From Rothia aeria (GTDB lineage Bacteria; Actinomycetota; Actinomycetes; Actinomycetales; Micrococcaceae), in contig AP017895.1 of the NCBI GenBank assembly GCA_002355935.1, forward strand, positions 1,612,001 through 1,676,000: DNA of 64,000 bases, read 5' to 3'. Below the pieces are notes generated by a model. The model was not told the DNA's origin and did not search any database. It saw only the letters and a program-made list of their open reading frames with translations. This document shows positions 1 to 64,000 of the stretch, piece by piece (positions within the stretch are counted from its first letter, which is position 1; each line of letters begins with the position of its first letter). The position numbers were made by a program, and so were the translations under genes.

Positions 1-1546
1 TTGGAACTTCAAGAGCTGGTGCAAAACGTAGGATCTAAAGATAGTACGAAGCCTACCCGACGCGGTGTAAAGAAAATACTGGAGCCCCAGGAAGTACAGT
101 CGGTAGAAGCACTACAGGCGCAGGAACCTATTCTGATACCAGATGTCAACCCACGCCCACGGGCTCCGGGGGAACTCTTCATGGCGGATGCCCCTATTTC
201 CAGCGACACGGAACTTTTTGATGCGCTGGTTGCCATGGTGACCGGTACAGCCCCCGAGACGGAACTGGTGCGTGCTCTCGCATATCTTAACCAGACAGAA
301 AGTATCCGCTTTAACAAGGCACAGATAAAATACCTTGAGTCCGTCAACCTGAATTGGGGACGACATATCCACGAGTTTGAGACCGCGGGAGAGGATATAG
401 CTTTTCTGATCCTAGCGATATACATACGATGTGCAGGTACGCGGCCAATAGAATTGCCACCAATTACGATGGGTTACCGCGACTTTCTGTGGCTCGATAG
501 GAACGGCCAGCCTATTATCACAAACAGTATGGAGTACCGCCCCTTAGGGGCGAAAACCAAGCAGGATCTTGTGGTCAACACTCGCGGGTTGACGGGCCTT
601 TTACAAGAGCAACTTCTCTCACTGATTCCCTCCAGCGGATATGCTGAAAAATTTATACAGAACCTTTTGAAACACGAAATCATGCCATGCGACGCACCAC
701 ATGGTCGACGGGATTAACACAGTACGCAAAACAAAGAATTATCAACAGCGATAGCGAGATACCCTATAACAGGAAACTCCTTCTGTGGGAAGACCCAAAC
801 GATACTTCTGCCCCCAATGACCTAGGTTTTGAAGATGCCGCTTTTAATACTGGCAGTGTGCGAGAAGATTACGGTCACCGCATCCATACGTCAAAACGTT
901 ATACCTATACCTCGCAGAAATACGCTGTCGGTTGGTATGCCTGGCTCATGCAGAATAATCTGGATTATGCGGCAGCGCAGATGATGCCTGCCCTGGTGAC
1001 AGCCCTCTACACGCGCACCGTTTTCGGGCTGAACGCGCTCCTCTATGCTCTTGGCAGTACCCCGTGCCCTCTGGGTGCGCCTTCGTATAGCGCCTTGGGA
1101 ATTGCGGCATCTGCGCTAGCACAAGATATTCGGGCCTTAACAGCTGAGTCTCTTGCCCACCTGGCAGAGCGTGGAATGCTAGATCCTGCACAATTCGCTG
1201 AAGAAGTAACGTGGCTTCTGCTACACCAGGATGTTCTGACTAACCGTGTACTCGGGACTCTTCAAGACGCCGCATCTATCAGCCCATTGGCGGGGTGGCG
1301 TATTGTGCAGGTGCTAGAGAACATGTTGCCAGCTGTAAGCGATATTAATCGTGGTGGTTCCTTCGTGCAGCTCTTGGTGCAATTAGCGGGGAGTACGGCG
1401 TGAGCGTCGAGATTCCTGAGGTTTTGCGGCCCAAAATGAAAGGCTCAACCGTGCTCGCGAAGAACCTGCGTGCGCTCGAAAAGCTACAGCCGCATCCGAC
1501 CGAGCTTGCGGAAAAAGCGCGGCAACACGCTATGGAGCTACTATAA
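1..1546 (+). CDS. DUF6493-type array protein 1 (5' partial, two frameshifts)
   Basis: This is the C-terminal two thirds of a large protein whose 5' end lies outside the window; the TTG at base 1 is just the edge. It matches the C-terminal halves of the five paralogues downstream: an IPDVNPRPR-like linker, a GWYAWLMQNN block, an ISPLAGWR block and a final KGSTVLAKNLRAL block. I assign it to the DUF6493 group from remembered features of that actinobacterial family, without a search; function is unknown. The frame breaks twice. One C lost from CC at 697-698 and one G lost from GGGG at 1388-1391 explain both breaks, and the repaired frame runs to TAA at 1544-1546. It is the most divergent member in its middle part. 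Whether it is a decayed copy cannot be told from sequence this error-prone, but both breaks are single homopolymer losses like those in the essential genes nearby. Confidence 0.6.
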
Positions 1547-1595
1547 GTACACCCAACTTTTTTGGACAGCAATCACTAAAAAGGAATAGCCACCT

Positions 1596-4210
1596 ATGAC
1601 AGCCGCCGCTTCCACACTTGCGCAACGCCGCGCCACCCTCAAAAAGCTCATGGCAGACCCCAAGGCCACTTTCGACCAGTACCGGGGGATTATTAACGGG
1701 GCCACCGAGAAAGAACGGGCATCCCTGGCACGAACCCTGAACGCTGAAAAAGCCGCCGCATCAGATCTTCCAAAGAGCATAAAAGCCTACCTGGCGGCCG
1801 CTCTCACCGCAAAACCAGCACGTGCCGCACAACAACTGCATCAACTTACACACCTCACCGAGGCGGGACGCATTGGTCAGCGGCGTGAAATACGTGATCA
1901 CTTCATGTGGGGAACTGAAGAAAGAAGAGACGAGTGGGTACTCGAATTTGCTGATCAATATGCATCTACCAGGGCGTCACTCTACGGGCAGTGGGAACTT
2001 AGCAACACAATCCTAAGAAACCGCGGCCTCAGCTGCTCTACTCCGCGGTACCTGGCAATGTTCCTCGCTAATATCCCACCGGTATATGACGACTCACCTA
2101 AGAACCACGCTGAAACCACCCAATTTTTCCGTACCAACCCACACTGCCTTGAACAGCAGTTCTGGGACGTTTTCACCGTCGAAGGGGCCCTGAGACAGCA
2201 CCCATCCACATGGGCGCCCCGCACCCGCCGCGGTGAGCCTTCCTTCGGTGCCCTCACCCGTCTGCTAAGCGAAGAATTCGAGGGTGTTCGCCCCCGGTGC
2301 CTTACCGAAACCCTCCAGGCTCTACTGCGAGACTTCGGCCCCGCCGACTCACGGTATTTTATACAGCACACGAGGGGCTAACCCCCACAGACACCGAAAT
2401 TATAGAACGACTACCCCTGTACACCGCCGTGCTTGCCAGCCCTTATTCACCCGCAGTTGGGATGGCACAAACTATGCTGCGGCAGGTAGTGACAGCTCTC
2501 ACCAGCGAGCAAGCAACCCAACTGGTGGATGCTTCTTCACCGGTACTTTTCCGTACCGAGAAAAAAGTGCTCCGCGCCCACCTGAGACTGCTGGCTCAGA
2601 CCCTCACAACACACCCCGAGCTTGCGGAACGGGTAAGCCAAAAAGTGGCCGAGGCGGTACAGAACATGCCTGCAGACGTTCAGGCGCAGGCACAGCAGCT
2701 AGTAGTCCTTCCCAGTCCACGCATGGTTCCACCGGCAGAACCCGCCGAACCGGTCCAGCTTGTGCGCATCCCCACCATAGTGCCGCAAAACTGCGCACCA
2801 CAAGGGAACCTCACGCCCGGTTCCGTGCGCGATGACGAAGACTTCACGCAACGACTCATCCCTCTACTGGGCGGTGAAGGCCACGGCGCCAACATACCGC
2901 CCCTGCTGGAATACCTGGGTAAACACCCGCGAGTGCAGCTGAACGAAACACACCTGAAAATAGTGCGGGAACACAACTCCCAGTGGGTCATACCTCCCTG
3001 GGTGCAAAACATCTACCTCACCCACCTGATTCTGCGCGCCCACGACTCAGAAAGCTTCTCCAAACGCTTTGACGGGTACGTGAACTATTTGCTCCACAAC
3101 CCCGAAACGGGGCAGCCCATGCTTCCCCACCGCGACTACGCGCCCTCCTGGGCAGAAACCTACGAACTGTACTGGGAGCTTACCCGCCACGACGAGCACC
3201 ACGACAACTACGGCGGCACCGCCACCCTCATAAACTACCGTGGCCCCGCCGCGCTTTTCCAAGAACAGCTTAACCGTGTCGGCGAACCCCACGAAACGCA
3301 CTGGGCGCCCCTAGCAACCGAACCAATACCCGCTAAAACCTTCGACTGGTACCGGCACGTGGAAGCCCTTGAGGCACGCGCTCGCCCCAGTAACGAATCA
3401 GGGATCTATAAACATGCACCGCATGACTCACTCATGATGTGGCTTGCCGTCGGGCAAGAACTCAACCCGGAGGGAGAGACATTCGAGAACGCCGCAGTAA
3501 ACGTTATGGGCCTGCTGGAAGAATTCACGCACCGCACCGACGATGCAGAAAACTACCCATTTACCGGTGCGATAATGCAGTGGTATGCATGGTTAATGCA
3601 GCACAACCCGGATGTTCTGGCAGCCCAAGCGATGCCGCTGGCACTGGCCGCGTCCCACCAGAAAACCGTGTATGGGCTACCGGAAACACTCACATCTTTA
3701 GCAGATACACACCGGGTACTGGGAGCCCCATCCTACTCGGTACTGGGGTGGGCGCTCGGGGCGAAAAACAATGAATACCGCGTGCAGGCAGCCGAAACCG
3801 TCGCCCAGCTTGCCGAGTGCGGCATGCTGGACACTCAACTTCTAGGTGAGGAACTGGCATACCTCCTCAAAAACCAGTGGGTGCCAACAAACCGTGTGGT
3901 GCAGGCATTGAAAGATACCGCCTCCATTAGCCCGCTGGCGGGGTGGCGTACCCTGCAGGTACTCGTAGAGGTTCTGCCGGTGGTAGGAAGAGTGAACCGC
4001 GGTGGTGTGCTCGTGCAGCTGCTGGCGGAGCTGGCGGGGGAGTACGGGGTAAGCGTCTCACTGCCCGAAAGTTTACAGCCAGTGCTGAAAGGTACAACCC
4101 TACTGGCGAAAAACCTGCGGGCGCTTAGCGCACTTAATACACACCCCAGCGGGCTCGCTGAGCAGGCTAACCAGCAGGCGCTCGCCCTCATGACCGAAGG
4201 CGGAGCATAA
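1596..4210 (+). CDS. DUF6493-type array protein 2 (one frameshift)
   Basis: Repaired length is 871 residues. The N-terminal third starts with a helical segment containing the array signature GATEKERASLARTL, followed by the AAALTAKPARAAQ, RRDEWVLEFAD and ILRNRGL motifs. A middle RTEKKVLRAHLRLL helix comes next, then an acidic linker, and a C-terminal helical region with MQWYAWLMQHNPD, ISPLAGWRTLQVL and KGTTLLAKNLRALS. No catalytic motif, signal peptide or membrane segment is visible, so a cytoplasmic helical-repeat scaffold is plausible. The frame breaks at TTTT 2357-2360, and one extra T joins the two parts. ATG 1596 is chosen because an AAGGA ribosome site precedes it. In other actinobacteria DUF6493 genes often neighbour MoxR ATPase, VWA and SWIM-zinc-finger genes (family knowledge), but none are in this window. 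Confidence 0.65.
3918..4020 (+). repeat. Near-identical tract shared by array genes 2 and 3
   Basis: These 103 bases match 6412-6514 with one mismatch. They encode the ISPLAGWRTLQ and VNRGGVLVQL block. Confidence 0.8.
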
Positions 4211-4293
4211 AACAGCAGCCGCACCCTACACTAGTACTACTGCCATCGGCGGCTGCCGTCGAGGTGCCGCCGCCTCACCGATGAAAGAACCCC

Positions 4294-6704
4294 ATGCAAG
4301 ATTCGCAACAGAATACGTTCACCTCCGCTCAGCGCCTCACCCAGCTGGCGGTGCTAGTGGACTATGACGCCCCAATGGAAGAACTGCAGAAGACCGTGGG
4401 CGGGGCTGATGAAAAAGAACGGGCCATATTGGCAAAAGTTCTGGAACGCACTGAACTCCTGGATAGCCACGGCGCACCCCGGCCCGGTGCGTTCTATATC
4501 TTGGGCGCGCTGGGTACTGCGGAGCAGGCCGCTTATATACTGCGCTGCACACTGTGGCATCTTGAGCATGAAAAGTTCTCAACAGCCCTTAGTTCCTTCA
4601 CCACCGGTGCGCGGGAACGCCCCGATGAGTGGGTGCTGGGGTTTAGCAATAATCCGCTGACTATAAACTATTGGGACGCCATACGCCCTATCTTGCGGGA
4701 GCGTGGGCTCAAAAATACTTCCGTCTCTGCCCTGCTGGGTTTCCGAGAATCCATCCCCGTAGTCACTGGCGAATCCTCGCGGGGGCAGAAAGATGTTTTA
4801 GAGTTTTTCGCCCGGAACCCCGAGCTGCTAGAGCATGATTTCTGGGAGCTTTTCTGGGTGGACGGGCTGCTCTATGAGACATACGGGCACGGCCGAGGCG
4901 ACACTGTGGCCCTGGTACGCCTGCTGACGAGCCACTATGCGGGGTTCCGTGACCGTGTTCTTGACGAGTGCCTGGCCGCTATGCGCCGTGATTTTCGCGA
5001 AACCCGTATTTTTTGGGTGCTCTACCGTGGGCTGGAGCCCACCACTGCCGAGAACCTGCGGCGCCTGCCACAGTTATTGGCCGTATTGGAGGCACCGCAG
5101 TCGGCTCTTATCAGTTTTGCTTTGGATACGTTGGCGGGAACAGTGCCAGCAATGAATACCGAGCAAGCCGCCTCATTGGTGGATGCGTCCCATGCGGTGC
5201 TGTACCGTACCGAGAAGAAGGTTCTTCGCGCCCAATTGCGTGTTTTGCGGAAAGTTGTAAAACACACCCGGAATTTACGCAACAGGTGAGTGGGATAATG
5301 GCCGAGACCGTAGAAGCCCTGCCCCTGGATCTGCAGGATACGGCGCGTAAACTTATGACCCCCGATGATACGGTGCCCCCTGAACCCACTGGCCGTACCG
5401 TGAGTATCCCAGATATTATTCCGCAGGATCGTGCCCCCGGTGAAAACCTCACACCACTGCCCCCAATAGATAATGAGGCTGAGTTTCTAGATGTTCTCTT
5501 CGGCCAGCTGGAGGGGGAAGAACACGGCAAGAACCTGCAGCGGCTGCTCGTTTACCTCCATGAGCACCCGCGTGTTGAGCTGGATACGGCAACCCGTAAA
5601 CGTATCCACACGCACAACAGGACACGGACCTCTGATACCCCTTCGGCCCAGGCGCTGTATCTGAGTTACCTGGTTCTGAAGCATCACCTCAACCAAAACG
5701 TACTGCAGCCCGGCACCTTCCCCGGTTATCGGGAGAATACTTATGCAAGTCCCTACGGGGTACTCCACCGGCAGTTGGTAGCCCTTGACACCGGCGCTGA
5801 GGCGCCTCTGCCGCCGGTTCCACTTCCCTCCGTTGAACGCATCTGGGAGAGGAACGTGGGCAAAAGCTACGGAACACCACAAGGCTGGTATGAGCTTTGC
5901 TATGAGGGCCTCGGCAGAGAGTTCATTACCTGGAACGCGGTTGGAGAAACCGAAGAAGACGCTGATTTGCCGCTTGAGCAGGCGGCTCGTCTGACACCCG
6001 CTAATATACGTCTTGCGGTTTCGGACCGTGCCCAGGATGCGTTGAGTAATCCGCAGCACCGTGCGGTAGTGCAATGGTACGCGTGGCTTATGCAGAATAA
6101 CCCCGATATTTTAGCAGCCCACTACATGCCTTTAGCTATTGCCGCCTCACTGTATAAGAAGTCGTATGGGTTAGATACTGTGCTCGGTGCCCTTGCAGAA
6201 AGCTGGCGGGTGCTGACAGAACCATCCCACTCGCTGCTGGCCATTGCCTGTAATGCGGCCGGTCCCGATAACCGTGCGGCAGCAGCCGAGACCCTAGCGT
6301 GCCTTGCCGACCGGGGAATGCTGGACACCAATGCGTACGCAGCCGAGCTGCGCAGGTTACTGGAACGGAACAACCTCAAAGCGCCTCGCATAGCCCAAAC
6401 CTTGGCAGATGCCGCCTCCATTAGCCCGCTGGCGGGGTGGCGTACCCTGCAGATACTCGTAGAGGTTCTGCCGGTGGTAGGAAGAGTGAACCGCGGTGGT
6501 GTGCTCGTGCAGCTATTGGTGCAGCTAGCCAAAGAATACGGGGTGAGCGTTACTATTCCGGATGAGCTGCTTCCCAAGATGAAAGGCTCAACGGTGCTGG
6601 CAAAAAACCTGCGAGTGTTGCATAAACTTACCGAGCACCCGAGTGATTTAGCAGCCCAAGCCGCCGAACAGGCCCAACAAGTAGCAGCCGGTAACGCCTG
6701 CTAA
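4294..6704 (+). CDS. DUF6493-type array protein 3 (one frameshift)
   Basis: Repaired length is 803 residues. It has the same architecture as its neighbours: GADEKERAILAKVL near residue 35, RPDEWVLGF near 110, FWELFWVDGLL near 185, RTEKKVLRAQLRVL near 305, a SIPDIIPQDRAPGE linker, then QWYAWLMQNNPD, ISPLAGWRTLQIL and KGSTVLAKNLRVL. The frame is broken at AAAA 5259-5262. Adding one A turns the dead end into KVVKTHPEFTQQV and continues to the stop at 6704. The 103 bases at 6412-6514 differ from 3918-4020 of the preceding gene by one base, a sign of recent gene conversion or unequal exchange. Function is unknown. Confidence 0.65.
6412..6514 (+). repeat. Near-identical tract, partner copy in array gene 3
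   Basis: Partner of 3918-4020, with one difference in 103 bases. Sequence on both sides is clearly diverged between the two genes. Confidence 0.8.
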
Positions 6705-6781
6705 TACCTAGGAGGCATAGCAGAATGCCGTTAGCGGCCTATACAGCACGAACACCCCGCCATATATGAGAAAGAAATACT

Positions 6782-9255
6782 ATGACCACCTCAGAACATA
6801 AGACTCTCACACTCACCGAGCGCCGCACCCGCCTGAAGCAGCTGATCGCTGAGCACAAGCCGGTTGAGGAATACCAGAAAGTGCTTTCTGGGGCTACCGA
6901 GGAGGAACGCGCCTCACTAGTGCGTACCCTCTCGCCCACTAAATTGAAAGAACCCAAAAACCGGTTTACCCCGTTGGGGACGTACGCGGTTACTGCCCTC
7001 ACTAAAAAACCTGCCCGAGCCGCGCAGCTTATTCTGCAACTGTGCTGGGATAACTATAAACACCGGGACGCCATCGCCCGGTACGCGGCCGCAGGCGCCT
7101 CCGAACGCCCTAACGACTGGGTGCTGGAATACGTGGCGGAAACCTGTTTCATGGATGAACTATGGCCTCTCAGTCAGACATTACTGCGGGAACGCGGGCT
7201 CATTTGTGAAGACGAAGAGTACCTGAAAGGATTCCAGGCGCGTATTCCCGCAGTGAACACTGCCTCGACCCACAACCACCAGGAAGCCCTGGAATTTTTG
7301 CAGAAGATCCTGCCCGCTTTGAGGAGTTCTGGGCACTTTTCCGGGTGGAGGGCGCCATGCTGGAGGAATACACCTACGGATTTTTCCACCCCAACGGCAG
7401 CATGCTAGCCCTCACTAAACTGCTGAGCGACAACTACAGCGGGTTCCGTGACCGGGTTCTTACCGAATGTTTGCAGGCGATGCTCCGTGATTTCTCCCCG
7501 GCTAACACGCGGATATTCCACGCGCTTTACCGCGGGATGCACCCTACCGAAGCTGAGAACCTCAGCCGCTTCGGTACCCTTGTGTCCGTACTGGGCGCGT
7601 CCCCTTCAACCTCCGTGGGCCTAGCCCAAGACATGCTCACCCCACTTATCCCGCAGCTGGACCAGGAGCAGGCGGCGGAGCTCATGGACGCCTCTGCCAC
7701 TGTGCTTTTGCGCACCGAGAAGAAAGTGCTTCGCGCCCAACTGCGGTTACTGACGAAACTGGTGAAAACCCGCCCCGAATGTGCAGCCCAAGTCAGTGCC
7801 CTCGTGGCGGACGCCGCCAACACCCTGCCGTTAGATGTGCAAAGTACCGCCCGTAAACTCATAATTGATGAGCCTGTCACTGCCCCGAACACCCCCGACA
7901 CTGAGGGCGAGACGGGAAGCATTATTATTCCCGAGGCGACCCCGCGTGACCGTGAACCGGAGCGGGAGGCGGAACCGCTTACCCCTATCGCGGATGACGC
8001 TGAATGCGTAGAAGTTCTTCTCAAAGTTTTGGAAGAAGAGACGCAAGAGACACAGCTGCCGCGCCTGCTCGCCTATATGGTGCAGAGCCGGAAAGCCAAC
8101 CGAAGCATTGAGATGGATAAGGCCGCCCAAGAACGCATATATAGCCACAATAAGAATTTGCGTTACTGGGATGCGGTGAAGGACGAGCTGCGGGTCAGCC
8201 TCAGCTACCTGGCTCTCAAATCCTACCGGTTAAAGCTCACCCACTGTGATTTTATGCAGAAATATCGGGAAAACTATCTGTTCTCGCGCGCGAAGTCACG
8301 CGGGCCGCAGGTACTTTTGCAGGAGCAGTTCGCGTACGCCGATAAACCCTATAAAAAGGAACTGGAGCCTGTGGTCACAACCCCGCTTCCGGCCGCGCAG
8401 TGCGTGTGGGAACGCGTTGCGGTGGACTGGTCAAAGCGGCGGAACGTGTATGTTGCGGGCAGGATCGTAGAGGGCTTCCCCGGGTATGTTGGGTGGCGCA
8501 AACTGGGTGTTACCCGGCAGCCAAAAGACGCCTCGTTTGCTGAGGCAGCACTCACGGCCGTTGTGATTTCTGCCGACTACAGCGAGAATATGGACAAAGC
8601 TAGTACCTGCCGCTGGTACCGGCTGGTGGTGCAGTGGTGCGCATGGCTTCTATACAATAACCCGGATATTTTTGCGGCCCATATGATGCCTCTGATGACG
8701 GCGGCCTTATATGAGAAGAAAGTGTACGGGCTAGAAATTGTGCTCACCGCCCTTGCACAGAGCTGGCGTTCTCTTGGCGCACCCGCATACTGTGCACTGG
8801 GGTTCGCTACTGCCGCTAAAGACACCGGCTACCGCGCCCTCGCGGCGGAAACACTCGCCACTCTCGCAGACCGCGACATGTTTGATACCTACGCGTTTTC
8901 TGCTGAATTAATGCAGCTTTTAAAAGATAAATATGTGCCAGCAAACCGTGTTGTTGAGACTCTGCAGGATGCTGCTTCTATTAGCCCGTTGGTGGGGTGG
9001 CGTGTCTGTCAGGTGCTGCAGGGGCTGCTGCCGGTGGTGGGGGAGATTAATCGGGGTGGTGCGCTCGTGCAGTTACTTGCTCATTTGGCGGGGGAGTATG
9101 GTGTGAGTGTTGAAATTCCTGAGGTTTTGCGTCCGAAGATGAAGGGTTCGACTGTGTTGGCGAAGAATCTGCGGGCGTTGAGCGCGCTGGGTCCGTGTTC
9201 GACGGAGCTTGCCCGCCAAGCACAAGAACAGGCTAACAACACCAACCCTGCGTAA
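6782..9255 (+). CDS. DUF6493-type array protein 4 (one frameshift)
   Basis: Repaired length is 824 residues. N-terminal motifs are GATEEERASLVRTLSP, VTALTKKPARAAQ and RPNDWVLEYVAE. A central region holds FWALFRVEGAMLEEY, YSGFRDRVLTECLQAMLRDF and RTEKKVLRAQLRLLTK. The C-terminal region has VVQWCAWLLYNNPD, ISPLVGWRVCQVLQGL and KGSTVLAKNLRALSAL. The frame breaks at G 7306, and restoring GG gives the reading QKDPARFEEFWALF. The last 290 bases change abruptly to T- and G-ending codons and are about 95% identical to the same part of gene 6 (counted by eye), so the 3' end is a homogenised module. ATG 6782 follows a purine-rich GAGAAAG ribosome site. Function is unknown. Confidence 0.65.
8963..9230 (+). 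repeat. Homogenised 3' module, copy in array gene 4
   Basis: These 268 bases align without gaps to 14136-14403, with about 13 mismatches counted by eye (about 95% identity). The flanking parts of the two genes are much more diverged. The segment also shifts to T- and G-ending codons relative to the gene around it. Confidence 0.8.
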
Positions 9256-9297
9256 CCGCAAGCGCCAGCACCGACACCATACCCCAGGAGATACCCC

Positions 9298-11879
9298 ATG
9301 CCCCAGCCAATCACGCTCACTGAGCGCCGTGCCCGCCTCAAAACCATGCTTAAAAGCACCGGCCCCATTAATATGGAGGCCTACCGGGAGGCTATCCGCG
9401 GAGCCACCGAAGAGGAACGCGCCTCGTTGGCACGCACCGTACAACCCGCAAAAATACTTGGAAGTGAACGGGAAGCAGCCCAAGCCCCGAAGCCCTTACC
9501 AGTTTAGGGTTCTACCTGCTGGGTGCTCTGACGAGCAGCCCCGCCACCGCAATCCGTACCTGGTGTACGGTGGGGTACATTTCGCGTACACGGTGCAGCG
9601 CCGATACCCACAGGGAACACCTGGGATGGTTCATAGCGGGCCTGACCGAGCGGAGCGACGAATGGGTTCTGCAGCTTGCCGCAGTGGAGCACGACCCGTG
9701 GACGGAAGCCCAAGACGCATGGGAACCGGTTCATACGGTGCTTCGGAACCGCCACCTCGTGAGTGAATCCCCAGCCTACCTGGAGCTTTTGACCCACATG
9801 ATTCCGCCGATGCGCGCCAATGAGGAAGCATTCAAACGGTACAACCCCCACAAGCTAACAATTGAAAAGTTCTTCCGGTCAGACCCGCTTCTGCTGGAGC
9901 ACGACTTTTGGGCACTTTTTAGAAGTGAAGGGCTGCTGCGCGGCCGGCTTGGTCAACGTGATGCCGCCATAGCTTTCATGCGGTATATGTGTGAGCGTTT
10001 TGAGGGCGTGCGTGAGCGTGCGCTGGAGGAAACTCTGCGGGCGCTACTGCGTGATTTTTCGGCTGCGAACAGCGCTATTTTCGGTCACCTTCACCGTGCT
10101 CTGCAGCCAAGCAGAGAAGAAATTTTGGGGCTTTTCCAGCTGTACGTATCGGTGCTGGGGGCAGCCCCCTCACCCAGTGTTTCACTGGCGCAAGATATGT
10201 TGAATACCGCAGTTGATAAGGCTTCCGGTGAACAGGCGCTAGCTGTGGTAGATGCATCGGCAGCCGTGCTATTTCGCACCGAGAAGAAGGTGCTGCGCGC
10301 CCAGCTGCGGTTACTGACGAAACTGGTGAAGGCCCACCCTGAGTGTGCTGCCCAGGTCAGCACCCTAGTGGCGGATGCCGTGGAGTCTATGCCGCTGGAT
10401 GTGCAGCCGGGTGCCCGCAAGCTTATCGCCCCCGCAGCAGTATCTACAAGCACTGTTGAGGGGACAGACAAGGGTATAACGGATGCGGGTAAAACCGCCG
10501 CGAGTATACACATTCCCGATATAACACCACAGAAACAAGAACCCGTCGGGTTCTTCGCCCCGCGTGCGCCCATTACAAATGATCACGAGTTTCGGCACCT
10601 ATTCTGTGACGGGTACGATGGTGCGGACATTCCCCGGATGCTCGCCTACCTCATGCAGCACCCGATGGTCGAACTAGGCCCTGAAGCCCTCGCGCCGCAT
10701 CAACTCATGCAGGGGTTTAACACCGGACCACGTGATGCCGACCCGGGCGCATACATGAGGTACCTCACCATGCGGCCTCATCTTAAAGATGCGGACAACT
10801 ATAAGGCTCCAGTGCTTAAGTTTCAGAAGTACGAGAAAACTAAACATCATCCTCTCTCATCTCGTCCAGCTGATGTGCTGGTGCAGCAGTTCAAATGGGT
10901 GCACGCACACCAGACGGAGCAGCAGCCGGTTGTTGAAGGCTCTCAAGAGCTGTGGCCATACCGTACGGAGCTTATTGCGCTTATTACCGAGCCGCTACCG
11001 GCTGAAAACTATGAATGGGCACGCAGCTGGGCGGTATTCCAACATATATCAGCCTGGATCTGGCTGGACGCGAAGAAAGTCCCCGGCGGCCGCCTACCGC
11101 AGTGGCGGCAAGTCTTCTACCCGCACGCTGCACCTGAAAAGTCCCCGTTTGCGTGGCGGGTGCTGAACGTGCACCGGGTGGCTGGCGAGTACCAGCGTCG
11201 CATAGAGGAGGCCCAGTACGGTACCGGCATGGAACTGGTTGTTCAATGGTATGCGTGGCTGACCCAGAACACCCCGGATGTGCTGGCTGCCCAGTTCGCG
11301 CCCGCATGTTTCGCGGTGGTGTATGAGACGCAATCGGCAGGTGCCGAGGTGCAGGTGCTGCGGGCTCTTGCGGATACGCACAGTGTGCTGGGCGCCCCAT
11401 CGTACTGTGCAATAGCGGCGTGTGCCAGCGCGCGGCAGGAACAGGTTCGTGCCCATGCGGCCGAGTGCATCGCTGCCCTAGCGGGGCGCGGCATGCTGGA
11501 TCCTGATGCGTTCTCAGCGGAGCTTTCGTGGCTGCTGAGTCACCAATATGTGCAGGCGCAGAGGTTAGTTCGCACCCTCACAGATGCCGCTTCCATTAGC
11601 CCGTTGGCGGGGTGGCGTGTCTGTCAGGTTTTGCAGGGGCTGCTGCCGGTGGTGGGGGAACTGAACCGGGGCGGTGCGCTCGTGCAGTTACTTGCTCAGT
11701 TGGCCCAGCAGTACGGAGCGGTCATTAATATCCCGGAGTGTTTGCAGCCAAAGATGAAAGGCTCCACTGTGCTGGCGAAGAATCTGCGGGCGTTGAGCGC
11801 GCTGAGTCCGCACCCGACGGAGCTTGCCCATCAAGCACAAGAACAAGCGCTCACAATACTAAAGAACAACCCGTCATAA
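9298..11879 (+). CDS. DUF6493-type array protein 5 (one frameshift)
   Basis: Repaired length is 860 residues. The first 65 residues carry the GATEEERASLARTV signature. The frame then breaks at CCCC 9485-9488; an added C restores an ALTSLGFYLLGALTSSPATA reading that aligns with the equivalent alanine-rich helix of the other copies. Further on are RSDEWVLQLAA, FWALFRSEGLL, RTEKKVLRAQLRLLTK, an unusually long linker with IHIPDITPQKQEP, then VVQWYAWLTQNTPD, ISPLAGWRVCQVLQGL and KGSTVLAKNLRALSAL. Its 3' end is a mosaic: 11581-11700 matches genes 4 and 6, the next 60 bases do not, and the final block matches again. Function is unknown. Confidence 0.65.
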
Positions 11880-11896
11880 AAACGCACGGAGAAACT

Positions 11897-14431
11897 ATGC
11901 CCAGCAACAATATGCCGTCTTCTTTCGCTCAACGGCGCGCGCTCGTGAAAAACTATTGGATAATAATGCACCCGTGGCAGAGTTCCGCCGCGCTTTAGCG
12001 GGAGCCGGAGAAGAGGAACGTGCAGCCCTGTACCGTGTTCTTTCGCCCACCCGGCTTATGGGCAAGGACTACACCTACCACCCGGTTGCGCTCTACGCTA
12101 TTGGGGCGCTCACCGAAAAGCCCAGCCGGGCTGCCTCGCTGCTGCGGCAATTTAACCGGCATACCGGGTGGCAAGACAATATTGCGCAGCAGGCGGGGCG
12201 TTATTTTGAAATGGGGCTCAATGAGCGCCCTGATGCATGGGGGCTGGAATTTATTGACCAGTATGTGCAGCTTGCAGAAGGTAAAATATATTTCGAGATT
12301 GCGCACCGTTTTCTGCGTAGCCGCCAGCTGCGCTGCGTCAGTGTCGGGTACCTGTATGCGTATAAGAATTACGTTATACGAGATAACTCTGTATCATCCC
12401 GAGGATTTGCCCCGCTTCTTGACATATTTAATAATGATCCGCTGCTTTTAACACAGGAGTTTTGGGATCTTTTCAGCAACGGAGTGGGAGATGAATTTTA
12501 TGTTGCCCCGGGGCGCCACCTAAAAACCATTGAGTTGCTGCTTTTCTGCAGGAGCATTATGAGGGGTTTCGGGAGCGCGTGTTTGCGGAGTCTCTTAAAG
12601 GGCTGCTGGCCGCAGATACTAACCCCGACGCCACAACATACCGCTCCTTCTACTTGGGTATGCAGCCAAACGGGCAAGAAATCACAGAGCATGCCACCGA
12701 ACTTATCGCGCTGCTGTGCTCTCAACCATCAACCGTAGTGGGGCTTGCCCAAAAGCAGCTGCTACCTATACTGGGGGAGCTGACCGATCACCAAGTGCAT
12801 ACACTGGTGGATGCCTCGCAGGCTGTTCTAATGCGTACCGAAAAGAAAATCCTGAAGAGCCAGCTGCGCATACTCGCTGAACTAGTGAAAGCCCGCCCGC
12901 ACCTGTGCGAACAGATCACCCGCATCGTTGGGCAAGCAGCCAGTACCCTCCCTGTAGAGTTGAGGGACCAAGCCGGTCATATCACCGGGAAGCTCCTCAG
13001 CCATGCTGCGGATAACACGGATACGAACGCTCCCACAGCTCAACCCGGCAGTATTCCCGATGCGGTACCCCAGCACCGGGAACCAGATGATTTCTTTACC
13101 TCCCGGCCACCGATCGATAGCGCTGCGCAGGCGCAAGAAATACTTTTCGAGCTCCTCAACAATACCGGTGACGGGGCTGATATTCCGCGGTTATTAGCCT
13201 ATATTGCAGAGTACCGCAATATTGACTTAGATAAAGCGCAGCAGGAATATCTGAAAAATATCTCGAAAATAGTGACGGAAATACCTACAATAACCTCGAA
13301 TACCTTGTAGGAATAATTCTTAAATTATGTGCCAAAGAGGGGGATAGTGTTGCCCCGCAAAAATTCCCAGGATACGAATATGACCGTCGCATCAGTAGTA
13401 TTACTGGGGAATATTTAGAGGACGGACAATACTATTCCGACGAAGAATACTGGGATGCTGAGTGCACGGTAGAGATAAGGAATAGCCGCGGCCCGGTTGC
13501 CCTGCTGAGCGAACAAATATCGCGCATACTCACCCCCGACACCTGCGGCAGCGGCATCGTGTGTGAACCGCTGCCAGCGGTACAACGCACATGGCGGCGT
13601 ATTACCGTGCCCCAGAAACCACTCAACGCCGACTTTGAACGGATCTACGGAAACTACTATGTGGCCTGGGCCGTTCACGAAGAACAGCCTGTTACCACCG
13701 AAACCCCGTTTGAGCAGGCCGCCCTGCTGGTCGATAGCGTCAGGGCAGAGTATGAGAGCCGGGACACTGAGCAGCGCGAACTGCCAGCGATGCGCGCCGT
13801 CATCCAGTGGTACGCGTGGCTAACTCAGAACAACCCAGATATATTCGCAGCCCATATGATGCCCGCCGTTAAAGGCGCCAAATTTGCGAAAGTCATACAC
13901 GGTATGGAGCCTGCACTTGAAGCTTTCGAACACGCCCACCAGGTGCTGGGCGAGCCTTCATACTCGTTCCTAGCCTACGCCGCCTCCGCAGCTGAACGGC
14001 AGTACCGTTCCGCCACGGCACAGGCGCTTGCAGCCCTCGCGGACCGCGATATGCTTGACACCGGCATGTTTGCCGCAGAGCTGGGGTGGATGCTGCAGGG
14101 GGAGTACGTGATAGTTGGGAGGGTTATCGAGACCTTGCAGGATGCTGCTTCTATTAGCCCTCTGGCGGGGTGGCGTGTCTGTCAGGTTTTGCAGGGGCTG
14201 CTGCCGGTGGTGGGGGAGCTGAACCGGGGTGGTGCGCTCGTGCAGTTACTTGCTCAGTTGGCGGGGGAGTATGGTGTGAGTGTTGAGATTCCTGAGGTTT
14301 TGCGTCCGAAGATGAAGGGTTCGACTGTGTTGGCGAAGAATCTGCGGGCGTTGAGCGCGCTGAGTCCGTGCTCGACGGAGCTTGCCCGTCAAGCACAAGA
14401 ACAAGCACTAGCTATATCTGACGAAGAATAG
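11897..14431 (+). CDS. DUF6493-type array protein 6 (three frameshifts)
   Basis: Repaired length is 845 residues. Three single-base losses break it: AAAAA 11948-11952, TTTT 12542-12545 and AAAA 13266-13269. Adding one base at each gives one protein with AGAGEEERAALYRVLSP, ERPDAWGLEFIDQY, RTEKKILKSQLRIL, SIPDAVPQHREPDDF, IQWYAWLTQNNPD, ISPLAGWRVCQVLQGL and KGSTVLAKNLRALSAL. ATG 11897 follows a GGAGAAAC ribosome site; it is chosen because the reading QRRALVKKLLDNNAPVAEF is recovered across the first break. This is the last array member, and a strong promoter for a small RNA begins 10 bases after its stop. Function is unknown. Confidence 0.65.
14136..14403 (+). repeat. Homogenised 3' module, copy in array gene 6
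   Basis: Partner of 8963-9230. It encodes the ISPLAGWRVCQVLQGL to KGSTVLAKNLRALSAL region. A shorter version covers 11581-11700 of gene 5. Confidence 0.8.
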
Positions 14432-14441
14432 CCATTGAAAA

Positions 14442-14470
14442 TTGACAATACTACATGTCGCGCATATATT
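14442..14470 (+). promoter_or_regulatory. Consensus sigma-70-type promoter of the small RNA gene
   Basis: TTGACA at 14442-14447 and TATATT at 14465-14470 are separated by exactly 17 bases. This near-perfect vegetative promoter predicts a start near 14477, well away from any CDS start. Confidence 0.8.
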
Positions 14471-14476
14471 GGAACC

Positions 14477-14688
14477 TGAAAATCACAGAGTGGACGATTC
14501 GTCTTCATCAACAGTGGCTGCTATGACAGCACCGCTGTACGGGATGTAGCGGGTTCGAATCCCGTAGAAGGCTCAATCGCGGATCATGCATTCTCTTACT
14601 TTCTCTTGCCTGGTTACGCAATTTCAGAGAATGCGCTTACCGCGAGCACTTTATTGATGACGGGTGGATATAATCCACCCGTCATTTT
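14477..14688 (+). ncRNA. Small RNA with tRNA-like domain (possible YrlA-type Y RNA)
   Basis: This is a transcript of about 212 nt bounded by a consensus promoter and a strong intrinsic terminator, with no sensible ORF. A canonical T-arm is visible: a 5-bp stem (GCGGG/CCCGT) around the loop TTCGAAT at 14549-14565. It is flanked by an acceptor-like helix, GTCTTC 14501-14506 with GAAGGC 14567-14572, extended by GATT 14496-14499 with AATC 14575-14578. Inside lies an arm at 14511-14538 with two stacked helices and a 6-base loop. A second hairpin follows: TCGCGG 14577-14582 with CCGCGA 14640-14645, an internal loop, then 9 bp GCATTCTCT/AGAGAATGC. There is no CCA end and no standard D-arm, so it is not an ordinary tRNA. 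Bacterial Y RNAs of the YrlA class mimic tRNA and bind Ro60/Rsr; that identity is inferred, and no Ro gene is in the window. Confidence 0.55.
14657..14688 (+). terminator. Intrinsic terminator of the small RNA gene
   Basis: TGACGGGTGGA (14658-14668) pairs perfectly with TCCACCCGTCA (14674-14684) around a 5-base loop, followed by TTTT. Confidence 0.85.
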
Positions 14689-14759
14689 GTACCCCAACCA
14701 CACACCGTCGGCAGGATCTCGGCTAGCCTCTAACGGGAATTATTAGAAAAGAGAAAAAC

Positions 14760-17024
14760 GTGGCAACGCTGCACCAAGTCATTCTCCGCCGCACCGGGGT
14801 CTATATCCTGCCCGGTGAACCCGCCAACCGCTGGATCATAGAAACACCCACCATCACTGAAGGGCTGCGCCACCGTGTGCGGAGAATTCTGGGTCCGCGC
14901 ATTGAAGAACTGACGGAGCTCGGGGTGGCTATTGCCCAAGATTCCCGTGCCGTACTGGCCACCATGAGCTACACAGAATTTGATGAGTTCACCGCCGACT
15001 GGAAACACCTGCGCGGCGCCCGGGGAGGGCGGGCCTTCCGCCGAGACTTTGATATGCGCCAACTTCACCTAAGCGACAGGCAACGCTACACGGAACAGAT
15101 TCTGCACTATATCACCCGTTCCATCGCCACAGGTGACCTGTTGGATGCATTCGCCCCGCGTGAGGACCGAGAGTTCTACACCCCCATCTACGGGCATCTC
15201 AAGCACCCGCTACTTCCATACGACACTCAAGACCCCCGCCCCCGCACCACCTATAGACGCGGAGAACGCGACCAGAACCAGGTGATACTGCTGCGCGGGA
15301 ACACGCCATGCGCAGCCTTAGCGCAGGAACTTTTTACCGCTATCGCCGCGCAGAACCAGGTGTACAGTGAGACCGACCGCGCCGATCTGCTCACCCTCGC
15401 CGATTACCTGCGTGCGTACCATAAGCTGCCCGCACTAGAACACGCGAGTGCGTACCGCGAGAACCTGGCGTTTCTCACAGTGCACATTGATCGTTGTTAT
15501 GTTCAGCAGATGAGAACCCTCAACGAGGTGCTGCGTCTAGCTGTTGCCTTCAGCGGAGCAAACGGGAACGAGGCCGACCTCAGCCTGAGCACGCCCACCC
15601 GGCTACGCTTGCGCCGCAGCGAACGCACCCTCATTGCGCGCCTCATCAATAGACTGTGCGAACGTGACTATGCGGCCGCCCGCTACGACACCGCCAGTCG
15701 CTCCGAACAGTTCAAACGGCTGGCACGCACCATACACCCCGGTGACTACCCCTCACTTAAGCATTTACAGCGGTGGGCCGATGACCTGTACCGGGGGCGG
15801 ATGCGCAGCTTCGAATCGGAGGTGGACGCCGCCTACCGCAGCAAAAACGCAGAACAGGTGGTGCGTCTGCTGAGCAGCAGGCCCGGGGTTTTTGCCCGGC
15901 AGCTCAGCCGGGCCTTCCGGGCGTTCCCGGATGAGGAACAGGTCATAGCGGACGGGTTCGCCCGTATAGCACCCCGTGTTGCGCTGCCTGTGCTGGTACA
16001 GCTGTACAACCTGTACACCAATCTGAGGCGGGGCAGCACACAGCACCGCCTAGTGATTGATAAGGCTGGCATGGGGACGGTAACCGACGCGAGCAGGCAT
16101 ACACGCACACAGGTGCAGCTCGGGTTGCAGGCTATTGAAAATGGTTTCGCAGCACGCCTTGAAAACACTAAAATATACACCCCCGACGGTATGGATATTT
16201 ATACCCCCACCGGGGCGGGAAAACTCATCATGCCGCTAGGGAACCGGAACAGCAGCCAGTCCCTTGACGGGTTGTGCCGGTTCAGCCGTGTTCCGCTTCA
16301 TGAGGGGGCACACAAGATTATTAGGCTATTCGTATACTGGGATTCGCCAGCGGATATAGACCTCTCACTGATGCTGTACGACGCGAAAGGTGAGCCGCTT
16401 GGTGGCGTCTGGTACGGGGACCAGCAGGTGGACGACTACGCCTACCACAGTGGAGACGTCACCGATGGAACCGGCGGCGCCTGGGAGTTCATCGACCTTA
16501 ATATTGCTGAAGCTCTCGCTCAGAAGGTACGCTACGCTATCCCCACCGTGCACCTCTACGCCGGGTACGGAGGCACCCATGTACACGGGCCGCAAGAGTG
16601 TCCCTGCCAAAAACTATACCGGCAGGAGCGCACACTGGCGGATGTCAACGACCTATTCGTGGGGTTTACGATGGTGCCGCGAGCAGGAGCTGGCAAGGAC
16701 GTGCACGAGGTCAGCCAGGTACGCACTAAATTTATGCTCACCAGTGCAGGCCGCGGGTCGCTGCCGCTCATCTTTGACCTGCGCGAACGCGTTGTAACCG
16801 TCACCGATGCAGGGCTGCGCGGCTACATTAATATTGTGGAGTCAGCCCGGACTGTGCAGGCGATGCTCGAAACATTCAGGCACCACAGACCCATGACCGT
16901 TGCCGACTACTTGGCGCTCACCTGGGCCAACGTAGTGGAAGCCCCCGATGAGGCAGATATCTGTCTAGAGCCGACAGTTGCTTCACTGAGCCAGCTGTAC
17001 CTGCAGAACACCAGCCCGCAGTGA
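14760..17024 (+). CDS. MXAN_6230/SCO0854-like protein with TerD-like C-terminal region
   Basis: A 754-residue protein read from GTG 14760. Residues 1-150 and the long helical middle (about 200-480) are basic and tetratricopeptide-like in feel but carry no motif I can name. Residues about 515-690 form a beta-rich region with IIRLFVYWDSPADIDLSLML, DYAYHSGDVTDGTGGAWEFI, VHLYAGYGG and FVGFTMVPRAG. This is the pattern of TerD-like domains in the MXAN_6230/SCO0854 family: hydrophobic strand, W, aspartates, then the D.TDG turn. The RING domain found in many members of that family is not seen. TerD-like domains bind calcium and act in stress or conflict-response systems (family knowledge). The gene follows the six-gene array and the tRNA-like RNA on the same strand, and a functional link with them is inferred. 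The ribosome site before GTG is weak. Confidence 0.6.
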   Translation: MATLHQVILRRTGVYILPGEPANRWIIETPTITEGLRHRVRRILGPRIEELTELGVAIAQDSRAVLATMSYTEFDEFTADWKHLRGARGGRAFRRDFDMRQLHLSDRQRYTEQILHYITRSIATGDLLDAFAPREDREFYTPIYGHLKHPLLPYDTQDPRPRTTYRRGERDQNQVILLRGNTPCAALAQELFTAIAAQNQVYSETDRADLLTLADYLRAYHKLPALEHASAYRENLAFLTVHIDRCYVQQMRTLNEVLRLAVAFSGANGNEADLSLSTPTRLRLRRSERTLIARLINRLCERDYAAARYDTASRSEQFKRLARTIHPGDYPSLKHLQRWADDLYRGRMRSFESEVDAAYRSKNAEQVVRLLSSRPGVFARQLSRAFRAFPDEEQVIADGFARIAPRVALPVLVQLYNLYTNLRRGSTQHRLVIDKAGMGTVTDASRHTRTQVQLGLQAIENGFAARLENTKIYTPDGMDIYTPTGAGKLIMPLGNRNSSQSLDGLCRFSRVPLHEGAHKIIRLFVYWDSPADIDLSLMLYDAKGEPLGGVWYGDQQVDDYAYHSGDVTDGTGGAWEFIDLNIAEALAQKVRYAIPTVHLYAGYGGTHVHGPQECPCQKLYRQERTLADVNDLFVGFTMVPRAGAGKDVHEVSQVRTKFMLTSAGRGSLPLIFDLRERVVTVTDAGLRGYINIVESARTVQAMLETFRHHRPMTVADYLALTWANVVEAPDEADICLEPTVASLSQLYLQNTSPQ

Positions 17025-17064
17025 CCTCACACGTTTTTCGCCCCGGTGGCAGCAGACAGAAAAG

Positions 17065-17126
17065 CCCCTCCGCCAAGCATCTGTGCAGCGCAACTGCCGA
17101 CTGCACAATATGCTGGAGCGGAGGGG
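17065..17126. terminator. Long hairpin between convergent genes
   Basis: CCCCTCCGC at 17065-17073 pairs with GCGGAGGGG at 17118-17126, with further pairing inside (TGTGCAG with CTGCACA). It lies between the TerD-like gene and pgl, which converge. Confidence 0.65.
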
Positions 17127-17160
17127 AACTCCACTTTTTGAGACACCGGCAAAGCCGCAG

Positions 17161-18134
17161 CTAAGCCAGCGACTCCTCAGTAGCAAAAATCAGGGTTTGT
17201 TTCTGCCCGCGGGCACCCACAGCGGGAGTTGCCAGTAACAGGTCGGCGGTTAGCTGCTCCGCAGGAATCTGCGCCCCCTGCAAAAGGCGAGTCGTCGCCT
17301 CCTGTTTATCGCCGCCGGTGATGAGGAAGAAAATATGGCGTGAACTATTAATCACCGGAAGGGTCACCGAAACCCGCTCGCTGGGGGCTTGGGGGAGTCC
17401 TTCACCATCACCGTCACTGCTTTCGCACCATCCACCGGGTCTTCGGGCAGCCCCGTACCCAGCAGAACCTGCTGACGCCCCGGAAAGAGGGAAGCAATAT
17501 GCCCATCCGGGCCCATCCCCAGCAGGGTCACATCAAACACCGGCACCGGCCAACTATCCGACCCAGACCCGCCGCCGCAACCGCAGCCCCCGCAGCCGCA
17601 GCCTCCGCCGGAAGGCTCAGAATCGGCAGCCCCACCGTGGCCGCCCACTAGCGGAAGCTCGGAGGCGCCCTCGGGCATTTCAACCCGCACCGGATCGGCT
17701 GAACCAGCGAATTTACGCATCTCGTAGGCGTAATGTTCGGCGGCAGCCTCCACATCAATCATCACGTCTGAAGGGCCTATCCGGTGTGCGTTCTCCACCG
17801 GGAAGCCGTAATCAGTGAGGTCAGCGAGCAGCGCCTCAATCGCCTGCCCATCGTTACGCTCGGCATCCCGCTCAGGCACAAACCGCTCATCCGAGAACCA
17901 GAAATGCACACGCGACCAGTCGATATCTTTCACGCGAGCAGAGGCCGCCCACGCCCGGAGCGTCGCAATACCCATGGTGCCGCCAGTGAGCGAAACATGC
18001 GCCACCGTACGTTCCGTGAGCACATGCTCCAGAATGTCAAAAATACGTCCCACGGCGTCAGCCGCCAACGCCTCACGGGTAGGATGAGCTACCAGAGTCG
18101 GGGTGCTCTCACCAATATTGTTAATCTTAGGCAT
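17161..18134 (-). CDS. pgl: 6-phosphogluconolactonase (one frameshift)
   Basis: Hydrolyses 6-phosphogluconolactone in the oxidative pentose-phosphate pathway. Repaired length is 324 residues. Family motifs include SLTGGTMGIATLRAW, VHFWFSDERFVP and LLGMGPDGHIASLFPG. The frame breaks at the run 17383-17387 (GGGGG on the plus strand). One more base joins it to the C-terminal part VTLPVINSSRHIFFLITGGD, which is the expected lactonase end. ATG 18134 overlaps the stop of opcA by 8 bases, implying translational coupling. It is longer than the usual 240-260 residues, partly because of a Gly/Cys-rich insert (GGGCGCGGCGCGGG) encoded around 17570-17610. Confidence 0.9.
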
Positions 18135-19113
18135 CAAAAACCTCCGGGTATTCCCGCTCGTCAAGAAGCGGCTCAGAGTCACAGCGGGTGGGGTGCATCT
18201 CGATCGTGGGGAACGCCGACTTCAGCACTTCCCCGTATGTGTCATCAGGGTCAAGGCGACGCAGTTCCTCAGAAATGCACTCCGCCAGGGTGCGCACCGG
18301 CAGCGCAATCTGCTGCTGCGGGGCGTGCGGGGTTTCCAAGATCGCAATGCTCTTGCCCGGGCGGAACATCACAGTCTGCCCGTCCTCACGCTCAATGGCC
18401 ACACGGTACAGGCCGCGCTCCGCCGCGCCAATAGTGGCCAAACTAACCTCGGCCTGCAGCTTCCAGCCCAGCCAGGCACCCAGCAGAACCACCGACGGGG
18501 ACTTCTCAGAACCCCACACCACCACCCGTTTGACCGGGGAGTACGGCATCTGTTCCATGAGCGCCGCCAGCTGGGTGCGCCACAGCGTCAGGCGGGTCCA
18601 CGCCAGGTCAGTATCCCCGGCCTGGTATACCTGCGACAGGTGGGTTAACACAGCCATCGGGTCATATGCGCGCGCGGAATCGGTAATGCGGCGCTGCGCA
18701 ATCTTCCCAAGTGAATCCTCGGCCGGGTTATCGGGCACATAATGGGGCCACCACACCACAATCGGCGCGTCCGGCAGAAGCAGCCCGGAGATCAGCGCCT
18801 CCGTCGGTTTGGAGGCACTGCCCCAGCCGCGCAGAATAATGAGTTCTGAGGCGCCAGCCTCACCACCCACATGGATCTCGGCATCCAGCTGGTCGGGGTC
18901 GGTCTCACTGTGCGCGATGTGCACAATAATGCGGCTGGGGTGCTCATGGGAGGCACGAATCGCGGCATTCAGTGCCTCACGGGAATGTCCCTTCTCAGCC
19001 AGTACCACCAGAGTCAGCACACGGCCGCTGCTGAGGCTGCCGTTAGCCGCCAGCTGTTGGGAAAGTTCCTTGGAAATAGCAGAAACATTCGTGTGGTGCA
19101 GATGCGAAATCAC
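18127..19113 (-). CDS. opcA: Glucose-6-phosphate dehydrogenase assembly protein OpcA
   Basis: A 328-residue protein that in actinobacteria and cyanobacteria promotes assembly and activity of G6P dehydrogenase. Recognisable family segments are TLVVLAEKGHS near residue 30, IIVHIAHSETDPDQLDAEIH, LLLPDAPIVVWWP near 115 and RRITDSARAYDP near 145. It starts at GTG 19113, whose last bases overlap the TGA of zwf (GTGA), and it ends overlapping pgl. The zwf-opcA-pgl order is the standard actinobacterial arrangement. No frameshift was found. Confidence 0.92.
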   Translation of the reverse strand: MISHLHHTNVSAISKELSQQLAANGSLSSGRVLTLVVLAEKGHSREALNAAIRASHEHPSRIIVHIAHSETDPDQLDAEIHVGGEAGASELIILRGWGSASKPTEALISGLLLPDAPIVVWWPHYVPDNPAEDSLGKIAQRRITDSARAYDPMAVLTHLSQVYQAGDTDLAWTRLTLWRTQLAALMEQMPYSPVKRVVVWGSEKSPSVVLLGAWLGWKLQAEVSLATIGAAERGLYRVAIEREDGQTVMFRPGKSIAILETPHAPQQQIALPVRTLAECISEELRRLDPDDTYGEVLKSAFPTIEMHPTRCDSEPLLDEREYPEVFDA

Positions 19114-20662
19114 GGGCGCCTCCAGGCACGGTTATCGCGTTCAAGCATCTGATGCGCCGAACGCGGGCCCCACGAACCGGACTCGTAAGGCTCAGGTTTA
19201 ATCTTGTGCTCTTCCCAGTACTCCTCAAACGGGTCAAGGATCTTCCACGAAAGCTCAACCTCCTCATGGCGGGGGAACAGCGGCGGCTCACCCAAGAGCA
19301 CATCCAGAATCAGGCGCTCATACGCCTCCGGCGACTCCTCAGTGAAAGAATGCCCGTACCCAAAGTCCATGTTCACGTCACGGATCTCCATCTGAGTGCC
19401 GGGAACCTTCGCCGCAAAACGTATGGTCATGCCCTCATTGGGCTGCACCCGGATCACGATTGCATTCTGGCCCGCAGGAACTTCCGTTTCCTTACCGAAT
19501 AAGCGATCCGCTGACTTCTTAAACAGCACCGCAATCTCAGTCACGCGGCGCCCCAAGCGCTTACCGGCGCGCAGGTAGAACGGGGTGCCCGCCCAGCGGC
19601 GGTTATCAATACTGACCTTCAACGCCGCGAACGTCTCGGTACGGGAATCAGCCGGGATGTCCTTCTCATCAAAGAACCCGTTCACATGCTCGCCGCCCTG
19701 ATACCCGGGAGCGTACTGGCCCAGCGCGTACGAATTCTCAAGGTCATCAACACGCACCGCCTCAAGCACCTTCGCCTTCTCAGCCCGCAGGTGCTTAGAG
19801 TCCAGACTCAGGGGCTCCTCCATGGCGGTCAGCGCAAGCAGCTGCAGCAGGTGATTCTGAATCACGTCGCGGGCTGCACCTACCCCGTCATAGTATCCCG
19901 CGCGGGAGCCGATACCAATATCTTCAGCCATCGTGATCTGCACATGATCCACGTAGTTAGCATTCCATACCGGCTCAAACATCTGGTTCGAAAACCGCAT
20001 CGCCAAAATATTCTGCACCGTCTCTTTACCCAAATAATGGTCGATGCGGAACACTGAATCCGGCGGGAACACCCGCTCAACGATAGCGTTCAACTCACGG
20101 GCCGACTCAAGGTCATGCCCGAACGGCTTCTCCACCACCACACGCCGCCACCCAGTGCCAGCATGCGTTGTGCGCGCATCTTCCTCACGGCTGGCCAGCC
20201 CATGCTCGGCAAGCTTCGACAGCACCTGCTCGAAAGCCTTCGGGGGATCGACAGGTAGAATGCGTGATTACCCTGGGCACCGCGCTCATCCAGCTCCGCC
20301 AGAGTGCCTTTGAGACGCTCATAAGCGGCATCATCATCGAACGCACCCTGCACAAAACGCATACCCTTCTGGAACTGGTTCCACACGTCTTCACGGAACG
20401 AAGTGCGCGCATGCGCCTGCACCGACTCCCGCACATAGGCACGGAAATCGTCGTCGCTCCACTCACGGCGGCCATACCCAACCAGCCCAAAACTGGGCGG
20501 AAGCAGGCCCCTGTTCATCAGATCGTAGACAGCAGGAAGCAGCTTCTTACGGGCGAGATCACCCGTGACGCCGAAGAAAACCAGGGCAGAAGGGCCCGCA
20601 ATACGCGCCAAACGCCGGTCGCGTGAATCCCGCAGCGGGTTCGACTCGTGGCCGATAGTCAC
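19110..20662 (-). CDS. zwf: Glucose-6-phosphate 1-dehydrogenase (one frameshift)
   Basis: Catalyses NADP-dependent oxidation of glucose-6-phosphate, the first step of the oxidative pentose-phosphate pathway. Repaired length is 517 residues, normal for the family. The Rossmann motif FGVTGDLARKKLLPA is near residue 28. The substrate motif FRIDHYLGKETVQN is in the second part, followed by YLRAGKRLGRR. The frame breaks at GGGGG 20242-20246 (plus strand); one added base restores the reading YLSIPPKAFEQVLSKLAEHG. I chose GTG 20662 because AAAGGA lies just upstream; the open frame extends to a TTG at 20698. Confidence 0.93.
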
Positions 20663-20700
20663 AATAAAAATCCTTTGGTTGCCTCTATGCTGGCGCAATA

Positions 20701-20729
20701 CACCCCGCCTCAGAAATCACGGCGGGGTG
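20701..20729. terminator. Hairpin between tal and zwf
   Basis: CACCCCGCC at 20701-20709 and GGCGGGGTG at 20721-20729 form a perfect 9-bp stem with an 11-base loop inside the minus-strand operon. There is no U-tract, so it may be an attenuator or an mRNA-processing and stability element. Confidence 0.45.
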
Positions 20730-20800
20730 CATGCACCATCAAGGTTTATGCCTTGCCAATTGTACCGTTCGGGAAAGCCCGCCGGCACCCCACACTGCCG

Positions 20801-21906
20801 CTATTTCGCGTTCTGAAGAGCACCGCGGACAGTGTCTAGTAGTTCCTCCCAAGAGGCATCAAACTTTGAAAGTCCCTCGGCCTCAAGCTTCTCAACCACC
20901 TCACGGTACGAAACACCGGCGCGCTCAATAGCATCCAGCACCTCGTTAGACTCCGCATACGAGGCACGTACCGTATCCCCAACAACTTCACCGTGATCCG
21001 CCACGGCGTTCAAGGTCGCCTCGGGCATAGTGTTCACAGTGTGCGGGGCCACCAGCCCAGTCACGTACAGGGTGTCAGGCAGCGCAGGGTCCTTCACACC
21101 GGTCGAAGCCCACAGCGGACGCTGCACATTCGCACCCTTCCGCTCCAGACGCTTCCACCGTTCGGAGGAGAACATCTCCTCAAACACCTCATACGCCAGG
21201 CGAGCATTCGCCACCCCAGCCTTACCCTTGAGCGCCAGCGCCTCATCGGTGCCAAGCGCGCTTAGCTGAGCATCCACCTCGGTATCAACCCGGGAGACAA
21301 AGAACGAAGCCACCGAGTGGATCTTCGACAGGTCCTTGCCGTTCTCCAAGGCTTCCTCAAGGCCGAGCATATAGGCGTTAATAACCTCACGGTACCGGGT
21401 CAGTGAGAAAATCAGGGTCACGTTCACGCTAATACCAGCCGCCAAGGTTTTCGCAATCGGCTCTAGGCCCTCAACGGTTGCGGGGATCTTAATCATGACG
21501 TTTTCACGGCTCACCCGCTCGTACAGCTCCCGAGCCATTTTCTTCGTACCCTCGGCATCGCGCGCCAAACGGGGGTCCACCTCAATCGATACACGGCCGT
21601 CAAAACCCTGTGATGCCTCAAAAATCGGTTTGAACACGTCGCATGCGGCGCGCACATCATCGGTTGTGGCTGCGAACACGGCTTCTTCAACATCCGCACC
21701 GGATGCCGCCAAGTCGCTCATCTGCCCGGCGTACGCGGCCCTTTTGAGAGCGCACCGGCGAAAATAGTGGGGTTAGTGGTCACACCCACCACGTTTTTGC
21801 TCTTTATCAGCTCAACAAGGTTGCCGCTGGTCAGGCGCTCGCGGGAGAGATCATCAAGCCAGATCGAAACGCCTGCGTCTGAGAGTTTCTGGGTGGATTC
21901 GCTCAT
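20801..21906 (-). CDS. tal: Transaldolase (one frameshift)
   Basis: Transfers a three-carbon unit between sedoheptulose-7-phosphate and glyceraldehyde-3-phosphate. Repaired length is 368 residues, as in other actinobacterial transaldolases. Motifs: [14 protein letters not shown] near the start, [13 protein letters not shown], the Schiff-base lysine region [14 protein letters not shown], and [14 protein letters not shown]. The break at CCC 21739-21741 (plus strand) is repaired by one base, giving [18 protein letters not shown] 21906 follows AGAAGG. It lies between tkt and zwf, all on the minus strand. Confidence 0.93.
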
Positions 21907-22049
21907 TACAAATAACCTTCTATCTACAGTCTAAAAATCAGATAAGAAAATATGGGGTGCGGTTGTGGAGACACTACAACACGCACGCTGCTGGGGCGGC
22001 GGGGTATCTAGCCATTGGACGCCCCACCGCCGCAGCTCTAGGCATGGGG

Positions 22050-24152
22050 TTACTGGGCCGCCTTGATCGACTCCTGTGCCGCAGCCACGACGGCCTGGGG
22101 GTAATACCAAACTCGCGGTACAGGGTCTTCGCATCAGCTGAAGCCCCAAAATGCTCGATTGATACAGCACGCCCGGCCGACCCCAGAAGGTCGTGCCAGC
22201 TCATTGCCACACCAGCCTCAACCGATACGCGTGCCGCCACAGAAGAGGGCAGCACCGATTCGCGGTACTGTTCGCTCTGCTCATCAAACCATTCACGGCA
22301 CGGCATCGACACCACCCGGGCGAAGACGCCCTGCTGGGCCAGCTGCTGGCGGGCCTCAATAGCAACCTCAACTTCTGAGCCGGTGGCAATAATAATAACG
22401 TCTGGGGTGCCCTCCGCATCTGCCATTACGTACCCGCCGCGTGCTGCACCTTCAGCGGAGGCGTACTTCTCTCCCTCACCGGGTACATCCTCACGCGTCC
22501 ACACGGGCAGGTTCTGGCGGGAAAGCACCAGGCCGGCCGGGCGCTCTTGGCGCTCTAAGACAGTGCGCCATGCAACAGCGGTCTCGTTCGCGTCCGCCGG
22601 GCGAACAACATCAAACCCGGGGATGGCGCGAAGTGAGCTCAGGTGCTCAATGGGCTGGTGGGTGGGTCCGTCCTCGCCCACACCAATCGAGTCGTGGGTC
22701 CATACATACAGCGCCGGGATGCCCATCAGGGCGGACAGGCGAACCGCCGGGCGCTGGTAGTCGGAGAAAACGAAGAACGTGCCTGAGAACGCGCGGGTGG
22801 GGGAGGAAAGCACAATACCGTTCACGATCGCTGCCGCTGCCTGCTCGCGAATACCGAAATGCAGCACACGCCCGTACGGGTTACCCGTCCAGTCGTCGGT
22901 GGTACGTGCTACCGGGTTAAAGGAATCTGCGCCGGTAATAGTAGTCAGATTCGACCCCGCCAGATCTGCCGACCCGCCCCACAGCTCGGGGAAGGTTCCT
23001 GCAATGGCGTTAATGACTTTGCCGGATGCGGCACGGGTCGCGAGCGATGATCCTGCCTCAAAAACGGGGAAAGCTTCCCGGTAGTCTGCAGGAAGCTGGC
23101 CACCGATCAGACGGTCGTACAGTTTCGCGGCTTCGGGGTTAGCCGCACGCCACGCGGTCATCTTCTGATCCCATGCCTCGTGCGCTTTAGCGCCACGCTC
23201 ACGCAGGGTGCGGGTGTGATCCAGCACCTGCTGGTCAATGAAGAAGCTCTTGGCGGGGTCGAACCCTAAAAGCTCCTTCGTGGCGGCGACCTCTTCAGCC
23301 CCCAGCTTGGCGCCGTGAACCGCGCCGGTGTTCTGCTTATTCGGGGCCGGGTAACCAATAATAGTGCGCAGCTCAATGAACGAGGGCTTATCGGTTACGG
23401 CTTTTGCGCGCTCAATAGCGGCGTACAGTTCTGCGACGTCTTCAACATAGTTGCCGGTGCGCGTCCAATCTACGCTCTGAACATCCCAGCCGTATGATGC
23501 GAACCGGGCGGGAACATCTTCGGTGAAGGCGACATCAGTGTCTTCTTCGATGGAGATGTGGTTGCGATCCCACACCACAATCAGGCTGCCCAACTGCTGA
23601 TGCCCGGCGAGCGCACACGCTTCGGCGGTGACGCCTTCCTGCACATCCCCTTCGGAGGCAATGCAGAACACGTGATGGTCAAAGGGTGACTGCCCGGCTG
23701 GGGCCTTGGGGTCAAAAAGCCCACGCATGTAACGCTGAGCGTAGGCGAAACCAACGGCGGATGCCAGCCCCTGGCCGAGCGGGCCGGTGGTGATCTCCAC
23801 GCCCTAGTGTGCTTGTATTCGGGGTGCCCGGGGGTTAACGCCCCCAGGTACGCAGCGATTCGAGGTCGCCCATCTCAAGGCCGTACCCGCCGAGGAAGAG
23901 CTGGGTATAGAGGGTGAGGGAGGTGTGCCCGGGGGAGAGGATGAAACGGTCACGTCCCTGCCAGCGGTCGTCGCCTGGGTCTTGGTTCATGACTTTCTGG
24001 AAGAGTAGGTAGGCGACCGGTGCTAGGCTCATGGCGGTACCGGGATGCCCTGAGCCTACCTTTTCAACAGCGTCGGCGGCGAGTATGCGGGCGGTATCGA
24101 CCGCACGCTGATCAACGTCGGTCCACTCCAGCTTCTCGTTTAGGTTTGGCAC
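22050..24152 (-). CDS. tkt: Transketolase (three frameshifts)
   Basis: Thiamine-diphosphate enzyme of the non-oxidative pentose-phosphate pathway. Repaired length is 701 residues, typical. The N-terminus has GSGHPGTAMSLAP and RDRFILSPGHTSLTLY; then come GPLGQGLASAVGFA, the thiamine-diphosphate site CIASEGDVQEGVTAEA, and DSIGVGEDGPTHQPIEHL with the catalytic glutamate domain. Three single-base losses break the frame: CCCCC 23841-23845, CCC 23802-23804 and GGGGG 22097-22101 (plus strand). After repair the protein ends AVVAAAQESIKAAQ at a TAA in 22050-22052, not in the aberrant extended frame. The start is GTG 24152. Confidence 0.92.
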
Positions 24153-24421
24153 GTGATTTTCCCTTCATTATCTGTACGATGCGCGCCCGCGCAGTGTGCC
24201 GTGCGCGCCTCTGAACGGTATAACCCAATGACGCATGCGTTATTCCCGACCCCCATTGGTTGGGCTGCTGCCTGTGGTGGGCGGACCGGGAACGGTTGAT
24301 GACGCGAGGCTACCAGCTTCATCTATAAGGATAGTCCACGATGAAGTCTCTCCAAGGTTATTGAAGCGGTGAATGGGAGAGAAACCGGGGCTGGAACGCT
24401 ATCCGCTTAAAGTCATCCACG

Positions 24422-24450
24422 TTGTAAGCGGATGCACACGGGCCTACAAT
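24422..24450 (+). promoter_or_regulatory. Promoter for the haem O synthase gene
   Basis: TTGTAA at 24422-24427 and TACAAT at 24445-24450 are spaced by 17 bases. The rest of the 433-base tkt-ctaB divergent region holds no gene that I can support. Confidence 0.55.
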
Positions 24451-24585
24451 ATAGGTAGCCATGCCTGTAACTCCACCGTGTATGGGCGCCTCGGTCGGCG
24501 GTTTGTCCGCTGCTGGTTGCGCCTTGGGAAAGTCCCTAGCCACGCGGAATACGGGTGCACACACGCACACACCAAGGAGCCCACA

Positions 24586-25571
24586 GTGAAGGGTCATACT
24601 ATTCAACAGGCGCGCGCCTGCGCGCCTGCTGCCCCTGCCGGGGATACAGTTGAGGGGCCCGTTGGCCTCAGGCGCAAAATAAAGGCGTATATTCACCTGA
24701 CGAAACCTCAGGTGATTGAGCTGTTGTTGGTCACCACTGCGCCAACGATGATGTTTGCTGCACACGGTATGCCCAGTTTCTGGCTCATGATGAACACCCT
24801 TATTGGTGGTGCTATGGCGGCAGGGCGTCGGGGGCGTTTAACTGTTATATTGACCGCGATATTGACCGTAAGATGAAGCGCACCGAGAAGCGGCCTCTGG
24901 TGACTGGGGAGCTGAGCGACCGGGAAGCTATCGTGTTTGCCTGGGTGTTAGCAGTGGTTTCGGTGGCATACCTGTGGTTTATGGTGAACCCGCTCTCGGG
25001 CGTGCTGGGTGTGGTCGCTATCCTGCTGTACGTGGTTTTCTACTCACTGTATTTGAAGAAGCGCACTACCCAGAATATTGTGTGGGGCGGTATCGCCGGG
25101 TGCATGCCGGTGTTTATTGCGTGGGCGGCCGTGAGGGAAACCATTGAGTGGCCAGCCCTGGTGCTGTTCACGGTGATTTTCTTGTGGACGCCGCCGCACT
25201 ATTGGCCGTTATCCATGAAATATGCCGAGGACTATAAGGCGGCAGGGGTGCCGATGCTTGGGGCGATTGCCCCAGCGCATTCGGTCTCAGTCCAGGTGGT
25301 GCTGTACGGGTGGGCTATGGTGATCTGCTCGCTGTTGCTGGTCCCTGTAGGAGGCGCGGGCTGGGTGTATGGTCTTAGTGCCGCGGCGGTGGGTGCCTGG
25401 TTCCTGTACCAGTGCCATAAACTGCACCTGCTGGCTTTGGCCCAGAAGGCTACGAGCCGAACCGCGATGGTGGTGTTTCACGGCTCAATCACATATCTGA
25501 CAATCCTGTTTATTGCGTTGGCGATCGACCCATTTGTGGGCGGCCCTATTATGGAGTCATTTATTTTCTAG
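24586..25571 (+). CDS. ctaB: Protohaem IX farnesyltransferase (haem O synthase, one frameshift)
   Basis: Adds a farnesyl group to haem b to make haem O, the precursor of haem A for cytochrome oxidase. An integral membrane UbiA-family enzyme of 328 residues after repair. It shows [19 protein letters not shown], then the prenyl-diphosphate motif [20 protein letters not shown] and a later [10 protein letters not shown] motif, with about eight hydrophobic segments. The break at GGG 24823-24825 is repaired by one G, giving [18 protein letters not shown] 24586 is chosen for its AAGGAG ribosome site; the open frame upstream lacks one. It is divergent from tkt, as in many actinobacteria, and convergent with ctaA. 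Confidence 0.92.
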
Positions 25572-25599
25572 GTGCCCACATGCGCGTCTTATAGAGTTC

Positions 25600-25640
25600 A
25601 GGGGCGTCCCTCACCGGGGTAATAGGTGAGGGACGCCCCT
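25600..25640. terminator. Bidirectional terminator between ctaB and ctaA
   Basis: AGGGGCGTCCCTCACC (25600-25615) and GGTGAGGGACGCCCCT (25625-25640) form a perfect 16-bp stem between two convergent genes. Confidence 0.85.
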
Positions 25641-25646
25641 TACGTT

Positions 25647-26702
25647 TTACTGTGGTGAGGTGTGCTGCACCCTGCGGCTTAGCGCCAGTTCACGCGCTGT
25701 GCGTGAGGTGAGCGTCAGCTGCCGTTCAATAAGGGATATGGCGGCCCACGTAAACAGTCCGGAGCCGAGCATGTGGGCTTCCACTAAGAGGGCAGGCAGG
25801 CCGGTGTTGTACTGGATGTACCCGATGGTTCCCTGGCAGGCAATAACACCTGTCAGCACCGCAAGGGAGAACTTATACGCCTTAGGTAGAGCATATGCGC
25901 GTACTATCAGGTACAGGGTCATGAGGGATACCAGGTATACCCACACCGCCCAGGCGTGCAAACGGGCTATAACTATTGGATTGAAATCGTGGCGGTGGGT
26001 GCGTGGGTCTCCCGCATGCGGCCCTGTCCCGGTTACTACCGTACCCATAAACACAAGAAACACGACCAGCACCAAGCCGAACCACCCGAGCACTTGGACA
26101 GAAACACGGCCTTTTTCGCTGAACGCGCTGTCAAGGTTTTCGGCTGCAGCCGTGGCGGGCTTAAAGTAGCGGCGCACCCTATTAATCAGCACGGCGGCCA
26201 GACCAATCATGACGGCAGAGGCCATATAGTGGGCGGTCACCATCCACGGGTTTAGCCGCTGCCACACGGTAATACCGCCGATAACCGCCTGAAGGGGGAT
26301 GCCCCAGAGCAGCAATAGCGTCAGGTTAAACAGGTCACTGTACCGCGAATTTTGGGTGCGCAGACCGGTAAAAAGCTTGGGAAGTACGGAACGTACTGTA
26401 GCCTGCGGCAGGGCTAACCGTAGTACCGCAAAGAACGCGAGCACCGTAATGACCATGAGCACAAATGTGAGCATCCGGTTACCAAATTCGACGAAGCCGT
26501 GGATTCCCTGAGCCGGGGTGGTGGTCCATTGTTCATCGGTACAGCGCGGCCACGTGTCGCACCCCAACCCCGAACCAGTAAGGCGTACCACGGCACCGGT
26601 GACGATCAGTAACAGGTTAGCCAGTGCGGTGCCCACCGCCGTGTACAGCACCCAGGGGGTGTATTCGGTGGGGGAGAGCTTATCTTTAAGCGTGGTAATC
26701 AT
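25647..26702 (-). CDS. ctaA: Haem A synthase
   Basis: Converts haem O to haem A for the terminal oxidase. A 351-residue membrane protein with about eight hydrophobic segments. Diagnostic features: GAVVRLTGSGLGCDTWPRC with the cysteine pair region near residue 45, EFGNRMLTF with the haem-ligand histidine region nearby (HGFVEFGNR), and a second half with GTVVTGTGPHAGD and the HARLHAW-type histidine. It faces ctaB across a strong terminator, so the two haem A steps are adjacent but separately transcribed. The reading frame is intact. Confidence 0.9.
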   Translation of the reverse strand: MITTLKDKLSPTEYTPWVLYTAVGTALANLLLIVTGAVVRLTGSGLGCDTWPRCTDEQWTTTPAQGIHGFVEFGNRMLTFVLMVITVLAFFAVLRLALPQATVRSVLPKLFTGLRTQNSRYSDLFNLTLLLLWGIPLQAVIGGITVWQRLNPWMVTAHYMASAVMIGLAAVLINRVRRYFKPATAAAENLDSAFSEKGRVSVQVLGWFGLVLVVFLVFMGTVVTGTGPHAGDPRTHRHDFNPIVIARLHAWAVWVYLVSLMTLYLIVRAYALPKAYKFSLAVLTGVIACQGTIGYIQYNTGLPALLVEAHMLGSGLFTWAAISLIERQLTLTSRTARELALSRRVQHTSPQ

Positions 26703-26808
26703 GATGACCTTTTCCGACGGTGTGTGAGCGTCTCATGCTGCAAGGGCACGGCCTGCTGAGAGCGGCAGGATACCTGCGGCGGGGTTGCGTAGTCCAGAAT
26801 ATCAGTGG

Positions 26809-27630
26809 CTAATCGGACCACTTAAATTTGCGGGAGGCAATGAACCCCACAATGAGTGCCCACCCCAGCAGCACTAGATGCGGCAGCGGCAGGAACACAT
26901 CTTTCAGGTAGTCGCCACGCATGGCTTCACCAAGCGCCCCCGAAGGCAGCAGTGAAACAATAACGCGGTACACTTCAGGGAAACTATCAATGGGGATCAG
27001 TACACCTCCGGCACCGGCAAGGATAACCCACGCAATGTTAACAATGGCGAGGGTCGCCTCCGCCCGCACGGTGCCAGCAATAAACAGACCCAGGGCGGTA
27101 AACGCCGCAGCACCAAGCAGCAGCGTGCTCAACGAGCGGTACATCTGAAAAATATCGGGCCGCCAGCCGAGCCCAAAACCCACGATGCTCACAAGCACAA
27201 ACTGGATAGCAAGCACCGTCAGAACCGCAATCACTTTGCCAATAATCAGGCCGTTGCGCCCCAGAGGGGTGGTGGAAAGAAACCTCAGCACACCGTACCG
27301 CCGGTCGAAACCGGTGGCGATACCCTGCCCCGAGAGCGCAGTCGAAATCACGCACAGCGCGAGCACCCCGGGAACAGCCACGTTCATGCGGGTCGTGCCC
27401 ATACCCTCGGCGTAAGAATCAAGGAAGCTCGTGTAACGCAACGCAAAGAGCGCCATGACGGGGAAGGCAATATTAAGCATGAGCTGCTCGCCGTTTTTAA
27501 GCATGGCCAGCGTCTCATAACCGCCCTGAGCAAGCACACGCTGCACTCCGGATGCCGCGCGCGGTTCGGTGAACGTATCAGCCTCGGCGGGCGACTCGGA
27601 GGCGGGGCCGGTTGGTGCGGTCTGAGTCAT
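26809..27630 (-). CDS. ABC-2 type exporter permease
   Basis: A 273-residue membrane protein with six predicted hydrophobic segments (for example LMLNIAFPVMALFAL, VPGVLALCVISTAL, VLTVLAIQFVLVSIVGF and LLLGAAAFTALGLFIAG). It resembles ABC-2 permeases of drug or polyketide exporters; the substrate is unknown. It overlaps its ATPase partner by 4 bases (ATGA-type coupling). In actinobacteria this pair commonly sits between ctaA and the suf operon, as here, so it is a conserved housekeeping transporter and not an accessory gene. Confidence 0.85.
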   Translation of the reverse strand: MTQTAPTGPASESPAEADTFTEPRAASGVQRVLAQGGYETLAMLKNGEQLMLNIAFPVMALFALRYTSFLDSYAEGMGTTRMNVAVPGVLALCVISTALSGQGIATGFDRRYGVLRFLSTTPLGRNGLIIGKVIAVLTVLAIQFVLVSIVGFGLGWRPDIFQMYRSLSTLLLGAAAFTALGLFIAGTVRAEATLAIVNIAWVILAGAGGVLIPIDSFPEVYRVIVSLLPSGALGEAMRGDYLKDVFLPLPHLVLLGWALIVGFIASRKFKWSD

Positions 27631-28664
27631 CGAATATCACGTCCCGAAATGTCGAGGAATACGTCTTCTAGGGTTTTAGGTTCCATCTTCAAGCTGATGG
27701 GCATTATATAGTGCGCAGTGAGCGCAGCTGTGAATGCTGAAAGGTGCTCCGGGGTGAGCGGCCCGCGTAACTCGTACTCACCCGGTGTCCCCGGCGTGTA
27801 GTGGGTGTGCTCAATAAGTTCCACACCGCCGCGCAAACCTACCGGCAGCAGCTCTTCCCGGGCAGGAGTGTGCGCGTTGAGGGTGTAATGTAACCGTGCG
27901 GTGCCGTCCCCGGCGACCAGTTCGGGGACGGTACCTTCAAGAACAGTTTTGCCTTTTTCAATAATGTACACATAATCGGCAAGTTTCTGCGCGTCATCAA
28001 TCAGGTGGGTGGTGAGAATAATTGCCACTCCGGCTTTTCGCTGCTCCCGGATAATATCAAACACTACGTTGCGGGACTGCGGGTCAAGCCCGGCCGAGGG
28101 CTCGTCCAGGAACAGTACGCTGGGGCGCCCAATAAGTGCGGCAGCTAATGAGACCCGTTGCTTCTGCCCGCCGGAGAGACGGCGAATAGTGGTGCCGTTA
28201 AAAGATGCAATGCCGAGCCTTTCTACCAGCTCATCAACGGAGGCAGGATGAGTGTACATTTTCGCCACATGGTGCAGCAGCGGGATGGGCCGCATAGCGT
28301 TGGGGAGCCCGCCATCTTGCAGCATAATACCAACGGCGGCACGTAACTCCGGTGAGGCGTGAAGCGGGTTCTCGCCAAGAAGTTTCACAGTTCCGCAGTC
28401 GGGGGCCAGAAGCCCTTGGGCACAGGCTAGGGTGGTGGTTTTCCCTGCCCCATTTGCCCCTAAGAGCACCGTCACCTCTTCGGGGTACACCTGCAGGCTC
28501 ACCCCGTCTACGGCGCGGTGCATGCCACGCTCAGTGAGACGCTCGGGGTTTTTCTCACGGAAAGAACGCGAAGGTTTGAACTCTTTAACGAGGTCGGCGA
28601 TTTCCAGCGCTGCCCCATCGCCATTACCGCGTGCAGTCTTGCCGGATACATCTTCTTTAGCCAC
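27627..28664 (-). CDS. ABC exporter ATP-binding protein
   Basis: A 345-residue nucleotide-binding subunit. Walker A is GANGAGKTTTL near residue 70, the signature is RLSGGQKQRVSLAAAL, Walker B is VLFLDEPSAGLDP and the switch is TTHLIDDA. The C-terminal domain after residue 240 is typical of DrrA-like ATPases, whose C-terminus contacts the permease. The start is GTG 28664. It is divergent from sufR, and the 304-base intergenic region contains two CTATCTTAAG repeats just upstream. Confidence 0.88.
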   Translation of the reverse strand: MAKEDVSGKTARGNGDGAALEIADLVKEFKPSRSFREKNPERLTERGMHRAVDGVSLQVYPEEVTVLLGANGAGKTTTLACAQGLLAPDCGTVKLLGENPLHASPELRAAVGIMLQDGGLPNAMRPIPLLHHVAKMYTHPASVDELVERLGIASFNGTTIRRLSGGQKQRVSLAAALIGRPSVLFLDEPSAGLDPQSRNVVFDIIREQRKAGVAIILTTHLIDDAQKLADYVYIIEKGKTVLEGTVPELVAGDGTARLHYTLNAHTPAREELLPVGLRGGVELIEHTHYTPGTPGEYELRGPLTPEHLSAFTAALTAHYIMPISLKMEPKTLEDVFLDISGRDIR

Positions 28665-28968
28665 CCCTCTATCTTAAGCCCTGAGAGAGACTATCTTAAG
28701 TCGAGCGCGTGCGTGTCGGTTCTGCGGCGAGGACACCCCGTCTCAGCGGCGTGCGAATCCCTGACGCGGGCGCATTCTGGGGTATATGAGCGTTGTCCGA
28801 GGCTGAATAGCGGTGGGCTAAGGGTGCACAGGTGGACGCGGGATTCTTTCCCCAAAAACACTGGTGTGTGTCATATATGCTTACCTTTCTACCCATTTAA
28901 TGCACTAATTTATGCGAGAAGGAGCACCTTACTAGCCAGCCGGGAAGTAATTAGGACATACTTTAGTT
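28665..28968. promoter_or_regulatory. Divergent regulatory region between ABC exporter and sufR
   Basis: No gene is seen here. CTATCTTAAG occurs twice, at 28669-28678 and 28691-28700, 22 bases apart (about two helical turns) and next to the exporter start. This suggests binding sites for an unidentified regulator. The sufR-proximal side is AT-richer, with a possible TACTTT -10 element at 28959-28964. Confidence 0.35.
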
Positions 28969-29814
28969 GTGTATTCCGTGAACAAGACATCTGCGAAGGG
29001 GACAAGCTCCCCACATTCGAAGAAGTCGAGCTCCGGCGCACGCAAGGCAGAGGCTGAAGAACGTACCCGCGACCGAGTCCTCCGCGGGGTTCTCAACCAC
29101 GGTCCCGTTTCTGCGGCTAATCTGGGTGAGCTTCTGAGCCTCACCCCAGCCGCTGTGCGTCGCCATCTCGACGCACTTGAGCAGGCCAACATGATCGAAG
29201 TTGCCCCGCTCAAACAGTATGGTGCGGGCGCAGGGCGCCCCGCCCGGCGCTACGTCATCGCCCCTCAAGGGCACGAGCGCCTAGGAAACGACTATCTACT
29301 CATTGCGCGAAACGCCCTCGAAATGCTGCGCGACACCGTCGGTGAAAGCGCACTTGAAGCATTCGCATCCGCCCGAGCCGCCGAAATGGAAGCCCGCTAC
29401 CGCCCCGTAGTGGAAGCAGCTGGTGATGATGTTGCAGCCCGGGCTAAAGCGCTCGCCGAGGCTATGAGCCGTGACGGTTTCGTGGCGACCGCGCAGTTCA
29501 CCGAACCGCCTGCCGGGCGGAAGGTGCCAGAACACTTCCTCGCCAGCATACAGCTGTGCCAGGGGCACTGTCCCGTACGTGATCTCGCCGAAGACTTTCA
29601 GGTCTTTTGCGAGCAAGAGACCTGGATTATTTCCGATCTTTTGGGCGTTGACGTACGGAGGCTTTCGACCATGGCAGGGGGAGCACACGTGTGCACCACA
29701 CACGTTCCGCTTAACCGGGTTCCCGAGACGGCCGAGCCGGAGACATCCGCTGCGCCGCATCCCGAGGCCACGGAAAGCACACCCGATGCAGCGACCGCCG
29801 CATCCGACCCGTGA
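28969..29814 (+). CDS. sufR: Fe-S cluster-binding transcriptional regulator SufR
   Basis: A winged-helix repressor of the suf operon that senses its own Fe-S cluster. The DNA-binding domain (about residues 30-95) contains SAANLGELLSLTPAAVRRHL and the wing GAGAGRPARRY. Cluster ligands are visible in QLCQGHCPV, FCEQE and HVCTTHVP. Length is 281 residues with a low-complexity Ala/Pro/Thr tail after residue 250. GTG 28969 is the upstream option, and GTG 28978 is equally possible because no clear ribosome site separates them. It lies directly upstream of sufB on the same strand. Confidence 0.88.
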   Translation: MYSVNKTSAKGTSSPHSKKSSSGARKAEAEERTRDRVLRGVLNHGPVSAANLGELLSLTPAAVRRHLDALEQANMIEVAPLKQYGAGAGRPARRYVIAPQGHERLGNDYLLIARNALEMLRDTVGESALEAFASARAAEMEARYRPVVEAAGDDVAARAKALAEAMSRDGFVATAQFTEPPAGRKVPEHFLASIQLCQGHCPVRDLAEDFQVFCEQETWIISDLLGVDVRRLSTMAGGAHVCTTHVPLNRVPETAEPETSAAPHPEATESTPDAATAASDP

Positions 29815-29955
29815 AACGCTCCCGCTAAGGAGCCCAGTATCGGGGTGTGAGGATGCGCCTAGCGCGCTGAGCGAGAACCTCACACGAACACCGCACCCAC
29901 ATGAATCACGGGTGGCGGGACAGAAATTTTATTCACCCATCGAAGAAAGGCCGTA

Positions 29956-31412
29956 ATGACCGAGAAAGTTGAGCGCGAAGCCAACGACACCGTCATTTCA
30001 GAGATCCTGGAGATGAACCCCGAACTCGAAGGCATTGGTAACTACGAGTACGGCTGGGCAGACTCTGACGTGGCGGGTCAGGCGGCAAAGCGCGGCCTCG
30101 ACGAGGCCGTTGTGCGCGATATTTCCATGAAAAAGAACGAACCCGAGTGGATGCTGAATATGCGTTTGAAGGCGCTGAAGTTCTTCGAACGCAAGCCCAT
30201 GCCCACTTGGGGAGCTGACCTCTCAGAGATTGACTTCGACAATATTAAGTACTTTGTGCGCTCAACTGAAGGGCAGGCGGAGTCGTGGGAGGAGCTTCCC
30301 GAAGATATCCGCATCACCTATGAGCGTCTGGGCATTCCCGAGGCAGAACGTAACTCGCTGGTCGCTGGTGTGGCCGCACAGTACGAGTCTGAGGTTGTGT
30401 ACCACCAGATCCGTGAAGATCTGGAAGCGCAGGGCGTGATCTTCGTCGATACCGACACCGGTTTGCGGGACTACCCGGAGCTTTTCAAGGAGTACTTCGG
30501 CTCAATCATCCCCATCGGCGATAATAAGTTCTCTGCATTGAACACCGCCGTGTGGTCCGGTGGGTCGTTTGTGTACGTCCCCCGGGGGTGCACGTGGAAA
30601 TCCCGCTGCAGGCGTATTTCCGTATTAATACTGAGAACATGGGCCAGTTTGAGCGCACCCTCATTATCGCGGATGAGGGGTCCTATGTGCATTACATTGA
30701 GGGCTGCACCGCCCCCATCTACAAGTCTGACTCGCTGCACTCGGCGGTCGTTGAGATTGTGGTGAAGAAGAACGCACGTGTTCGCTACACCACCATCCAG
30801 AACTGGTCGAATAACGTGTACAACCTGGTGACTAAGCGCGCTGTCGCCCACGAGGGCGCCACCATGGAATGGGTGGATGGGAACATCGGCTCGAAGGTTA
30901 CCCAGAAGTACCCCGCAGTGTACATGGTGGGGGAGCACGCTAAGGGCGAGACCCTGTCGATCGCTTTCGCGGGTGAGGGACAACACCAGGACACCGGCTC
31001 TAAGATGGTGCATATTGCCCCGAATACCTCCTCAACGATTGTGTCGAAGTCGGTGGCACGTAATGGCGGGCGCAGCGCATACCGCGGCCTGGTGCAGGTA
31101 CGTGAAGGCGCTAAACACTCCAAATCCTCGGTGGTCTGCGACGCCTTACTGGTGGACACCGTCTCCCGTTCGGACACCTACCCTTATGTGGATGTGCGCG
31201 AGGACGATGTGACAATGGGCCACGAGGCGACCGTCTCCCGCGTCTCTGAGGAGCAGATGTTTTACCTCATGCAGCGCGGCCTAGCTGAGGACGAGGCAAT
31301 GGCGATGATCGTGCGCGGCTTCGTTGAGCCGATCGCCCGTGAGCTGCCGATGGAGTACGCGCTCGAACTTAACCGCCTCATCGAACTTCAGATGGAAGGA
31401 TCTGTGGGCTAA
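29956..31412 (+). CDS. sufB: Fe-S cluster assembly scaffold SufB (one frameshift)
   Basis: The core of the SufBCD complex on which Fe-S clusters are built. Repaired length is 485 residues, the normal size. Characteristic segments: [18 protein letters not shown] near the N-terminus, [31 protein letters not shown], and the conserved C-terminal region [20 protein letters not shown]-like (here [15 protein letters not shown]) with [21 protein letters not shown] break at CCCCC 30579-30583 is repaired by one C. The stop overlaps the start of sufD (TAATG), showing translational coupling. Confidence 0.94.
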
Positions 31413-32684
31413 TGCCGAACACCGAAGAAACCCTGGGCTATCACGCCCCGATCATCCCCGGCATGGACCAGGAAGGTGAGAAGCTCGCCAGCGAGCTTGT
31501 GCACGATGACACCATCCTGCGCGCCACCGAGGAACACCACCAGGGGTCGAACCCCAATAACGTGCAGAAAACCCTTGATGCTTCCCGTGCTGAGCGCATG
31601 ACCTCGTACAAGGTGGAGGACTTCAGCCCCTCACCGGCCGTGAAGAGGACTGGCGTTTCACCCCGCTTAAGCGTTTAGGCGGGCTGCACACCGATTCACT
31701 GGAACACTCCGCACCCGCGCCGAAAATTACCGCTCCCTCTGCGGTAGTAGTTGAGGAGGTGCAGCGTGAGGATGAGCGTATCGGTCTGGCAGGTGTACCT
31801 GAGGACCGTGTTGCCGCAAACGCCTGGAGCCACTTCAAAACCGCAACCGTGGTGACTATCCCTGCAGAGGCTGAGCTGAACGAGCAGGTTGAGATCGCTA
31901 TTGTCGGCACCCACCGGGATCCTGCCGCGCAGCACCTGGTGGTTGAGGCTAAACCGTTCTCGAAATCGGTTGTGGTGATTCGTCACACCGGTTCAGCGAC
32001 CCTGGCTCAGAATATTGAGTTCTTGGTGGGCGACTCCGCGCAGCTGAGCGTCATCTGCGTGCAGCAGTGGGACGATGACGCTGTGCACGCTTCCGCACAG
32101 TACGCGAAGCTGGGCCGCGATTCACGGTTCAAACATGTGTGCATTTCCCTCGGCGGCGACCTGGTGCGCGTCACCCCCTCCACCAAGTTCACGCAGCCCG
32201 GGGCGGAAACCGAAATGTACGGCCTCTACTTTGTGGACGCTGGTCAGCATATCGAATCCCGCCTGTTCGTGGATCACTCCGTACCGAACTGTAAATCGCG
32301 TGTGACCTATAAGGGCGCGTTGCAGGGTAAGGGTGCACACTCCGTATGGGTGGGTGATGTCCTGATCGGTAAGGATGCGGAAGGCACCGACACTTACGAA
32401 CTGAACCGTAACCTGCTTCTTGAGGTTGGCCCCGCGCAGACTCGGTGCCGAACCTTGAGATCGAGACCGGACGTATTGAGGGCGCGGGCCACGCGTCGAC
32501 TACCGGTCAGCTGGATGATGAGCACCTGTGGTACCTGCAGGCGCGCGGTATTCCTGAGGCTGAGGCGCGCCGTCTGGTGGTGCGCGGCTTCCTCAACGAA
32601 GTGATCCAGCAGATCCGTGTGCCCGAACTTGAAGAGCAGCTCACCGATGCGCTCGAAGAAGAGCTCGCCCTCAGCAACAACTAA
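31412..32684 (+). CDS. sufD: Fe-S cluster assembly protein SufD (two frameshifts)
   Basis: Partner of SufB in the SufBCD scaffold, required for iron entry. Repaired length is 424 residues. Two single C losses, in CCCC 31627-31630 and CCCC 32430-32433, break it. The repaired reading runs KVEDFSPLTGREEDWRFTPL in the first part and LLEVGPRADSVPNLEIETG in the second. The SufB/D C-terminal core is clear: DRFVDHSVPNC-like (LFVDHSVPNCKSRVTYKG), HASTTGQLDDEHLWYLQARG and a final FLNEVIQQI. Confidence 0.93.
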
Positions 32685-32706
32685 GCATCCCCCACTAGGA
32701 GAAATA

Positions 32707-33465
32707 ATGTCTACCCTTGAAATCAAGGACCTGCACGTCTCGGTCATCCTGGACGACGAAAACACTAAGCCCATCCTCAAGGGCGTGAACCTGACCATTA
32801 AATCCGGCGAGATTCACGCCATTATGGGTCCCAACGGCTCGGGCAAATCTACACTGGCTTCCACCATCGCGGGGCACCCGAAGTATCAGATTGACTCCGG
32901 CCAGATTCTGCTTGATGGTGAAGACATCACCGAGATGAGCGTGGATGAGCGTGCCCGCGCCGGCCTGTTCCTGGCGATGCAGTACCCGGTGGAAATTCCC
33001 GGTGTCACCATGTCCAACTTCCTGCGTTCGGCCAAGACTGCGGTGGACGGGAAAGCCCCGAACCTGCGCACCTGGACTAAGGACGTGAAAGCGGCCATGG
33101 AGCAGCTGAAGATTGACCCAACGTTCGTGTCCCGCAACGTGAACGAGGGCTTCTCCGGCGGTGAGAAGAAACGCCACGAAATTCTGCAGCTTGAACTGCT
33201 CAAGCCCAAGTTCGGCATCCTGGATGAGACCGACTCCGGCTTGGACGTGGACGCGTTGAAGGTTGTTTCTGAGGGCGTGAACCGTGCCCACGAGTCGAAC
33301 GACATGGGCGTTATGCTCATCACCCACTACACCCGTATCCTGCGGTACATTAAGCCGCAGTTCGTGCATGTTTTTGTGGATGGGAAGATGGCCGACCAGG
33401 GCGGCCCCGAGCTGGCTGACCGTCTGGAAGAAGAAGGCTACGTAGCCTACACTGGCAAGAAGTAG
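32707..33465 (+). CDS. sufC: Fe-S cluster assembly ATPase SufC
   Basis: A cytoplasmic ABC-type ATPase that drives conformational change in SufBCD. 252 residues. Walker A is GPNGSGKSTL near residue 40, the signature is GFSGGEKKRHEI, and the Walker B region is FGILDETDSGLDVDAL. The D-loop style ETDSGLD is diagnostic of SufC. ATG 32707 follows a CTAGGAGAAATA ribosome site 22 bases after sufD. The frame is intact. Confidence 0.95.
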   Translation: MSTLEIKDLHVSVILDDENTKPILKGVNLTIKSGEIHAIMGPNGSGKSTLASTIAGHPKYQIDSGQILLDGEDITEMSVDERARAGLFLAMQYPVEIPGVTMSNFLRSAKTAVDGKAPNLRTWTKDVKAAMEQLKIDPTFVSRNVNEGFSGGEKKRHEILQLELLKPKFGILDETDSGLDVDALKVVSEGVNRAHESNDMGVMLITHYTRILRYIKPQFVHVFVDGKMADQGGPELADRLEEEGYVAYTGKK

Positions 33466-33504
33466 TTTTTACCACTACCTCTCTCTTTCGAAAGAAGGTG
33501 CATC

Positions 33505-33834
33505 ATGACTGAAACGGTGCAGGCACGCCCCTCCCAGGAGGACATCGAAGAGGCGCTCAAAGAAGTTATCGACCCGGAGCTCGGCGTGAACATCGTCGAC
33601 CTTGGGCTGCTGTACGGTATGCGCTGGGACGATAACGGCACCCTCATCCTTGATCTGACGCTCACCACGGCTGCATGTCCGCTGCAGGACGTCATTGAGG
33701 AGCAGGTGCAGGCAAACCTCGATAACGTGGTCGCCGAGTGGCGCGTGAACTGGGTGTGGATGCCCCCGTGGGGTCCCGAACGGATTACTGAAGACGGGCG
33801 CGATATGATGCGCGCGCTCGGGTTCAATATCTAA
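33505..33834 (+). CDS. sufT: DUF59/MIP18-type Fe-S assembly factor
   Basis: A 109-residue protein of the DUF59 family, implicated in maturation of Fe-S proteins (SufT). The conserved EALKEVIDPELGVNIVDLGL begins near residue 16, followed by LTLTTAACPLQDVIEEQV with the conserved cysteine. It follows sufC by 39 bases, with GAAAGAAGG before ATG 33505, and closes the operon. The usual cysteine desulfurase SufS and sulfur carrier SufU are not between sufC and this gene and must be elsewhere. Confidence 0.85.
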   Translation: MTETVQARPSQEDIEEALKEVIDPELGVNIVDLGLLYGMRWDDNGTLILDLTLTTAACPLQDVIEEQVQANLDNVVAEWRVNWVWMPPWGPERITEDGRDMMRALGFNI

Positions 33835-33883
33835 AAGCCCACGTACAATCTGTGCACCAGATAACGTGAGCTTCTCCTTAAAA

Positions 33884-33930
33884 CTAACGGCATCGCCCGA
33901 TACTCTCACAGTAGAAGGCGATGCCGTTAG
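33884..33930. terminator. Terminator after the suf operon
   Basis: CTAACGGCATCGCC (33884-33897) pairs with GGCGATGCCGTTAG (33917-33930), a perfect 14-bp stem, between convergent genes. Confidence 0.75.
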
Positions 33931-33968
33931 CTTATTAAACTATGGGATAGTTTGAGAGTGCTGCCTCA

Positions 33969-34436
33969 TTATTCTCCGAGGCTGAGCAGGGTGAGGCTTT
34001 TCGCGTATTTTTTCGCTAGGCGCTCCCGGGTTTCCTCATCTAAGAGGGCGGTACGTTCCGGGTCAGTGTTATCGGCAATATCGGCGTGCTTCACCAGTCG
34101 GGCAAGCTCATTTGCCCGTACCCGCGCTATGGACTGTTCTAAGGTCTCGCCCTTGCGTTTGGTGAGGGCGTCCACCGCATCCACAATACTGACTGAGAAG
34201 TAGCGTGCTAAATAATCGAGTGTCACACCTGTGTCTTCAACTGTGTCGTGCAGAAGTGCCACAATCTGCGCCTCAACCCGCATATTCTCGGGGGCCAGCT
34301 TACGTACCGCAAACGCCACACGGCGCGGGTGAGTAATATAAGGGCGCCCAATCTTATCAGTCTGCCCTGAGTGTGCCTGATCCGCGATGCTGTCGGCCAG
34401 GCGAATCATTTCCTTGAAGTAGTTATTCGTCATCAT
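33969..34436 (-). CDS. Small HD-domain hydrolase (SpoT/MESH1-like)
   Basis: A 155-residue stand-alone HD domain. It reads ADQAHSGQTDKIGRPYITHP near residue 18, then VALLHDTVEDTGVT with the HD metal ligands near 60, and ALTKRKGETLEQSIARV and VKHADIADN later. These are the hydrolase-domain motifs of RelA/SpoT enzymes, without the synthetase domain. Degradation of (p)ppGpp or a related nucleotide is plausible but unproven. It starts with tandem ATGs; either could be used. Single gene, convergent with the suf operon. Confidence 0.75.
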   Translation of the reverse strand: MMTNNYFKEMIRLADSIADQAHSGQTDKIGRPYITHPRRVAFAVRKLAPENMRVEAQIVALLHDTVEDTGVTLDYLARYFSVSIVDAVDALTKRKGETLEQSIARVRANELARLVKHADIADNTDPERTALLDEETRERLAKKYAKSLTLLSLGE

Positions 34437-34607
34437 TGAACTCCTTCAATAGCGTTTTTTCTACTCTACGCCGCTTTGGGCAAATGCGCATCTTAAAACA
34501 CCCATCCCGCAGCGCGGCGCGACCCCGTAATACGTCGTAAACTGAGGTATAGCCGGTGTGGTTTTGTCTCTTCATCGCCTAATACCCAGAACGGATGGGA
34601 AGAATAT

Positions 34608-35438
34608 ATGCGAGGAACACTTTACGAACGATTCACACACCTGTACCCGTACCATCATCAAGTGCTAACCGCCGGGCTTACCTGGGACGAAGTGGAATCC
34701 CTCTATGGTGAAGCGAGCGGGGATGAGCTGACGAGGCATAATACCTACCCGGTGATCCTCGCCGTTGATGAGGGGTTACTTACCCGCATCGAGCAGAACG
34801 TCACCGATTTTATGCGCTACACCGGCCGGGAACCGAGACCGGTTACAGCCCGCAGCTTGGGGGAGTATGCGGGGAATATTATTGGGGAATATGAGGCGCG
34901 CACGCTTGATACGACTACCAGTGAAGTGGCCGAAAAGATATTCCAACAGCTTGAACGGCACCCTAGGGTGAGCACCTACAAAAGGCGTACCGATAAGATC
35001 ACGGAACTCTTCAGCCCAGGATTTACCCCTGTGGATGTACCCTACTGTGTTCCCGAGGCGCTGGTATCTGCCTCCGCCACGTGGGGAGCTGACACACTGC
35101 TTGTTCTTGTAGATTTCCCGGTGGAACAACCAGCCGATATACTCGCACACGTACCCTGTGTACCCGCAGAAGCACCCTTAGATACGCCTGCGTTCTACGC
35201 CCTCACCCGCTACTGGCAGGAGTACACCTACGCCACGCTCGCCTACATTGACCGGTACGGCATCATACTGTACCGCCAGTTCCCTCCCGAGTCTCACGAA
35301 GCCATGCAGTTAGCCGCCGAACACGACCTAGTCAGTGTGGGGGAGTGCCGTCAGGCAAACGGAACTCTTGATGAGCTCGCCCAAAGCCTTCACACCCAAA
35401 ACTATGGGCGAGTATACTGGGGCGGCGGCCTGCAATAA
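34608..35438 (+). CDS. DUF4253-type paralogue 1
   Basis: A 276-residue cytoplasmic protein. The N-terminal third starts with an F.hLYPY motif shared with three neighbours and reads NTYPVILAVDEGLL. The C-terminal half matches the DUF4253 layout: FYALTRYWQEYTYATLAYIDRYGIILYR, an acidic AEHDL block and an aromatic end. It ends VYWGGGLQ instead of the usual WYFWW, and is the most diverged of the four. Function is unknown; DUF4253 is widespread in actinobacteria. The gene has its own upstream spacing and probably its own promoter. Confidence 0.55.
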   Translation: MRGTLYERFTHLYPYHHQVLTAGLTWDEVESLYGEASGDELTRHNTYPVILAVDEGLLTRIEQNVTDFMRYTGREPRPVTARSLGEYAGNIIGEYEARTLDTTTSEVAEKIFQQLERHPRVSTYKRRTDKITELFSPGFTPVDVPYCVPEALVSASATWGADTLLVLVDFPVEQPADILAHVPCVPAEAPLDTPAFYALTRYWQEYTYATLAYIDRYGIILYRQFPPESHEAMQLAAEHDLVSVGECRQANGTLDELAQSLHTQNYGRVYWGGGLQ

Positions 35439-35516
35439 TAAAGCAACGCTGCGACTGTTACGAGTAAAACTTCGGTAGGGTAGTGTCATGCCCGCACAAC
35501 TGACGAAAGGCTCACC

Positions 35517-36343
35517 ATGGCGGCAGGCATATACAAGAAGTTCGTTGAGCTTTTACCCTACCCGCTGCGTCTCATAGAGAACCCTACCCGAACGCAGGAT
35601 GTAATGGGCCCCTACCGCGAACTTCTCAGTGAAGGAGCCCGTGAAGGGTTCACACCCGTGATCCTAACCCTCACCGAGGCACTGCTAGAAGCAATGCGGA
35701 TGAACCTCGCAGACTGGGCGGGCTGCTCCCAAGAGCAGACAGACGCCTGCGCCCTTACCGCCTACACGCAACAGCTGGTTGAGAAGTACCGTTCGGCGCT
35801 GCGGGGCACCACCACGATGGATATAGCGCAGCAAGCTTTCACCGATACTCACCCCGCCGCGGCTGCCGCGCTTTTTCAGGGGGCCGGTGGGGACTAGCTG
35901 ATTTCTACGATCACCCCGATTTCACACTCCATAATGACGCCTCGGGTAGTGAACCGGTTTTCTTCGCAGCCCACCAGGTTGAAGACGGCATGGCGCAGCC
36001 AGGTTCCTTAATCGTCATAGCAAAAATACCCGCCCAGCATCCCGCCGATATACCCGCCTACCTGCCTACCGGCGGCTGGAATAACTGCCCCAGCACCGAT
36101 ACCCAATTGGCTATCGCCCACTACTGGTACGAGAAATACGGGGCGTACATAGCAGCGGTAGGAGGCGATAAAGAGCTGGAATTCAACGTCACCCGACCCA
36201 GTACCAACCCCGAAGCCACAAAACGGTTAGCGGCAGAACAGTATATTTTCTGCCCCGAACTAGTTGGGCCTATCTGCAGCAGTTTTGAGGAACTGGCACA
36301 GGGGATATACTGCAACCGCCAATGGTACTTTTGGTGGGAATAA
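35517..36343 (+). CDS. DUF4253-type paralogue 2 (one frameshift)
   Basis: Repaired length is 275 residues, matching its paralogues (276, 280, 276). It carries LLPYPLRLIENPTRTQDVM and GFTPVILTLTEALLEAM, then, after a break at GGGG 35889-35892 repaired by one G, LADFYDHPDFTLHND. The DUF4253 core follows: IPAYLPTGGWNNCPSTDTQ, AHYWYEKYGAYIAAVGG, LAAEQYIFCPELVG and the end WYFWWE. ATG 35518-region start, with GAAAGG upstream. Function is unknown. Confidence 0.6.
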
Positions 36344-36417
36344 CCAGACGTGTAGCACAGGGCTGCAACATTCTGTAGGGTTTTAGTAGCAATAATCGTT
36401 ATTGGAAGGAAAGAACA

Positions 36418-37260
36418 GTGCCTGAACAAACTCCCACTGAGGTATACGAACAATATACCCGCATCTTCCCCTACCCGCACGAGCGTATCACCGAAGGTAC
36501 TTCGGCCGAGCAGATCATGGGCCGCTACTACACGCTGCTGGCTCAAGGGAAAGAACAGGGGTATGTGCCCGTATTTGTTCGCACCACCGACACCTTGCTT
36601 GAAGACATTCTTTTCAAGCTTGCAGATGAGCATAACCTGCCGGACGAGCTGGACCTCATAACCCCAGATCACGCCCGAGCATACACCCACAATATGCTTG
36701 AGAAATACCGTGCCTCCCTCAAGGATTTATCTGTTGAAGAGCGTGGGAAGAAGGAAATTGCGGAAAACCTTGACCTGTTTCTTGAGGACGAAGAAGCCTT
36801 TTTCCGAAACATGGTGGAAACTTTCAAAGAACCCTCGTTCCTGCCTGACGGTATAGAGCACACTGAACAGCCGGTATTCGTTACCATCAACTCGTTTGAA
36901 GGCGGCGATAACATAACTGAAGGTGAGCTTCTGCTGGTTCAGGTTCCAGCCGATAACCCTGCGGATATTCCCGCTTACCTGCCCTTTGGCGGGTGGAATG
37001 ACTGCCCCGACACCGAAAGCCAGCTGGCATTCACTCATTACTGGTACCAAAAATACGGTGCGATACCCGGACTGCTGGACGGGCACGACACGCTGGAATT
37101 CTATGTTGAACGCCCCGTGACCGACCCTAATGAGACAAAACAGCTGGCGGTTGAACAATTTGCGTTCTGCAGCGACGCCCCGACGCAGGTTTTTGACAGT
37201 TTTGAGACGCTAGCGACCGCTATCCACCACAGCAAACAATGGTACTTCTGGTGGGACTAA
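36418..37260 (+). CDS. DUF4253-type paralogue 3
   Basis: 280 residues from GTG 36418 behind GGAAGGAAAG. It begins PEQTPTEVYEQYTRIFPYPH and has GYVPVFVRTTDTLLEDI, an acidic helix ENLDLFLEDEEAFF, then the DUF4253 core IPAYLPFGGWNDCPDTESQ, THYWYQKYGAIPGLLDG, LAVEQFAFC and the end WYFWWD. The frame is intact. It is the closest relative of paralogue 2. No catalytic motif is recognised. Confidence 0.65.
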   Translation: MPEQTPTEVYEQYTRIFPYPHERITEGTSAEQIMGRYYTLLAQGKEQGYVPVFVRTTDTLLEDILFKLADEHNLPDELDLITPDHARAYTHNMLEKYRASLKDLSVEERGKKEIAENLDLFLEDEEAFFRNMVETFKEPSFLPDGIEHTEQPVFVTINSFEGGDNITEGELLLVQVPADNPADIPAYLPFGGWNDCPDTESQLAFTHYWYQKYGAIPGLLDGHDTLEFYVERPVTDPNETKQLAVEQFAFCSDAPTQVFDSFETLATAIHHSKQWYFWWD

Positions 37261-37298
37261 GACCCCACCCAACGGTAGCTGCCATGAAAGCAGTTTCG

Positions 37299-37349
37299 GC
37301 GGGGCGGCCAGTACGAAAATATCGTATTTCGTGCCGATAGCCGCCCCGC
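37299..37349. terminator. Terminator hairpin between convergent genes
   Basis: GCGGGGCGGC at 37299-37308 pairs with GCCGCCCCGC at 37340-37349, with an inner TACGAAA/TTTCGTG pairing. Confidence 0.65.
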
Positions 37350-37382
37350 ACGGGGCTTTGGCGGCTGAATGGAAGAGGACGG

Positions 37383-38384
37383 CTAGAAAGCGCGTTCACC
37401 CACCCACACGTAGGAACCTACAATAGTGCGCCCCACCCCTAACGCGTTACGGAGTGAGGGCGCATTGTGCGGGTGGATCGTCCCCCAAAGTGCGCTGCCT
37501 TGGTTTATGGCAGTGCTGTGACTGATGCTGTTCATGCCGTGCCACAGTACCGTATTCGCCAGTTTCTGCCCCAGAAACGGTGCATCCAGGCAGATCTCCT
37601 CAACACTGTACCCGTGCACGCCCTGTTCGCCGCGTGCCGCGAACGCCAGCACACCCGCCTGCGTCTCATCCACCAGCACCTGCCGTAAGAGGCCATCGGA
37701 GGCCGCATCGGCTAAAGACTGGGCGTCTTGTGGGGTGGCCCATTCCGGTAAGTCTGGTTTAACCTCGGCAATATCCGCGTAAATACGCGTGCATAAGGCG
37801 GCGGCTTCCCCTGAGCTGATTGGGGCCAACTGTACCCGCGCCACATTTTTCGGTGCGGGGCGCTCAAGTAGCATCTTCAGCTCACCAGAGACAAGGTGCA
37901 TATCAAAAGCTGAGCCTTGCGCACCGGTCGTTTTCCGCAATTCAGACAGCAGATGATCCGTGCTGCCCGGAACGAAAAACCGCGCACATACAGGCCTGAA
38001 TTGTGCATATTCGCTCAGCACTAGGCGTGTAAGGCGGGTGATACTGTGCGCATCGCACGGGATATTGGTGGCCACCACATCCACGAAAGGCCGTTCCAGA
38101 TTTTGCCCCCGGTACCGGATACCCGTTAAGGCCTGGTACTCGTTTACCCCGGTATCAGTGGGGAGCTCAATGACTCGATTAGCCCACGCCTGCGGGTCCT
38201 TAGGGGCCTCATACTCTAGGTTCGGGGCGACTGCGTCCCGGTACTGCTCACCGAACGTTAGGGAGGTACGCTCGTGAACCTCGGCGGCAAAATGCTCAGA
38301 CCGCCTTGAACGTAGAAGGTCTGGTTCGGAGGTGGCGATGCTCCAAGCGCCCGGGATTAGCTCATCTATGGTAGTTTCTGACAC
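37383..38384 (-). CDS. GNAT-like acetyltransferase family protein
   Basis: 333 residues. The first half contains DPQAWANRVIELPTDTGVNE and a mid-region VVATNIPCDAHSITRL. The C-terminal part reads ILVDETQAGVLAFA-like (QVLVDETQAGVLAFAARG) and ends IHPHNAPSLRNALGVGRTIV, which is the acceptor/CoA-side pattern of GNAT enzymes: an asparagine followed by S, then an A..xG turn. The substrate cannot be inferred. It is inserted between DUF4253 paralogues 3 and 4 on the opposite strand. Confidence 0.5.
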   Translation of the reverse strand: MSETTIDELIPGAWSIATSEPDLLRSRRSEHFAAEVHERTSLTFGEQYRDAVAPNLEYEAPKDPQAWANRVIELPTDTGVNEYQALTGIRYRGQNLERPFVDVVATNIPCDAHSITRLTRLVLSEYAQFRPVCARFFVPGSTDHLLSELRKTTGAQGSAFDMHLVSGELKMLLERPAPKNVARVQLAPISSGEAAALCTRIYADIAEVKPDLPEWATPQDAQSLADAASDGLLRQVLVDETQAGVLAFAARGEQGVHGYSVEEICLDAPFLGQKLANTVLWHGMNSISHSTAINQGSALWGTIHPHNAPSLRNALGVGRTIVGSYVWVGERAF

Positions 38385-38629
38385 CTTCCCAGCATACCCG
38401 TAGGCACACCGCAGAACAGAACCGGGCGAATAACCAGTTACTTAGCCAGCAGCGTACTAGAATTATGCGCCAAATAACTCCCAAAAATTAGGTTATTTAG
38501 AGAGGTTTGGGGTGGGACAAGGAGCGTATAAAGCCGTCTAAAAATACCCCAAATAGGCAGGACCTTGAAAACAGCGCCGAAACCCTAAAAACCGGGGTAG
38601 ACTAGGGAGAACCAATCATCGGAGAAACC

Positions 38630-39460
38630 ATGCCTGAGCCCTACGATCGTTTCATAGCTTTATATCCTTACCCCCACGAACGTATCCGACGCGGCGAACC
38701 GCACGAAGAGCTCAACCGGCGTTATCTTAACCGTTGCGAGAAAGGCCGTGAGGAGGGGTTCACCCCCGTTGTGGTGGCCCTCGACCAGACCCTACTCGGC
38801 ACCATGCTCAACAACATTTCCGTGCGTACCGGAGTCCCCTCAGAATCTGTAACCGCTGAGCAGGTGCGGCAGCACGCGCACACCATTATTGAGGAGTACC
38901 ACAGTGCGCTAGCTGGTGCTTCGGTTGAATCTCTCGCCCACGCAGCTTTTGAACGGCTCAGCCCCGACACGTTTAAGGGCAGCTACCATGAGCTTGTTGA
39001 GGGGGAAGCGCTTATTATACCCGGCGAGTACGGTACGGAGGCTACCGCCATGCAGCCCAAACCGCTGACCCTTATGAGCGCCTACATTAATGAGGAAGCA
39101 GACACCCAAAATAGTGACGCGGCGGGGGAGCTCATACTTCTTGATATGCCGGTCACTGAACCAGCTGAGGCCTTAGCATACCTGCCCTTCGGGGGGTGGG
39201 TTGGGTGCCCTGATGCTGCTGACTTTATGGCGATCGCCCACTACTGGCAGGAGCGGGACGAAGCGGTACCGGCTGTAGTTGCCGCCCAATACACAGAGTT
39301 CTACACACCTGAACCCGTTAACACCACACTAGACGCCGCTATTTTGGCAGCAGAACAGTGCATGCTCAGCCCCGCCATGCTCACCGACGTATACCGTGGG
39401 TTCAGTAAGCTCTCTGAAAGCCTGTACGGCAGCCACAACTGGTACATTTGGTGGCGCTAA
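38630..39460 (+). CDS. DUF4253-type paralogue 4
   Basis: 276 residues. It starts MPEPYDRFIALYPYPHERI, then GFTPVVVALDQTLLGTM and AYLPFGGWVGCPDAADFM, AHYWQERDEAVPAVV and LAAEQCMLSP, with the end WYIWWR. All paralogue landmarks are present and the frame is intact. The 245-base upstream gap has a possible TAGACT -10 element at 38599-38604. It lies beyond the minus-strand GNAT gene, so the paralogue group was probably split by an insertion or inversion. Confidence 0.6.
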   Translation: MPEPYDRFIALYPYPHERIRRGEPHEELNRRYLNRCEKGREEGFTPVVVALDQTLLGTMLNNISVRTGVPSESVTAEQVRQHAHTIIEEYHSALAGASVESLAHAAFERLSPDTFKGSYHELVEGEALIIPGEYGTEATAMQPKPLTLMSAYINEEADTQNSDAAGELILLDMPVTEPAEALAYLPFGGWVGCPDAADFMAIAHYWQERDEAVPAVVAAQYTEFYTPEPVNTTLDAAILAAEQCMLSPAMLTDVYRGFSKLSESLYGSHNWYIWWR

Positions 39461-39494
39461 ACACCTGGGACGTGCACGCCTCCTAGCAGCGGGG

Positions 39495-40157
39495 TTACTC
39501 ATCTAACCCGCGTGCGGCAAGAGCATCACCGGTTTTTTGCGCATAATCAACGGTCTGCACGACGAGGGGAGTAATCAGCCGCCACGTGGATTTAGCCGGT
39601 AACCCGCGTGCGGCAGCGGCTTTTAGCAACGTTCCCCAACGGTCCATAATCGCCGGAATTGACCGTATCATAAGCCCAATTGCTAGACCCAGTCGTTCGG
39701 ACCGCACCCCCACAAACCGCAGGGGTGCGCAGAACGTTACAACCCCATCAATAAGTACTGGCAGCGGGGTACTGGTGAGAATAATCCGTGAAGCGAGCGT
39801 GGCCGCTAGGAGCGTGGCAAGCACATCCGCGCCAAGGTCCCACCCGCCCCACAGGGCATAGTAGAACGCCAGGAGTATGAGAAGCCACCGCATGGCGTAC
39901 AGCATCCGCAGCAGCTCCATTGTTTTTATACCCGCACTGTAGGCCAGTATGAGGCACACCGCGCATACCCCGAAGGCTACCTGCCACCCGGTGAGCGCAA
40001 GCAGGAACATAAAAGCTGCGAAAAGGCACGCCTTGAGCCACAGCGGTACCCGGTGCACCGGTGTCGCTAAAGGACGGTATGAACCTATGAGCGCGGCACC
40101 CGGGGAGAATTTAGCCTGAAAACTACCGTCGCGTTTGGGGCGTGTGCGTTTACTCAT
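39495..40157 (-). CDS. bioN: ECF transporter T component of the biotin transporter
   Basis: A 220-residue membrane protein, the energy-coupling transmembrane subunit. It has about five hydrophobic segments (for example LKACLFAAFMFLLALTGW and LLILLAFYYALWGGW) and the EcfT signature near the end, AAAARGLPAKS, followed by a final helix. It overlaps bioM by 8 bases, so the two are translationally coupled. Order bioY-bioM-bioN. Confidence 0.85.
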   Translation of the reverse strand: MSKRTRPKRDGSFQAKFSPGAALIGSYRPLATPVHRVPLWLKACLFAAFMFLLALTGWQVAFGVCAVCLILAYSAGIKTMELLRMLYAMRWLLILLAFYYALWGGWDLGADVLATLLAATLASRIILTSTPLPVLIDGVVTFCAPLRFVGVRSERLGLAIGLMIRSIPAIMDRWGTLLKAAAARGLPAKSTWRLITPLVVQTVDYAQKTGDALAARGLDE

Positions 40158-40968
40158 CGTCGCTTCCTAATGTATCAGCGGCACCTCCGCGGGTGTGCTC
40201 ATGGGGGAAGCCGTGGGAGCACCAGTTACGGTATGTGCGCACGGTGTCTGCGGCGGCACCGTGCGCCATGAGCCGTCCTTCGTGAAGGATAATCGCCTCA
40301 TCACAGGCGGCGGCAGCCAAGTCAAGGTCGTGGGTGCTAATCACCAGCATCTGGTTCAGCGTATTAAAGTGGCGCATGAGGTTCAGTCGATTCCGCAGGT
40401 CTAAAAGTGTTGTCGGCTCGTCAAGGAGCAGCACCCGCGGATCGGTGGCCAATACGCTGGTGAGCGCTACCAACTGTTTTTCCCCGCCGGAGAGCGAGAA
40501 CACGCTCTGATCCTGCTTGTCCTCTATTCCGCGCTGCGCCAAAAGCTCGTGGGCTTTATGCAGTCGCTGCTTGCGGGTCAGAGTGGGGTTCCGGCGCAGG
40601 CTCAGCTCAATATCTTCACGCACGGTGGGCATAATAAGCTGCGCGGCGGGGTCCGAGAAGATCATACCCACCTGTTGCCGTGCTTTGTGCGGGTGGGCGA
40701 GCGCATCCACCCCATTGACCTCCACCGTTCCTTCTGAGGGGTGCACCAGTCCATTAAAGAGGCCCAGAAATGTTGATTTTCCGCTCCCGTTAAGCCCTAA
40801 TACCGCGGTGCGGGGTGCCTCAAGGCGCACTGTCACCGAGTCGAGGATGCGCTGGTTCCCACCGTCGGGGAGGTCAACGGTAACGGTTACCTGGTGAGTG
40901 CGAAGATAGCAGGGGGTATCTGCGGCTTCCTGCGAAGTCTCTGCTACGCGTCGTCGTGAGAAGAACAC
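40150..40968 (-). CDS. bioM: ECF transporter ATPase of the biotin transporter
   Basis: 272 residues. Walker A is GLNGSGKSTFLGLFNGL near residue 58, the Q-loop region is VGMIFSDPAAQLIMPTV (typical of ECF ATPases), the signature is FSLSGGEKQLVALTSVL, Walker B is VLLLDEPTTLLDL and the switch is STHDLDLA. Energises uptake together with bioN and the substrate-binding bioY. The start follows bioY closely. The frame is intact. Confidence 0.88.
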   Translation of the reverse strand: MFFSRRRVAETSQEAADTPCYLRTHQVTVTVDLPDGGNQRILDSVTVRLEAPRTAVLGLNGSGKSTFLGLFNGLVHPSEGTVEVNGVDALAHPHKARQQVGMIFSDPAAQLIMPTVREDIELSLRRNPTLTRKQRLHKAHELLAQRGIEDKQDQSVFSLSGGEKQLVALTSVLATDPRVLLLDEPTTLLDLRNRLNLMRHFNTLNQMLVISTHDLDLAAAACDEAIILHEGRLMAHGAAADTVRTYRNWCSHGFPHEHTRGGAADTLGSDDE

Positions 40969-40973
40969 CGGTG

Positions 40974-41575
40974 TTACCTAGCTGTTTTGGCGGATGCGCG
41001 CCCAGCCAGTGCGGGGAACGCTCGGTGAACCGCCGCCGCCGCGAGAGCCGCTACGATCGCTTTGGCGGAATCAGGCAGCGCGAAAGATATGACGATGCCA
41101 GCTGCTTTTCGAAGGACATGCGCCCGTTGAATATGAGACCGATGAGGCCACCGGTTGAAAGCGTCACGAACCCGATCATCGCTGCTGCCGCAAGTAGTAT
41201 CACGGTAAGTGCCGGGTTGAGGCGGCGGCGCACTACCAGGTAGGCCACCATCCCGGCAGCGAGTGCCCCAAAAGGGTAGCCGATGAGGTATCCGCCGGTG
41301 GGGCCAGCTAGTGAGCCGAAGCCTGAGCCGCCCTGCGCAAAAATAGGCAGGCCCAGGCACCCCATAAGAACGTAGAGGCTGGTCGCTGCGAAGGCACGGA
41401 TCCCGCCTAGAACGAGGGCGGTCACGTAGATCGCTAGCGGGCCTAACGATAGTGGTACGGGTACGCCTGCGATCGGTATGGAAAGCGGCCCAAGTACCGC
41501 TATGAAAGCTGCGAAAACGGCTACTAGGGCAAGGCTACGGGCTGAGGATGGGCGGTACGGGGTGGCTGCAGACAT
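40974..41575 (-). CDS. bioY: Biotin transporter substrate-binding component BioY (one frameshift)
   Basis: Repaired length is 200 residues; a membrane protein that binds biotin. Family motifs: SIPIAGVPVPLSLGPLAIYV, GLGGSGFGSLAGPTGGYLIG-like (GGSGFGSLAGPTGGYLIGYP) and six hydrophobic segments. The break at TTTT 41106-41109 (plus strand) is repaired by one base, giving SFEKAAGIVISFALPDSAKA and the expected C-terminal helix. A palindrome matching the BioQ operator overlaps the promoter, so biotin-responsive repression is likely. Confidence 0.9.
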
Positions 41576-41611
41576 GCGTTGGGGTCCTTAACACTTAGTG
41601 GATAGAAATTT

Positions 41612-41634
41612 ATTTGAACACTGTTCAAATTATA
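41612..41634 (-). promoter_or_regulatory. BioQ-type operator overlapping the bioY -10 element
   Basis: ATTTGAACA-C-TGTTCAAAT at 41612-41630 is a perfect 9+1+9 palindrome. It contains TGAAC-N3-GTTCA (41615-41627), the form described for the TetR-family biotin regulator BioQ of actinobacteria. TATAAT on the minus strand at 41634-41629 abuts it. No bioQ gene is in the window. Confidence 0.8.
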
Positions 41635-41834
41635 GGGGTAGTACTAGAGCCTTTGTGCATAGGCCTGTAAAAACATGTCATATAACGGTGCCTTATAGAG
41701 CCTAGTTCGTACTGAGCACCGTCGTACCGCCATGCGAGTCTGAAATAGCCCGCATGGTGCGCCATCGCGTAAACTTGAGAGGTTGCCGCCATAGTTGGCA
41801 TCTGTCGCATACCCCACCCGAAAGATCCTGCATC

Positions 41835-43431
41835 GTGATTTCCGTACAGAACCTTGAACTTCGTGCTGGCGCCCGCCTGCTCATGGAAGAGGTCACTTTC
41901 CGTATTGATAAAGGCGATAAGATTGGGCTTGTAGGCCGCAACGGAGCCGGTAAAACCACTATGACTAAGGTGTTGGCCGGGCTTAATCTACCGGCGGATG
42001 GCACCATTACCCGTTCCGGTTCAATCGGCTACCTGCCACAGGACCCCAAAGTGGATGATATGAGCCAGCTCGCCAAGGATCGTATTCTTTCGGCCCGGGC
42101 ATTGGATGGTGTAGCGCGGAAGATGCGCCAGGCTCAAGATGATATGGCCAGCGAAGACCCGACGGTGCGCGCTAAAGGTATGCGCCGCTACGATAGGTTA
42201 GAAGCCGAGTTTATTGCTGGCGGCGGTTACGCGGCGGAGTCTGAGGCTGCGGTCATTACATCCAACCTTGACCTTCCCGAACGGGTACTTTCCCAACCCT
42301 TGTCGACCCTTTCGGGCGGGCAGCGCCGCCGCGTGGAGTTGGCGCGCATCCTCTTCTCAAACGCGGACACGATGTTACTTGATGAGCCCACCAACCACCT
42401 GGATGCTGATTCTATCCTGTGGCTGCGAGATTTTTTGAAGAACTTTTCGGGTGCTCTGCTGGTGATTAGCCACGACGTGGAGCTCATGGAACTGGTGGTA
42501 AACCGGGTGTTTTATCTTGACGCAAACCGGTGCGTGATTGACCAGTACAACATGGGGTGGAAAAATTATCTGATGCAGCGTGAGCAGGATGAACACCGCC
42601 GTAAACGCGAGCGCGCCAACGCCCAGAAGAAGGCGAACGCGCTTTTAGAACAGGCCAATAAGATGCGTGCGAAGGCCACGAAAGCGGTGGCTGCTCAGCA
42701 GATGATTAAGCGCGCGGAGCGTCTTATGCGTGGGGTTCAGGAAGAGCGTCAGGTCGATAAGGTTGCGGCGATTCGTTTCCCTGACCCCGCTCCCTGCGGT
42801 AAAACCCCGCTTTCTGCCCGGGGCTGTCGAAATCCTATGGTTCACTTGAGATTTTTACAGACGTTGATTTGGCCATTGACCGGGGTTCACGGGTGGTGGT
42901 GCTGGGACTCAACGGTGCGGGTAAGACCACCCTGTTGCGTATGCTGGCGGGTGCGACTCAGCCGGATACAGGTGAGGTGGTGTATGGTCACGGGGCGAAG
43001 CTGGGGTATTTCGCGCAGGAGCATGAAATTCTTGAGGGTGAGCGCACTGTTTTGAGAATATGAAATCCGCTGCGCCGGATCTGGATGATACGCGGGTGCG
43101 CACTATCCTTGGCTCGTTTCTTTTCTCAGGTGATGATGTTGATAAACCGGCCGGGGTGCTTTCGGGTGGGGAGAAGACCCGTCTGTCACTGGCTACACTG
43201 GTAGCCTCTAGTGCGAATGTGCTGCTGCTTGATGAGCCGACGAATAACCTTGACCCGGCTTCTCGGGAGGAGATCCTGAATGCTTTGAAAGCGTACACTG
43301 GTGCCATTGTGATGGTCTCGCATGATGAGGGGGCCGTTGAGGCGCTGAACCCCGAGCGGGTTTTGCTGCTGCCGGACGCGGTGGAAGATCTCTGGTCGAA
43401 GGACTATCAGGATTTAATTTCGTTGGCGTAG
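41835..43431 (+). CDS. ABC-F family ATPase (two frameshifts)
   Basis: Repaired length is 532 residues: two ABC domains in one chain with no membrane segment, as in ribosome-associated ABC-F proteins. Domain 1 has GRNGAGKTTMTKVLAG, LSGGQRRRVELARIL and MLLDEPTNHLDADS. A charged linker with NAQKKANALLEQANKMRAKA follows. Domain 2 has GLNGAGKTTLLRMLAG, LSGGEKTRLSLATLV and LLLDEPTNNLDPAS. Two single-base losses, T at 42825 and G at 43054, break it; the repaired joins read ARGLSKSYGSLEIF and RTVLENMKSAAPDL. The start is GTG 41835. The role is a translation factor or antibiotic-target protection; the subfamily is not assigned. Confidence 0.9.
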
Positions 43432-43458
43432 TACGCCGAAAACGGAACCACATTATAC

Positions 43459-43491
43459 CCGCCCACCCTGGTTTTCCACTGGGGTGGGCGG
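43459..43491. terminator. Terminator after the ABC-F gene
   Basis: CCGCCCACCC (43459-43468) pairs with GGGTGGGCGG (43482-43491) around a 13-base loop. Confidence 0.65.
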
Positions 43492-43952
43492 CATCTGTAT
43501 ATCGTGTGTGTCTCTGAAATACGGGGTGCACCACGAGGCGGGTATTGGTGCAGTTGAGCTGCGCGAGAGGGGTTGTGTTTCTACGATTTAGTGTTGCTTT
43601 GTGCCCGTATCACCGTATTTTTGAGAGTTTTGCTATGGGGTTTGCCGGAGAGAGTATTGGTTTTGAGATATTGGCTGCGGTAGTGATGGAAAAACCGCTT
43701 GCGATTGTGGGTTTTCCGTATAAAAATCCGTTGTATTGTCGTTATATTGCGGACAGTAATGTGGGTTTCTAGAAATATCGGTGTGTGCCTGCCTACATTT
43801 TGGGTTTTTGGCTGGAAAACCAATACTGCACGGGTCTACACTGGATGTGTTCCCGCTGATGCGAGGACGCAAAAGCAAAAGAAGGGGCTTGTCCTTGTAG
43901 GTCAAGCAAGCATATTGGGACAGGATTCCTTGTGCTGACAAAAGGAGAACAT
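43492..43952. other. Low-GC intergenic stretch upstream of a peptide gene
   Basis: No gene is supported; a 75-residue frame at 43545-43772 has no ribosome site or recognisable product. T-rich motifs recur: GGAAAAACC with GGGTTTTCC (about 43688-43720) and GGTTTTTGGCTGGAAAACC (43803-43821) can each form a hairpin. Just before the peptide gene, a GC-rich leader contains GGGGCTTGTCC and later GGGACAGG, which can pair. Confidence 0.4.
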
Positions 43953-44039
43953 ATGCACAACACTGAGTACGAGAAGTACCCCACCTCCGGTGAAGAGAAC
44001 GTCGAGGTTGACGTCCACTGGCCCATCCAGGACGCATAA
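43953..44039 (+). CDS. 28-residue peptide gene
   Basis: MHNTEYEKYPTSGEENVEVD is the first 20 of 28 residues; the rest is rich in V, H, W and acidic residues and ends IQDA. AAAGGAG sits 7 bases before ATG 43953, and a strong terminator follows within 30 bases, so the unit looks like a self-contained peptide gene. No signal peptide and no cysteine. It is acidic. No family recognised; it could be a regulatory or precursor peptide, or a leader for the element upstream. Confidence 0.45.
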   Translation: MHNTEYEKYPTSGEENVEVDVHWPIQDA

Positions 44040-44064
44040 GCCGGAGAAGCTATAAAGGATTCGA

Positions 44065-44096
44065 CGCCCCGCCCATCGTTTTGATGAGGCGGGGCG
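44065..44096. terminator. Terminator after the peptide gene
   Basis: CGCCCCGCC-CATC (44065-44077) pairs with GATG-A-GGCGGGGCG (44083-44096) with one bulged A and a GTTTT loop. Confidence 0.7.
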
Positions 44097-44135
44097 CTCC
44101 TGTGTCTTCTTGTGTCTGTGCAACGTTCCCAAAGG

Positions 44136-44861
44136 TTATTGATGTATGCCCAGCCCGGCTGTCTGTAGGGGGTAGGGGATGAGGCCACCAAGTGCGGCCG
44201 CATACCAGCCGATATAGAGGGTCAGTAACAGCACCAATCCTTTTTCGCGGGCGCTGCCAGCATCACCCAGAAGCGGTAAGGCCATGTAGCCACTTTTCTT
44301 CCAAAGTGCCGAAGCAACCGGAGGTTTAAGGATGATGGGGTATAACGGCAGAATTCCTCTGGTGGTCAGGGCATCTCCTATGAGGTGTATGGTTGCCCCT
44401 ACTGAAATAGCCCAGGGGAGTAGGCTGAGCGAGCCGGTGGTGTAAGCGGCGTACCCCAGGATAATAGCCCCAATCCAGCCGCCCGGTGCACCGAGAACAC
44501 GCAGAGCTAACCCACCAGAGAACCCCGCAAGTATGAGCGAAACCCAGGGGACACCCTGGTAGGTGAGCTGAATACTGAAGTATGCGATAGCCCAGAAAGC
44601 GATGAGTCCTATCAGCGAATGGGTGCCTTTTCGGTGCCCACCGCTTATAGCGCCCACCACGCGTGCAAGCCAGCGTGAAAGTGGCGGTATGGAGTTGGCG
44701 ATACTGCCGTTATGGTGATCAATATCGGGTAGCATACCCGCGCCAGCGCAGGCAAGAGTGGTAACGATCAGGGTGAGTGTATCGGGCACCTGCACCATAC
44801 CGGTTTCAGCAAGTATGAGCCACCCGGCGGCCGCGCTCACGGTGTGCGAGTAACCCATCAT
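44136..44861 (-). CDS. DUF457/YdjM-type membrane metal-dependent hydrolase
   Basis: About 241 residues from ATG 44861, which has GAGG upstream; a longer frame from TTG 44891 lacks a ribosome site. The YdjM-like pattern is clear: YSHTVSAAAGW at the start, GMLPDIDHHNGSI near residue 45, GGHRKGTHSL near 85 and a later GDALTTRGI, with several hydrophobic segments. His/Asp residues in these motifs are likely metal ligands. The substrate is unknown. Confidence 0.75.
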   Translation of the reverse strand: MMGYSHTVSAAAGWLILAETGMVQVPDTLTLIVTTLACAGAGMLPDIDHHNGSIANSIPPLSRWLARVVGAISGGHRKGTHSLIGLIAFWAIAYFSIQLTYQGVPWVSLILAGFSGGLALRVLGAPGGWIGAIILGYAAYTTGSLSLLPWAISVGATIHLIGDALTTRGILPLYPIILKPPVASALWKKSGYMALPLLGDAGSAREKGLVLLLTLYIGWYAAALGGLIPYPLQTAGLGIHQ

Positions 44862-45217
44862 AGGCGAAACCTCTTCGAAAATACTTTGCAAAAATCTTTT
44901 CTAAACAGGACTAACTATAGCAGGTTTTCGAAGTAAAATTCGATACAAATATATGCATGACTATCCGCGGCAGGAACGGTTAGAAAATACGTTTTACTAG
45001 GACAGTCAGCGCCGGGAATAAACGGAAAGAACATATAGCAGGGGAACGCTGCAGGGTGGCTGAGTATCTTCAGGCGGCATTGACGCAGACACCTCATACC
45101 CTACCGCAGCAGCCTGCTGGGCAGGTGGTTCGTCAGCGACAGAAAAGGTGTTTACGCCTTCCTGCGGACCCTCGCAACACGCCGCCGCCGGGTGTTGACC
45201 GGTTGGGCTTGCAGTTC
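44862..45217. other. Gap between DUF457 gene and SURF1; possible SURF1 tail
   Basis: No separate gene is supported. On the minus strand one frame is open from 45217 to a stop at 45006-45008 and reads TASPTGQHPAAACCEGPQEG, then VADEPPAQQAAAVG. It would extend SURF1 if one base were missing at its stop. The remainder, toward 44862, is AT-rich. Confidence 0.3.
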
Positions 45218-46180
45218 TTACGAGAGCCCATCCAAAAACGCGTCTTCCTCTTCTTCATCGGTGGGCCGGGAACGTTTCCTTGCGGGCCTGGGGCGTACGA
45301 TCGACTTCATATGCGAGGGCATATCATCAATCATCTCCATTTTGCGAAGCACCACAGCCTCGTCTTCCTCACCCACGTAGGTGCCGTCCTCGTTGTAGAA
45401 CTGCCCGTAGTAACGTTCCAGCTCCGCCGCCACCTGGGCATCCAGCTCATCGTTGCGCACTTTCTGCCGTGCACTCCAGAAATACACCACATAGATCAGT
45501 ACCGCGAAAGCATACCACTGTAACGAGTAGGAAAGGTTCGGCCCATTATCTAACTCGGGCTGCGCTTTCTGCTGCGGGCGGCTGGCAGCGGCTGGGTTCT
45601 CAGCATCAAGCAGCCCGTAGGCGCCAGCGCTAACTGGCAGTGAGGTGCGTTCGGCGATTTCCTTCAAATCAATAGAGGCCACCTGCCCCTGTGGTGCTTC
45701 TTTCCCCGTGGCAGATTCCCCATTATGCACGCGTGCAACAATACTCATCTGCCCCTGCGGCGGGGCGGGCACTTCCTCGCGCGGGGCTGCGGCATCCGAT
45801 GAGCTGGCAGGTAACCAGCCGCGGTTTATCACAATCACCTGCCCGTCATCGGTGCGGAAAGGAACCAGCACCTCAAAACCGTTTTGCCCCTCATAGGGCC
45901 GGTTGCGGGCCAATAGGGTCTTCTCGGGAAGATACTGTCCACGCATCTGAACCGGATGCCATTGAGTATTAGGGTCGTAGTCTGTAAAGATCCGGGGCTT
46001 ATCCTCCAGCCGGTAGGGGTCGGCATGGTAGTTCTGCACGATCAGAGAATTACGCCAGTCAAGAGCCTCCTTACGGCTCATCTGCCACCCCGCCAGGTAC
46101 ACGCACAGCACGGAAAACAGCACACACAGGATGAAAGCTAATATCCATTTGCTGGTGAGCAGAAAACGGTATGCGCGCAT
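45218..46180 (-). CDS. SURF1 family cytochrome oxidase assembly protein
   Basis: 320 residues. SURF1 layout: one N-terminal membrane segment (WILAFILCVLFSVLCVYLAG), the family motif LAGWQMSRKEALDWRN, a periplasmic domain with MRGQYLPEKTLLARNRPY, GQVIVINRGWLPA, and a second membrane segment YSLQWYAFAVLIYVVYFW near residue 225. A charged cytoplasmic tail follows. Needed for haem A insertion into cytochrome oxidase. The annotated stop may be a further single-base error (see the 44862-45217 entry). Confidence 0.88.
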   Translation of the reverse strand: MRAYRFLLTSKWILAFILCVLFSVLCVYLAGWQMSRKEALDWRNSLIVQNYHADPYRLEDKPRIFTDYDPNTQWHPVQMRGQYLPEKTLLARNRPYEGQNGFEVLVPFRTDDGQVIVINRGWLPASSSDAAAPREEVPAPPQGQMSIVARVHNGESATGKEAPQGQVASIDLKEIAERTSLPVSAGAYGLLDAENPAAASRPQQKAQPELDNGPNLSYSLQWYAFAVLIYVVYFWSARQKVRNDELDAQVAAELERYYGQFYNEDGTYVGEEDEAVVLRKMEMIDDMPSHMKSIVRPRPARKRSRPTDEEEEDAFLDGLS

Positions 46181-46247
46181 GAATCCTTCCGGACGGTGAT
46201 AGAACAGAAACAGAGTTAACAGTACAGTGCCGCTGAGTGGGTGTCAG

Positions 46248-46475
46248 CTACTGTGGAAACGGCAGGGTCTGCTTCCAGAACTGGCGTTCTTTAAGATAAT
46301 TCTCTAACCATGCCGTATGCTCGTCGCAGGCAAGCCAGATTTTACGCCGCTGTGGGGTATGGATTTTTGGATTATTCCACAGGATCTGGTGGGTAGCCTC
46401 GGTAGTGCACCCTTTACGGGAACAGATATCCCCAGTGGGTGCTGCATCGCCTGAGAGCGAACCTAATAAGTCCAC
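46248..46475 (-). CDS. Small conserved Cys/His protein of actinobacteria
   Basis: 75 residues from GTG 46475, preceded by GAGGAGAGG; the longer frame (TTG 46547) has no ribosome site and is rejected. It has ICSRKGCTTEATHQILWNNP and KIHTPQRRKIWLACDEHTAW. The cysteines and histidine could bind metal. Homologues are small actinobacterial proteins, sometimes mislabelled acetone carboxylase. Function is unknown. Confidence 0.65.
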   Translation of the reverse strand: MDLLGSLSGDAAPTGDICSRKGCTTEATHQILWNNPKIHTPQRRKIWLACDEHTAWLENYLKERQFWKQTLPFPQ

Positions 46476-46506
46476 TGCTAGCCTCTCCTCACACTTTACT
46501 CTGCGA

Positions 46507-46950
46507 CTAGGCCCGGTCAGGTCCAGCCGGGTGTGCCTGTAAATCAATGACCTCGGAGGTATTGTACGACGGCTTCCCAGAATCTTGTCCCTGCATGCTG
46601 GCGGTTAATGCCAACTGGGGGACATTATGCTTGTAGGGAACGAAACCGCTATTGCGGTTTTTAGCTTCCCCATTGGCGATTACAACAGCCGCCCACGGCA
46701 GCACTGCTGAACCGGCTACAAACGCCCACCGCATCCACCCGTCCACCAGTACCGCACAGACAATACACACCACTCGCAGCGACATTTTAAAAATGTACTC
46801 GCGGGAGCGTTTATTAACCCGTTGCGAAAGCGGCTCATCCGCACCGGTAATACAGTATGCGTCATCTTGCTCCGCCTGATCTTCGGGGGCCTGTTCTAGT
46901 CGGTACCCGTGGTCGGCAAGGTCTTCAGCTGTCCAGTATTTTTCGGACAC
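46507..46950 (-). CDS. DUF3099 membrane protein
   Basis: 147 residues from GTG 46950. The DUF3099 core: YCITGADEPLSQRVNKRSRE, then two membrane helices including VVCIVCAVLVDGWMRWAFV and AVLPWAAVVIANGEAK. Small actinobacterial inner-membrane protein of unknown function, commonly found beside fabG as here. Confidence 0.8.
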   Translation of the reverse strand: MSEKYWTAEDLADHGYRLEQAPEDQAEQDDAYCITGADEPLSQRVNKRSREYIFKMSLRVVCIVCAVLVDGWMRWAFVAGSAVLPWAAVVIANGEAKNRNSGFVPYKHNVPQLALTASMQGQDSGKPSYNTSEVIDLQAHPAGPDRA

Positions 46951-47191
46951 AGAATCCCTCCCCTTTAGCGCGTTGTGTGTGCTGTATCCATCTGTTGGTA
47001 TGGGTGCGCCACACCCCGCTGCAACAGTTCGGTGCGGCCTTCAAAAGCCACCTTATCTTCCAGTGTAGACCCCGTGGAACACTTTCAGTGTAGACCTGCA
47101 GAATATGAAGCGTTAAGAGTCACGCCCGGCAGGCTGGGCATAAACGGCGTAAAATATTAGAAGACCAATAAGCCTACCTGTAGGGAAAATA

Positions 47192-47908
47192 ATGAGCGAA
47201 ACCACCCCCAAAACTGTTCTCGTGACCGGCGGTAACCGTGGCATCGGCTACGAAATCGCTAAAGAATTCAAAGCGGCGGGGCACAACGTATGCGTAACCT
47301 ACCGTAGCGGGGACGCCCCCGAAGAGTTTTTCGCCGTCAAAGCCGACGTGCGTGACAGTTCAAGCATCACCGAGGCGTTTAAAACCATTGAGGAGCAGTT
47401 CGGCCCGGTGGAGGTTCTTATCGCCAACGCGGGTATCACCCGTGACACCCTGTTACTGCGCATGAAGGAAGAAGACTTTACCGACGTCATCGACACGAAC
47501 CTCACCGGCTCCTTCCGGGTAGTTCAGCGCGCCATCAAGGGGATGCTTAAAATTAAGCGGGGGCGTATCATCCTGGTGTCTTCCGTGGTGGGCCTGTACG
47601 GTTCACCGGGGCAGGTGAACTACTCCTCCTCGAAGGCTGCACTGGTAGGAATGGCACGTTCCATCACCCGTGAGTTGGGCGGGCGTAATATCACTGCGAA
47701 CGTGGTTGCCCCCGGATTTATTAACACCGCAATGACCGAGGTGCTGCCAGAAGAGACCAAACAGAACTACCTCGATACCATCCCAGCCAAGCGCTTCGCC
47801 GAACCGGAAGAAGTTGCGCGCGTGATTCGCTGGCTCGCATCCGATGAGGCAAACTACATCTCTGGTGCGGTTATCCCCGTGGATGGCGGTCTGGGAATGG
47901 GCCACTAG
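47192..47908 (+). CDS. fabG: 3-oxoacyl-ACP reductase FabG
   Basis: 238-residue SDR enzyme, probably reducing beta-ketoacyl-ACP in fatty acid synthesis. The NADP motif is TGGNRGIGYEIA, with NAG at IANAGITRD. The catalytic Ser-Tyr-Lys is in VSSVVGLYGSPGQVNYSSSK (Y-N-Y-S-S-S-K), and GAVIPVDGGLGMGH is at the end. ATG 47192 follows TAGGGAAAA. In tandem with a second SDR. Confidence 0.88.
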   Translation: MSETTPKTVLVTGGNRGIGYEIAKEFKAAGHNVCVTYRSGDAPEEFFAVKADVRDSSSITEAFKTIEEQFGPVEVLIANAGITRDTLLLRMKEEDFTDVIDTNLTGSFRVVQRAIKGMLKIKRGRIILVSSVVGLYGSPGQVNYSSSKAALVGMARSITRELGGRNITANVVAPGFINTAMTEVLPEETKQNYLDTIPAKRFAEPEEVARVIRWLASDEANYISGAVIPVDGGLGMGH

Positions 47909-47960
47909 CACACCACACATCATTAACCACCGTTTTCGTTCAGCAAAGGACTCATAAGCT

Positions 47961-48704
47961 ATGGCACAACTGACCGGCAAAACCGTTATCGTCACCGGCT
48001 CCTCCCGCGGGGTGGGCGCAGACACCGCACAGATTCTCGCAGCCGAAGGGGCGAACGTGGTGGTGAATTACCGCTCCAAAGCACCACGCGCCGCGAAGAT
48101 CGTCACCTCCATTGAGGAAGCTGGCGGTAAAGCAATCGCCGTGCAGGCTGACGTCACCAACACCGCCGACTTGCAGAACCTGGTGCAGACGGCGGTAGAC
48201 ACCTACGGTTCCCTTGACTACCTGGTGCTTAACGCATCCGGCGGCATGGAGAGCGGCATGGGCGAAGACTACGCGATGCGTCTCAACCGTGACGCGCAGC
48301 TTGAACTGGCGCGCCTAGCAGCCCAGAAAATGCCTGCGGGCGGGCGTATCGTGTTTGTCACCAGCCATCAGGCGCACTTCATCCGGGAAGTTCAGACCAT
48401 GGCAGAATACCAGCCGGTCGCCGAGTCAAAACGGGCGGGGGAGGATGCCCTCGTCGCAGAAATCCCGGCACTTGCGCAGAAAGGCATCTCCCTCGTTATT
48501 GTCTCTGCCGACATGATTGAGGGCACCGTTACAGCGACCTTACTCAACCGTCTGCACCCCGGCGCCATTGAGGCCCGCCGCGAAACCGCTGGGAAGCTCT
48601 ACACGGTTAACGAGTTCGCCCACGAGGTCGCCAAAATGGTCACCGCAGAGGTTGAGAGCGGCCATGTGGAACTTGTCGGCGGGGCACGCGGGTTCATCGA
48701 CTAG
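47961..48704 (+). CDS. SDR family oxidoreductase
   Basis: 247 residues. The cofactor motif GSSRGVGADTA is followed by NYRSKAPRAAKIV. Catalytic positions are atypical: instead of a clear S-Y-K triad it has VTSHQAHFIREVQTMAEYQP with YQPVAESK as the Tyr-Lys region. It often accompanies fabG in Micrococcaceae. Substrate unknown; an enoyl-reductase-like or related role is possible. Confidence 0.75.
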   Translation: MAQLTGKTVIVTGSSRGVGADTAQILAAEGANVVVNYRSKAPRAAKIVTSIEEAGGKAIAVQADVTNTADLQNLVQTAVDTYGSLDYLVLNASGGMESGMGEDYAMRLNRDAQLELARLAAQKMPAGGRIVFVTSHQAHFIREVQTMAEYQPVAESKRAGEDALVAEIPALAQKGISLVIVSADMIEGTVTATLLNRLHPGAIEARRETAGKLYTVNEFAHEVAKMVTAEVESGHVELVGGARGFID

Positions 48705-48820
48705 CCCATACCACGCACCCGCCCAGTACCGTGTACGGGTGGAAGATACACCGGCCGGTTCGTGGCGGGGCCACCTGAGATCATCCACACTATCTAGAAA
48801 TTCACAGCAGAGAAGAAAAC

Positions 48821-49606
48821 ATGAGCACCGTACTTAATCTTCACAACGTTAACGTAGTACGCGGCGGGCGCAACATTCTGCGGGATGTTAGCTGGTCCGT
48901 GAACGAAGGCGAACGCTGGGTTGTCCTAGGCCCTAACGGGGCCGGTAAGTCCACCCTCTTATCGATTGCTGCAGCCCGGCTGCATCCCAGCGGCGGAGAG
49001 GTCGAGATCCTGGACGAGACCCTCGGGGCGGTAGACGTCTTCGAATTACGCCCCCGTATTGGCATCTCCTCAGCAGCATCTGCCACGCAGATCCCCGGAC
49101 ACGAGAAAGTGTCCGACGTGGTGGTGACCGCCGCCTATGCTGTTTCGGGCCGGTGGAAAGAAGAATACGAGGCGATGGATGATGCCCGCGCTACCGAGCT
49201 GCTGGCTGATTGGGGTGTTGAGACCCTCGCTGAGCGCACTTTTGGTTCTCTCTCCGATGGTGAACGTAAACGTACCCTCATCGCCCGTGCCCTCATGACC
49301 GACCCGGAGCTGCTGCTGCTGGATGAGCCCGGGGCGGGTATGGACATTTCCGGCCGTGAGGATCTCGTGGAACGCCTGAGTGCGCTAGCTGCCGATCCTT
49401 ATGCCCCGGCAACTGTGCTGATTACGCACCACCTCGAAGAAATCCCCGCAGGGTTCACCCACGCTTTGCTGCTGCGTGAGGGGCAGCTGGTGGCTGCCGG
49501 GCCGATCGCGCAGACTATTACTGAGGAGAACCTGGCGCGCACCTACGGTATGGACCTGGCCTTAACCACTACCGCCACCGGGCGTTACAGCGCCTTTAAA
49601 CGCTAA
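48821..49606 (+). CDS. ABC ATPase without a permease partner
   Basis: 261 residues. Walker A is GPNGAGKSTLLSIAAARL near residue 40, the signature is GSLSDGERKRTLIARAL (LSDGE variant), Walker B is LLLLDEPGAGMDISG and the switch is LITHHLEEI. No membrane subunit is adjacent. This type (YlmA-like) is widely conserved in actinobacteria with unknown cargo. Its stop is followed by a 48-base palindrome. Confidence 0.82.
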   Translation: MSTVLNLHNVNVVRGGRNILRDVSWSVNEGERWVVLGPNGAGKSTLLSIAAARLHPSGGEVEILDETLGAVDVFELRPRIGISSAASATQIPGHEKVSDVVVTAAYAVSGRWKEEYEAMDDARATELLADWGVETLAERTFGSLSDGERKRTLIARALMTDPELLLLDEPGAGMDISGREDLVERLSALAADPYAPATVLITHHLEEIPAGFTHALLLREGQLVAAGPIAQTITEENLARTYGMDLALTTTATGRYSAFKR

Positions 49607-49614
49607 ATAGCAGC

Positions 49615-49662
49615 CCTGTCGCTGGGTGTTCCCGTCGTACGACGGGAACACCCAGCGACAGG
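49615..49662. terminator. 48-base perfect palindrome between two genes
   Basis: Bases 49615-49662 are fully self-complementary with no unpaired loop, centred on GTCGTACGAC. It likely works as a terminator of the ABC ATPase gene; the absence of a T-run and the total symmetry are unusual. Confidence 0.6.
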
Positions 49663-49679
49663 TGCAGCATATAAAAAGC

Positions 49680-50549
49680 ATGAGAAAGAAACAACTATCC
49701 GCAGCCGATATTGCCGCCCGAACAGAGCGGGTACACGCTATTTCTTCCGTGGTTCCGTTGGAGCAGGCCCCCGAACAGGCCCTGCAGTACTACACCCACC
49801 TGACCGATGTGAAATTACGTTCGGTACTGGAACCCCAGTGGGGTATTTATATTGCTGAGTCTTCCAAGGTAGTGCGTCGGGCGCTCGACGCAGGGCACCA
49901 GCCGCTCTCATTCCTCATGAGTGAAAAATGGGCCGATGATCTTGCGGACGTGCTGCGGGCACACCCCGAAGTTCCTGCCTATGTAGGTCCGGAACAGGCG
50001 TTAGAGGGTGTCACTGGGTTTCATCTGCACCGCGGGGCGCTGGCGGTGATGGCCCGCCCCGCCCCGGTTCCTTTAGAGCAGCTGGTGGCTGAGGCCTTTC
50101 GGGTGGCTATCCTTGAGGACATTGTGGATCACACCAATGTCGGGGCTATTTTCCGTTCCGCTGCCGCCCTTAACGTGGATGCGGTACTCGTAAGCCCCCG
50201 CTGCGCTGACCCGCTGTACCGTCGTTCCATTCGTGTTTCAATGGGGACCGTTTTTCAGGTTCCCTGGGGGCGCTTAACCAGCTGGCCGGATGACCTTGAA
50301 CTGTTGCACAGCATGGGGTATGAGACCGCCGCCCTAGCATTACACCATGATTCTCTCACCCTTGAGGAACTATCGAGCAGGCGCTACCCGAAACTGGCGC
50401 TTATTATGGGCACTGAAGGGCATGGGCTGTCGGCGCGGACTCTTGCTGCCGCGAAACACACGGTCATGATCCCCATGTCTCACGGGGTAGATTCGCTCAA
50501 TGTGGCTGCCGCCTCGGCTGTAGCGTTCTGGGAGACCCGCCCGCGCTAG
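49680..50549 (+). CDS. SpoU/TrmH family RNA 2'-O-methyltransferase
   Basis: About 289 residues from ATG 49680 (the frame begins upstream inside the palindrome, so that start is rejected). It has an N-terminal substrate-binding part, GFHLHRGALAVMARP, then the SPOUT knot motifs: ILEDIVDHTNVGAIFRSAAA, ALIMGTEGHGLSARTL-like (LALIMGTEGHGLS) and IPMSHGVDSLNVAAASAVAF. Probably methylates rRNA or tRNA; the exact target is not assignable. The ribosome site is weak. Confidence 0.85.
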   Translation: MRKKQLSAADIAARTERVHAISSVVPLEQAPEQALQYYTHLTDVKLRSVLEPQWGIYIAESSKVVRRALDAGHQPLSFLMSEKWADDLADVLRAHPEVPAYVGPEQALEGVTGFHLHRGALAVMARPAPVPLEQLVAEAFRVAILEDIVDHTNVGAIFRSAAALNVDAVLVSPRCADPLYRRSIRVSMGTVFQVPWGRLTSWPDDLELLHSMGYETAALALHHDSLTLEELSSRRYPKLALIMGTEGHGLSARTLAAAKHTVMIPMSHGVDSLNVAAASAVAFWETRPR

Positions 50550-50722
50550 TGAGTGAAGCGATAAAACCTGGGTGTGCGCACCCGTCTGAAAAGTGATACC
50601 CTTGATGCTGGTTGTGTGCGCATCAGCGCCCGAGAACAACCGTTTGATGCGCTCAAGCACATCATACCTACCCCATCCATATAAGGGCTGCTGGCAAAAT
50701 CCAGTGGCAGAAGAAGGTAAAA

Positions 50723-50983
50723 ATGAAGGCAGATATTCACCCGGAATACGGTCCGGTGTTGTTCCGAGACCTCGCATCCGGCAAGGTTTTCCTCACCCGT
50801 TCCACCATGACCTCCGCTAAGACTGAGAAGTGGGAAGACGGCAATGAGTACCCCATTGTAGAGGTCGAGATTTCCTCCGAATCTCACCCGTTCTACACTG
50901 GTAAGCAGCGCATCATGGACTCCGCAGGCCGCGTCGAGCGCTTCAACGCACGCTTCGCGAATTTCGGCAAGAAGTCCTCCTAA
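50723..50983 (+). CDS. rpmE2: Ribosomal protein L31 type B
   Basis: 86 residues, start ATG 50723 with AGAAGG upstream. It lacks the zinc-binding Cys residues of type A. Features are [39 protein letters not shown] and a final [11 protein letters not shown]. Type-B L31 substitutes for the zinc form in zinc-poor conditions (family knowledge). No Zur operator was recognised upstream. Confidence 0.92.
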
Positions 50984-51012
50984 ATTTTTCGTTGCACTAA
51001 ATAATTTCTCAT

Positions 51013-51054
51013 GCACCCCGTAGCCGCAGACGTCGCGGGTACGGGGTGCCTTTT
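51013..51054 (+). terminator. Intrinsic terminator of rpmE2
   Basis: GCACCCCGTA (51013-51022) pairs with TACGGGGTGC (51040-51049), followed by CTTTT. Confidence 0.8.
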
Positions 51055-51157
51055 CACATACACATCCCCACACTGTGGGGCAGGCACATCAGCTATGCGC
51101 CCGAGCCGATGGAGGCATTTGCAGGCGCCATAAAATTTCAGCACATAAAGGAATATC

Positions 51158-52305
51158 ATGAGCGGAACACTCACTCAGGCTCTTCGCACCACACCCAGGA
51201 AAAAATGGGTTAAACGCTCCCTTATAGCTTTGCTTATTATTATTCTGGCCCTACTCTTGGGGGTCGGGTTTTATATCTGGAGTATCGGGCACACTTGGGA
51301 TAGCCAGACTCAGAAGTTTGACTCGATCACTGACTCTCAGGACGGTCTTGATAACCTCAAAAAACCCTTGGTGACCCCCCAGCAACCCCCACCTTCACCG
51401 GGCCCGAAGGTAAGGACACCAAATCTCTCGCCAGCGAAAAAGATCAGAATGGTGACGGCATCCTTGACACTGTTGAAGGCGGCAAAACCCGAGATATCGT
51501 TGATAGCCCCGGCACAGATATCCTGCTTCTAGGGAGCGATTCCCGCGCTGGCTCAGCCGATGCCGCGAAAGTCAGCGGACAGCGTGCCGATACTATTATG
51601 CTCATGCATATCCCCAAAGACGGTTCAGGGGTGTACCTGATCTCCATTATGCGTGATAGCTGGGTGAATATCCCCGGGTACGGCAGCGCAAAGGTAAACG
51701 CCGCCCTGAACTACGGTGGTATTGGGCTGCAGGTAGCTACCATTGAGCAGCTGCTGGGGATCAAAATCGACCATGTAGCTGAGATCGACTTCACCGGGTT
51801 CAAAGACCTGACCAACGCCGTCGGCGGGGTAGACGTTCAAGTACCCGTCGCCTTTAAAACCGGGGTGTGGTCGTACACCCCCGGCACCATGCACATGGAC
51901 GGCAGTACGGCACTGGCGTTCGTACGTGAACGCTATTCTTTCGCCGCCGGCGACTACCAGCGTGTACGTAACCAGCGTGCCTACCTGCGGGGCCTGTACA
52001 ACACCCTTAAAGCTCAGGGAGCGCTGAGCAGCATCGGGAAGTTCAAGACGGTCGTAGATTCCCTCAGCGGCTACCTGACCGTCGATAAGGGACTGGACTC
52101 CTCACAGGTCGCTAACCTGGCGGCCCCGGTGATTACAAACGGATCCACCGCAATGCACATGATGAGCCTACCCAACGCAGGGCCCGGGTGGTCTATGGAC
52201 GGGCAGTCTATTGTTCTGGTGGATCAGAAAGCGAACGCTGATCTTACCCGTGCGCTGCAGAACGATAAGATCACCGATTTCACCTCCGTATACGGTGAAG
52301 ACTAG
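51158..52305 (+). CDS. LytR-CpsA-Psr family cell-wall ligase (one frameshift)
   Basis: Repaired length is 382 residues. It has a positively charged N-terminus, one membrane segment (SLIALLIIILALLLGVGFYI), a linker, and the LCP domain: DILLLGSDSRAG near residue 125, RADTIMLMHIPKDG, SIMRDSWVNIPGYG, AVGGVDVQVP and LAFVRERYSFAAGDYQRVRN with the catalytic-arginine motif. Transfers anionic polymers or glycans to peptidoglycan. The break at CCCCC 51386-51390 is repaired by one C. Extracytoplasmic domain. Confidence 0.88.
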
Positions 52306-52353
52306 CCGCGCAGCGGAAGGCTAACGCTCAGCTGGTGCCTAGCTACGGCATAC

Positions 52354-52398
52354 GTGAAGGCCCCCACCCCGGTATACAACCGGGGTGGGGGCCTTCAC
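52354..52398. terminator. 20-bp bidirectional terminator
   Basis: Bases 52354-52373 pair fully with 52379-52398 around a 5-base loop, between two convergent genes. Among the strongest hairpins in the window. Confidence 0.85.
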
Positions 52399-52420
52399 CC
52401 ACATAGAACCACAACAGAAT

Positions 52421-53713
52421 TTAGCGGCGCGCCGTATTAAGTGGCTTCTCCGGTTTCTCCTGTTGTTGTTGTTGGGCCTCTTTCTGAGCCTCATAATCGG
52501 CGTATCGGATAACTGATGGGCTTACCGCCATCTGACGCCCAACATACAGGGTGGCTAAGACCAGCACCGCCCCCAGCGCCATAATAATGAAGCCCACCAC
52601 CAGGTACGAGAACGCCACGATCAAGCCGATTAACAGCGCAGCCAAACCGGTGACGCTCATAAGAGTCAGCAGACGGCGGCGCTCGCCCCGTACGACGGCT
52701 TCGGTACTGTCCTCCTGCAGCCCCTCAGCCCTGAGAGTTTCAGGAGCAGCGGTCTCAGCGGGGGCACCTCCACCGGTGAGCGCGCTCATGAACCCGCGTC
52801 GCTTCTTCGTTGTTGATTCCTCAATAGCGGAGCGGTTATTCTCACCCTCAGTGGCAACATATGCGTCAGGAACCTCATAGGCCACCCCTTCGGGGAGCAG
52901 CTCAGGAACATTATTCGGCAGGGTGCGGTACCATTCCGCCGGGATCTCGCTGGCTCGCAGTGCTTGAACCGTCAGCGAAAGCTCCAAGCTATTGCCACGG
53001 ATAGTACCCCAGGCGCTTGTGAGGCGGTTACGGTCATAGGCATACTTCACCACGGGAGCTAGCTGCGCGGACATTTGTGTGCTTAGCCGGCCCACCAACT
53101 TACGGTCGTGGAGCACCTCAACTGTGTCGATAAGACGCCCATCTGAGAGCTTCATCTGGTTCGCCTCAAGGGTCAGAATCACACGCCCTTCACCATTGGG
53201 GGGCAGGATACTGTGCAGGTACTCTGAATGGTCTTTCTCATCAAGAACCTTCATTGACTGCCCCTGCGGAAGCAGGGCCGCTCGCGCGGGGGCCTGGTTA
53301 ATGGGGAAGAGCGAACCTGGTGCTGAAAGCGACAACACACCGTAACTTTCGATGCGGGTGCCCTCACCGACACGGCGCGCAATAGCTGAGAGCTGCAGGT
53401 GAACTACCGGAACGTAACCTGAAGCAACTACTCGCGTTATTGGCTCCCAGTATGCGGCTGAATCCTTAACACTCATCCGGCCAACTTTGAGCTCGTCAAT
53501 GTACACGGCGATACTCTTAGGCTCATAAGGATTATCTGGTTCAGGTACGAGGTGGGCCTCTCCGAACCAGATGCGCTCGCGGTCAATGTGGAGTTCTTCA
53601 AAGACTTGAAGGGTTTCGGCCTCGTAGTAGCCATCGGTAACAATCTCGACGCTTCCGCGGTCACCGAGGATGTAGTCGACCAAAGTAAACTCCTTATATT
53701 TATGTGGATACAT
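52421..53713 (-). CDS. HIRAN-like domain protein with C-terminal membrane segments
   Basis: 430 residues. Residues about 45-85 read GEAHLVPEPDNPYEPKSIAV then YIDELKVGRMSVKDSAAY. This is the shape of HIRAN-like domains (EPDNPYDPNAIAV, then a GYL-S turn). Similar strands may recur in the middle. A linker is followed by two hydrophobic helices near residues 355-405 (LMSVTGLAALLIGLIVAFSY, VVGFIIMALGAVLVLATLYV) and a Gln/Pro tail. HIRAN domains bind DNA ends in other proteins; here the membrane anchor makes the role unclear. Assignment is by pattern only. Confidence 0.45.
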   Translation of the reverse strand: MYPHKYKEFTLVDYILGDRGSVEIVTDGYYEAETLQVFEELHIDRERIWFGEAHLVPEPDNPYEPKSIAVYIDELKVGRMSVKDSAAYWEPITRVVASGYVPVVHLQLSAIARRVGEGTRIESYGVLSLSAPGSLFPINQAPARAALLPQGQSMKVLDEKDHSEYLHSILPPNGEGRVILTLEANQMKLSDGRLIDTVEVLHDRKLVGRLSTQMSAQLAPVVKYAYDRNRLTSAWGTIRGNSLELSLTVQALRASEIPAEWYRTLPNNVPELLPEGVAYEVPDAYVATEGENNRSAIEESTTKKRRGFMSALTGGGAPAETAAPETLRAEGLQEDSTEAVVRGERRRLLTLMSVTGLAALLIGLIVAFSYLVVGFIIMALGAVLVLATLYVGRQMAVSPSVIRYADYEAQKEAQQQQQEKPEKPLNTARR

Positions 53714-53875
53714 TTATCGGGTGACAGATAATGCTTCTATTCTCTCATGTTTTTGAGACTGAGCCGAACAGAGGTACAGCAAAAACTAGCGATTCTCTGA
53801 CCCAAAAACTTTTTGCGGTTTTAACACCTGTGACGAGTCGTGGGGTACCCGGTGTGCCGTGTAAACACCGGCAGT

Positions 53876-53924
53876 ACGCAGGTGCCCGGCCCTCGCCCCG
53901 GTGGGATGCGCCGGGCGCCTGCGT
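53876..53924. terminator. Hairpin downstream of pepN
   Basis: ACGCAGG-T-GCCCGGC (53876-53890) pairs with GCCGGGC-G-CCTGCGT (53910-53924), within the 238-base gap between two minus-strand genes. The gap otherwise holds nothing I can name. Confidence 0.6.
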
Positions 53925-53951
53925 CCATGAGGTGAGCGAATACACAGGCGT

Positions 53952-56614
53952 TTAGTGTGTCGCGTTGAACTTCTGTGCGTTCAGGTTACGCCGGGTGAGG
54001 TCTTGGGCCTCAAGGATGAGGCGACGTAACGCTGAGGGCGCTTCGGGGTGCTCCTGCAGCCAGCGTTCGGCGAGGGCTACCGGGGCGGTATCGTCCACGT
54101 CTAATCCTGCGGCTGATCCGTGGCCGTAGGAGATGCGCGGGTAGAGCCCACGTACGATACGGGTAGCCATCCCAATGGACCGGGACTCCCAAATATCGCT
54201 CAGCGCCGCGAAGTAGCTCTCGAAGTATGGTTCACGCAACTCATCGGGGCCGAGGCGGAATCCGTTGGCGGTTGAGGAGAGGGCGTCGTTTGAGAGGGTG
54301 CTGTCTTCCATAACTGTACGGTATGCCTCTGCCTTGTGCTCGGCCTGCGGTAATGCCGCGAGCGCGTAAGCGTAACCATTGGCTGAGATGGAGGAGGGGT
54401 TGTAACGGGCAGCCTGCTCCAGCTCAGTGACGCTCACAAGGTTCCGTTCGGCGAGGGCACCAAGGGCGGCCCAGCCGAGGTTCTGGTCGTAGGGTATGCC
54501 TGTGGCCACTGCAATGTCTCCGGTGGTGTCTTCAAAGGCCCCGCGGGCGATGTCGCGGCATGTTTCTTCGCCTTGGGTGGCGACGCCGCTCACCGTGATG
54601 AGGGCGCGGAGCAGGATGAGCTGCGCATCCGATCCGGGGGAGGCGGCTGCGAGGGCGGTGCTGAATGCATCATGGAGTGCGTTGTAGAGGTTTTCCCGTT
54701 CTGTTTGGGAGGCATAGTTCGCTACCGCTGCTTGGGCGTGGGAGACCATGCTGCCAAGCAGGGAGGCGCTGGGTTCGAGGGACACGTTGCGCACTACTGC
54801 ATCTACGAAGGTGCTGACCGGCAGGCGGGCATCGCGCACATTCTCCCAGAGGGCGCCCCAGATCAGCCCGCGAGATAGCGTGGATTCGAGGGTGGATACA
54901 CCAGTGATTGCAGCCTGCAGCCCATCGTCGTTAGTGAGTGCCACTTTTGCGTAGGTGTGGTCTTGGGCGTTGAGCATGAGCAGGTCGGCTTCACCCACTT
55001 GCTTTTGTGCTCATCGGTGAGCTCAACCCGGTGTTCTGTGATGGGCTCACTGGGGTATTCCAGGGAGAGCACCCCCGTTGAGACCAGCCGGTTCTCATGC
55101 TGGCGGAAGGTCTCTAGTTTGACCACATGCGGGCGCCCGACCCCTGCAGGTATGCCTTCGGGGAGCTGCTGGGTGAGGTACAGGTCGGTGAGTTGCCCGT
55201 CGGTGCTGTAGATGCGGCGGGTTCCCAAAGTTGAGAGACCTGAGGTTTGCAGCCAGGCCCGTGACCACGCCTGCATATCCCTGCCGGATACTTCGTTGAG
55301 TACGGACAGGAAATCGTTGAGGGTGGTGTTCGCCCATTCGTGGCGTTTGAAGTACACGCGGGCTGCTTCGATGAAGGTGTCGAAGCCCACGTAGGCGACC
55401 AGCTGTTTGAGGGTGGAGGCCCCTTTAGCGTAGGTAATGCCGTCAAAGTTTTGGCTTGCCGCCTCAAGGTGCGCAATGTCGGCCACGATCGGGTGGGTGG
55501 TGGGCAGCTGGTCCTGCTGGTACGCCCATGCTTTGCGCTGGTTGTCGAAGGTGACCCAGGCGTCTTTGAACCCGTTGGCTTCGATAGCGCCGAGAGTGCC
55601 CATGAAATCGGCGAATGATTCTTTGAGCCAGAGATCGTCCCACCATTTCATGGTGACTAGATCGCCGAACCACATGTGCGCCATCTCGTGGCAGATGGTG
55701 TTGGTGCGCCCTTCCAAGTCATCCTCGGTGGCACCAGAAACAAAAATGTAGTCTTCGGTGAAGGTCACCATGCCCGGGTTTTCCATGGCGCCAATATTGT
55801 ATTCGGGCACGAATGCCTGCTCATATTTGGGGTATGGGTAGGGGTAGTCGAAGAGGTCTTGGAAGAAGTCCAGCCCGTTTTTGGTGACCCGGAAAATATT
55901 GTCGTAGTCGAAATGTGGTTTGAGGGAGTATCGGCAGTAAGCAACCAACGGCACGTCTCCACTATTGACGGTGCTCTTGGGGCGGTAGGTGTCGGTTGCG
56001 GTGAAGTATTCTCCGGCAAGAATCGCGGTGATGTAGGTGGAGATACGTTCAGTGGGGGCAAAAACACGTTTGGTGATACCCGAATCGGTGGGGTCGGGTA
56101 CTTCCGTGTCAAGCACCCCGTTAGAGCTGACCACCCATTCTTTGGGGGCGGTGACCCGGAAATTGAAGACAGCTTTCAGGTCGGGCTGCTCAAAGTTCGG
56201 GAAGACTCGGCGGCAGTCGGCGGGCTCGTACTGGGTATAGAGGTATACGCGCTGATCGGAGGGATCGATGTAGCGGTGTAGGCCCTCCCCGGAGCGCGAG
56301 TAGTAGGAGCGCCCATGAATGGTGAGTTCGTTGTGTTTGGCCAGGTTCGGCAGTTTAATACGGGATCCGTCAATGACTTCGGCGAGGTTCAGGTGGGTGC
56401 CGTTGAGCCTGACTGAGTCAATGGAGTGGTGAATGTAATCGATGAATGTTTCGGCTCCAGCTTTGGCGTCAAACCGTACGGTGGTGACGGTGGGGTAGGA
56501 TTCTCGGGTCTCGTCCTTGGCGTGGGTGAGATCCAAATGCACGTGGTATGACTCTACGGTGAGTAGCTCTGAGCGGTGCGCGGCTTCTTCGCGGGTAAGG
56601 TTCTCATTCTTCAT
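53952..56614 (-). CDS. pepN: Aminopeptidase N, M1 family (one frameshift)
   Basis: Zinc aminopeptidase that trims N-terminal residues from peptides. Repaired length is 887 residues, normal. The substrate motif GAMENPGMVTF and the zinc motif HEMAHMWFGDLVTMKWWDD with the downstream glutamate in WLKESFADF are clear near residues 255-310. The N-terminal beta domain and the long helical C-terminal region (ERAP1-like) follow. The break near 54992 is explained by one lost G in GG (minus strand), giving KSKWVEADLLMLN. ATG 56614 is preferred over an extended frame that begins with low-quality sequence. Confidence 0.92.
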
Positions 56615-56855
56615 AGTCTCTATTCTAAGCTTCTGTGCGGGGAGGAAATGAGCGTGTCGAGACGGCGTGGCGCGGTACGGGTTAGAGTACGCCATAAACG
56701 GTGCGGGAAATTCGGGGCGGTCATGAAACCGCCCCGCAACACCCCGCAAACAGTGGTGTATAACACGTCTATTTGATTTGCGCGGGTGCGGTAAAGCCCG
56801 TAAAGTATTACATGTTGCTGTGGGCGGCCACTCTGTGAAGGCCCACAAGTCACCT

Positions 56856-56944
56856 GCGCGGGTGGCGGAATAGGCAGACGCGCTAGCTTGAGGTGCTAGT
56901 CCTCGTATTAGAGGGTGGGGGTTCAAGTCCCCCCTCGCGCACCA
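56856..56944 (+). tRNA. tRNA-Leu (GAG anticodon)
   Basis: The 89-nt cloverleaf is complete with encoded CCA. The acceptor stem GCGCGGG pairs with CTCGCGC (one G-T pair). The anticodon stem CTAGC/GCTAG encloses loop TTGAGGT with GAG at 56890-56892. A long variable arm identifies it as class II, and the T-arm is GGGGG TTCAAGT CCCCC. Confidence 0.95.
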
Positions 56945-56972
56945 AGACCTTGAATAGTTAAGGCAGAAAAGG

Positions 56973-57000
56973 GCCCCAGTAGTTACACTGGGGCTCTTTC
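56973..57000 (+). terminator. Terminator of tRNA-Leu
   Basis: GCCCCAGT (56973-56980) pairs with ACTGGGGC (56987-56994), followed by TCTTTC. Confidence 0.75.
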
Positions 57001-57192
57001 TTATAGACCATGTTTTTATACCTGCTCACCTTGTGCGCCTCAACCCCAATACATAACCCTAAGGTTAAACTGCATAGTTTGCGGTGGGAATTATTGTCAT
57101 GGATGCTTAAAAGTAGTTCTGACGAGAATCCAGAATTTCAGGCATATATCAGTTGCTAACCTGACAAACCACTAAAGATAGGGGTATCCCCG

Positions 57193-58041
57193 GTGAAAGC
57201 TTACGATATAACGTTTGATATTACACCTCAGGAGCCCACACGCACCTGGTCCTACGACCCCCAGGAAAAAACACTAGTTACAGAGCAGGCGGCGGTGACC
57301 GAAGCAGGCTGGTTAGGCTCTCGCGGTCCAGGCATTAGTGACGAACAGTGGCCGCGAAGCCCCCACACAGGGCTTCCCATGCAACACATCTTCACCCTGC
57401 ACCTACCGGAACCATACCGCAGGCGCGGCCCCGAATACGTGGCGGTATCTTTCTTCGCGGGAGACTCGTGGGAAATCATCCAAGAAATACCCCCACTATT
57501 GCTGAAAGAACACAGCGACACCCCGCTCACAACGCAGCTGCGACAGTACCAGCCGCACCCAATGTTTCAAGAACTACACGACTCCTTAGACGGTGTTTTC
57601 GGGCTCCTTTACCTAACCCGCGAAGAGTTCTCGGCCCGCAGCAACGGCCCCACCAACCCGTACCGGGAAGGTGAACAATTCATTGTTCTTCCGCTGCGTC
57701 AGCGCACCCGGCTCTTCACCCAGTGGGGCGCCGCCCACCCCACCCAAGCGCTCGGACTGGTATACCGCCCCGACCCGAATGCGGGAGTCCCGCCTGCCGA
57801 TGACGGAGTGAACGGGTACGAAGACCCCTGGGACGAAGAAACCGGTGATTTTCGAAACTGGGCCGACCCGCTCTTCTCCAAATGCCACCTAGGCGGCACC
57901 GCCTTACCCGGACAGTTCCTACCGTCAGGGCTCAGCGCCTACTACCTGGAGATCACTGAGATGGGTGTTCTTGAATTCGGAGACTGCGGCAGTGCCCAAA
58001 TCGATCTCGATAACAATGTTTTTGACTGGACCTGCGGCTAG
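57193..58041 (+). CDS. Unknown protein, possibly DUF1963/YwqG-like
   Basis: 282 residues from GTG 57193 behind AAAGATAGGGG. It has no signal peptide or membrane segment. It reads WLGSRGPGISDEQWPRSPHT, GLPMQHIFTLHLPEPYRR, a middle with FIVLPLRQRTRL, and an end LEITEMGVLEFGDCGSAQID. The WPRSPHTGLPM start of a beta block and the FGDCG turn resemble DUF1963/YwqG proteins, but key ligands of that family cannot be checked by eye. It sits alone between the tRNA-Leu terminator and the amidohydrolase, a common place for acquired genes. Confidence 0.4.
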   Translation: MKAYDITFDITPQEPTRTWSYDPQEKTLVTEQAAVTEAGWLGSRGPGISDEQWPRSPHTGLPMQHIFTLHLPEPYRRRGPEYVAVSFFAGDSWEIIQEIPPLLLKEHSDTPLTTQLRQYQPHPMFQELHDSLDGVFGLLYLTREEFSARSNGPTNPYREGEQFIVLPLRQRTRLFTQWGAAHPTQALGLVYRPDPNAGVPPADDGVNGYEDPWDEETGDFRNWADPLFSKCHLGGTALPGQFLPSGLSAYYLEITEMGVLEFGDCGSAQIDLDNNVFDWTCG

Positions 58042-58134
58042 AAGAACACCCAAAAGCCTCCAACCTTCTGAAATCACACATCCCGCACCCCACCCGCCCA
58101 ACCTGCCGGAGGAATCATCCGGTAGCGTAGAACT

Positions 58135-59534
58135 ATGAACAGCAACCCACACCCTAACCTGAGCACACAATCCGCCGCACAAAAACAGCACACCCCGGAA
58201 GCGAATTCCTCACCGCACTCACCGCCGAAACAGAACACCGTAAAGCAACAGCGCAGCACAACATCACCCAGCGCCCCATAGACGAAGACTGCGGGTACGC
58301 GAACCTCAAACACGACATCGCCAAAGCCATCGCCGGGCGTAAAGAACAGCTCATACAACTGCTGCACGCCATCCATCAGAATCCCGAAACCGCCTACCAA
58401 GAACGGTACGCCTGCGCAGAGCTCACCCGAGCAGTACACGATGCTGGAATCAACGTGGAAACCCCCGTCTACGGGCTGGACACCGCATTTGCCGCCACAC
58501 TCCAATCCGCCAACTATGACCCCCACAAACACCGCACCATCGCCATCCTCTCCGAATACGACGCCTTACCCGGTATCGGCCACGGCTGCGGACACAACGT
58601 GATCGCAGCCGCGGGCCTTGGTGCCTTTCTCGCGCTCGCCGACACCCTACGGAAAACCCCGGAGGCGTTCAGCGGACGCATTATCTACCTGGGAACCCCC
58701 GCCGAAGAATCCGACGCCGGCAAAGAAAACATGGCACGTGCCGGAGCATTCGACACGGCGGATGCAGCCATTATGGTGCACCCGTATTTCATCGATGTAG
58801 CGGATCAGGCATGGCTAGGGCGACGTGAATGCCGCGTCACTTACCGCGGAATCAGCGCCCACGCCTCCTCCCACCCTTTTATGGGCCGCAACGCCCTAGA
58901 CGCCGCAGCACTGGCCTACCAGGGGCTGGGGCTGTTACGCCAACAGCTGCCGGTCAGCGACCGTATCCACGCCATTATCGACAGCGGGGGACAGACCCCC
59001 AACCTCATCCCGCAGACGGCAAGCCTGCACATTAATATCCGCTCCCGATACGCCCCCACCCTACGGGCACTCTCACACCGAATAGAAGACGTACTTCACG
59101 GCGCAGCACTCATGGCGGGCGTACAGGCCGATATCCGCTGGGATTCCTCACCTATGACCATGCCAGTACGCTCCAACCAAACACTAGGGCAACGATGGGT
59201 ACTGGCTCAACGCGAGATAGGGCGCAACCCATACCCGGCTGGAACCATCAGCGACACCCTAGCAGCATCCACCGACTTCGGGAACATTAGCCTGCGCCTA
59301 CCAGGAATCCACCCACTCATCCAGATAGCACCCGAAGGAACCGGCCTACACACCGCAGAATTCGCCGCCGCCGCACAATCACCCCGCGCCGAAGAAGCAG
59401 CACTTGACGGCGCCTACGGCCTAGCGGTGGTAGCACTTGATTTCCTCACAGATGATGCGCTCGCCGCCGACGTGCAGGCAGAATTTGAAAAGGCCGGGGG
59501 AGCGGTGCAGGTGCAAACATACTTCGACAGCTAA
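58135..59534 (+). CDS. M20 family amidohydrolase/peptidase (one frameshift)
   Basis: Repaired length is 466 residues. Metal-binding motifs of M20D enzymes: SEYDALPGIGHGCGHNVIAA near residue 145 (H and C/H ligands) and GTPAEESDAGKENMA near 190 with the catalytic Glu pair. A dimerisation/lid domain with GISAHASSHPFMGRNALDAA follows, and ASTDFGNISLR near the end. Probably hydrolyses an N-acylated amino acid or dipeptide. The break at CCCC 58193-58196 is repaired by one C; the start is then ATG 58135. The first 60 residues are Gln/Ala/Thr-rich. Confidence 0.82.
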
Positions 59535-59670
59535 GAACCGTCACAAAACTGCCATCACCTAACTCCACCCCACACAGGCGATCACCACAACACGCCAGCA
59601 GATTGTCGCTTCTGTGACCTGCATGAAAAAGTCAATCCGCCCTTATATGGTTTTATGAGAGAAAAATCGG

Positions 59671-59695
59671 TTGTAGCACCATAAAGCCGCTACAA
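59671..59695. promoter_or_regulatory. Inverted repeat upstream of ldh
   Basis: TTGTAGC (59671-59677) and GCTACAA (59689-59695) form a perfect 7-bp inverted repeat with an 11-base spacer, about 110 bases before the ldh start. It could be a regulator site; it does not match a Rex box. The remaining 59535-59802 is AT-rich, with a CATAAT -10-like element near 59744. Confidence 0.4.
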
Positions 59696-59802
59696 ATCTC
59701 TAAAAATCAAAAATAAAACCACACAAACCCTCAAAAATAGGGCATAATAGAACACAGGGAAACCCCCGCACTAACCCCTCACATCAACCGAGAGGAAAAC
59801 CC

Positions 59803-60762
59803 ATGAACGGCGAAACTCGACCCACCAAACTCGGCATCATCGGCGCAGGCGGCGTTGGTAGCGCAACCGCATACGCAGCCACCCTTCGCGGCTCAGCCAG
59901 TGAAATCGTACTCTACGACATCGACGGCAAACGCGCCCACGCAGAAGCCCTTGACATCGCCCACGGCTCCATGTTCGCCCACGAAGCAAACATCATCGGC
60001 GGAAGCGAACTCGAAACCCTCAAAGACGCCGACATGATCATCATCACCGCCGGCGCACGCCAAGAACCCAACCAGCCCCGCATGGAACTCGCCGGAGCCA
60101 ACGTCCGCATCCTCGAAAAACTCCTCCCAGACCTCATGAGCGTCGCCCCCGGCGCCATCTACATGCTCGTCACCAACCCCTGCGACGTCCTCACCGTCGT
60201 CACCCAAAAAATCACCGGCCTACCCGCCAACCGAGTACTCTCCTCCGGCACCGTCCTCGACTCCTCCCGCCTACGCTGGCTCATCGCCGCCAAAGCAGGA
60301 GTATCCATTAAAAGCGTCCACGCCAACATCGTCGGCGAACACGGCGACTCCGAATTCCCCGTCTGGTCCGCCGCAAACATCGGCATGGTCCCCCTCACCG
60401 AATGGGAACACAACGGCCAGAAACTCTTCACCCAAGACGTACGCGACTCCCTCGCCCACGACGCAATGCGCGCCGCCTACAACGTCATCGCAGGCAAAGG
60501 CTCCACCAACTACGCCATCGGCGTTTCAGCCTCCCGCATCGCCGAAGCCTTCCTCCAAGGCCAAAACGCAGTACTACCCGTCTCCACCACCATGGCAGGA
60601 AAAATGTACGGCTTCAACAACGTCGCACTCTCCCTACCCTCCATCGTCAGCCGCGACGGCGTACAACGCGTCCTAGAAGTCCCCATGGACGACAACGAAC
60701 ACGCAAAACTACGCGCCTCCGCAGAAGCAATCCGAGCATCCCTCGACACCCTCGGATACTAA
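59803..60762 (+). CDS. ldh: L-lactate dehydrogenase
   Basis: Interconverts pyruvate and L-lactate with NAD. 319 residues. The NAD motif GIIGAGGVGSATAYA is at residue 10. Substrate-loop residues AGARQEPNQPRMEL contain the Gln typical of LDH (malate enzymes have Arg). The loop VTNPCDVLT, the active-site VGEHGDSEFPVWS with catalytic His, and a C-terminal helix follow. ATG 59803 has GAGAGGAAAA upstream. Codon use is extreme: almost all codons end in C or A. Confidence 0.9.
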   Translation: MNGETRPTKLGIIGAGGVGSATAYAATLRGSASEIVLYDIDGKRAHAEALDIAHGSMFAHEANIIGGSELETLKDADMIIITAGARQEPNQPRMELAGANVRILEKLLPDLMSVAPGAIYMLVTNPCDVLTVVTQKITGLPANRVLSSGTVLDSSRLRWLIAAKAGVSIKSVHANIVGEHGDSEFPVWSAANIGMVPLTEWEHNGQKLFTQDVRDSLAHDAMRAAYNVIAGKGSTNYAIGVSASRIAEAFLQGQNAVLPVSTTMAGKMYGFNNVALSLPSIVSRDGVQRVLEVPMDDNEHAKLRASAEAIRASLDTLGY

Positions 60763-60781
60763 CCACCCCATAACACCCCAC

Positions 60782-60817
60782 CAGGCGCGCACCCACACCA
60801 CAACGGGTGCGCGCCTG
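60782..60817. terminator. Hairpin downstream of ldh
   Basis: CAGGCGCGCACCC (60782-60794) pairs with GGGTGCGCGCCTG (60805-60817), 13 bp. There is no T-run. Confidence 0.65.
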
Positions 60818-60866
60818 AACACACCACCCACACCACAACCCAAGACCAGTGGGATACAATAACACC

Positions 60867-61148
60867 ATGAACAACAACCCCCACACCGAACTTGACCGCC
60901 TCATCACCGCACTCAAAAACCACCTCACCGCCGTCACTAACCGCAACGGCGAACATGACCCCGCCATCGACGAAGCCTACGTAGAAATCGCCAATGCCTT
61001 CGAAACCTACGAAAACGCCCTCTTCGAAGAACACAACGAAGTCACCCCCCTCGCCGTCTACGGAGATGACGACGACGAAGACCTCGAAGAACTCCTCACC
61101 AACGATGACAACACCTTCACCCCCGAAGACGACATCGACTACGAATAA
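60867..61148 (+). CDS. Small acidic protein upstream of recO
   Basis: 93 residues from ATG 60867 (a GTG at 60849 would add six; that region looks like a -10 element). It has a helical part with LDRLITALKNHLTAV and ALFEEHNEVTPLAVY, then a strongly acidic tail (DDDDEDLEELLTNDD). It is similar in size and placement to a small actinobacterial protein sometimes labelled primosomal; no motif supports that. Eight bases before recO. Confidence 0.5.
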   Translation: MNNNPHTELDRLITALKNHLTAVTNRNGEHDPAIDEAYVEIANAFETYENALFEEHNEVTPLAVYGDDDDEDLEELLTNDDNTFTPEDDIDYE

Positions 61149-61155
61149 ACCCACA

Positions 61156-61909
61156 GTGAGCACCCCCAAAACCTACACCGACCACGCACTCATCCTCCGC
61201 ACCCAAAACCTCGGCGAAGCAGACCGCATCATCATCATGCTCACCCGCAACAACGGCATCACCCACGCCGTTGCAAAATCAATCCGCAAACCCAACTCAA
61301 AATTCGGCGCCCGCCTCGAACCCTACATGCACGTAGCCCTCTCCCTCACCCAAGGGCGCGGCACACTCCGCACCATCACCCAAACCACCACACTCCACGC
61401 CTACACCGCCCCCATCATGGGCGACTACACCGCCTACACCACCGCAGCAGTCATCGCCGAAACCTGCGAAACCCTCACCACCAACACGCCCCCCGAAGAA
61501 ACCCCACCCCACTACACCCTCACCCACGGTGCGCTCGCAACTCTCGCCCACAAAAACACCACCCGCACCACATCCTCGCACGCTACCTCACCCAAGCCAT
61601 GCAACTAGCCGGATGGCCCCTCACCACCAACACCTGCATCCACTGCGGAACCCCAACCCCCACCAGCTACCACACCCCCCACGGCACACTCTGCCCCACC
61701 TGCGCCCACACCGCCACAACACCCCTAACCCCACTCAACACCCAAGAAACCACCTACCTCAACGCCCTCACCACCGGCCACTGGGACACCATCGACAAAA
61801 CCCCCACCCACACCACCCAAAAATCCTCAACCTCATCCTCAACACCACCCAATACCACCTCGAAACCCCCCTCAAAACCCTCACCCACCTCGAAACCAAA
61901 ACACCATAA
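61156..61909 (+). CDS. recO: DNA repair protein RecO (two frameshifts)
   Basis: Recombination mediator that loads RecA onto gaps with RecF/RecR. Repaired length is 251 residues. The N-terminal OB domain has DHALILRTQNLGEADRIIIM then KSIRKPNSKFGARLEPYMHV, and the C-terminal zinc site is CIHCG with the later CPTCA. Two losses break the frame: C in CCC 61562-61564 and A in AAAAA 61819-61823. The first repair gives NTTPHHILARYLTQAMQLAG. GTG 61156 is chosen as the start because RecO homology begins there. Biased codon usage continues. Confidence 0.85.
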
Positions 61910-61961
61910 CCCCACACGGTACAATAACCCCAAGAAACCACCCCCAACCTGAAAGACCCCA

Positions 61962-62746
61962 ATGCCCATCAAACCCCCACCACACCCCACCGGAACAACC
62001 CCACCACCCATCCCCAAAAATTCATCCCCCAACACGTCGCCATCGTCATGGACGGCAACGGACGCTGGGCCAACGAACGCGGACTCCCACGCAACGAAGG
62101 ACACCGCGCAGGAGAAACCGCCCTACTCGACGTCGTCGCCGGAGCCATAGAAATGGGCATCCCCTACATCAGCGCCTACGCCTTCTCCACAGAAAACTGG
62201 AAACGCTCACCCAGCGAAGTCGCCTTCATCATGCGATTCTCCACCGAAGTCCTCAACCGCCAACTCGAAACCCTCAAATCCTGGGGAGTACGCATCCGCT
62301 GGGCAGGCCGCCGCCCCAAACTCTGGAAAAACGTCATCGAACAACTCGAACAATGCGAACGCGAAACCCGTAACAACACCATCTGCACCCTCACCATGTG
62401 CGTCAACTACGGCGGACGCGCCGAAATTGCAGACGCCGCCGCAGCCATCGCCCGCGACGTACAAGCAGGCACCCTCAAACCCAACGCCATCACCGAAAAA
62501 ACCTTCCAAAAATACCTCGACGAACCAGACCTACCCGATGTAGACCTCTTCCTCCGCTCCTCCGGAGAACAACGCATCTCCAACTTCCTCCTCTGGCAAA
62601 GCGCCTACGCCGAAATGGTCTTCATGAACGTACTCTGGCCAGACGTAGACCGCCGCACCCTCTACAAAGCCGTCGAAGAATACGCCCACCGCGACCGCCG
62701 ATACGGAGGCGCCACCGACAAAATACCCGCACAAACCGCCAACTAA
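61962..62746 (+). CDS. uppS: Undecaprenyl diphosphate synthase-type isoprenyl transferase (one frameshift)
   Basis: Makes long cis-prenyl diphosphates, the carrier precursor for cell-wall synthesis. Repaired length is 261 residues. [20 protein letters not shown] carries the diphosphate-binding Asp; later motifs are [30 protein letters not shown] and [19 protein letters not shown]. The break at AAAAA 62016-62020 hides the first 25 residues; repair gives [17 protein letters not shown]. It is in a run with recO and pyrD. Biased codon usage. Confidence 0.9.
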
Positions 62747-62765
62747 CCACCCCAAGGAGCACACC

Positions 62766-63853
62766 ATGCGACTCTACCCAACCTTCTTCAAACTCTTCTT
62801 CGCAAGCATGGACCCAGAAAAAGCCCACCACATCGGCCTCTGGGGCATCCAAACCCTCAAAAACACCGGCATCACCCGAGTCCTCAAACACTACCTCCAA
62901 CCCCACCCCGACCTACAAACCACCGCCATGGGACTCACCTTCCCCTCACCCTTCGGCATCGCCGCAGGCTTCGACAAAGGCGGCAAAGCAATCCCTGCGC
63001 TCGCTGCCCTCGGATTCGGTCACATTGAAATCGGAACCGTCACTGCACAAGCCCAACCTGGGAACCCTCAGCCCCGCCTCTTCCGCCTCATCGAAGATAA
63101 AGCTGTCATTAACCGCATGGGATTTAACAACGATGGCGCCGCAGCAGTAGGGCCCCGCGTCGCAGCTGCCCGTGCCGACCTCGAAACCGAATACCCCGCC
63201 CAAACCCGGCCCCTCATCGGTGTCAATATCGGCAAAACCAAAACCGTAGAACTCGATAACGCTATCGACGACTACCTCATCTCTACCCGCACCCTCGCAC
63301 CCCAAGCCGACTACCTTGCCGTCAACGTCAGCTCACCCAACACCCCAGGACTGCGCACCCTACAGTCTATTGAGGCACTCCGTCCGCTCCTACAATCCGT
63401 ACGAGAAGAAGCTGACCGTGTCTCACCCCACCGCCACATACCGCTCACCGTCAAAATCGCGCCCGACCTGGCAGACGAAGACATTATCGCAGTCGCCCAA
63501 CTTGCTCAAGAACTACAACTTGACGGCATTATCGCCACCAACACCACCATCGCCCGCGATGGACTCGGCCTACGCAGCCCCAAAACCAAAATCAACACTA
63601 TTGGTGCAGGCGGACTTTCCGGTGAACCGCTTAAAACCCGTTCCCTCGAAGTACTACGTCTGCTCAAACAGGAGCTTGGTGACACCATCACCATTATCTC
63701 TGTTGGCGGAGTCACCACCGCCCGCGACGTCCAAGACCGCCTCAATGCTGGCGCGAACCTCGTCCAAGGCTACACTGCTTTTCTCTACGAAGGCCCCTCT
63801 GGGCAGCCCACATTAATCGCGGACTTCTCAAACTCCGCCGCAAAAACTCCTAA
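62766..63853 (+). CDS. pyrD: Dihydroorotate dehydrogenase (quinone), class 2 (end frameshift)
   Basis: Oxidises dihydroorotate to orotate with quinone in pyrimidine synthesis. It shows the N-terminal membrane-associating helix ([20 protein letters not shown]), the class 2 motifs [19 protein letters not shown] and [30 protein letters not shown], and the catalytic-serine region [15 protein letters not shown]. As given, the frame runs through a terminator to 63911. One added A at AAAAA 63842-63846 brings a TAA at 63851-63853, the expected end, and 362 residues. Codon usage changes from A/C-only to mixed near base 62985, inside this gene. Confidence 0.92.
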
Positions 63854-63866
63854 ACTAATACACAAA

Positions 63867-63894
63867 AGGCTCCCGCCATCACCGGCGGGAGCCT
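63867..63894. terminator. Terminator between pyrD and the minus-strand gene
   Basis: AGGCTCCCGCC (63867-63877) pairs with GGCGGGAGCCT (63884-63894), an 11-bp stem. Confidence 0.8.
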
Positions 63895-63916
63895 CACATA
63901 TCATCCAATAAAAACT

Positions 63917-64000
63917 CTAAAACTTTGGGTATTCACCATACTTGACCCGAGGCGCGGGCTGACGCAGACGACGGATCATGCTAACCCGCCCAAAATATAC
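63917..64000 (-). CDS. 3' end of a minus-strand gene (partial)
   Basis: An open minus-strand frame from the window edge ends VKYGEYPKF at a stop in 63917-63919. A DUF3043 membrane protein often sits here in Micrococcaceae, which would fit, but 27 residues are too few to be sure. Confidence 0.4.
   Translation of the reverse strand, partial: VYFGRVSMIRRLRQPAPRVKYGEYPKF

Follow-up and report, generated by a model that had tools for sequence, protein, structure and literature searches.

The Rothia aeria locus described here is best read as the source of a compound small RNA, in which a conserved hairpin core is combined with a lineage-specific tRNA mimic. The hairpin represents a family of RNAs that is widespread among bacteria, seems not to have been described before and finds no match in Rfam 15. 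That this is a real structured RNA family is, in our judgment, virtually certain. Its copies share a structure with covariation; in the loci examined they keep constant company, on the same strand, with the gene for an SCO0854-like protein, and most of them are preceded by a -10-like element.

Organization of the Rothia aeria locus

The features of the locus are collected in Table 1, with positions counted along the window, that is, the whole 64,000-nucleotide stretch of R. aeria DNA that was analyzed. An initial annotation of this DNA had proposed a free-standing tRNA-like RNA gene running from a consensus promoter to a perfect terminator. A promoter scan recovered the promoter, and this is the sole plus-strand match above 9/12 between 13000 and 16500. 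Transcription would start near 14477. The roughly 212 nt on its 3' side fall into three blocks, namely the tRNA-like element, the hairpin and a terminator-like stem, and the segment from 14470 to 14688 folds better than its shuffled versions (z -5.0; none of 200 shuffles was equally good). The terminator stands in part: its stem is perfect, but just four T follow and no terminator at this place appears in the output of the consensus scan. Taken together, these data support the presence of a gene for a small RNA that includes a tRNA-like part. The covariance search with tRNA, tmRNA and YrlA models that the initial annotation had suggested gave no support for a known class, as neither ARAGORN nor Rfam at its cut-offs reported a tRNA, a tmRNA or any Rfam match on the RNA-gene stretch.

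Table 1. Features of the RNA locus and its surroundings (window positions)
Feature	Position	Strand	Remarks
DUF6493/DUF7825 gene array	4294..14431	+	several frames broken or overlapping
Sigma-70-type promoter TTGACA-17-TATATT	14442..14470	+	11/12 consensus
tRNA-like element, 73 nt	14501..14573	+	acceptor-like helix, one long arm, T-arm, U at discriminator place, no CCA
Long arm CAGUGG-c-UGCU/AGCA-CCGCUG	14512..14537	+	
T-arm GCGGGTTCGAATCCCGT	14549..14565	+	
Two-stem hairpin RNA	14577..14645	+	stem 1, 14577-14582/14640-14645
Hairpin internal loop AUCA/CUUA and stem 2		+	stem 2, 14587-14596/14626-14635
Loop motif UACUUUCU	14597..14604	+	Rothia form of the family's UUCCUUCU
Terminator-like stem and four T	14658..14688	+	from sequence and folding; absent from consensus scan list
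SCO0854-like protein gene, 754 aa	14760..17024	+	constant neighbor of the hairpin RNA family

The gene context proposed for the RNA, between a DUF6493-type array and a TerD-like gene, is broadly correct, with the reservation that the upstream frames are partly broken and that no RING was detected downstream. PF20103 matches the R. aeria genome seven times between 1603468 and 1622220, in the region of the array. On the minus strand, pgl-opcA-zwf occupies window positions 17364-20225; opcA and zwf likewise lie near the SCO0854-like gene in three further genomes (G034, G021 and G008). A phage or plasmid source for the window DNA was considered and dropped, as searches returned just short matches at E 0.8 in the phage collection (30 records) and none at E 1 in the plasmid collection.

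The hairpin and its relatives in Rothia

The second long hairpin with an internal loop, a component of the initial annotation, is present and carries a 4x4 internal loop. Covariance model R1, built from four Rothia and without the window copy, finds it at E 1.7e-8; model R3, whose training set includes the window copy, scores it at 51.6 bits (E 2.5e-9). The same hairpin, written with other stem letters, lies upstream of the SCO0854-like gene in four other Rothia, where it is followed by TTTTTCTTTT. Covariation across Rothia genomes, which had been put forward as a check, is indeed seen, 6 of 16 pairs being changed on both sides between two lineages. In G034, a promoter-like arrangement read by eye (TTGACC, 18 bases, TACTCT) stands directly before the hairpin. 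In the window, no TANNNT occurs at -22 to -13 before 14577; the tRNA-like element ends three bases from the hairpin and occupies the usual place of the promoter.

Of the 35 Rothia genomes, a sequence pattern and model R1 each identified the hairpin in exactly five, and these five are also the ones with a close SCO0854-like gene (E <=1.6e-83); G009 and G014 have just weak, partial SCO0854-like matches. Two genomes separate this gene from the DUF6493 array. G009 has the array beside pgl-opcA-zwf and lacks both the close SCO0854-like gene and the RNA; in G019, where DUF6493 has no match, both gene and RNA are kept. The RNA in Rothia thus tracks the SCO0854-like gene rather than DUF6493, in a co-occurrence that rests on few independent lineages. 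A second SCO0854-like gene of the R. aeria genome (789340-791543; positions 4341-6541 of locus L139) is broken by a stop or frame change and lacks the hairpin.

A hairpin family beyond the genus

Two further covariance models, R2 and R3, were derived from model-fitted alignments, the latter from 13 copies. When 396 genomes of the order were searched with the protein, two carriers outside the genus emerged, from another family (G213 and G339), and in both of them R2 finds the hairpin just behind the gene (E 2.1e-5 and 3.7e-4). An RNA search at the same level returned 3 of the 396 genomes, all Rothia, and missed these two carriers, so that large RNA searches are no proof of absence.

The association was then assessed in loci picked by the protein alone. 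The protein has matches at E 1e-30 in 44 of the 394 genomes searched from the class; from these matches the best-scoring 30 loci were taken, and two Rothia loci were left out. R3 detects the hairpin in all 28 of these best-scoring loci (E 4e-12 to 5.2e-4). The 31 copies that they contain are all on the strand of the gene, the hairpin lying 5' of the protein match in 17 loci and 3' of it in 11.

Plasmids extend the distribution further. A tblastn search found SCO0854-like relatives in 31 plasmid records, and 23 loci were examined. At 19 of these, R2 or R3 detected the hairpin near the gene with E up to 1, in three cases weakly, with carriers in Streptomyces, Kitasatospora, Embleya, Niallia, Vibrio, Variovorax, Deinococcus and, weakly, Segatella. 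The weak matches (Variovorax, E 0.032; Segatella, 0.05; Deinococcus L166, 0.0024 to 0.012) could be due to chance; at L166 the score of a plain palindrome came close (E 0.007). In the four other loci (L169, L175, L176 and L177) neither R2 nor R3 found the hairpin at E up to 1, and at L175-L177 just 13-25% of the protein query was matched. Eight of the 19 positive loci belong to the training set of R3 (L155, L156, L158, L160, L161, L163, L165 and L166). The 15 loci outside it comprise nine matches at E <=1e-3, one of which (L171) is near-identical to a training locus, two weak matches and four without a match.

The hairpin is present in tandem in Niallia, Vibrio and Deinococcus, at the Streptomyces locus L156 and at three further class loci. 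A second hairpin-like copy can also be discerned by eye near 6365-6425 of Variovorax L159, where the models do not report it, and a second copy on the minus strand of L206 (1151-1243) bears a T-arm-like GGTTCGACTCC within its apical loop. Rfam, searched at its cut-offs with 14 family loci, returned nothing except tRNAs in one of them.

Anatomy, covariation and controls

In family members, stem 1 comprises six pairs and ends in GG/CC; beyond an internal loop lies stem 2, with ten pairs and CU/AG at its end, and the apical loop opens with UCCUUCU and contains the loop motif CUUCCUUCU. In the first copies of the class loci, CTTCCTTCT is present in 26 of 28. Of the 28 class loci, 27 have a -10-like TANNNT 13-22 bases ahead of the hairpin, against a mean of 1.3 and a maximum of 6 in base-shuffled sequences, the interval (-22 to -13) having been set after the sequences had been seen.

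In alignment A8, which holds 13 copies, 96.6% of the cells are paired and 13 of 16 pairs show double changes, a level reached by none of 500 shuffles; the 59 double-change cells compare with 16 in shuffles (again none of 500 as high). Alignment A10, made of the 31 class copies, has 95.7% of its cells paired. Here 10 of 16 pairs are double-changed, against a mean of 7.5 in shuffles, 6 of 500 of which reach this number; double-change cells number 87, against 33 in shuffles (none of 500 as high) and at most 15 in slid controls. Having been fitted to the model, the two alignments are biased towards it; the slid and shuffled controls are far lower. R3 was also run on the window together with 52 control loci, 25 of them from around tRNA genes of the same genome (some overlapping) and 27 of them former pattern hits. 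The window copy alone scored, the next best match having E 4.3. A pattern search of genome contigs gave 27 matches, of which 25 were rejected as family members, as were both viral ones (best R1 values, E 3.5 and 7.2). A hairpin-finding script recovered some family copies, not all.

The SCO0854-like neighbor

The protein encoded next to the hairpin, on the same strand, matches the MXAN_6230/SCO0854 family RING protein model NF041916 at E 1.4e-45. Like its relatives, it matches the middle and the TerD-like part of that family. It differs in its score (155.8 bits, far below the cut-off of 600) and in that no RING was found in it, and the family description names no RNA. The window protein has no Pfam match at E 0.001, and just two implausible ones up to E 5. 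Prok-RING_4 is present in 5 of 11 aligned members of the SCO0854-like family, for which a PDB profile search gave weak matches to TerD (E 0.016) and RING; none of the 33 profile matches listed was to TROVE. For the middle domain, a structure predicted on the basis of two sequences was all helical, with a mean pLDDT of 52, a quality too low for fold comparison. A scan of genome contigs with the window protein, which reaches close relatives only, confirmed no relative.

The initial annotation had suggested that the neighborhood reflects a shared RNA-related role. Two loci of the family offer hints in this direction, and nothing beyond hints: in Variovorax L159, rtcR and a DUF6283 gene are divergent from the RING gene, and an RNA ligase family gene is among the neighbors at the Vibrio locus. 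Elsewhere, VWA is among the neighbors, together with an AAA ATPase in Streptomyces L162 and with MoxR in Deinococcus L173. TerD has been named as a possible binder of nucleotide derivatives (PMC7159879). In the open-licence PMC literature, we found no paper on DUF6493, SCO0854 or MXAN_6230 and none on a small tRNA-like RNA of Rothia; a search for TerD or RING with noncoding RNA in Streptomyces gave none relevant by title among the matches listed.

The tRNA-like element

The 5' block of the RNA has several attributes of a tRNA, most of them recognized in the initial annotation. An acceptor-like helix of 6 bp pairs 14501-14506 with 14567-14572. The D/anticodon-like arm, originally placed at 14511-14538, is a long bulged arm that replaces both the D and the anticodon arms; a D-arm is absent, and 14573 is followed by CAA in place of CCA. 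The T-arm, described as canonical, has a 5-bp stem of tRNA-type sequence and a tRNA-type loop, GTTCGAATC; it is nevertheless not the preferred fold in silico. Depending on the 5' end assumed, its pair probability is 0.05-0.16, whereas a competing 7-bp hairpin reaches 0.31-0.95; for the acceptor helix the values are 0.08-0.41. With an early transcription start, the 5' leader pairs with the T-arm region or the competing hairpin in thermodynamic folding.

The T-arm is not a chance resemblance, as GGTTCGAATCC occurs ten times in the R. aeria genome, nine times inside tRNA genes and once at the RNA gene; a backwards-read control occurs nowhere in the genome. In a comparison that covered the tRNAs of the examined loci of the same genome, a part of its tRNAs, the 3' end of the element came closest to that of tRNA-Thr(UGU), to which it is identical at 20 of 23 positions. 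The element resembles a tRNA in its T-arm, acceptor-like helix and length, and tRNA-Thr in its 3' end; it differs from a tRNA in its single long arm, in the missing CCA and in not being called as a tRNA by ARAGORN or Rfam; by these programs and by inspection, 14501-14573 does not form a cloverleaf with D and anticodon arms. The tRNA-like domain of tmRNA consists of a T-arm and an acceptor without an anticodon arm. The Rothia element shares this layout, whereas ARAGORN made no tmRNA call and Rfam had no match at the RNA gene.

Other tRNA-like sequences were seen at loci of the family. On a Segatella hominis plasmid (L174, approximately 2284-2409), a stretch read by eye has a D-arm, a T-arm, acceptor-like ends and a long replaced anticodon region; it is not called by ARAGORN and adjoins an SCO0854-like gene and a weak hairpin match. 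Three tRNA matches follow the SCO0854-like gene in Embleya L164 (6466-6804), two of them tRNA-Arg by ARAGORN. Near the gene in L200 (approximately 767-823), a stretch resembling a tRNA 3' end and terminating in CCA, without an ARAGORN call, is possibly an attachment-site remnant.

A decayed tRNA left by an integrated element had been named as an outcome that would undo the idea of a dedicated RNA gene. The 5' part could be just that, a decayed tRNA-Thr or attachment-site remnant that happens to precede a hairpin functional by itself. The similarity to tRNA-Thr(UGU), the low probability of the T-arm fold and the fact that no counterpart of the element was seen in the four other Rothia carrying the hairpin RNA are all consistent with such an origin. 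On the other hand, the acceptor-like pairing is kept even though the sequence of its 3' strand is not the one found in tRNA-Thr, the element measures exactly 73 nt, the one good promoter of the region precedes it, and the distant Segatella homologue is accompanied by a tRNA-like sequence whose anticodon region is replaced. On balance, decay of the 5' part seems a possible but rather doubtful explanation, and it cannot account for the hairpin, whose conservation and covariation extend far beyond Rothia. A tRNA-like part that is functional in this Rothia is the somewhat more probable reading.

Discussion

We propose that the R. aeria transcript is a compound RNA whose hairpin core probably works, as a cofactor, with the adjacent SCO0854-like (RING/TerD) protein. 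The partnership of hairpin RNA and protein, taken by itself, is the likelier part of this proposal, even though a gene neighbor of the hairpin need not be its binding partner. It seems reasonable to assume, with slightly better than even confidence, that the two form a physical particle in which the loop is the reading part.

A different view would have the hairpin act in trans as an antisense RNA, its CUUCCUUCU loop blocking purine-rich ribosome-binding sites and the protein being just a regulator or chaperone. A single-stranded pyrimidine loop conserved in 26 of 28 class loci would suit this function, and the loop presumably resembles the anti-Shine-Dalgarno end of 16S rRNA. The steady association of the hairpin with a single protein family is, however, more in keeping with a dedicated partner, and we consider the antisense alternative unlikely. 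Less plausible still is a cis-acting leader, attenuator or terminator of the SCO0854-like gene. The 17 class loci with the hairpin 5' of the protein match, some then showing T-rich runs, and the TTTTTCTTTT behind the hairpin in the four other Rothia could be interpreted in this way, but the 11 loci with the hairpin on the 3' side, the -10-like element in front of hairpins in either position, the tandem copies and the conserved loop motif speak against it.

Finally, the initial annotation had tentatively placed the RNA in the YrlA class of Y RNAs, which would bind Ro60 and tether it to an exonuclease; although the T-arm and tRNA-like shape of the 5' part, and transcript ends that can pair around two domains (minimum-energy fold from 14477), recall such RNAs, this identity is highly improbable, as TROVE/Ro60 is found in none of 59 genomes (R. 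aeria and 58 relatives), YrlA is unmatched in Rfam even at E 10, and the conserved part is the other hairpin, not the tRNA-like element. The TROVE search did return a match in 1 of 14 control genomes (Deinobacterium chartae). The Rfam search at E 10, in a library that we take to include the YrlA model, listed just sraA, a plastid 3'UTR and a microRNA on this stretch, all far below their cut-offs. Therefore, we do not class the RNA as a Y RNA.

The comparison is instructive as an analogy. A Y RNA is a small structured RNA encoded beside one dedicated protein gene. The present system resembles YrlA/Ro60 (Rsr) in this arrangement, in the tRNA-like module found in this genome and in the RNA-repair-type neighbors at two family loci. 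It differs in having no TROVE protein, in its two-stem hairpin with a CUUCCUUCU loop and in its SCO0854-like neighbor.

One could envision the following scheme for the proposed RNA-protein partnership. The SCO0854-like protein would hold the two helices and the small internal loop as an RNA-protein particle, leaving the CUUCCUUCU loop exposed to pair with purine-rich RNA or to be read by the protein, and the particle would serve as a sensor of RNA damage or conflict. The T-arm and acceptor helix of the element that stands in the usual promoter place in this Rothia may recruit tRNA-processing enzymes. RNase P can act on an acceptor and T-arm; cleavage by RNase P in front of the element and by a 3' endonuclease behind 14573 would free the hairpin, which begins three nucleotides on. 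Release by tRNA-type processing is suggested by the position of the promoter before the tRNA-like element and by the short distance from its end to the hairpin. Alternatively, the element might act as a tRNA decoy. It is tempting to speculate, though with considerable reserve, that SCO0854-like RING/TerD proteins and their dedicated CUUCCUUCU-loop hairpins make up a Ro60/Y RNA-like system without Ro60 in Actinomycetota, Bacillota, Pseudomonadota and Deinococcota, one that repeatedly recruited tRNA mimics, as in this Rothia and in Segatella, to sense or buffer tRNA damage in conflict.

For the odd RNA gene of R. aeria, these findings provide an account in terms of a conserved core and a lineage-specific tRNA mimic. 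More generally, a strongly covarying RNA family found beside the protein gene in 28 of the 28 best-scoring class loci is a candidate nucleic-acid partner for a protein family of unknown function, and the hairpin RNA gives the first concrete handle on the SCO0854-like proteins. The ideas that TerD/RING stress proteins may act through RNA, and that Y-RNA-like particles may exist without Ro60, have now become testable.
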